Part shown: positions 1-36,758 of the stretch, one piece after another
Numbering within the stretch: the stretch's first letter is position 1
Layout: every line of letters starts with the position of its first letter
Assembly (NCBI GenBank): GCA_030688685.1
Contig: JAUYJF010000002.1
Span: 1 to 36,758, forward strand
Reading direction: 5' to 3'
From: Candidatus Yanofskyibacteriota bacterium
Lineage (GTDB): Bacteria > Patescibacteriota > Minisyncoccia > Minisyncoccales > UBA10102
DNA length: 36,758 nt
Program-made: the position numbers and the translations under genes
The notes under the pieces: generated by a model
Seen by the model: only the letters and a program-made list of their open reading frames with translations
What the model was told of the DNA's origin: nothing
Databases searched by the model: none

Positions 1-2180
<2,180 letters not shown>

Positions 2181-2261
2181 TGGAGGGCTGGCAATTTGTG
2201 CCCGTTACTTCACTGTTCGCATACCAACTATTTGAGATACCAAACAAGCACAGAAAGAGCG

Positions 2262-2380
2262 TTTAGATGGCGGCTATACCAGGAGTGCTCCACCCGTTCC
2301 CATTCCGAACACGGAAGTGAAATCTCCTCAGGCCGATGGTAGTCCGAAAGGGCAAGAGTAGGTAGCCGCCGTCTAAGCGC
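2262..2380 (+). rRNA. rrf: 5S ribosomal RNA
   Basis: Core CTCCACCCGTTCCCATTCCGAACACGGAAGTGAAATCTCCT...GGCCGATGGTAGT, closed by helix GATGGCGGCT/AGCCGCCGTC. Ends approximate. Confidence 0.95.
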
Positions 2381-2383
2381 TCT

Positions 2384-2412
2384 TTGCGTATGCGGGAACT
2401 TATCCGTATAAT
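2384..2412 (+). promoter_or_regulatory. Putative promoter of mreC (TTGCGT-17-TATAAT), 9 nt before the ATG
   Basis: TATAAT at 2407-2412; ATG at 2422; weak -35. Confidence 0.55.
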
Positions 2413-2421
2413 GGTTTCAGG

Positions 2422-3204
2422 ATGAAACAGATTCAAACGCAGCGCAGAATAACCTTTTTCGTTCTGATTCTGCTTCTCGCGCTGCTCGCTTCAAATCTTA
2501 TTTCGGATTCTTTCCGCGCAACCGTGTTGCAGGTTTTTTCTCCCATGCAGTCTATCGCATGGAATATGGGAAAAACTGTAAGCGGCGTTTTTCCTTTTCC
2601 GGATGTTTCTCAACAGAATGAGATGCTGCAGCAAGAGAATCTCGAACTTCGCTTTGAAAATACCGCCCTTCAAAATGCTCTTTTGGAAAATGAGGAGCTC
2701 AAGAACGCGCTCCAGCTTCAAGAAGAGAGCGAATTTTCTTTGGCTGCGGGAAGAATTGTTGGCAAATCAATAGGGGAGGACCGAATACTGGTGCGAATGG
2801 GGCCGGATGTTGATGTGCGCCAGCGCATGCCCGTGGTGACAGCCCAAGGAGTCGCGGTAGGCACTGTTGGCCGTGTTTTAGGCTCTATGATTGAAATACT
2901 CTTGCTTTCACACCCTGACTCCTCCGTGGACGCGAAGGTCTCTGGCGGGCGCGGCATCATACGGGGAGAAGGGCGATTTCAAATAACTCTGCATCTTTTG
3001 CCTCGCGAGATTGCTCTGCAGGCAGGAGACACGGTTGCTACAAGTATAGGAGGAGGCCTCTTTCCTGATAATTATCTCATTGGGACTGTTTCAGCCGTGG
3101 AGAAAAAGGACACAGAACCTTTTCAAAAGGCATTCCTTTCTCCATTTTTTTCTTTAGAATCAAGCGAGATTGTGTTTGTGATCACAAATTTCCTTTCCCC
3201 ATGA
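2422..3204 (+). CDS. mreC: Rod shape-determining protein MreC
   Basis: N-terminal TM, coiled coil, then MreC-like beta domain (VVTAQGVAVGTVGRV...LLLSHPDSSVDAKV...GIIRGEG...GDTVATSIGGGLFPDNYLIGTV). Confidence 0.93.
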   Translation: MKQIQTQRRITFFVLILLLALLASNLISDSFRATVLQVFSPMQSIAWNMGKTVSGVFPFPDVSQQNEMLQQENLELRFENTALQNALLENEELKNALQLQEESEFSLAAGRIVGKSIGEDRILVRMGPDVDVRQRMPVVTAQGVAVGTVGRVLGSMIEILLLSHPDSSVDAKVSGGRGIIRGEGRFQITLHLLPREIALQAGDTVATSIGGGLFPDNYLIGTVSAVEKKDTEPFQKAFLSPFFSLESSEIVFVITNFLSP

Positions 3205-3503
3205 AAATGTTTTTTCTTAATAGCGTTCTCTTTTCTTTTTTGACGCTTATTCAGGTAAGCGTCCTGCCGCATGTGGGTATATGGTGGAGCGTGCCAAATC
3301 TTATCCTCCTGGCTGTGACCCTTATTAATTTGTTGGAACCGGGCGATTCTTCGTTTGGGATTGTTGCCGCCTTTGTCGGAGGCTTGTTTTGGGATATTTT
3401 TTCATTCCAGCTCTTGGGATTGGGAGCCAGTACGCTTGTGATAGTCGCCTTGCTTATTAAGATAGGAAAACAAAGCTATGTCCGCATTCCGCTTCTTTCA
3501 TAA
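3201..3503 (+). CDS. MreD-like membrane protein (short)
   Basis: About 100 aa, hydrophobic, between mreC and a PBP2 gene, overlapping both. Confidence 0.65.
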   Translation: MKMFFLNSVLFSFLTLIQVSVLPHVGIWWSVPNLILLAVTLINLLEPGDSSFGIVAAFVGGLFWDIFSFQLLGLGASTLVIVALLIKIGKQSYVRIPLLS

Positions 3504-5403
3504 CAAGCGGCAATTTCGTGTTGCCCGGGAGTTTTCTGAAATTGAGCCCCAAGAGGTGCTTTTGGATAAGTTGGCTCGCGATCGGGAGTCCCAGGAACTT
3601 GGGGAAAAACGTCTGGAGGTTCCTCTGTCTCAGAGTATTCTCAGGGCGGTATATGGCACTTTTGTCCTCATCGCAATTCTTTTTCTTGGTAAGTCATTTC
3701 TTCTGCAGGTTGCCGCGCATGAGGAAATGGCTGCGGCAGCCGCCAGGAATACGCTGCGTTCAATTCCGGTGTTCGCGGATCGCGGGGTCATCTATGACCG
3801 ATACGGAGTACAACTCGCGTTCAATGGAGCAAGTTTTGATCTCTTGTGCGACAGGCGCGATATCCCCGCTTCTCTCAATATCCGGGAACGGCTCCTGGAA
3901 ATTCTCTTAGAAATAAGCGGATCTCATGCCACAGAGATTCAAAAAGTGTTTGAAGAAGGAATATCACCTCAAGTTGTTATTCAGAAAAATCTTACGCATG
4001 AGCAGCTTCTTCTTTGGGAGACAAGGAAAACTGAAGGAGAGGGGTGTCAGGTGCAGGAGAATATTGCACGAGTATACAAAGACGGCTCTCTCTTTGCTCA
4101 TCTCATTGGATACACCGCGAATATTTCCGCGCAAGAGTTTAAGGACAGAACTGATTACTTTGTCCAGGAGAATATCGGCAAGATGGGGGTTGAGAGATCG
4201 TATCAGGATGAGCTGCGCGGCAGACATGGAAAGATTGTTATGGAAAAAGATTCATTTGGAAATCTGGTCCAAGAGCACGGAAGAGTGGATGCTCTGCCAG
4301 GAAGGAGTATACAGCTCTGGGCTGACGCAGGCCTCCAGCGCGCGCTTGCTGAGTCCATGCAAACAGCGCTTGCGAAGATCGGAGTGCGGAAGGGAGCAGC
4401 CGTAGCCCTTGATCCAAGAAATGGGGGAGTGCTTGCTCTGGTAAGTTTCCCTTCCTTTGACAGTAATCTGTTTTCACAGCCTATATCAGTGAATGACTGG
4501 AACTCCATATCGCAGGATCCTGACCGTCCCTTATTCAATCGCGCGATCGCAGGATCAGGATACCCAAGCGGTTCTGTGATAAAGCCGCTCATTGGTCTGG
4601 CAGCTTTGCAGGAGGGAATCATCAGTGCGAACACGGCTCTGGAGACGCCTTTGTCCCTGTGCGTGCAGAATATATATACAGGAGAAGACGAGTGCTTTGC
4701 GGACTGGACGTTTCACCCGGGAAGAAACGATGTAAAGAGATCTCTTGCTGAATCCATTAACCCTTTTTTCTACAAGATCGGAGGAGGACACAAAGAGTTT
4801 CAGGGTTTGGGCGCGGCAAAAATCAAAGAGTACTTGGAACTTTTTGGATGGGGAGAAAGAACCGGCATTGATATCCCGAACGAGGGAGGTGGAGTGCTCC
4901 CCCTTCTGGGCCCAAACTGGCGCCTTGGAGATACGTATCACCTTTCCATTGGGCAAGGACCATTTGCGGTAACGCCGCTTCAAGTTGCCACAGCATTCGC
5001 TGCCATTGCCAATGGGGGAACGCTCTTTGAGCCCCAAGTTGTGCGTACGATATTTGATGACTCTCTGAGCGAGACACAGGAACCGAAAATTCTCAAAGAA
5101 GGGTTTCTGGACGCAGAAAATGGGAGGGTCATTCGCGAAGGAATGCGCCAGACGGTGATCAATGGGACAGCGACCGGTTTTCTGGACAGGATACCAGCTG
5201 CTGTCGCGGTCAAGACGGGATCTGCCCAAACAGGAAGGATTCACGCTGACGGACAGGAGATGCTCCATAGCTGGATTGCGGGCTTTGCTCCTTACGAGAA
5301 CCCTGAAATCGTGCTTGTTGTTATCGTGGAGGATACGAAAGTCCGCCAGCCTGCGGCCTTGGAGGTTGCGCGAGACGTCTTTCAATGGTACTTTAGCAGA
5401 TAG
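3478..5403 (+). CDS. mrdA: Penicillin-binding protein 2 (peptidoglycan transpeptidase)
   Basis: PBP dimerisation region (RGVIYDRYGVQLAFN), SxxK in SGYPSGSVIKPL, SIGQGPFAVTPLQ, KTGSAQTG box. Confidence 0.95.
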   Translation: MSAFRFFHNKRQFRVAREFSEIEPQEVLLDKLARDRESQELGEKRLEVPLSQSILRAVYGTFVLIAILFLGKSFLLQVAAHEEMAAAAARNTLRSIPVFADRGVIYDRYGVQLAFNGASFDLLCDRRDIPASLNIRERLLEILLEISGSHATEIQKVFEEGISPQVVIQKNLTHEQLLLWETRKTEGEGCQVQENIARVYKDGSLFAHLIGYTANISAQEFKDRTDYFVQENIGKMGVERSYQDELRGRHGKIVMEKDSFGNLVQEHGRVDALPGRSIQLWADAGLQRALAESMQTALAKIGVRKGAAVALDPRNGGVLALVSFPSFDSNLFSQPISVNDWNSISQDPDRPLFNRAIAGSGYPSGSVIKPLIGLAALQEGIISANTALETPLSLCVQNIYTGEDECFADWTFHPGRNDVKRSLAESINPFFYKIGGGHKEFQGLGAAKIKEYLELFGWGERTGIDIPNEGGGVLPLLGPNWRLGDTYHLSIGQGPFAVTPLQVATAFAAIANGGTLFEPQVVRTIFDDSLSETQEPKILKEGFLDAENGRVIREGMRQTVINGTATGFLDRIPAAVAVKTGSAQTGRIHADGQEMLHSWIAGFAPYENPEIVLVVIVEDTKVRQPAALEVARDVFQWYFSR

Positions 5404-5410
5404 ACAGTGT

Positions 5411-5866
5411 ATGGAATATATCACAAAGGAGGGCCTGGAAAAGCTGAAGCAGGAGCTTGAGGTCCTGAAAAACGTAAAACGGAGAGAAGTAGCAGCGCGT
5501 CTGCAAAACGCGGCGGCCCAAGGGGACCTGTCGGAGAACTTTGATTACTCGGACGCGAAGGAAGAAATGGAGTTTGTGGAGCGAAGGATCGCCGAGTTAG
5601 AGGCGTTCCTTTTGAGCGCGACAGTTGTTTCTGAGACGCGCACAGGGAATACCGTAGAGGTGGGATCGCGTGTTTCTCTCAATGGGCCAGACGGGTTCTC
5701 TCTCGATATTGTCATCACAGGACCCAGGGAGGCAGATCCTCTCAGTGGGAAAATCTCTTCTGAATCTCCTCTCGGGAACGCGCTTTTGGGAAAGAAGAAG
5801 GGAGACAGCGTTGCGGTGGAGACGCCGGGAGGAAAGGCGGCGTATACGATAAAAGCTATTGAGTAA
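5411..5866 (+). CDS. greA: Transcription elongation factor GreA
   Basis: MEYITKEGLEKLKQELEVLKNVKRREVAARLQNAAAQGDLSENFDYSDAKEE...; C-terminal ISSESPLGNALLGKKKGDSV. Start revised from the 5162 ORF. Confidence 0.96.
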   Translation: MEYITKEGLEKLKQELEVLKNVKRREVAARLQNAAAQGDLSENFDYSDAKEEMEFVERRIAELEAFLLSATVVSETRTGNTVEVGSRVSLNGPDGFSLDIVITGPREADPLSGKISSESPLGNALLGKKKGDSVAVETPGGKAAYTIKAIE

Positions 5867-5873
5867 ATCTCGT

Positions 5874-7343
5874 ATGGCAGGATTTTCGGAAATCAAAAAA
5901 GAACGATTGAAAAAACTGGAGCTTCTTGAAAAAACAGGGCAAGCCTCGTATCCTTCAGATACAAAACGCACGCATACCGCAGAGGAAGCTGTTTCTCAGT
6001 TTTCTCAACTTTCTAAAAGCGAAAAAGAGATAATCCTCGCAGGGCGCATCCGAACGATTCGGGAACACGGAGGATCCACCTTTTTTCATCTGGAAGATGG
6101 AACAGGGATGTTCCAGGCGTATATGAAAAAAGACGGGGTAGGGGAGCAATCGTACCAGCTCTTTTTGGATTGTTTTGATATCGGAGACTTTATCCAGGTT
6201 CGGGGTATTCTCTTTGAAACGAAAAAGGGAGAAAAGACCCTGCAGGTCACAGACTACAGGCTTCTGGCAAAATCTCTTTTGCCTCTTCCCGACAAATGGC
6301 ACGGCCTTCAGGATATGGAAGAAAGGTTTAGAAAACGATATCTTGATTTGATTTTCAACAAAGACGTGAAGGCAATATTCGCCACAAGAGCTGAGATTAC
6401 CAAAGCAATTCGCGGATTTTTAGAGCAAGAAAAGTTTCTTGAGGTGGAAACCCCGGTTTTGCAAACCATGTACGGGGGAGCGGATGCTCAGCCCTTTGTC
6501 ACGCGTATCAATGCTTTTGACATGGATATGTATCTCCGCATTTCCCTGGAGCTTCCGTTAAAGCGCCTCATCGTGGGAGGATTTGAAAAAGTATACGAGC
6601 TGGGACGGGTGTTCCGAAACGAAGGAGTGGACCGTCAGCACAATCCCGATTTTACCATGCTTGAGTTCTACTGGGCGTACGCTGACTATAAGGACATGAT
6701 GCGACTGACTGAGCGCATGTTTGTCTCTGTCTTGCAGCAGGTGTTTGGGAAAACGATAATTTCGTACGAGGGAAAAAAACTGGACTTTACAACCCCATGG
6801 CCGAGGATTGAATACGCGGATCTTTTTTCGCAGTACGCGAAGATTGATATTTCCTCCATGAACCGGGACGCGCTGTTCAAGAAAGCGAAAGAACTGGGGG
6901 CGAATGTGGAGGAAACATTTAGCAAGGCGCGCATTGAAGATGCCATCTATAAGAAAGTAATCCGTCCCAATCTTTGGGACCCTGTGTTTGTGATTCATCA
7001 TCCCGCTGAAATGATGCCCCTGGCAAAGCAATCGGCAAAAGATCCAAAGAAAGCGGAATCCTTTCAGCTTCTTGCTGCTGGCGGATGGGAATTGGTGAAA
7101 GCGTATTCAGAACAAAACGATCCGCAGATTCAAAGAAAAGCATTTGAAGAGCAGGAGGGATTATTCCGGAAGGGGCTGGAGGACGCCCAGCGCATGGACG
7201 CTGATTTTATTGAAGCCTTGGAATATGGTATGCCTCCCACAGCAGGCTTTGGCATGGGTATTGACCGGCTTACGACCCTTCTCACTGATTCTCATTCTCT
7301 CCGGGAGGTTATCCTGTTTCCAACAATGAAGCCGAAAGAATAA
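5874..7343 (+). CDS. lysS: Lysyl-tRNA synthetase, class II
   Basis: Class II motifs (FRKRYLDLIFN, VYELGRVFRNEGVDRQHNPDFTMLEFYWAYADY, GFGMGIDRLTTLLTDSHSLREVILFPTMKP). Alternative TTG start at 5859. Confidence 0.97.
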   Translation: MAGFSEIKKERLKKLELLEKTGQASYPSDTKRTHTAEEAVSQFSQLSKSEKEIILAGRIRTIREHGGSTFFHLEDGTGMFQAYMKKDGVGEQSYQLFLDCFDIGDFIQVRGILFETKKGEKTLQVTDYRLLAKSLLPLPDKWHGLQDMEERFRKRYLDLIFNKDVKAIFATRAEITKAIRGFLEQEKFLEVETPVLQTMYGGADAQPFVTRINAFDMDMYLRISLELPLKRLIVGGFEKVYELGRVFRNEGVDRQHNPDFTMLEFYWAYADYKDMMRLTERMFVSVLQQVFGKTIISYEGKKLDFTTPWPRIEYADLFSQYAKIDISSMNRDALFKKAKELGANVEETFSKARIEDAIYKKVIRPNLWDPVFVIHHPAEMMPLAKQSAKDPKKAESFQLLAAGGWELVKAYSEQNDPQIQRKAFEEQEGLFRKGLEDAQRMDADFIEALEYGMPPTAGFGMGIDRLTTLLTDSHSLREVILFPTMKPKE

Positions 7344-7346
7344 TCT

Positions 7347-8603
7347 ATGCTGGATATTTCATTTATTCGGGAAAACCCAGAAAAGGTAAAACAAGCGATG
7401 AAAGACCGCGGTGTTGTTGCGGATATCGCCCTGATTCTGGAAACAGACAAGGTATATCGGAATAAATTGCGCGGCGTGGAAGAGCTCAGAGCTGAATTAA
7501 ACGCTCTTTCAAAGAAGATTGCTCAAGTTTCCCAGGATGAGCGCGAGGAGAGCATCAAGGAGGGAAAGCGGGTGAAGGAACAGCTCGCGGTGCGTGAAGA
7601 AGAGGCAAAGGAGCTGGAGAACCATGTGCAGGCGCTTCTGGTACAGCTTCCTAATATTCCGCATGAGGAGGTACCAGCTGGGGGCGAAGAAAACAACCGC
7701 GTTCTTCGACAGATAGGGGAGAAACCAGCATTTGATTTTCCTCCGAAAGATCATCTGACGCTGGGAGAGAAGCTGGGGCTTATTGATATTGAACGGGCGG
7801 CAAAAGTTGCGGGATCACGCTTCGCGTATCTCACGCATGACGCCGTATTGCTTGAATTTGCGCTGGTGCGGTTCGTTCTGGATGCTGCGGTGCGGGAGGG
7901 ATTTGTCCCCATTCTCCCCCCTGTTCTTATTCGTGCTGAAATGATGCAGAAAATGGGGTATGTGGATACTCCTGAGGATCTGGCTGAACGCTACTACCTG
8001 GAGAAAGAAGGCATGTTTCTGGTGGGAACCGCAGAGCAAGCAGTGGGACCAATGCACGCGGGAGAAATATTTCATGAGAAAGAACTTCCCAAGCGCTACG
8101 CCGCTTTTTCTTCGTGCTTCCGCGAAGAAGCGGGCTCCTATGGGAAAGATACAAAGGGAATCTTGCGTGTGCACCAATTTGATAAAGTTGAACTCGTAAG
8201 CTTTGCTCATCCTGAACGATCATGGGAAGAGCATCAATTTTTGCTTCAATTTGAAGAGAAGCTGTGGCAGCAGCTCGGTATACCCTACCAGGTGGTTCAA
8301 CTTGCCGCAGGTGACATGTCGCGGCCGTCTGCTTCCACTCTTGATATTGAAGCTTGGCTTCCGGGACAAGAGAGGTATCGGGAAGTGAGTTCTTGCTCCA
8401 ATACCACGGACTATCAAGCAAGGCGTCTGAATATTCGCTATCGGGGAAAAGAGGGAACTCGTTTTGTGCATATGCTCAATGCTACGGGATTCCCCATTGG
8501 CAGAACAATTATAGCGATTCTGGAGAACTACCAGCAGAAAGACGGATCAATTCGGATTCCTGAGGTTCTCCAAGGATTCATGGGAAAGGAAAGCATTGCA
8601 TAA
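7347..8603 (+). CDS. serS: Seryl-tRNA synthetase
   Basis: MLDISFIRENPEKVKQAMKDRG N-terminal coiled-coil arm; FREEAGSYGKDTKGILRVHQFDKVELV; EVSSCSNTTDYQARRLNIRYR. Confidence 0.97.
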   Translation: MLDISFIRENPEKVKQAMKDRGVVADIALILETDKVYRNKLRGVEELRAELNALSKKIAQVSQDEREESIKEGKRVKEQLAVREEEAKELENHVQALLVQLPNIPHEEVPAGGEENNRVLRQIGEKPAFDFPPKDHLTLGEKLGLIDIERAAKVAGSRFAYLTHDAVLLEFALVRFVLDAAVREGFVPILPPVLIRAEMMQKMGYVDTPEDLAERYYLEKEGMFLVGTAEQAVGPMHAGEIFHEKELPKRYAAFSSCFREEAGSYGKDTKGILRVHQFDKVELVSFAHPERSWEEHQFLLQFEEKLWQQLGIPYQVVQLAAGDMSRPSASTLDIEAWLPGQERYREVSSCSNTTDYQARRLNIRYRGKEGTRFVHMLNATGFPIGRTIIAILENYQQKDGSIRIPEVLQGFMGKESIA

Positions 8604-8607
8604 ACGT

Positions 8608-9384
8608 ATGGAAAAAGCGCAAGAGCAGAAAATCAAGTTGGACGCCAGAACCGCGTTTCTCAAAAGCGCGGGAGAGGGGAGGAACCTCCTTATTATTCAT
8701 GGATGGGGGGGATCCTCTGACTCCTGGGCAAAAGTACAGGAACATCTGGCGGGATCCGGGTTTCGGGTTATTGTTCCGGATATTCCGGGATTTGGCAAAA
8801 CTCCAGCCCCAGAGCAGGTATGGGGTACGGATGAATACGCGGCATGGATTGACGCTCTGGCAGGACAGCTGCATCTGCAGTCATTTGTTCTTCTGGGGCA
8901 TTCCTTTGGAGGGCAAATGGCCATTAAGTACGCGCTCTTGCATCCAGACAAAGTGGAAAAGCTTATTCTGGTTGCTCCCGCCGCCATCAGAACAAAACCC
9001 GGGCTGAAAGAACGGGTCTTAAGTCCGATCGCGAAAGTACTAAAGCTTCTGCTGGAACTCTTTCCGGAGCATCAGAGAGAACGGATCCGCGCGTTTGGAT
9101 ACAAGGTGATACGCCGGCGTGATTATTCAAAAGCGAAAGGCATTATGCGCAAAGTATTCCAGAAAGTCATCCGGGAGGATTTATCTCCTCGCTTTGCCTA
9201 CCTGCGCCCTGAGACGCTTTTGCTTTGGGGAAAAGAAGACACGCTTACTCCGCTGCGGGAGGCCCATGAACTTGACCAGCGGCTCCCTCACGCGACACTC
9301 AAGGTATTCGCCCAGCATGGGCACAACCTGCATGCGGAGATGCCAGAAGAGCTCTCAAAAGAAATCGTAAAGTTTCTCTCCTAA
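8608..9384 (+). CDS. Alpha/beta hydrolase
   Basis: HGWGGSSDSW, nucleophile elbow LLGHSFGGQMA, C-terminal HGHNLHAEMPEE. Alternative TTG start at 8596. Confidence 0.9.
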   Translation: MEKAQEQKIKLDARTAFLKSAGEGRNLLIIHGWGGSSDSWAKVQEHLAGSGFRVIVPDIPGFGKTPAPEQVWGTDEYAAWIDALAGQLHLQSFVLLGHSFGGQMAIKYALLHPDKVEKLILVAPAAIRTKPGLKERVLSPIAKVLKLLLELFPEHQRERIRAFGYKVIRRRDYSKAKGIMRKVFQKVIREDLSPRFAYLRPETLLLWGKEDTLTPLREAHELDQRLPHATLKVFAQHGHNLHAEMPEELSKEIVKFLS

Positions 9385-9386
9385 GA

Positions 9387-10982
9387 ATGGAGCAATTTTT
9401 CCTCGGTTCTCTTTTGGTGTTCTGGCTTATCAGGGCCGCGAAAGCATCCCTGTTCTGGCTGTCTTTGTGGCAGGTCAAATCCTACCAAGTTGGGAGATTC
9501 TTGGATCATTTTCGCACCGCGCAGGGAAAGAAACTGCTTCTGTATCCGCTTCTCGGGGTAAAGGTTATCGGCCTTTCTCTTTTTTTCGCCTTTGATTCCC
9601 CATTCATCCCGTTGCTGTTTTTATTCCTTGTGTATGGGGCAGAAGCAGGGAAAACAGTACTGGATGTCATGGGGAGGAGGATCCGCGTTCCTGTGCTCAC
9701 GAGTAAATCCATTCCGCTGATCGGGATTGCCCTGGGACTCGTGTTTCTTGTTCTTTTCGCAACGCGGGACCCGAGGGTCCTTGTCTTATATGATATTTTT
9801 ATCCCTCTTGTTGTGTTTCTGATCGTATCAGCTCTCCAGCCTTTCAATCTGATTGCGCGTGAGCTTCTGATTCTCCGTCCTGCCAGAAAAAGACGGGCGC
9901 AATTTCCCAACCTCATTACCATCGGCATTACCGGTTCCTACGGGAAGACAACAACCAAAGAAATTCTTTCTCATATTCTTTCCGCAAAGTATGCTGTTCT
10001 GAAAACCCCAGAGCACCTCAATTCTGAGGTGGGAATAGCAAGAACCATCTTGAAAGATCTCAAGCGGGAACACCAGGTGTTTGTATGTGAAATGGGGGCG
10101 TACAAGAAAGGAGAAATTGCCATGTTTTCTAAAATATCCCAACCCACTATGGGAATTGTGACGGGAGTTAATGAGCAGCATTTAGCTACCTTTGGCTCCA
10201 TGAAAAACCTCTTGAGCGGGGAGGGGGGAAAAGAGTTAGTGTCTTCTCTGCCGAATGGGGGAGTGCTTGTAGTGAATGGCAATAACGCGTACGCGAGGGA
10301 TCTTGAAGCTCCCAAGCTGAAGAAGAAAACAGCGGGATTTTCCAGAGCATACGATGTTTGGGCGGAAGGCGTACAACAGCAGAAAACAAGTATTTCTTTT
10401 CTTGCCCATTCCAGAGATGGAGACTCTGCCGCGTTCACCGTGAATCTCCTGGGCGGCCACAACGTGGAAAATATTCTTGTGTCCGCAAGTCTCGCCAAAG
10501 AGCTGGGAATGAGCATGCGAGAGATCGCGGAACGCTGTAAGAGTATCGTGCCTGAACTGGGCGCTTTGAAATTGCGGAAGAGCAGAGAAGGAATGAACGT
10601 GGTGGACTCCACGTATTCTGCGAATCCGGACGGGGTGCGCGCGTCCCTGGAATATCTTGCGGTATGGCCCGGCAAAAAAGCGATTGTCCTGCCTTCTCTT
10701 ATTGAACTGGGGGAGGCTTCTGCGGATGTCCATCAGAATATAGGGGAGAAGATAGGAGAGGTATGCAGCTTGGCAATTGTCACCACAGCTGATCATTTCA
10801 ATGAATTGAAGGCAGGGGCGATCAAGGCAGGAATGACAGAAAAGAGTGTGATCATGAGCGCCAATCCCCAGGCAATTCTTGAGCGCTTAAAAAGCCTGAG
10901 AGGGCCAGAAGATATTATTCTTTTAGAGGGAGGAAAAGAAAGCGCGACGCAGACAGAACTGAAGCGTTTGCTGTTTTCATAA
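9387..10982 (+). CDS. MurF-like Mur ligase with N-terminal membrane segments
   Basis: GITGSYGKTTTKE P-loop, LNSEVGIARTIL, VCEMGAYKKGEIA, VVDSTYSANPDGVRASLEYL. Confidence 0.88.
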   Translation: MEQFFLGSLLVFWLIRAAKASLFWLSLWQVKSYQVGRFLDHFRTAQGKKLLLYPLLGVKVIGLSLFFAFDSPFIPLLFLFLVYGAEAGKTVLDVMGRRIRVPVLTSKSIPLIGIALGLVFLVLFATRDPRVLVLYDIFIPLVVFLIVSALQPFNLIARELLILRPARKRRAQFPNLITIGITGSYGKTTTKEILSHILSAKYAVLKTPEHLNSEVGIARTILKDLKREHQVFVCEMGAYKKGEIAMFSKISQPTMGIVTGVNEQHLATFGSMKNLLSGEGGKELVSSLPNGGVLVVNGNNAYARDLEAPKLKKKTAGFSRAYDVWAEGVQQQKTSISFLAHSRDGDSAAFTVNLLGGHNVENILVSASLAKELGMSMREIAERCKSIVPELGALKLRKSREGMNVVDSTYSANPDGVRASLEYLAVWPGKKAIVLPSLIELGEASADVHQNIGEKIGEVCSLAIVTTADHFNELKAGAIKAGMTEKSVIMSANPQAILERLKSLRGPEDIILLEGGKESATQTELKRLLFS

Positions 10983-10986
10983 CGCC

Positions 10987-12240
10987 ATGAATTCGTATCG
11001 TATTCGTCCCATATCCATTTCTCTTTCTCCCAATACTGAGCGGGATGATATTCTGCTTGCTGGAGCATTGCTTTTCCAGCTCTGGCGGTGGAAAAAGGGA
11101 AAAGGAACAGAACTTTTGGAGAAAGAATTCGCAAACCGCGTAGGGATGCGCCACGCCCTCTCTTTTAACAGCGGTAGATCAGCTCTTATGGCGGTTCTTC
11201 ATGCTTTAAACTTTGAAAAGGGAAGCGAGGTGGCATTGCAGGCCTTCACGTGCAACGCGGTTCCTAATCCTGTCCGCTGGTCAGGACTGACGCCTCTCTT
11301 TATTGATTGCGCAAAAGATGATTACAACATGGATGTCCAGGATCTTGAGCGCAAGATTACCCCCCGCACAAAGGCGGTTATCGTGCAGCATACCTTTGGC
11401 ATTCCAGCTGACATGGACGCTATCGCGAAAATATGCGGCGAGAGAAACCTTATTCTCATTGAAGACTGCGCGCACGCTTTGGGAGCAACCTATAAAGGAA
11501 AACCAGTAGGAACAATAGGGGACATCTCTTTCTTTAGTTTTTCGCGGGATAAGGTGATTTCCTCAGTATATGGGGGCATGGTTGCCACAAACAATGAAGC
11601 GTGGGCGGAGCGCGTGAAAGAGTTCCAAGAGCGCGCGGGATACCCGGGGCTCTTCTGGATAAAGCAGCAGCTGCTGCATCCTGTTCTCATGAACACTCTT
11701 GTTCTGCCTTTTTACGGAATCTTTGGAAAGTATATACTGGTGCTCTTTCAGAGTCTTCATCTGTTTTCAAAGGCGGTTCATTGGAAAGAGAAAAAAGGGG
11801 AGAAGCCGGCGTATTTTCCCAAGCGCATGCCCAATGCCCTGGCTGTTCTTGCCCTCCAGCAACTCAAGAAGCTTGAGCGGTTCAACCAGCACAGAAAAGA
11901 GATTGCCGAATTTTATTCGCGGGAGTTACATGATACTCAATACTCAATACCAGATACTAAATACCAAGACGGCAGTATCTTTTTACGTTATCCTGTGCGT
12001 CATGCCCGCGCTCACGAGATTATCCGCAAGGCATGGAAGAAAGGCATACTCTTGGGGGATTGGTACACCACTCCTATAGATCCCCACGACACAAAAGCTG
12101 AATCCTGTGGATATGTTGCTGGTTCGTGTCCTATTGCGGAAGAGCTTTCACAAGAAACGCTCAACCTTCCCACGCACATCCGCATATCCAAAAAAGACGC
12201 GGAGAGGATCATTCAGTTTCTTAGAGCATTCAAAATGTAA
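10987..12240 (+). CDS. DegT/DnrJ/EryC1/StrS-family PLP-dependent aminotransferase
   Basis: SFNSGRSALMAVLHAL, ALQAFTCNAVPNPVRWSGLTPLFID, LIEDCAHALGATYKGKPVGTIGDISFFSFSRDKVISSVYGGMV (PLP-Lys region). Confidence 0.93.
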   Translation: MNSYRIRPISISLSPNTERDDILLAGALLFQLWRWKKGKGTELLEKEFANRVGMRHALSFNSGRSALMAVLHALNFEKGSEVALQAFTCNAVPNPVRWSGLTPLFIDCAKDDYNMDVQDLERKITPRTKAVIVQHTFGIPADMDAIAKICGERNLILIEDCAHALGATYKGKPVGTIGDISFFSFSRDKVISSVYGGMVATNNEAWAERVKEFQERAGYPGLFWIKQQLLHPVLMNTLVLPFYGIFGKYILVLFQSLHLFSKAVHWKEKKGEKPAYFPKRMPNALAVLALQQLKKLERFNQHRKEIAEFYSRELHDTQYSIPDTKYQDGSIFLRYPVRHARAHEIIRKAWKKGILLGDWYTTPIDPHDTKAESCGYVAGSCPIAEELSQETLNLPTHIRISKKDAERIIQFLRAFKM

Positions 12241-12336
12241 TTCGCTTGGATCATGGCGGAGGCATTGAAAAAGTGAGGAAAGTGTGGTACGCATATCCTA
12301 GACACAGCGCTTATTTTGGGATTAGGAGGGTAGGGC

Positions 12337-12786
12337 ATGCTGGATCAAGTTGCTATGCCGGCGGAGGGTGCTGAATTTCCCCTAGGTTTCTGCGATAGTT
12401 CTTCTCCTCCTTTCCTGTTTGCCGGATTCAGTTCTCGTGGCTGGAGGTATGTCGGTCCCCCGCCATCGCAGAGGAGGGTAATTAAGGCGAAGCTTGTTCG
12501 CCTCGGCTCCGCGCGAGACCTCAGAGAGGCGAGGCAAATCGCCGACGAGATGGATTATTCCCTCGTGAGCGATCGGGCGCAAGAGCCCTTTACAGCCCTA
12601 TTTCCGCGTCCGGCACAAAAAGGGCTCGTGATCTTTGGCGGCTCTGAGTGGGAAAATGCACTCGGTCGGTTATTTGTGGTTTGTATCCGTGTCTCAGAGG
12701 GCGCATGGAACCTCTTCCTTCGTCCTTCTGACGAGCTCTTCGGTGAATTCTGCCTCTGGATGGCAGGAAAAAAAGAAGGAACATAA
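12337..12786 (+). CDS. Hypothetical protein (149 aa)
   Basis: Strong SD (ATTAGGAGGGTAGGGC-ATG), free of nested long ORFs on +, followed by a strong terminator. Confidence 0.7.
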   Translation: MLDQVAMPAEGAEFPLGFCDSSSPPFLFAGFSSRGWRYVGPPPSQRRVIKAKLVRLGSARDLREARQIADEMDYSLVSDRAQEPFTALFPRPAQKGLVIFGGSEWENALGRLFVVCIRVSEGAWNLFLRPSDELFGEFCLWMAGKKEGT

Positions 12787-12798
12787 ACTCTGACCAAA

Positions 12799-12840
12799 GA
12801 TTCCCTTGGTGAGCTTGCTCACCAAGGGGATTTTCTTTTT
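12799..12840 (+). terminator. Rho-independent terminator
   Basis: TCCCTTGGTGAGC-TT-GCTCACCAAGGGGA followed by TTTTCTTTTT. Confidence 0.92.
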
Positions 12841-12882
12841 CAGAGCTTCAAAAAGAGGCCGCAAAATGGTATGTGTTAAACA

Positions 12883-13935
12883 ATGGAGATACGGGAGGTT
12901 CCAAACAAAGAAGAATGGGAAGAGTTTCTCGCGGCGTGTAAGGAAAAGACCTTTTTGCAGTCATGGCAATGGGGAGAATTTCAAAACACGATGCGGGGAA
13001 AGGCATGGTATTTCGGAATATATGAAAGAAGCGTTCTTGTTGCCGCGGCTCTTTGTGTTCGGGTGCGGGCAAAGCGCGGATCTTTTCTTTTGTTTCCCCA
13101 TGGTCCTGTAGTCAAAATGCAAAATGCAAATCTCAAAGATCAAAATGACAATGTAAAATTCAAAATTCTTGAGACACTCCTTGAAAAACTCAGAGAAATT
13201 GCAAACAAGGAAGACGTGAACTTTATCCGCGTAAACCCCATATGGGAGCGCAATGAGGAGAACAGCCGTCTCTTTTCTGCTTTTGGATTCAGGAGGGCGC
13301 CTATCCAGATGCACCCTGAGGCCTCATGGAAATTGGATATCTCTCTTTCAGAAGAAGGGTTGCTCTCTGCAATGCGCAAGACAACCAGATACCTGATTCG
13401 CCAAACGCAAAAAAATGAAGATATCCAAATAAGGCAGAGCGCGGATCTCAAAGACGTGGAGGTATTCAGCAAACTCCACGAAAAAGTTTCCGCGCGTCAG
13501 AATTTCGTCCCATTTTCTCTTGAGTACCTCAAGAACGAATTTTCATCTTTTTCAAAAGATAGCAATATTTCCTTGTTTATTGGAACGGTCAAGGGGGAAA
13601 TCGCCGCCATGTCCTTTGTGGTGTTCTGGTCGGGTATCGGGTTTTATCATCATGCCGCGTCTCTTCCAGAGTACGCAAAGCTTTCCATTCCGTATCTGCT
13701 CCAATGGGAAGCGATCCGGGAAGCGAAAAGGAGAGGGTGCGCCCTGTATGATTTCTGGGGGTACGTGGATCCAAAAACCCATCCCAACCATGGCTGGGCC
13801 GGCCCTACGCTCTTTAAGATGGGATTTGGAGGCGCGGCCCATGAATATGTGCATACCCAGGATTTGCCTTTAACCTGGAAGTACTGGCCGACTGCTTTCT
13901 TTGAAGCATTCAGAAAAATGAAAAGGGGATTGTGA
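12883..13935 (+). CDS. FemAB-like (GNAT-fold) peptidoglycan bridge aminoacyltransferase
   Basis: FLQSWQWGEFQ start motif; PHGPVV; RKTTRYLIRQTQK; GAIREAKRRGCALYDFWGYVDPKTHPNHGWAGPTLFKMGFGG. Confidence 0.9.
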   Translation: MEIREVPNKEEWEEFLAACKEKTFLQSWQWGEFQNTMRGKAWYFGIYERSVLVAAALCVRVRAKRGSFLLFPHGPVVKMQNANLKDQNDNVKFKILETLLEKLREIANKEDVNFIRVNPIWERNEENSRLFSAFGFRRAPIQMHPEASWKLDISLSEEGLLSAMRKTTRYLIRQTQKNEDIQIRQSADLKDVEVFSKLHEKVSARQNFVPFSLEYLKNEFSSFSKDSNISLFIGTVKGEIAAMSFVVFWSGIGFYHHAASLPEYAKLSIPYLLQWEAIREAKRRGCALYDFWGYVDPKTHPNHGWAGPTLFKMGFGGAAHEYVHTQDLPLTWKYWPTAFFEAFRKMKRGL

Positions 13936-13944
13936 TCCATACCC

Positions 13945-14781
13945 ATGAAAGGAAGTTATAGAAGCCCAAAACGCATACGCAAAAAAAAGAGCGCGGCCAG
14001 CAGATTCATGAAGATCGCGAGAAACCCTTTCGCGTGGGGAGGATTTCTTTTTGTTCTCTGCGGAGTTGGGGTCTGGTATGGGGCGGCTTTCTCTGAGGCG
14101 GCGCAGGTGAAGACTGTTACGGTGTCTGGGGCCGCGACGCTTAAGCAGGAGGAATTGGAGTCTGCTGCCTGGGCTCTTCTCCCTCGGCAGGTTTTATTTG
14201 GAAGAACGGCAAGTATTCTGCTGGTAGACACAGGCGCCGTGCAAGAGGGGATTCTGCGGTATGACCCGATTATCTCGGATGTTACGTTGCGGCGAAGCAT
14301 TTGGGGGCGCGCTCTGCGTTTTCATATTCAAGAAAGAACACAGGAAGCACGGTGGTGTCAGCAGGAATGCTACTCTGTAGACAAACAGGGTGTGGTATTC
14401 CGGGCAACAGCATCCCGCGAGGATCCTATATTGGTGGTTTCTGGAATTGAGCGCGCGGAACTTGGAGCAAGGATCCTTGAGGAGCAGGTCATGGCTCCTC
14501 TTTTGGCATTCTCTGATCTTCTTTCGCATTCTGCCATCTTCCAGACAGAGCTCATTTCCATTGAGTCGCTGGATCCTTCTCAAAGGGAAAAGGCGGTAGC
14601 TCGGAGTTCTGAGGGCTGGGATATTTTCTTTGACCTTGACTCTGACATTGATTGGCAAGCCTCAAAAGCGCTCGCGGTTTTAGAGCATAAAATATCAAAA
14701 GAAGAGCGAAGGCGTCTCCAATATATTGACGTACGGTTTGGCGATCAGGCCTATATGTACCCTGGGGACTTGACAAACTAG
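13945..14781 (+). CDS. FtsQ/DivIB-like POTRA-domain division protein
   Basis: Basic N-terminus, single TM, POTRA-like VKTVTVSGAATLKQEELESA...PIISDVTLRRSIWGRALRFHIQERT. Confidence 0.7.
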   Translation: MKGSYRSPKRIRKKKSAASRFMKIARNPFAWGGFLFVLCGVGVWYGAAFSEAAQVKTVTVSGAATLKQEELESAAWALLPRQVLFGRTASILLVDTGAVQEGILRYDPIISDVTLRRSIWGRALRFHIQERTQEARWCQQECYSVDKQGVVFRATASREDPILVVSGIERAELGARILEEQVMAPLLAFSDLLSHSAIFQTELISIESLDPSQREKAVARSSEGWDIFFDLDSDIDWQASKALAVLEHKISKEERRRLQYIDVRFGDQAYMYPGDLTN

Positions 14782-14798
14782 CAAAAGTATTTTATAAT
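14770..14798 (+). promoter_or_regulatory. Perfect sigma70-type consensus promoter (TTGACA-17-TATAAT)
   Basis: TTGACA 14770-14775, 17-nt spacer, TATAAT 14793-14798, upstream of the 14829 CDS. Confidence 0.9.
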
Positions 14799-14828
14799 GC
14801 ACCCAAGATTGCACAATAGGAGGAAGAG

Positions 14829-15248
14829 ATGCCTGAGAGCGCAGTAGACCTTTTCAAGCGGGCAGCCCTAGCGACTGAACAGGAAATCCAGGAGGTCAAG
14901 GGCCAGGAGGATCAGCTCCGGGCGAAGGTCCATAACCTGATCCTCGGGGCGATGGAGGCCGTTCGCCCCTTCATCATGAAGGGGCATATCCAAGACCTCG
15001 GATTCAGCAACCTCACCCTAAGCCCCACAAGAGGGCTACGGAGAAACAATCATGGTGCCTCACAGAAGGACATCCTCCGGAGCATGGGGATACAGGGTCA
15101 TCTGACCCTCCTGAAGGTCCTCCTCCAGTTGTTCAAGGGATATGTGGAGGTATCCAGGGAGAAGGTCACGGCCAGGAGGGCCGAAACAGAGCGGGTCAAG
15201 AACCAGATTGATGAGTTCGCTCGAGAACTCGAGCGACTCGCCAACTAG
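14829..15248 (+). CDS. Hypothetical coiled-coil protein (139 aa)
   Basis: Consensus promoter, SD ATAGGAGGAAGAG-ATG, helical/charged composition, terminator hairpins downstream. Confidence 0.8.
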   Translation: MPESAVDLFKRAALATEQEIQEVKGQEDQLRAKVHNLILGAMEAVRPFIMKGHIQDLGFSNLTLSPTRGLRRNNHGASQKDILRSMGIQGHLTLLKVLLQLFKGYVEVSREKVTARRAETERVKNQIDEFARELERLAN

Positions 15249-15253
15249 CAAGG

Positions 15254-15289
15254 GTGCGGAGTGCGGGGCACACACCCCGCACTCCGCAC
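15254..15289 (+). other. Perfect GC-rich hairpin (15-bp stem, 6-nt loop)
   Basis: GTGCGGAGTGCGGGG-CACACA-CCCCGCACTCCGCAC. Confidence 0.9.
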
Positions 15290-15294
15290 TCGCG

Positions 15295-15325
15295 ATAACA
15301 CATTTACAGATGTGTTATTTTATTT
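15295..15325 (+). terminator. Terminator hairpin, overlaps the 3' end of the convergent minus-strand gene
   Basis: ATAACACAT-TTACAG-ATGTGTTAT followed by a T-rich tract. Confidence 0.75.
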
Positions 15326-17078
15326 CATAAAGCAAGATAGAGGTGCCGGCCTGGTCTACGGGTTCATGGGCCGAAAGCCAGCCATAGTACGTTGTGTCCT
15401 GGTCATATCCTGGGGCTTGCTTTGAAGATCCTCCCTTCAGCTCATTGAGAGAGATTGCGATCCATCCGCCTTCCTCTTGCGCTTCTTTGCACGTTCTCTG
15501 CTTTTCTTCTCTCTGGTCAGAGCAATTCATTTCAAGGTATTTTTCTCCCAGCCAGTAAGAAGGAGACTCGCCTCCAAAGTAGTGAAGCCGGAGTTTTTCA
15601 ATATTGTGCTCCTCAACTTTTTCCAGGAGGCGGTAGAAATCCTGCCCCCAGTCATAGTTGGAATCCACCGCAACCTCGTGTCCGCTCCGGGTCCCTCCCG
15701 CTGACTCATTGTAGAAGGAAATGAAATGGGGAAAGGCGCTCAGAGAAGAGAACGCGTACCAAGAAAAGAGAAGGGTGGCACCGCCAAAGAATAGTATTCG
15801 CGCGCGCATTCCCTCAAAGAATGGGAAGAGCCGGTTTCCTGCCCAGGCAATCAGCAGGTACGTAAAGGGGAGAACAGGAAGGATATGGCGTACCCCAATG
15901 TTCAGGTTTCCTGAAAGGGTAACTGCCCAGTAGATGGAGATAAAGATTACCGCCCCCCAAATGTCCAAAGGGATATTCCGTATCATGGAACGGAATCGCA
16001 GAAGCGCCAACAGGAGAAGCAGCAGGGTAAGGACGTGAAGAGCAAGAGGAATCTTGGTGAGGTACATGGTGGGGAAATACGAGAGTTTCCCGCCAGAGAA
16101 CACTTCCCCCATAAAGTACGTGGTGTTTCCAAAAGAGCTGCGCTGGCTCGCCATAAGCGCTCCTCTGGCGTATTGGGCAATGGGGCGCAGAAGCGGTTTG
16201 TCTGACATCCAGATTGCCGCTTGTTCTGAGGCGGTTATTTCTCCGGGAGAAAGATCTGCTATGGTGTCCCGCGTTTGGCGCTCTTGGGGATAATTCCAGA
16301 TATGGAACTGATACACCGGCCAGATCACGAGAAAGAGAGCAACGAAGCCTGCTGCCACAGAAAAAGATACGTATTTTGCTGTTTCGCGCCACTGGTTTGA
16401 GAGAAGTATATGGAGGATGGTAAGAATCCCCAGAGAAGGAATGAGAAGGATCATGCTGAATTTCAAGAGAAGAGCTATGCCCAAAGCAAATCCCGCCAGA
16501 AGAACATTCTTTGAAGTGGGGTTTTTCAAGAAAGACACCCAGGCAATGATCGCGAGGACAGCTCCCAGGGCCGCGGGAACATCCGTGGTGACCAGCCGCC
16601 CGTGAGCAAGAAGCGTGGGGGAGAAAGAAAAGAGAAAGAGAGCCGCAAGGGCTGCCTTGTCTCCGGCAATCTTGCGCGTCCAGCAAAAGAGCATCCATCC
16701 GCAGAGGAGAAGGAGCAGGATCATGGGAACTCGCGACCAGAAGATAATCTGTCTCGGGTCGTTCCCGGATTCATAGAGGAACTCGGTTCCCAGGTTGAAC
16801 TGCACCCACCAGGCGGGAGGGTCTTCCTGCTGCCACCATGGGCTTTCTGTTGGGAAGTTGAGATTAAGGAAGAGGAGGGGAAAAGCTGAAATATCTTTCG
16901 CGAGCGGAGGATGTTCAGGATTCACGCGGTAGTCCTGCTGGGTAAGGTACGAGTAGCCGGCCGGGATATGGGCGAGTTCATCAAAGGTAAGGGCGTCCTG
17001 TTTCATGCTCAAGAGCGCGAGAATCCCCATGATTCCCAAAAGCACTCCCGCTGTGATGGATGTCTTATTGAATTTCAT
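15315..17078 (-). CDS. Multi-TM glycosyltransferase, GT39/PMT (dolichyl-phosphate-mannose mannosyltransferase-like)
   Basis: DELAHIPAGYSYLTQQDYRVNPEHPPLAKDISAFPLLFLNL motif, many TM segments. ORF opens to 17141; start 17078 or 17102 likely. Confidence 0.82.
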   Translation of the reverse strand: MKFNKTSITAGVLLGIMGILALLSMKQDALTFDELAHIPAGYSYLTQQDYRVNPEHPPLAKDISAFPLLFLNLNFPTESPWWQQEDPPAWWVQFNLGTEFLYESGNDPRQIIFWSRVPMILLLLLCGWMLFCWTRKIAGDKAALAALFLFSFSPTLLAHGRLVTTDVPAALGAVLAIIAWVSFLKNPTSKNVLLAGFALGIALLLKFSMILLIPSLGILTILHILLSNQWRETAKYVSFSVAAGFVALFLVIWPVYQFHIWNYPQERQTRDTIADLSPGEITASEQAAIWMSDKPLLRPIAQYARGALMASQRSSFGNTTYFMGEVFSGGKLSYFPTMYLTKIPLALHVLTLLLLLLALLRFRSMIRNIPLDIWGAVIFISIYWAVTLSGNLNIGVRHILPVLPFTYLLIAWAGNRLFPFFEGMRARILFFGGATLLFSWYAFSSLSAFPHFISFYNESAGGTRSGHEVAVDSNYDWGQDFYRLLEKVEEHNIEKLRLHYFGGESPSYWLGEKYLEMNCSDQREEKQRTCKEAQEEGGWIAISLNELKGGSSKQAPGYDQDTTYYGWLSAHEPVDQAGTSILLYEIK

Positions 17079-18654
17079 AGATCCAGATTCGTTCTCGTTC
17101 ATGGAGTATTCCATTGGGATACTGTTCTCGCGCAAGAGCAAGGAAACGTGCCTCTTTATTCATGGTAAAGAGAAGATCGCCTGGCATAAATACGGTTGTG
17201 GCAACTTCTTCCGGATGCAAGTAGATGGCTTCCTGCCGATTCTCGGTGTACTGAATGAATCTCGGGACCTCGCGGGGCAAATCTCCTTCTGACATAACCA
17301 CGTACTTTTGGATTTCTTTGGGATAGGAATTAAGTTCATGCCCCACATCCATAAAACGGAGGGTAAAGGACTCTTCCAGCTCAGGGCTTTGCTTCCATAG
17401 AATAAAATAGGAGTGAAAGGAGAGGAGTGTTGTTCCCAGAAGAACAAGGGAAATTGCTCCAGCTTGCATGTATTGCCCGCGGGGAAGCCGCAAAAGAAAC
17501 CGGAAGGAGATAAGCGCGCCAAACCCCGCCAAGAGATACAATGCGGGAATCATGCCAATAACCCGTAAAGCATGCGGGATACCCTCGGAGGTGAGAACTC
17601 CCGGGAGAAGCAAAAAGAAAAGCCAAGCAAGCACGAACGCACCAATAAGGAAGGCGCGGGACGCCTCACCCTGCATTCTGGTTTTCACCAGGACAGCAAA
17701 GGCTTTGATGGTGTTTGCCATAAACGCTCCCAATCCAATAAGGAAGAAAATGCCAACCACGGCCGGGAGCTGAGCCTGGCCCGCAACATTGTGGCGCCAA
17801 TTCTGGTCTCCCGCGATATTGAACATCGCAAGGTGTTTGAGGGTGCTTTCCCCAAGGGCCTTCAAAGGCTGTTCCTGCGCGAATACGGAAATACCGCTTG
17901 CCCGGAAGAGAAAGTCTTCGGGAGTATTCAAGAAGTGCCAAAGAATAGGGGATGCTGAGAGAAGCGCGAAGAGAGAAAACGCGCTTGCTTTGAAAAGGAA
18001 CTCCTTTCCCCAACGCTCTTTTATCGCGAGGATAAGCCAGAGAAGGAGGGCGAGGGCTACGGCGAGAGCGCCGAGCCGAAAACTGATATACGTGTGGAAT
18101 CCCAGTCCAAAGATGAGCCCCGCGAGAATAAAGTCTAGAATTTTCTTTGTGCGCATTCCCCGGAATAGGAAGTAGGAGGAGAACACAAGAACAAGAGGAA
18201 GAAGAATAGCCCGGAACCCTATTCTGCTGAACATAATATGCCATACGGAAACCGCGAGGAAGAATGAAGACAAGAGAGCGATCTTTGCGGCATGTATTCG
18301 CGTAGCGGCAATCTGTCCAAAGAGCTCGCGAGTAAGCAGGAACTGCCCCAGCACCGTAAGGATTCCTATGAGAGCGGGAACAATCTTAAAGGCCCAAACG
18401 CTGACGCCAAACAATCCAAACGCGAAGGAAATAAGGAGAAAGAAGAATCCCTCTCTTCCGTGATTCTCAGGATAAAACACCTGAAACTCTCCGGTTTGTA
18501 AAATCTCCACCGCCGTGGTGGCGTTAATGGCTTCATCCGGCCAAAGTCCGGGAGGAAGCGTGTCTAATTGCCAAAGACGAAAGAAGGACGCAAGCAGGAG
18601 AATACCCAGAAGAGCAAAGAGAACGCCCTTTGATTTCACCATGTTTGAAAGCAT
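17065..18654 (-). CDS. Multi-TM glycosyltransferase, GT39/ArnT-like
   Basis: FFRLWQLDTLPPGLWPDEAINATTAVEILQTGEFQVFYPENHGREGFFF motif, multiple TM segments. Confidence 0.82.
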   Translation of the reverse strand: MLSNMVKSKGVLFALLGILLLASFFRLWQLDTLPPGLWPDEAINATTAVEILQTGEFQVFYPENHGREGFFFLLISFAFGLFGVSVWAFKIVPALIGILTVLGQFLLTRELFGQIAATRIHAAKIALLSSFFLAVSVWHIMFSRIGFRAILLPLVLVFSSYFLFRGMRTKKILDFILAGLIFGLGFHTYISFRLGALAVALALLLWLILAIKERWGKEFLFKASAFSLFALLSASPILWHFLNTPEDFLFRASGISVFAQEQPLKALGESTLKHLAMFNIAGDQNWRHNVAGQAQLPAVVGIFFLIGLGAFMANTIKAFAVLVKTRMQGEASRAFLIGAFVLAWLFFLLLPGVLTSEGIPHALRVIGMIPALYLLAGFGALISFRFLLRLPRGQYMQAGAISLVLLGTTLLSFHSYFILWKQSPELEESFTLRFMDVGHELNSYPKEIQKYVVMSEGDLPREVPRFIQYTENRQEAIYLHPEEVATTVFMPGDLLFTMNKEARFLALAREQYPNGILHERERIWIYEIQ

Positions 18655-18660
18655 TCCAGA

Positions 18661-18669
18661 ATTGTACCA
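18661..18669 (-). promoter_or_regulatory. Extended -10 promoter (TGG-TACAAT) 6 nt before the ATG of the minus-strand glycosyltransferase
   Basis: Minus strand reads TCTGGTACAAT-TCTGGA-ATG. Confidence 0.5.
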
Positions 18670-18732
18670 GATTATTTTGCAAGTTTCTAATTAGCTTTTT
18701 GGTTTCCCCTCATATCTCTGTAACAAGAAACA

Positions 18733-18760
18733 TTGACAAAATAGTTTTATAATGTATAAT
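18733..18760 (+). promoter_or_regulatory. Sigma70-type promoter (TTGACA-16-TATAAT)
   Basis: TTGACA 18733-18738; TATAAT 18755-18760. Confidence 0.8.
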
Positions 18761-18789
18761 ACATTTAGAGTTTGCCAGGAGTAGTAGAA

Positions 18790-19128
18790 GTGAAAAAGCT
18801 CTTTGTTTCTGTAGTGATCGCGACCCTGGTCGCGGCAACGATGATAGGCAGGGTGCCTCCTGTAGATACTCGTGATGGGTCTGTCAACTTCTCGTATTAC
18901 CTTATTGAGGTGAAACGGGGGGAGACAGAGGGAGAAATACTGGTAAGCATGCCTCCGGGTGTGCATATCAGTGGATCTGCGGGGTTTTCTTCCGTGGCAG
19001 CTGGACTAGCAATCTTGCCAATCAAGGCTGACACTGGGGTACTTTGGTTACATGCCCCTAAGGGCATGGAATTTCAACCGGGCGTGTTTCCAAGTACTAC
19101 GCAGTATGCCATGCAGCAACTCAGATAG
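18790..19128 (+). CDS. Hypothetical protein with N-terminal hydrophobic segment
   Basis: Promoter 18733-18760, SD CCAGGAGTAGTAGAA-GTG start, VKKLFVSVVIATLVAATMIG signal/TM, terminator downstream. Confidence 0.65.
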   Translation: MKKLFVSVVIATLVAATMIGRVPPVDTRDGSVNFSYYLIEVKRGETEGEILVSMPPGVHISGSAGFSSVAAGLAILPIKADTGVLWLHAPKGMEFQPGVFPSTTQYAMQQLR

Positions 19129-19135
19129 AGAAAAG

Positions 19136-19164
19136 GGGCGAGGGAGATATGAACTCCCTCGCCC
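19136..19164 (+). other. GC-rich hairpin downstream of the 118-aa ORF
   Basis: GGGCGAGGGA-GATATGAAC-TCCCTCGCCC. Confidence 0.85.
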
Positions 19165-19173
19165 TGAACAGTA

Positions 19174-19200
19174 TTAGCAGTCAACCCCATTGACTGCTAG
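19174..19200 (+). promoter_or_regulatory. Variant CIRCE (HrcA operator), TTAGCAGTC-N9-GACTGCTAG
   Basis: Exact 9-N9-9 architecture of CIRCE (consensus TTAGCACTC-N9-GAGTGCTAA), with symmetric arm substitutions, 25 nt upstream of hrcA. Confidence 0.8.
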
Positions 19201-19207
19201 TTTTTTT
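19175..19207 (+). terminator. Rho-independent terminator superimposed on the CIRCE-like element
   Basis: TAGCAGTCAA-CCCCA-TTGACTGCTA-GTTTTTTT. Confidence 0.8.
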
Positions 19208-19224
19208 ATGGTAGCATAGTCTTA

Positions 19225-19917
19225 ATGCCCCAGACGGTTCGCCAGCAAGAAATCCTGGAAGCAATTATAGAAGAGCATATCAAGAGAGCGAGTCCCGTAA
19301 GTTCGCAGGTTTTAGGTGAGGCACGGGATTTCGGGCTTTCTTCAGCTACCCTGAGAAGTGAGATGGCAAATCTCACCGAGCAAGGGTTTCTTGCCCAGCC
19401 CCATACGGCCGCGGGGCGCGTTCCCACCGATAAGGGATACCGCTTCTATGTAGATAGTATTCTTGAGGAGCAGAAGGGAAAGCGCAGCTTTGAGCGCTTG
19501 CTTCAGGAAATGGAAGATGAAATCCAGATCCTGCAATCCCTGACCCGGCTTTTGCGCGCTTCTGCCTCGGGGCTTACTATTGCCTACCTTTCTGACCGAG
19601 AATTCTTTTGGAAAGAAGGGTGGGAGGAGGTGCTGGAAGAGCCGGAATTTGAAGAACATGAAACGGTTGAGAGTTTCCTGCGTTTTCTGCAGGATTTGGA
19701 GAACGCGTTCGCGCAAGAGCATCTTTCTGCCGGAGAATTGCAGGTGTATATCGGGAAAGAGAACCCCTTTTCTCCGGTTGAAGATTTTAGTATTATAGTG
19801 AGCGGGCTGCGTCTTCCCAAAAGGCAGACAGGGGTTCTCGCGTTAGCAGGCCCCAAGCGCATGGCGTACCCGGAGAACATTGGCGCCTTGCGCCAGCTTC
19901 TCTGGTATTTTCAATAA
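19225..19917 (+). CDS. hrcA: Heat-inducible transcription repressor HrcA (reduced)
   Basis: RQQEILEAIIEEHIKRASPVSSQVLGE...SSATLRSEMANLTEQGFLAQPHTAAGRVPTDKGYRFYVD; C-terminal YIGKENPF...GVLALAGPKRMAYPENI; first in the grpE-dnaK-dnaJ operon. Confidence 0.93.
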   Translation: MPQTVRQQEILEAIIEEHIKRASPVSSQVLGEARDFGLSSATLRSEMANLTEQGFLAQPHTAAGRVPTDKGYRFYVDSILEEQKGKRSFERLLQEMEDEIQILQSLTRLLRASASGLTIAYLSDREFFWKEGWEEVLEEPEFEEHETVESFLRFLQDLENAFAQEHLSAGELQVYIGKENPFSPVEDFSIIVSGLRLPKRQTGVLALAGPKRMAYPENIGALRQLLWYFQ

Positions 19918-19922
19918 CATCT

Positions 19923-20411
19923 ATGGAAGCAAAAAAAGAACAAACAAAGGAGCAAATTCTCGCAGATCTCGAAGAATGCAGAAAGCAGGCGGATGAGTAT
20001 TTGCAGGGGTGGCAGAGGGAGCGCGCTGACGCGCAAAACGTAAAAAAAGAGATGCGGGAATACGCGGAAGCCCTTGCCCAGCACACCCGCGAATCGCTGT
20101 TTGAAGAATTATTCAGTGTATTGGATAATCTGGACCGGGCAGAGTCAGCGCTCAATGAAAAGGAGAAACAGACAAGCGTGACCCAGGGGTTTCTCTATAT
20201 CGCCCGGCAGCTTCGGGATGTTCTGGCGCGGCACGGGGTGCGGGAGATACCAACAGAAAAATGCCAGATGTTTGATCCTGCCATCCATGAGGCCGTGCAG
20301 GAAGTGGAAGAGGAAGGCATGGATCCGGGAACAATCCTGGAAGTGCTTGAGAAGGGATACACGCGGGAAGGAAAACTTCTCCGACCCGCAAAAGTTACAG
20401 TCGTAAAATAA
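19923..20411 (+). CDS. grpE: Nucleotide exchange factor GrpE
   Basis: [52 protein letters not shown]...[25 protein letters not shown]. Confidence 0.96.
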
Positions 20412-20428
20412 TATTCACGTATATCACT

Positions 20429-22321
20429 ATGGCAAAAATTCTCGGAATTGACTTGGGTACTACATTCTCCGCCATGGCAGTCATGGAAGGAGGGGAGGCG
20501 AAGATTATTGAGAACCGCGAGGGAGCCAGGACAACCGCTTCTGTGGCTGCTCTCTCCAAAACCGGGGAAATACTCGTTGGGGTGCAGGCGCGCCGCCAGC
20601 AGGTTACAAATCCCAAGAATACGGTGTTCCAGGTAAAGCGTTTGATTGGAAGAAGATTTTCTGACACTGAAGTTCAGCAGGACCGAAAACTGCTTCCCTA
20701 TGAGATTCGCGAAGGCCAGGACGGGGGAATAGAAGTGCGGATGGGGGAAAAATGGTACCGGCCCGCTGAAATTTCCGCCATGATTCTCCGCAAGCTGAAA
20801 GCGGACGCGGAAGACAAATTGGGGGAAAAAATCACAGAAGCCATTATTACTGTTCCCGCCTATTTTGACGACAGTCAGAGAAAGGCAACCAAAGTTGCGG
20901 GAGAGATCGCGGGCTTGGACGTAAAGCGCGTGATCAATGAACCCACCGCGGCAGCTCTTGCCTATGGGCTTAATAAGAAAAAAGACGAGCGCATTATTGT
21001 GTACGATTTCGGAGGGGGAACATTTGATATCTCCATCCTTGAGGTTTCAGAGGACACTATTGAGGTAAAAGCAACAGGAGGAGATACGCATTTGGGCGGA
21101 GAGGATTTTGACCAGAAAATCGTGGAATGGCTCATTGCGGAATTCAAGAAAGACGAGGGCATTGACCTGGGCCAGGATCCCTTGGCGCTCCAGCGCCTGA
21201 AAGAAGCGGCGGAACGAGCCAAGATTGAGTTGTCCACCGCTCTGGAGACAGACATTAATCTCCCGTTCATCAGTTCTGATAGCGCGGGTCCCAAGCATCT
21301 CCTGTATAAACTGACACGCGCCCAGCTGGAGAACATGGTGCAGGCGTACATTGATAAGTCCACACAGCTTCTCCAGTCAACGCTGCAGGAGGCAAAATTG
21401 AGCGCGCAAGACATCGACGAGGTTATCTTAGTGGGAGGTCAGACCCGTATGCCCGCCATTCAAGAAGCAGTGAAAGGATTGCTGGGGAAAGAACCCAACA
21501 AATCCATTAATCCTGATGAGGTGGTGGCGTTGGGAGCCGCTATCCAGGGAGGCATACTGGAGGGGTCAGTGCGCGATGTTCTTCTTTTGGATGTGACTCC
21601 TTTGTCTCTCGGTATTGAAACTTTAGGAGGACGCAACACGGTGCTTATTCCCAAGAATACCACGATCCCTACTTCAAAGAGCCAAATCTTCTCCACGGCA
21701 GCTGACAACCAAACATCGGTGGAGGTTCATGTGGTGCAGGGAGAACGTCCTCTCGCTCCAGACAACAAATCGCTGGGCAGGTTTATTCTGGAAGGCATTC
21801 CGCCTGCTCCCCGGGGGGTTCCCCAGGTTGAAGTTGTCTTTGATATTAACGCTGACGGCATCCTGAACGTAACGGCTCGCGAAAAGACCTCCAATAAGAG
21901 CCAGTCCATTCGCATTGAGGGAAGCACGGGTATCTCAGAAGAAGAAGTGGAGCGCTTGCGCAGCGAGGCGGAATTGCACGCGGAAGAGGATCGCAAAAAA
22001 GAAGAACTCATTGAGGCAAAGAATAACGCTGAAGCTCTTCTCTATACCGCGGAAAAATCTCTAAGAGAAGCGGGAGAGAAGGTGCCCCAGGACGTGAAAA
22101 AGGAGGTGGAAGAGAAGATTTCCGGCTTGAAGCAGGTCAAGGACAATGGTACACTGGATGAAGTGAAAAAAGCGGCAGAGGAGCTTTCTCAAACGCTTCA
22201 GAAAATCGGAAGCGCGATGTATTCTTCTTCCGCGGGAGCTGTGCCAGACACCCAGAACCCAGAACAGGGACCTGAGGAGAAGAAAGACGAAAACGAAGGT
22301 TCCGACGAGAACACGCGATAA
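20429..22321 (+). CDS. dnaK: Molecular chaperone DnaK (Hsp70)
   Basis: [46 protein letters not shown]-type motifs, [27 protein letters not shown]. Confidence 0.98.
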
Positions 22322-22362
22322 GAAGGAAGTTCTCCTTGCCTGTTTCTCACTCTTATGTACCT

Positions 22363-23463
22363 ATGAAGGACTACTATAAAATTCTTGGCGTTGCCAAAAA
22401 CGCCACAGACACCGATATTAAGAAGGCGTATCGCCGCCTTGCCCACAAGTATCACCCCGATAAAGGGGGAGACGCGCAGAAGTTCAATGAAATAAGCGAG
22501 GCCTATCAGGTGCTTTCCGATCAAGACAAGAGATCTCAGTACGACAAGTTCGGAAAAACCTTTGAAGGTCCGGGATTTCAGGGAGCAGGGCCCGGAGGGT
22601 TCCGCTGGGGATGGGGACAGCCCAGCTCAGACTTTGGGTTTGAAGAGGAAGGGGGCGCTTCCTTTGATTTCCAGGATCTCGGAGACATGTTTGAGGAATT
22701 TTTTGGCGGTGGCCACGTTCACAAGAATACCAAGAAAGGAAAAGATATTGAAATTGAACTCGAGATCTCTCTGGAAAAGGCATTCTCTGGCGGGGAAGAG
22801 AGAATCGTGCTCTCACACCTTCAGCAGTGCGCGAGATGCCAAGGAGTGGGGGCAGAGCCCGGCGCTCAGGTAAAAGAATGCCTCATGTGCCGCGGAAGCG
22901 GAGAAGTCCAGGAGATCAAACGCACCGTGTTTGGGTCTTTCACCAGAGTTTCCACATGCCCTTCGTGCGCCGGAGAAGGATTAACGCCAGAACGCCTGTG
23001 TAACGTATGCAAAGGAGAGGGGAGGATTCAGAATGAGGAGGAGGTGCTCGTTCGGATCCCCGCCGGCATTGATTCTCACCAGATTCTGCGCATGGAAGGA
23101 AAAGGAGACGCGGGAAGACGCAAAGGAAAAGCAGGGGATCTCTATGTCCGCATTCTGGTAAAGCCTCACGCGATATTCACGCGCAAAGGAGATGATGTAT
23201 CTGTAACCGTTCCTATTCTTTTGTCTCAAGCTGTATTGGGAGACGACATCCAGGTTCCCACAATTGATGGGCAAACCGTGCAGTTGAAGATTCCGGCGGG
23301 AACTGAGTCCGGGAAGGTGTTTCGCATTCCCGGAAAGGGAATTCCTCATTATGGATCCTGGGGGAACGGGAGCCTCCATGTCCGCGTGGAAATTCAGGTT
23401 CCCAAAAAGCTCACGAAAGAACAGAAGGATCTCTTGGATCGGTTGAAAAAGGAGGGATTGTAG
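22363..23463 (+). CDS. dnaJ: Chaperone DnaJ (Hsp40)
   Basis: [36 protein letters not shown]; four CxxCxGxG-type zinc repeats. Confidence 0.97.
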
Positions 23464-23471
23464 GGTATAAT
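23443..23471 (+). promoter_or_regulatory. Promoter of tRNA-Lys inside the dnaJ 3' end (TTGAAA-17-TATAAT)
   Basis: TTGAAA 23443-23448; TATAAT 23466-23471. Confidence 0.75.
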
Positions 23472-23496
23472 CTCTATGCGCAGAGTATGTGCGCAT

Positions 23497-23570
23497 GCCT
23501 CGGTAGCTCAATTGGTAGAGCAGGTCCCTTTTAAGGACAAGGTTTGTGGGTTCGACCCCCACCCGGGGCA
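23497..23570 (+). tRNA. tRNA-Lys (anticodon UUU), CCA not encoded
   Basis: Acceptor GCCUCGG/CCGGGGC, D-arm GCUCAAUUGGUAGAGC, anticodon loop CUUUUAA, T-arm GUGGG-UUCGACC-CCCAC, discriminator A. Confidence 0.96.
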
Positions 23571-23578
23571 CTCTCGTT

Positions 23579-24466
23579 ATGGAGAAGACCTCTCAGCAAC
23601 TGATTGATGAATGTCAAACTCTGAGACGGCGCGGCTTTACACTTGGGGAAATCATGAGAGCGACTGGTTTGCCCAGGACTACGGTGTACGGTTATATCTC
23701 TCGATTCCCTCTGTCTCCGGACATAAAGCAGCGGCTCATTAGGCAGCATACCGAAAGGATTAACGCGTTTAATCATGCGCAAAGGGGACACGCGCGGTCA
23801 GGAAGGAATTTCCGGAGACCTCAACAATGGTCCCGCGATTTGATCTTCTTGGTAGCTCACTTTATGTTTGATGGAAGAATATGTCATGAAGGTTGTCACT
23901 ATTACAACAGAAGCGATTTTCTTATACAGGAAATGCGAGAAAAATCGTTGAAGAATTTTAAACTAGAGTCAAAAATTGAGCTGCGAAAGGGTGGGGTGAA
24001 AGCTCTTAGCTACTACAACGTGGAGTTTGGAGAGTACATACGAGAGAAGGCCCTGGAGCTTCGTGTACACATCCGTTTGAGCTCCTTAGAAGAGAAACGT
24101 GTTTTTCTTCAATCCTTTTTTGATGACGAGGGAAATATAAGTTTCAATATCAAGAGAAGCAAAAGACAAGTGCGTGGGTTTCAGTACGACTTATCCCTTT
24201 TACGGATAGTACGGATACTTCTCATGGATTTTGGCATACCGAGTACAGTAGATGAGACATATAAGGAGATTATTATTTCCCGGAAAGGAAATCTCATGAA
24301 GTTTCGAGATTTCATAAATTTCTCTGAAGGAATATATATCAATCCCGAAAGAACGAATAGTATCTGGAAAAGGGAATTGTCAAAACGACAACTTCTCAAT
24401 ATGGCAATAGAGAGCTACCGCCCCTTGGGCGCGCCAGGAGTACACAAGAGCCCCCGTTTCTCATGA
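23579..24466 (+). CDS. Free-standing HTH + LAGLIDADG-type homing endonuclease-like protein
   Basis: N-terminal HTH (GFTLGEIMRATGLPRTTVYGYISRFPLS); two LAGLIDADG-like helices (LIFLVAHFMFDG and RVFLQSFFDDEG). Confidence 0.72.
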   Translation: MEKTSQQLIDECQTLRRRGFTLGEIMRATGLPRTTVYGYISRFPLSPDIKQRLIRQHTERINAFNHAQRGHARSGRNFRRPQQWSRDLIFLVAHFMFDGRICHEGCHYYNRSDFLIQEMREKSLKNFKLESKIELRKGGVKALSYYNVEFGEYIREKALELRVHIRLSSLEEKRVFLQSFFDDEGNISFNIKRSKRQVRGFQYDLSLLRIVRILLMDFGIPSTVDETYKEIIISRKGNLMKFRDFINFSEGIYINPERTNSIWKRELSKRQLLNMAIESYRPLGAPGVHKSPRFS

Positions 24467-24548
24467 GAAACCCCTAAATGGCATGAAGGCAGTGTCAATC
24501 AACATTTCAACGCAGAAATCTCCTGAAAAACAACATACAATGCAAAGT

Positions 24549-24583
24549 GAAAGGGCCTATGACTTTGTATCATAAGCCCTTTC
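24549..24583 (-). terminator. Hairpin terminator downstream of the minus-strand GreA-C-like gene
   Basis: GAAAGGGCCTATGA...TCATAAGCCCTTTC stem. Confidence 0.6.
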
Positions 24584-24595
24584 AAAGAGCTGTTG

Positions 24596-24859
24596 TTATT
24601 CCGGCATCCACTCAACTACCTCCCTGACTCCGACTATTCTGCTTTTTCCATTTGGGAGGGTGAAGCTAACAATGTCACCCACCTTTTTCCCGCGAAGCGC
24701 CTTTCCCAGAGGGGATTGGTCGCTAATGCGGAAGACTCCATCATAGCTCCCGTCATTGACCATCACATAGCTGTCCTCCCTTTCTGTGGTCATGTCCACT
24801 ATTCTGAATTTCGTTCCAGGACCGATTGGAATCTTCAGGATCTTTGCGGCATTTCCCAT
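24596..24859 (-). CDS. Stand-alone GreA/GreB C-terminal (FKBP-like) domain protein
   Basis: DGVFRISDQSPLGKALRGKKVGDIVSFTLPNGKSRIVGVREV matches the GreA C-terminal signature; no coiled coil; SD AAAGGAGAAGTA-ATG. Confidence 0.8.
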   Translation of the reverse strand: MGNAAKILKIPIGPGTKFRIVDMTTEREDSYVMVNDGSYDGVFRISDQSPLGKALRGKKVGDIVSFTLPNGKSRIVGVREVVEWMPE

Positions 24860-24901
24860 TACTTCTCCTTTCTTTCTGGGCATGTAGCAAGATGCCAATT
24901 T

Positions 24902-24930
24902 ATCATATGAGAAAATGAAGAAAAGGACAA
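24902..24930 (-). promoter_or_regulatory. Putative promoter for the GreA-C-like gene (TTGTCC-17-TATGAT)
   Basis: Minus-strand hexamers with 17-nt spacer. Confidence 0.55.
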
Positions 24931-24944
24931 GACGAGCGCAAGAG

Positions 24945-24973
24945 TTGACATTTTGTTGATACTGTGGTAAATA
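24945..24973 (+). promoter_or_regulatory. Putative promoter (TTGACA-17-TAAATA) of the Cys-rich ORF
   Basis: Perfect -35; -10 TAAATA; followed by SD-led ORF at 25012. Confidence 0.65.
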
Positions 24974-25011
24974 TACTTTGGTACTTATCTTAGAAAGAAT
25001 CGGAGGGAGAA

Positions 25012-25437
25012 ATGGAACTAATCCATTTTGTCGCGCAGTATTGGTGTGCTGTATGTTCTCGCCTCATTGGCGGGTACATACAGAGCACAATCCCGTTTGT
25101 AGTCAAGAACGCAGAGACGGACGGGGAGCGCAAAATCAGCTTCGGGGAGAGCAGTTTTATTTCCTTGAATACCTATTGCAAAGGTTGCGCATCTCTTCCG
25201 CCTTCGCGGGCGGTTGTGGTGTCATCAAGCTGCAAAGTTTGCAGTAAGGATACCACTTTCTCAGTGATTGATTCTCCTCTTATGCGGGTGCCTGAGGGAG
25301 AAGAGATACGAGTCCATGCTTCACAAAGATTGTTTCATGTATCTGCGATGTCTTGGTGTTCTCAGGAATGCCTTGACAAGCAGAGAGGAGACACAGAGAT
25401 TGAGGTACGGGACATGAATCCTTTACCTCCTCTGTGA
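25012..25437 (+). CDS. Hypothetical Cys-rich putative zinc-binding protein (141 aa)
   Basis: CAVC, CKGC, CKVC and CSQEC paired cysteines; SD CGGAGGGAGAA-ATG; own promoter and terminator. Confidence 0.75.
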   Translation: MELIHFVAQYWCAVCSRLIGGYIQSTIPFVVKNAETDGERKISFGESSFISLNTYCKGCASLPPSRAVVVSSSCKVCSKDTTFSVIDSPLMRVPEGEEIRVHASQRLFHVSAMSWCSQECLDKQRGDTEIEVRDMNPLPPL

Positions 25438-25452
25438 GAAGTATACTCAAAT

Positions 25453-25488
25453 AAAGTCGGTGGCTGAAAAGCTGCCGACTTTCCCTTT
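25453..25488 (+). terminator. Rho-independent terminator
   Basis: AAAGTCGGTGGCT-GAAA-AGCTGCCGACTTT-CCCTTT (GU wobbles). Confidence 0.7.
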
Positions 25489-25494
25489 CATGGG

Positions 25495-25522
25495 TTGAAG
25501 TTTTTGCGGCGTGTGCTAGAAT
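25495..25522 (+). promoter_or_regulatory. Putative promoter of ctpA (TTGAAG-16-TAGAAT), 6 nt before the ATG
   Basis: -10 TAGAAT 25517-25522, ATG at 25529. Confidence 0.6.
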
Positions 25523-25528
25523 GGCGCC

Positions 25529-26737
25529 ATGAGTACTGGCCAGAGAGGATCCTCTCTTTTCTTTATTGTAGGGGCCATAATCTTCGCATTTAGCGTTGGG
25601 TTCTTGGTGGGGGGAGGATTACAAAAAGAACAGTATGTCGCGGGACTCGTAAACATTGAACAAGGCAAACCTGGAGCGGTGGATTTTTCCATGTTCTGGG
25701 ATGCGTGGCGTGTTCTCCAGGAAAAGTACGCGGACGCGGATTCTCTGGATCTCCAGGCCATGGTACACGGTGCGATTTCCGGCATGGTGAAAAGCGTTGG
25801 GGATCCCTACACGGTGTTTATGGACCCAAAAGACACCAGGAAGTTCATGGAGGACATCGAAGGAACCTTTGAAGGCGTGGGGATGGAGATTGGCATACGG
25901 GACGGACTCTTGAAAGTGATCGCTCCCTTGGAACAAACTCCCGCCCAGAGAGCGGGTCTCAGGGCAGGGGACGCAATCTACGAGATTGACGGGGCAACCA
26001 CAAGGGATATGACCGTGGACAAAGCGGTCTCCTTGATCCGGGGCCCAAAAGGCTCTACCGTCACCTTTACGGTTTTCCGGGACGGATGGAGCGACACCCG
26101 GGAATTCACGATTGAGCGTGGCGTGATTGAGGTGCCTTCGCTCCGCTGGGAACTCAAAGAGGGAAATGTGGCATATGTGCGCCTGTTCCACTTTTCCAAG
26201 AAAGCATCCGCGGATTTTCGGAAAGCGGCCTCTGAAATCCTTGCTTCCTCGGCTGACCGTATTGTTCTGGATCTCAGAAATAACCCGGGAGGATATCTGG
26301 AAGTTTCTCAGGAGATCGCGGGATGGTTCTTGGAGCCGGGAGCTCTCGTGACGATTGAAGATTTCGGATCCCAAGAGAAAAAGAGGGAATACCGGGCCCA
26401 GGGAAACGGAAGATTGGCATCCTACCCCATTGTCGTGCTCATGAACGAGGGATCAGCTTCTGCTTCTGAGATTTTGGCAGGGGCTCTCCGCGACAATAGG
26501 GGAGCTCTCCTCATTGGAACGCAATCTTTTGGAAAAGGGTCAGTACAGGAGCTGGACCGTCTTCGGAACGGAGCCTCCTTGAAGGTGACGGTCGCAAACT
26601 GGCTTACTCCCAACGGGCACCATATTACGGGAATAGGGCTGGAGCCGGATATTCAGCTCAACCTAACCGCGGAGGATTTTGAGAAGAATCTTGACCCCCA
26701 GCTTGACAAGGCACTTGAAGTTGTAAAAGATGTATGA
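25529..26737 (+). CDS. S41-family C-terminal processing peptidase (CtpA/Prc-like, PDZ domain)
   Basis: GDPYTVFMDPKDTRKFMEDIEGTFEGVGMEIG; PDZ; LDLRNNPGGYLEVSQEIAGWFL; NEGSASASEILAGALRDN; GTQSFGKGSVQE (Ser/Lys dyad). Confidence 0.95.
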   Translation: MSTGQRGSSLFFIVGAIIFAFSVGFLVGGGLQKEQYVAGLVNIEQGKPGAVDFSMFWDAWRVLQEKYADADSLDLQAMVHGAISGMVKSVGDPYTVFMDPKDTRKFMEDIEGTFEGVGMEIGIRDGLLKVIAPLEQTPAQRAGLRAGDAIYEIDGATTRDMTVDKAVSLIRGPKGSTVTFTVFRDGWSDTREFTIERGVIEVPSLRWELKEGNVAYVRLFHFSKKASADFRKAASEILASSADRIVLDLRNNPGGYLEVSQEIAGWFLEPGALVTIEDFGSQEKKREYRAQGNGRLASYPIVVLMNEGSASASEILAGALRDNRGALLIGTQSFGKGSVQELDRLRNGASLKVTVANWLTPNGHHITGIGLEPDIQLNLTAEDFEKNLDPQLDKALEVVKDV

Positions 26738-26767
26738 GAATATAGGTGCTAGATTGCGGAATACATT

Positions 26768-27214
26768 ATGAAAGTCATTCTTTTAAAGGACGTACAAAAT
26801 ATAGGCAAGCGTTTTGACATTAAGGAGGTGGCGGACGGACACGCGCGCAATTTTCTGATTCCCGAGGGTTTGGCCCGCCAGGCAACCAAGGACGCGGTCA
26901 AATGGGTGGAAGCGCAGAAGGAGCTTCTTACCAAACGAGCCGAGCAGGATCTCCAGAAATCCCAGGAAGTCGCTTCCCAGCTGGATGATCTTGAAGTTGT
27001 TCTCGCCGTGAAAGTGGGGGAGGAGGGACAATTATTTGAATCTATCACTGCCCAGAAGATCTCAGACCGTCTTCGGGAAATGAGCATTGACATAAAGAGG
27101 CACCAGATCAGATTGGATGCTCCAATCAAGGAAATTGGAGAATTCCCGGTCAAAGTGTCTCTGGACCACAACCTGGAAGCAACCATACGAGTAATCATCA
27201 GCGAGGCGGAGTAA
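26768..27214 (+). CDS. rplI: 50S ribosomal protein bL9
   Basis: MKVILLKDVQNIGKRFDIKEVADGHARNFLIPEGLARQAT; C-terminal domain GQLFESITAQKISDRL. Confidence 0.96.
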   Translation: MKVILLKDVQNIGKRFDIKEVADGHARNFLIPEGLARQATKDAVKWVEAQKELLTKRAEQDLQKSQEVASQLDDLEVVLAVKVGEEGQLFESITAQKISDRLREMSIDIKRHQIRLDAPIKEIGEFPVKVSLDHNLEATIRVIISEAE

Positions 27215-27246
27215 TTCTCCGTCTCTTGTTTATCCATTACGAAACA

Positions 27247-28893
27247 ATGACACGGTACATCTTTGTCGCGGGCGGAGTTATTTCTGGAGTAGGAAAGGGG
27301 GTGGCAACAGCTTCCATCGGCAAGATTCTCCAGAGCAAGGGATTTCAGGTTTCCGCCATGAAGATTGACCCGTATGTGAACGTGGACGCGGGAACTCTCA
27401 ACCCGTTAGAGCATGGAGAAGTATTTGTTACCAATGACGGAACGGAGTGCGACCAAGACGTCGGCAATTACGAGCGGTTCCTGAATCAGGATTTCAGCAC
27501 CGCGAATTATCTGACAACCGGCCGTGTATACCAGTCGGTTATTGCCAAAGAGCGCAATCTTGAGTACGGCGGCAAAACCGTGGAGGTTGGCCTCCATATC
27601 CCAGAGGAAGTCATCTCGCGCCTTCAGCTGGTCGCAGAGCATGATCACGCGGATTTTGTGCTGGTGGAAGTGGGAGGCACGGTGGGAGACTACCAGAACG
27701 TGCTGTTTCTGGAAGCGGCTCGTCTTTTAAAGCGGAGAATACAGGAGAATGTGCTCTTTGTGCTGGTTACCTATCTCCCGGTTCCCGGAAACCTGGGGGA
27801 AATGAAGACCAAACCCACCCAGCACGCGGTGCGCGCCCTGAATGCCGCCGGTATTCAGCCAGATTTCATCCTGGCGCGTTCAGCTTTTCTCGTGGATGAG
27901 CCCAGAAAGCGCAAGATTTCAGATTTTTGCAACGTAGATCCCCAAGACGTTATTTCCGCTCCTGACGTGGAATCTATTTATGAGATCCCGGTGAATCTGG
28001 AGGAGGAAGATTTGGGGAATCGCATTCTTGAGAAGTTCCACATCAAGCCCCGGGAAAAAGACCTCGCGGACTGGAGAAAGCTCGTGGAGGTTATTGGCAA
28101 GAAAGGGAAACCGGAAGTGCGGATTGGAATTGTGGGGAAATACTTTGAGATCGGGGACTTTACGCTCATGGATTCCTATCTCTCCGTCATTGAGGCTTGC
28201 AAGGCGGCTGCCTGGCGGTTTTCTTCAGAGCCAAAGATCACCTGGCTGTCCGCTGAACAATACGAGAAGAATCCCGAGCAGGTTCAGGAACTTGAACAAT
28301 ATGATGGTGTTATCGTGCCGGGAGGATTTGGCACCAGGGGAGTTGAAGGAAAAATCAAGGCGATTGAATACTGCCGCACCCGCCAGATTCCTTATTTTGG
28401 GTTGTGCCTTGGTCTTCAGCTTGCCATCATTGAATTTGCGAGAAACGTGTGCGGCGTCAAAGACGCCACTTCCCGTGAGTTTGACGCGGATGCCGAGAAT
28501 CCCGTTATTGATGTGATGGAAGAGCAGAAAGCGCTTCTTGCCGAAAAAAAATACGGAGCAACCATGCGCTTGGGAGCGTATGAAGCTGAACTCAAAAAAG
28601 ACACCATTGCGTATGGCGCCTATAAGACAACAAAGATTTCAGAGAGGCACAGGCACAGGTATGAGGTAGAGAATTCATACCGCGATCTTTTAGAGCAGCA
28701 CGGTTTTGTGATCTCAGGGGTAAACCCTCAGAGGAATCTCGTGGAAATTGGAGAACTTTCCAATCACCCATTTTTCCTGGGAACGCAGTTTCATCCGGAG
28801 CTTACATCCCGACCTCTTCAACCCCATCCGCTCTTTCTGGCTTTTCTGGAGGCCGCCATTAAGCGACGCGAGAAACAGGGTCAACGTGGATAA
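27247..28893 (+). CDS. pyrG: CTP synthase
   Basis: [62 protein letters not shown]; glutaminase motif [15 protein letters not shown]. Confidence 0.98.
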
Positions 28894-29149
28894 TCTTGAG
28901 AATACGCTGCCTGTTGTTGAAATTCCGCTTGCGTTTTGTAGAGAATCGGACAACGCCATCGCGCAAGGCAAATAAGGTGTTGTCTCCGCCCTCTTTCACA
29001 TTGGATCCCGCGGCAAATTGAGTTCCCCGCTGGCGAATGAGAACCTGTCCAACTTTTGCCCTCTGGCCCGCGAACAGCTTAACTCCCAGATATTTTGGCT
29101 CAGAATCCCGCGCGTTCCTACTTGTACCTGCAGCTTTTGTTGTTGACAT
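28859..29149 (-). CDS. rpmA: 50S ribosomal protein bL27
   Basis: [69 protein letters not shown]. Confidence 0.95.
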
Positions 29150-29157
29150 ACGAAAAT

Positions 29158-29186
29158 ATGGTAGCAAAACTCACGGAATTTGTCAA
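29158..29186 (-). promoter_or_regulatory. Putative rpmA promoter (TTGACA-17-TACCAT), 8 nt before the rpmA ATG
   Basis: Minus-strand TTGACA, 17-nt spacer, TACCAT; lies inside the start of the divergent small ORF. Confidence 0.6.
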
Positions 29187-29316
29187 AATACACAAAAGGG
29201 ATATCCTTCTCGGGTTGCTCGTGCTCTTGCTTTCTCTGCTGTCTTTTGGCATAGGATATCTGAAGGCCCGCGAGGACTTCAGACAGCCTCTTATTATTGA
29301 ACTGCCCCATGACTAA
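29158..29316 (+). CDS. Small single-TM protein (52 aa), hypothetical
   Basis: [40 protein letters not shown]...; start revised from the 29095 ORF, which overlaps rpmA. Confidence 0.55.
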
Positions 29317-29821
29317 GAAATTCGCGTTCTTTCAGGTTTCCCTTAAAATTCTTCTTAAGAAAAAGAACGGAAAGGTGCTTTTGCTCAGGGCCAGAAAGGG
29401 GGACATTGATCTTCCCGGCGGGCGTATTGACTCTGGAGAAGAGAAGAAGTCCCTGGAAGAGATCGTGAAAAGAGAAGTCCAGGAAGAGCTTGGGGGAGAT
29501 ATCGTATTCAAGCTGGGACGGCCGCTGTTCCAGTACCGCATCTATATGCATCGGACAAAGACGTATGAATTTGTCGTGGTGTATGAGGCGCAGCATCTGG
29601 AAGGGAAGATTACGCTTTCTGAGGAGCACAAAGAATACCTTTGGATCCATCCCCGCGCGCTTACCCTCCTTCCGGCTGATTTTCGCGTCCAGGATCAGGA
29701 AAAGAGCGGAGCATTTCGCGCGTACTTTGATACTTGGAGGAGCTTGCGTTCTTTGCCAAACCCAGGAAGAGAAAAGACGCCTCCTACGCTTGCGCCTTTC
29801 CCCGTGCATGAGAAAGCTTGA
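29309..29821 (+). CDS. NUDIX hydrolase
   Basis: NUDIX box GGRIDSGEEKKSLEEIVKREVQEELGG. Confidence 0.92.
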   Translation: MTKKFAFFQVSLKILLKKKNGKVLLLRARKGDIDLPGGRIDSGEEKKSLEEIVKREVQEELGGDIVFKLGRPLFQYRIYMHRTKTYEFVVVYEAQHLEGKITLSEEHKEYLWIHPRALTLLPADFRVQDQEKSGAFRAYFDTWRSLRSLPNPGREKTPPTLAPFPVHEKA

Positions 29822-30191
29822 TCGTCCCATCCTTCTCACAGGATCTATCGTTCAAGGGAGGGGAAGCGGGATGCGGTTTCCCACTGCTACCCTTCAAACG
29901 GATACAGAACTTCCAGAACCCGGAGTGTATGTGTCTCGCGTGATCCTGCGCGACCGGGCAGAATGGTATGAAGGGGCAACGTCCGTAGGGGTTGCCTCCA
30001 CGGTGGGGGCGGTGAATCCTACGGTGGAAACGCATCTCTTTGATTTTACGGGAAATCTTGTGGGGGATCATGTGGAACTTGAGCTCCTCAGCTTTATTCG
30101 CCCAATGGAAACCTTTCGTTCCATGCGGGATATGGAGGAGGAGATTGAAAGGGATATCACGCTTGCGCGTGATTTCTTTCGTTCTGCCTAG
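29808..30191 (+). CDS. Stand-alone riboflavin kinase domain protein
   Basis: GSIVQGRGSGMRFPTATLQ, PEPGVYVSRVIL, NPTVETHLFDFTGNLVGDHVELELLSFIRPMETF; resembles the RibF C-terminal half only. Start revised from 29490. Confidence 0.82.
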   Translation: MRKLDRPILLTGSIVQGRGSGMRFPTATLQTDTELPEPGVYVSRVILRDRAEWYEGATSVGVASTVGAVNPTVETHLFDFTGNLVGDHVELELLSFIRPMETFRSMRDMEEEIERDITLARDFFRSA

Positions 30192-30236
30192 CGGAAGACG
30201 GGAATCCCGCCCCCTTAAGAGTCTTCGCGTCCAATT

Positions 30237-30542
30237 ATGGATCCGGTTCATGTCACGAAAAAAGAGATGAGCGGAGCAGAAGCTGTATGGGAGTTTGTGG
30301 TAGCTGTTGGCAGAGAAGACACCGATCTGATAGGATTTCTGGTATACTTGGAGAAAGCGTATTGGCAAGAGCTGACAAACGGGCTTCGTTCCCCAGAGGA
30401 GCTGGTAAAGAGCTCCTTTGAGTTTCTTCTCAAAAAAGAATCCAAATATCTGATTCTTCGTGAGTTTGATCTGCGGGATATCCAGGGCTTTTTCCCTGAG
30501 TATGAAGAGGAAATGAAGAAAATGTTGCATGTGCCTTCCTAA
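30237..30542 (+). CDS. Hypothetical protein (101 aa)
   Basis: Intact ORF with charged/amphipathic composition, between riboflavin kinase and ATP-cone ORFs. Confidence 0.55.
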   Translation: MDPVHVTKKEMSGAEAVWEFVVAVGREDTDLIGFLVYLEKAYWQELTNGLRSPEELVKSSFEFLLKKESKYLILREFDLRDIQGFFPEYEEEMKKMLHVPS

Positions 30543-30647
30543 AAGGAACAAGGTCGCGCGAGAACAATAAACAAGTGATAATTGACAGTTGACGCGTACA
30601 CATAAAGTCAAAAGTCACCTGTCACAATTCATTCGTCATCCAAAAAT

Positions 30648-30920
30648 ATGGCAGAACACGTTGTAAAAAAAGACGGAACCAAGGAACCCTTTGATGCGGC
30701 AAAGATTCGGCAGGCGATTACGCTCGCGGCTCAAGAGGCGGGAAAAGAAATAGATCAGCGGCTTATTGATAGGGTGACCCAGCCCGCCTTGAACTTCGCG
30801 GAAGACCGCCAAGAGGTGGCAACCAAGGAGTTGCGGGAGATTCTGTTGTCTGAGCTTGAAAAAGAAGCTCCGGAGATTGCGGCTGCTTGGCGGGCGCACG
30901 ACCAGAAAAAGGGGAAGTAG
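30648..30920 (+). CDS. Stand-alone ATP-cone domain protein
   Basis: VVKKDGTKEPFDAAKIRQAITLAAQEAGKEIDQRLIDRV...VATKELREILLSELEKEAPEIAAAWRAHDQ. Confidence 0.8.
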   Translation: MAEHVVKKDGTKEPFDAAKIRQAITLAAQEAGKEIDQRLIDRVTQPALNFAEDRQEVATKELREILLSELEKEAPEIAAAWRAHDQKKGK

Positions 30921-30934
30921 ACAAAGCGAGTTTT

Positions 30935-30973
30935 AAGAACAAGATGGTCCCGCGCCGTCTTGTTCTTTTTTTT
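30935..30973 (+). terminator. Rho-independent terminator
   Basis: AAGAACAAGATGG-TCCCGCG-CCGTCTTGTTCTT followed by T run. Confidence 0.9.
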
Positions 30974-31042
30974 GTCATATTCTGGTCAAAGAAAGCGTCG
31001 CTATTAGTAGAAAGGTCTCAGGCGAGGATCCTCCATCTTCGT

Positions 31043-31138
31043 ATGCCCAAGAACATATTCACGCTTCTCTTCATTACGATTGTGCTCGCGGTGATTGCTG
31101 GAGTTGTGTTTGTGGTAACACGCCCCGGAATGGGGTGA
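31043..31138 (+). CDS. Possible small TM peptide
   Basis: MPKNIFTLLFITIVLAVIAGVVFVVTRPGMG, end of the 30887 ORF, just upstream of the SpoIIM-like gene. Confidence 0.35.
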   Translation: MPKNIFTLLFITIVLAVIAGVVFVVTRPGMG

Positions 31139-31142
31139 ATGT

Positions 31143-31730
31143 ATGAATGCGTATCTGAATGAAATAAAGCCGTACCTGGGGCTCGCGTTCCTCGTGTTCG
31201 CGGGAGCTTCCGCGTTCGGGTACGTTCTTGCCTTCCTGGATCCTACAGAAACCCTTCATGTCCAGAGGGGAGTATATGAGCAGGCGCGTCCCTTGCTTGA
31301 TCTGCAGAGCTGGCAGATCGCCCTCCTGATTTTCCTGAACAACAGCATCAAGGTCTTTTTCTCCATGGCGCTGGGGCTGGTGTTCGCGTTTGTTCCCATT
31401 CTGTTCCTCTTTGTAAACGGCCAGCTTCTCGGAACCTTCGCGTTTCTCGTGCAGGACAGCCTCGGATGGGGCTTTTTTACCACAGGCATCATTCCGCATG
31501 GAATCATAGAAATTCCGGCGGTTCTTGTTGGCGCAGCTTTCGGGATCCGATTAGGGTTCCTCGCTTTTTCTAAGCTCTTTGGGCCAAAGAGCGAGATAAG
31601 TCTCAAGCAAGAAATAAAGCGCGCCGTCTCCTTCTATCTGCGGGTTCTTCTTCCGGTCTTTTTCCTTGCCGCGCTTGTTGAGGCATATATTTCCCCGTTT
31701 TTTCTCGCGTTATTTTACTCCGTCCTATGA
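31143..31730 (+). CDS. SpoIIM-like (stage II sporulation protein M family) membrane protein
   Basis: NEIKPYLGLAFLVF, IFLNNSIKVFFSMALGLVFAFVPILFLFVNGQLLG, GIIPHGIIEIPAVLVGAAFGIRLG. Confidence 0.85.
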   Translation: MNAYLNEIKPYLGLAFLVFAGASAFGYVLAFLDPTETLHVQRGVYEQARPLLDLQSWQIALLIFLNNSIKVFFSMALGLVFAFVPILFLFVNGQLLGTFAFLVQDSLGWGFFTTGIIPHGIIEIPAVLVGAAFGIRLGFLAFSKLFGPKSEISLKQEIKRAVSFYLRVLLPVFFLAALVEAYISPFFLALFYSVL

Positions 31731-32164
31731 AGTTGAAAAAAATCTATTCCAAAGATCTGGGGATTGATCTGGAATCCAGAAAGGAGCGGGAAGCATTCAA
31801 ATGGCTTGTTGCCTGTTTTTTATTCGGCAATCCGATCTCTCAGGAGATTGCGGCCCAGGCGTGGGGCGAACTTGAGCAGGAAGGCCTCATGAGCCCGGAC
31901 GCGCTCCTCAAGGCGGGATGGGAACGGATCGTGAGGGCGCTGGATCGGGGCAAATACGGCAGATATGACGAGTCTACCGCGACCCGGCTTCTTGATGCCG
32001 CGGATCTCCTGAAAAAGAAGTACCAGGGAAGCATGCTGGTGTTTTTTCAGAGAGTAGGGAGGACAAATCTGGTGGACAAACTGCAAGAAGAATTCAAGGG
32101 CATCGGCCCCATTTCTTCCCGTATCTTCATGAGGGATATGGAGAAGTGGTTTTTTTCAGAATAA
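31727..32164 (+). CDS. Hypothetical protein, possible degenerate HhH/endonuclease III-like fold
   Basis: C-terminal GIGPISSRIFMRDMEKW resembles an HhH hairpin and following helix; helical throughout. Confidence 0.5.
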   Translation: MKLKKIYSKDLGIDLESRKEREAFKWLVACFLFGNPISQEIAAQAWGELEQEGLMSPDALLKAGWERIVRALDRGKYGRYDESTATRLLDAADLLKKKYQGSMLVFFQRVGRTNLVDKLQEEFKGIGPISSRIFMRDMEKWFFSE

Positions 32165-32171
32165 GAGAATG

Positions 32172-32177
32172 GTATAA
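32172..32177 (+). promoter_or_regulatory. Extended -10 element (TGG-TATAAT) upstream of the Clp-N-like gene
   Basis: GAATGGTATAATAAG. Confidence 0.6.
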
Positions 32178-32213
32178 TAAGCATGAGAGTTGCTATCTCA
32201 GAGGAGGAGTTGC

Positions 32214-33014
32214 ATGAAGCGGTTTGCTCTCGGTTTCATCTTGCCTCCTGTTGGACCAATCGCGGGAGTGGTAGCGGGAATTGCGGGCGTGCTGGCGTAT
32301 CTGGCCTATCGGGCGGAAGCGTGGCGAGAGTTCTGGGCCATCGTGGGATCGGCGATTTTTCTCTTCATGTTCCTTGCGATCATGGGGGGAGCGATCTTTG
32401 CCAGGCGGCACCCGGAACAGGAACCTGAAATCCAGCTTCCAGACTATCTTTCAGCGCAGAGTCGGGCTGTACTGAGCGCCGCCGTTGACCGGGCGCAAGG
32501 ACAGCACGCGGGACATCTTGGTCAGCCTGTTCTCCTGTCCGTATTCTCCCGACAGGATGCAACCGTGCGGAGCGTCCTGAACCTGTTGGGAGCGACAGAC
32601 CCTGTCATAAAGGATGCGGAAGGGGACTTTGCGAAGAGGAACATCGTTCCCTTGTTTGTTGACCGCGCGCAGCTCATCCAGTCAGGGCAACACCTTCTGG
32701 AAGCCGCAAAAAGGAGGTACGCGGATCGGGTAGGATCCGAACAAGTGGAGCCTGTGCATATCCTTTTGGCAATGACGGAGGGAAGGGAGAATGTCCTGGC
32801 GCCCTATACTCCAGAAGACGTGGAGTTTGCCATGGAGGCACGGATCCTGACCGTTTCTGAGTTAGAGCAAAAGCGCGCCCAACTTGAACAGGAAGAACGG
32901 GAACTGCGTGAAAAGCTCGCGGTAACCGGAAGGAGGCTGGATATCGTGAATCGGGGGATTCGGCTTCAGCCGAATGGGGTTATCCACAGCGTACTCGCAC
33001 CTCCTCCGTACTAA
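32214..33014 (+). CDS. Membrane-anchored protein with Clp N-terminal-like repeats
   Basis: Two N-terminal TM segments, then SAQSRAVLSAAVDRAQGQHAGHLGQPVLLSVF...VRSVLNLLGA and VEPVHILLAMTEGRENVLAPY repeats; C-terminal coiled coil; no AAA+ module. SD GAGGAGGAGTTGC-ATG. Confidence 0.68.
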   Translation: MKRFALGFILPPVGPIAGVVAGIAGVLAYLAYRAEAWREFWAIVGSAIFLFMFLAIMGGAIFARRHPEQEPEIQLPDYLSAQSRAVLSAAVDRAQGQHAGHLGQPVLLSVFSRQDATVRSVLNLLGATDPVIKDAEGDFAKRNIVPLFVDRAQLIQSGQHLLEAAKRRYADRVGSEQVEPVHILLAMTEGRENVLAPYTPEDVEFAMEARILTVSELEQKRAQLEQEERELREKLAVTGRRLDIVNRGIRLQPNGVIHSVLAPPPY

Positions 33015-33024
33015 TACGGAGGAG
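33001..33024 (+). other. Perfect hairpin with the stop codon in its loop
   Basis: CTCCTCCGTA-CTAA-TACGGAGGAG. Confidence 0.85.
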
Positions 33025-33029
33025 AACAT

Positions 33030-33066
33030 AAAAAGAGCGTCTTCGCGTGCCGAGGGCGCTCTTTTC
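33030..33066 (+). terminator. Rho-independent terminator
   Basis: AAAAGAGCG...CGCTCTTTT. Confidence 0.8.
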
Positions 33067-33109
33067 TCAGCACAGTTTCTTTGAGAGTTTTCTATGGTAT
33101 GATTCGGGC

Positions 33110-33580
33110 ATGAAGGAAACGGGAAAGCTTCTCGCCGCCATCGGGATTTGCCAGGGAGCGGGGATCATCGGATCCTTTTTTGTGGCTTCTTCAATTCAGG
33201 AATGGTACCTGTTTCTTGAAAAACCGCTGTTCTCTCCGCCAAACTGGATATTTGGTCCCGTATGGGGAACGCTGTATACCCTGATGGGCGTCTCGCTCTA
33301 TCTTGTGTGGAAAACGCGCACCAAGGAAGAATGCCATTGCGGGCCGCTGACGGTGTTCTTCTTTCAGCTGGGCTTCCACGCGCTTTGGCCCATTGTTTTC
33401 TTCGCCCTCCGCAGTCCCTTGCTGGCGCTTTTGGTGCTCTGCGTTCTTTGTATCTCGCTTGTGTGGACGACGCTCCTGTTTTGGAATGTACGCAAGCTTG
33501 CCGGGGCGCTCCTTATTCCGTCTGTCCTCTGGGTGCTCTTTGCGGCGTATCTGAATTTCTTTCTCTGGCGGATCAACTAG
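33110..33580 (+). CDS. TspO/MBR family protein
   Basis: WYLFLEKPLFSPPNWIFGPVWGTLYTLMGVSLYLVWK; five hydrophobic helices; AAYLNFFLWRIN. Confidence 0.92.
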   Translation: MKETGKLLAAIGICQGAGIIGSFFVASSIQEWYLFLEKPLFSPPNWIFGPVWGTLYTLMGVSLYLVWKTRTKEECHCGPLTVFFFQLGFHALWPIVFFALRSPLLALLVLCVLCISLVWTTLLFWNVRKLAGALLIPSVLWVLFAAYLNFFLWRIN

Positions 33581-33621
33581 AAGATTGACAGATGCGATTG
33601 AGTTGCACTAGAGTTGAGCAT

Positions 33622-34563
33622 ATGAAAACTTTTCTCATTGGCTTGTGCGTTTTGCTTGTTGGAATCTCCGGAGCTGTGGCGCTTCAGAGATGGAAAGGGG
33701 TCTCCGTGGAAGAGGAGAAAATGCGGGTTGTGGCCTCTTTTTATCCTCTGGCGGAGTGGGCGTCCCGCGCGGGAGAAGAGCTTGTGAATGTGCACGTTCT
33801 CGCTCCGGCCGGGATTGATCCGCATACGTTTGAACCTACTCCCCGGGAACTCGCCTTGATATACAATGCTTCGGTGTTTTTGTTCGTGGGTGGGGGATTT
33901 GAGCCTTGGGCAGAACGCCTGGAGGAGGACTTGAAAAAGAGGGGAGTCACGGTTCTTGAGATGGAAGAATATATGGAATTCTTCCGCGTTGAGGAGGAGG
34001 AACATGAGGAGGAAGAGGAAGAACACGGACACGGGGCGTACGATCCTCATTTTTGGCTTGATCCTACGCGAGCGGCAGAAGCAGTCCGTCTTGTGGGGGA
34101 AACATTCAGCGCTCTGGATCCTGACAATACGTCAGCCTACGAGATCCAGGCAGCCGCGTATATGACAGAGCTCGAACAATTGCACCATGAGTACGAGCAG
34201 GGTTTGGTTTCTTGCGCAAAGAACGAAATCATTGTTGCTCACGACGCGTTCAGATATATGGCTGACCGGTACGGATTTGACATTATTGCCATCGCGGGGA
34301 TTTCTCCGGAAGAAGAACCTTCTCTGCGGAGAATGGGGGAGCTCGTATTGCTTGCTCGCGAAAAGAACATCCGATACATTTTCTTTGAAACCTTGGCGAG
34401 TACGCGGTTATCTGAAACAATAGCCCAAGAAGTGGGGGCGCAAACCCTTGTTCTGAATCCCATAGAGGGGCTTAGCGCGCAAGAGGAATCTGAGGGGCAC
34501 ACCTATATCTCACTCATGCGTCAGAATCTTACCAACCTGCGGCTTGCCTTAGAATGTTCATGA
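33622..34563 (+). CDS. znuA: Zinc ABC transporter substrate-binding protein (ZnuA-like)
   Basis: ASFYPLAEWA, PAGIDPHTFEPTPREL, acidic/His loop EEEEHEEEEEEHGHG, DPHFWLDP, VAHDAFRYMADRYG, FFETLAS. Confidence 0.93.
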   Translation: MKTFLIGLCVLLVGISGAVALQRWKGVSVEEEKMRVVASFYPLAEWASRAGEELVNVHVLAPAGIDPHTFEPTPRELALIYNASVFLFVGGGFEPWAERLEEDLKKRGVTVLEMEEYMEFFRVEEEEHEEEEEEHGHGAYDPHFWLDPTRAAEAVRLVGETFSALDPDNTSAYEIQAAAYMTELEQLHHEYEQGLVSCAKNEIIVAHDAFRYMADRYGFDIIAIAGISPEEEPSLRRMGELVLLAREKNIRYIFFETLASTRLSETIAQEVGAQTLVLNPIEGLSAQEESEGHTYISLMRQNLTNLRLALECS

Positions 34564-35324
34564 GCTCCGTCCCCCTCCTTGAACTTCAGAATGTCGGATT
34601 CTGGTATAACGGCAGGCAAGTCCTGAAGGGTGTAAGTTTTCAGGTGCAAGAAGGAGATTACCTGGGAATCTTGGGGCCGAATGGATCTGGCAAAACAACG
34701 CTTTTAAAGATTATGCTGGGCATTCTCTCCCCGCAAGAGGGAAGCGTTCGCGCGCGCGGAAAAGAGGTGCTGGCGGGAGGGGACTTCTCTGTGTTCGGCT
34801 ATGTTCCCCAGCATGCTTCGCACGCGGAATTTCGTTTTCCTGTAACGGTCAGGGAATTAGTATCAAGCGGGCGCGTCCCCCAGCTCCCTCTTTTTGGAAG
34901 ATTCAAGGACGCTGACCGAAAGATGGTGGAGCAATCCATGCGTACCGTTGGAATCCTGGAACTTCAAAACAGGCGGGTGGACGATCTTTCCGGAGGGGAG
35001 CGCCAGAAGGCGTTTATCGCGAGAGCCCTTGCCGGAAACCCCAAGATTCTTATCTTAGATGAACCGCTCACGGGCGTGGACACAGCTTCTCAAGAGCTGT
35101 TCTATGATTTTCTGCGGGATCTGAATGAAGTGTTTCGGATTACGATCATTCTTGTTTCCCATGATGTTGATGTCCTTGCTCAGCAAGTAAAATCAATCCT
35201 CTGTCTCCGGCATGAGCTGCTCTATTATGGATCATCTTCTGATCTCACCAAGGAAGAACTTGTGGAAAAACTCTATGGAAGCAAGGTAAAATTCTTTCCG
35301 CATAAGGAAAATCATCATGCTTGA
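34554..35324 (+). CDS. znuC: Metal ABC transporter ATP-binding protein (ZnuC-like)
   Basis: Walker A GPNGSGKTT, signature LSGGERQKAFIARAL, Walker B ILILDEPLTGVD. Confidence 0.93.
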   Translation: MFMSSVPLLELQNVGFWYNGRQVLKGVSFQVQEGDYLGILGPNGSGKTTLLKIMLGILSPQEGSVRARGKEVLAGGDFSVFGYVPQHASHAEFRFPVTVRELVSSGRVPQLPLFGRFKDADRKMVEQSMRTVGILELQNRRVDDLSGGERQKAFIARALAGNPKILILDEPLTGVDTASQELFYDFLRDLNEVFRITIILVSHDVDVLAQQVKSILCLRHELLYYGSSSDLTKEELVEKLYGSKVKFFPHKENHHA

Positions 35325-36117
35325 ACTCTTTCAATTTGATTTTATGGTCCGCGCTTTGGGTGCGGGGCTTATGGTTGCCTTTCTTGCCCCGGTGATCGGC
35401 ATGTTTCTTGTGGTAAGAAGGTACTCTCTCATGGCAGATACCTTAGCCCACGTGGCATTGGCCGGAATTGCCATGGGCATCATTCTGCAGGTATATACCA
35501 TCGCTGCCGCGGTCGCGCTTTCCGTGGGAGCGGCCGTGCTCATTGAAATTCTGAGAGTACGATGGAAGATCTTCGGAGAATCTCTGCTTGCCATTTTTCT
35601 TTCAGGTTCCTTGGCAATAGCAGCGGTTCTCCTGAGTGTCACAAAGGGTTTTCAGATTGGTCTGTTCGGCCTCCTGTTTGGAAGCATAGCGACCGTGAGC
35701 CAGACCGATGTATACGTTATTCTTGGATTTGGAACGCTTGTTCTTGGAACAATATTCCTTTTATATAAGGAGTTCTTGTTTGTTTCTTTAGATCAGGAGT
35801 TTGCTCAAGTGTCAGGAAGAAAGGCAAGAATCCTGAACATTGTGCTTATGGCGCTCACTGCCATGGCGGTCGCTCTTTCCATCCGTATTGTCGGGGTATT
35901 GCTTGTGGGAGCGCTTACCGTGATCCCCGTGATCGCGGCAATGCAGCTTGGCCGGAGTTTTCTGCAGACCATGGGGCTCGCGGTTCTGTTTTCCCTTCTT
36001 TCTGTTATTTCAGGGATTTTTCTTTCTTACTCCTATGACCTGGCAACCGGAGGAACCATCGTGGTTGTTGCCCTCGCAATCTTCATCCTGAGCTTGCTTG
36101 TGAAAGGGAAAAGATAA
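35317..36117 (+). CDS. znuB: Metal ABC transporter permease (ZnuB-like)
   Basis: FMVRALGAGLMVAFLAPVIGMFLVVRRYSLMADTLAHVALAGIA; multiple TM. Confidence 0.93.
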   Translation: MLELFQFDFMVRALGAGLMVAFLAPVIGMFLVVRRYSLMADTLAHVALAGIAMGIILQVYTIAAAVALSVGAAVLIEILRVRWKIFGESLLAIFLSGSLAIAAVLLSVTKGFQIGLFGLLFGSIATVSQTDVYVILGFGTLVLGTIFLLYKEFLFVSLDQEFAQVSGRKARILNIVLMALTAMAVALSIRIVGVLLVGALTVIPVIAAMQLGRSFLQTMGLAVLFSLLSVISGIFLSYSYDLATGGTIVVVALAIFILSLLVKGKR

Positions 36118-36164
36118 GGCCTCACTGTTGACAGGGGGATCTTTGGATACCACAATAGAGTAGT

Positions 36165-36419
36165 ATGGCGCTTGAAAAAGAAGATCTGAGGCAAATAAAG
36201 GTGATTGTCACCGAAGCGGTGGAAGAAACCGTGGAAAAGACCGTGGAAAGGGCCGTGGAAAAGGTGGTGGCCCCTTATTTTAACGCTATCCAAAAAGATT
36301 TTGGCAATGTGTATGAGCGGCTTGACCGCATTGAGAATCTTATAGACAACGACTACAAACAAAGAATTGAGAAGCTGGAAGATCAAATAATCCAGCTGCG
36401 CAACCTGCGCGCCGCGTAA
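36165..36419 (+). CDS. Small coiled-coil protein with internal 4-aa repeats
   Basis: EAVEETVEKTVERAVEKVV then heptad coiled coil; TTGACA at 36128-36133 upstream, terminator downstream. Confidence 0.65.
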   Translation: MALEKEDLRQIKVIVTEAVEETVEKTVERAVEKVVAPYFNAIQKDFGNVYERLDRIENLIDNDYKQRIEKLEDQIIQLRNLRAA

Positions 36420-36436
36420 AGAGAAGCGATTCCACT

Positions 36437-36463
36437 ACAGCCCGAAGGGGCTGTTTTGTTTTG
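36437..36463 (+). terminator. Rho-independent terminator
   Basis: ACAGCCC-GAAG-GGGCTGT-TTTGTTTT. Confidence 0.9.
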
Positions 36464-36758
36464 CAAAAAGAATAAGACCCCGGGCCAGCGTTTGCTTGAA
36501 AGCATTCACTGACCAGAGGCCTTTATTGTGGTGGCGTTCCATCTCCTTTGCGGTATCCTAAAAATACAGACAAGTTTTCTTGTGAAGTCTTACGCGCAAA
36601 GGTATTATGAAAGAGTCCCCACACTTACCACATTTCGTTCTCTGAGCAAGATGAATATTGAATCAGATTCAAGGCGCGAGGAGTGATGCGTATCAGGCGA
36701 TACGTGAACGACGAGCAACAAAGAAGGTGGTTCAAATTCACTTGCCCGCAGGGAAGCT

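Follow-up and report, generated by a model that had tools for sequence, protein, structure and literature searches.

A putative HrcA operator that carries the -35 hexamer of the hrcA-grpE-dnaK-dnaJ operon in a family of Patescibacteria

A segment of about 50 bp upstream of hrcA in a Candidatus Yanofskyibacteriota genome appears to be a fused operator-promoter of the hrcA-grpE-dnaK-dnaJ operon, in which the -35 hexamer lies inside a CIRCE-type HrcA operator. From the sequence evidence presented here, we put the probability of this reading at roughly 85%. The segment lies in a 36,758-nucleotide stretch of DNA, referred to here as the window (assembly GCA_030688685.1, contig JAUYJF010000002.1, positions 1 to 36,758), and the features around it are collected in Table 1.

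Results

The operator and its conservation upstream of hrcA

The source genome comprises 694 kb in 48 contigs and encodes a single HrcA (PF01628 above the cutoff), whose gene is the first of an operon in the order hrcA-grpE-dnaK-dnaJ. HrcA is about 230 amino acids long here, roughly 215 to 300 amino acids in the sampled Patescibacteria and Omnitrophota, and about 340 to 360 amino acids in Firmicutes. The Pfam match of the protein leaves the first ~76 positions of PF01628 uncovered.

Table 1. Coordinates of features in and around the hrcA operon (positions in the window)
Feature	Positions	Strand	Remarks
GC-rich hairpin, 12 bp (GGGGCGAGGGAG/CTCCCTCGCCCT)	19135-19165	+	No U-tract; just past the stop of the upstream 118-aa ORF; separate from the operator
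CIRCE-type HrcA operator (putative)	19174-19200	+	TTAGCAGTC-N9-GACTGCTAG; precedes hrcA in 18/18 family genomes
Operator left arm TTAGCAGTC	19174-19182		
Operator loop AACCCCATT	19183-19191		
Operator right arm GACTGCTAG	19192-19200		
-35 hexamer TTGACT	19190-19195	+	Last two loop bases and first four right-arm bases; register common to 18/18 family members
T7 tract	19201-19207	+	After the operator, within the -35/-10 spacer; candidate U-tract only for upstream read-through RNA
-10 hexamer TAGCAT, preceded by TGG (extended -10)	19212-19217	+	16-nt spacer to the -35
hrcA	19225-19917	+	230 aa, predicted leaderless; PF01628, E = 1.6e-18; resembles T. maritima HrcA (1STZ) across the DNA-binding domain
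grpE	19923-20411	+	PF01025
dnaK	20429-22321	+	PF00012
dnaJ	22336-23463	+	PF00226/PF00684/PF01556
ORF with a LAGLIDADG-like domain	23546-24466		Directly after dnaJ

The operator is an exact 9-9-9 inverted repeat, with two 9-nt arms around a 9-nt spacer, as the initial annotation had described it, and stands 24 nt upstream of the hrcA ATG. The outermost arm pair is imperfect, the right arm ending in G, and 15 of the 18 arm bases agree with the canonical arms TTAGCACTC/GAGTGCTAA. At a tolerance of three mismatches to the symmetric pattern, the whole window contains this one site, which has a single mismatch; 0.01 matches per window would be expected by chance.

An HrcA match was obtained in 18 of the 25 genomes of the family. 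At every one of these 18 hrcA loci the repeat precedes the gene, the loop ends in TT, the right arm begins with GACTGC, and TTGACT serves as the candidate -35. The family layout can be written TTAGCA(G/A/C)TC-N7-TTGACTGCTAA, followed after 16 to 17 nt by a TATAAT-like -10 and then, usually 6 to 9 nt further on, by the ATG. The initial annotation had named absence of the repeat before orthologous hrcA genes as the observation that would count against an HrcA operator. The repeat is instead present in 18 of 18 family genomes and recurs in the wider order, and it tends to be lost together with hrcA. In six of the seven family genomes without a detected hrcA, no operator was found within two mismatches; in two of these six (G002 and G004) a groES site persists in which one arm is intact or nearly so and the other has decayed. 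The seventh (G006) retains perfect or near-perfect sites, probably because the contig with hrcA is missing from the assembly; since these sites lie before clpB and before groES, and the assembly is only 82% complete, this genome was not counted as an exception to the co-loss. That the repeat is a chance similarity, devoid of any HrcA function, is a reading for which we found no supporting point, and it would have to accommodate the low chance expectation, the conservation in 18 of 18 genomes, the co-loss with hrcA and a second site at groES; its probability is negligible. The attributes by which a CIRCE is recognized, namely the arms and spacer, a position before the hrcA/dnaK and groE operons, a genomic HrcA, and co-loss with it, are all found in these sequences, and the family form TTAGCAGTC-N9-GACTGCTAA is a putative HrcA target.

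A predicted promoter with its -35 inside the operator

The -35 hexamer had been attributed to the right arm of the repeat. TTGACT is indeed there, but its TT comes from the loop and the arm contributes GACT only. The window promoter, TTGACT-16-TAGCAT, matches the consensus at 9 of 12 positions and has a TG extension, the -10 alone matching at 4 of 6; the -10 and its 7-nt distance to the ATG are as originally reported. Across the family, a -10-like hexamer follows the -35 after 16 to 17 nt, with summed matches of 91/108 against 49.8 +/- 3.9 in shuffled spacers, about 10 standard deviations above the shuffles. With -35 and -10 hexamers at a spacing within 16 to 18 nt, the hrcA upstream region has the sequence organization of a sigma-70-type promoter. 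Promoters were called as consensus matches, and start codons were picked by rule.

The distance from the -10 to the ATG is 6 to 9 nt at 14 of the 18 family hrcA loci. It is 12 nt at L013, 14 nt at L014 and 48 nt at L016, and L018 has no -10 that passes the rule used. A Shine-Dalgarno-like motif was seen at just one of the 18 loci. Among family and order loci taken together, 53 of 87 have a consensus-called -10 lying 5 to 9 nt before the ATG, compared with 0 of 19 in the rest of the phylum. In mapped Mollicutes promoters, the commonest spacing between the -10 and the transcription start site is 6 nt (PMC5138195). Because the family spacing is mostly 6 to 9 nt and a Shine-Dalgarno-like motif is found at 1 of 18 loci, the predicted 5' end of the hrcA mRNA is at the AUG or right next to it, which would make the message leaderless. 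Such a start had been proposed for the window, and the upstream layout shared by the 18 family hrcA genes, and found in the wider order, may support it.

The register of the -35 and the C/G swap in the arms

We compared the sequences that precede hrcA at 125 loci drawn from the family, order, class, and phylum. The sample favors HrcA proteins similar to the query, and the counts are of loci that passed the automatic HrcA motif finder, which dropped 36; the registers of L018 and L233 were assigned by hand. Relative to the first base of the CIRCE, the -35 starts at +16 nt in 46 loci and at +7 to +13 nt in 55, and it lies upstream of the CIRCE, mostly by 30 to 34 nt, in the remaining 24 (the classic layout). 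Registers 9 to 13 require no change in the arms; register 16 takes up one base of the right arm (GAG to GAC), and register 7 one base of the left arm (C to T, in 3 of 3 loci). A right-arm C is found in 46/46 loci at register 16, in 14/55 at registers 7 to 13, and in 0/24 of the classic layout. With the family of the window excluded, the proportions are 28/28 and 14/55 (Fisher test, 7e-12, relatedness inflating such tests). Registers of both types occur within each of seven GTDB families (f5, f156, f158, f162, f169, f175, and f191), and without exception in these families the C is present in register-16 members and absent from register-9 members. As relatedness inflates tests made across loci, we take this within-family contrast to be the better evidence. 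A further register-16 fusion of operator and promoter precedes clpB in G006 (L294:2965-2991). A second operator variant, TTATCA for TTAGCA (G4 to T), was seen at 32 order-level loci, among them L154, L163, L174, and L179, and was confined to the order in our sample.

The change of right-arm GAG to GAC would thus be due to the -35 sitting at the junction of loop and right arm, and the C/G swap appears to be mainly a matter of promoter overlap. The overlap seems sufficient for the right-arm C, and other causes probably exist too, since 14 of the 55 loci with the -35 elsewhere in the operator also carry it.

The groES operator and the specificity of HrcA

About 37 nt upstream of groES, the source genome carries another CIRCE-like site, TTAGCAATC-N9-GAGTGCCAG. 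There the promoter lies upstream of the operator, which is free of -35 overlap. Among groES loci that passed the finder (1 family and 10 order loci were dropped), position 7 of the half-sites is G in 14, C in 11 and A in 5 cases in the family, and C in 7, G in 6 and A in 5 in the order, while bases 2 and 4 to 6 are invariant in the family half-sites. In Waddlia, ChIP-seq and EMSA gave the HrcA motif TAGCA-N15-TGCTAA, in which position 7 is free (PMC4989314). As position 7 is degenerate at groES, where no -35 overlaps it, HrcA proteins of the order appear to read this position loosely and to tolerate its change. In the groES CIRCE the 9-nt loop, too, is conserved: many family and order members (L136, L140, L141, L143, L144, L146, L282, L286, and L293) share AAAGGTC followed by two further bases, a conservation that the hrcA loops do not show.

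The initial annotation had viewed the C/G swap as symmetric. In an alternative reading, the HrcA of this family has acquired a new specificity for G at position 7, and the operator changed by coevolution with its repressor instead of under a constraint from the promoter. A left-arm G at position 7 is indeed enriched, occurring at 13/18 loci in the family and at 6/28 of the remaining register-16 loci (p = 9e-4), and HrcA residue 51, invariably E in the phylum-level and Firmicutes-type proteins sampled, is T, S, A, or I in most of the order; in arms free of a -35, position 7 is more often non-C when residue 51 is not E (p = 4e-5, a value calculated without phylogenetic correction). However, the family groES half-sites are as mixed as those of the order, the right arm has C in all register-16 members regardless of their HrcA, the recognition-helix residues of the family resemble those of neighbors with C at position 7, and the residue-51 correlation is confounded with clade. 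We therefore consider a new specificity rather unlikely. The swap itself is present in the window, but it does not amount to a new HrcA code: in the right arm the change is explained by the register of the -35, and even at groES position 7 varies. Restoration of arm symmetry by the left-arm G seems mostly achieved in the family of the window. As for residue 51, its change accompanies a looser position 7 but may be no more than a clade marker. A specificity code located in the recognition helix was also sought and was rejected, there being no clear within-family difference and, for residue 51 and its neighbors, a correlation at the level of the clade.

The terminator question

The repeat had also been proposed to terminate transcription of the upstream gene. 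As RNA, the operator would form a hairpin of 12 bp with a 5-nt loop (-15 kcal/mol, z = -7.6), followed by the T7 tract, and the upstream 118-aa ORF is codirectional and ends 45 nt before the operator. This stem, its tail and the nearby same-strand ORF would suit a repeat that is mainly an intrinsic terminator for that ORF, its likeness to CIRCE being secondary. The relatives argue against this. In seven of them the upstream gene is divergent, and the T-rich tail, with 4 to 7 T in 8 positions, is as strong as in the codirectional cases; it is weakest (2 and 0 T) in two relatives whose same-strand gene abuts or overlaps the operator. Moreover, a separate and stronger GC-rich hairpin already follows the upstream stop in the window, independent of the operator, and the T residues fall in the spacer between -35 and -10. 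A repeat serving chiefly as a terminator is accordingly improbable, and a conserved terminator function is not supported by the orientation of the upstream genes in relatives. What stands of the original proposal is that the hairpin and T7 exist in this genome; a conserved role finds no support, as the T-tract fails to track upstream gene orientation. The T-rich stretch belongs to the promoter spacer, and local termination of read-through may be a by-product in this genome. In L005, L006, L007, L011, L012, L017, and L020, the ORF divergent from hrcA is 238 to 305 amino acids long (299 to 305 in six of the seven).

Discussion

The operator, the promoter overlap, the register rule, and the co-loss are read directly from sequence, and from them we infer the remaining steps of a mechanism. 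At normal temperature, an HrcA dimer bound to the operator would mask the -35 and keep RNA polymerase, with its sigma factor, off the promoter. Upon heat shock, HrcA would be inactivated and released and the operon derepressed. Judging from the spacing, transcription would then begin at or next to the hrcA ATG and yield a leaderless message for leaderless translation, and with hrcA as the first gene of the operon the system would be autoregulated. Under this arrangement the -35 would be confined to registers compatible with the operator, lying either within the 9-nt loop, clear of both arms, or partly in an arm, one base of which would then have to change. The family -35, at the junction of loop and right arm, would turn GAG into GAC; HrcA would tolerate GAC because position 7 lies outside the essential TTAGCA/TGCTAA core, and the left arm would mostly have shifted to G, restoring symmetry. 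A broader version, in which operator and promoter evolve in the order as one merged element and the -35 has repeatedly shifted among CIRCE-compatible registers, the arm base it claims changing each time, while the HrcA of the family has started to follow, the free arm is drifting to G so that symmetry returns, and the message is becoming leaderless, is a tentative proposal to which we give somewhat less than even odds.

The HrcA/CIRCE system itself is well known. The Bacillus subtilis system of class I heat-shock genes, with TTAGCACTC-N9-GAGTGCTAA, shares the repressor family, the 9-9-9 operator and the targets hrcA-grpE-dnaK-dnaJ and groESL. There, however, the operator lies downstream of the -10 in the 5' untranslated region, whereas here it lies over the -35, arm position 7 is changed, and the predicted leaderless message would not contain the CIRCE. 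The chlamydial (Waddlia) motif likewise keeps the core TTAGCA/TGCTAA and leaves the inner arm bases free; that degeneracy emerged from ChIP-seq, whereas here one degenerate base is used by the -35 hexamer (PMC4989314). At Pgro and Phrc of Campylobacter jejuni, CIRCE also overlaps the core promoter, and steric exclusion of RNA polymerase has been proposed, but the operator there covers the transcription start site, in contrast to an operator that covers the -35 and a start site predicted at the start codon (PMC7464140). In Mycoplasma gallisepticum, another genome-reduced bacterium with some leaderless messages, CIRCE likewise lies upstream of chaperone promoters; in the text consulted, the sites are defined by canonical arms and a fusion of -35 and arm is not described (PMC4245973). 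A search of the open-access literature returned nothing on point for variant arms, CIRCE/-35 fusion, or leaderless genes in Patescibacteria, and judged against that literature it is the architecture that is new.

CIRCE is often regarded as an operator that hardly varies. In the clade described here, an overlapping -35 hexamer appears to dictate both its position and one of its bases. Several related families include both register types, and groES provides a matched control within each genome, so that trade-offs between operator and promoter become testable by sequence. The register-dependent arms suggest why searches with a fixed CIRCE can miss HrcA sites in Patescibacteria. For the organisms themselves, the prediction is that a central stress operon would undergo leaderless translation.
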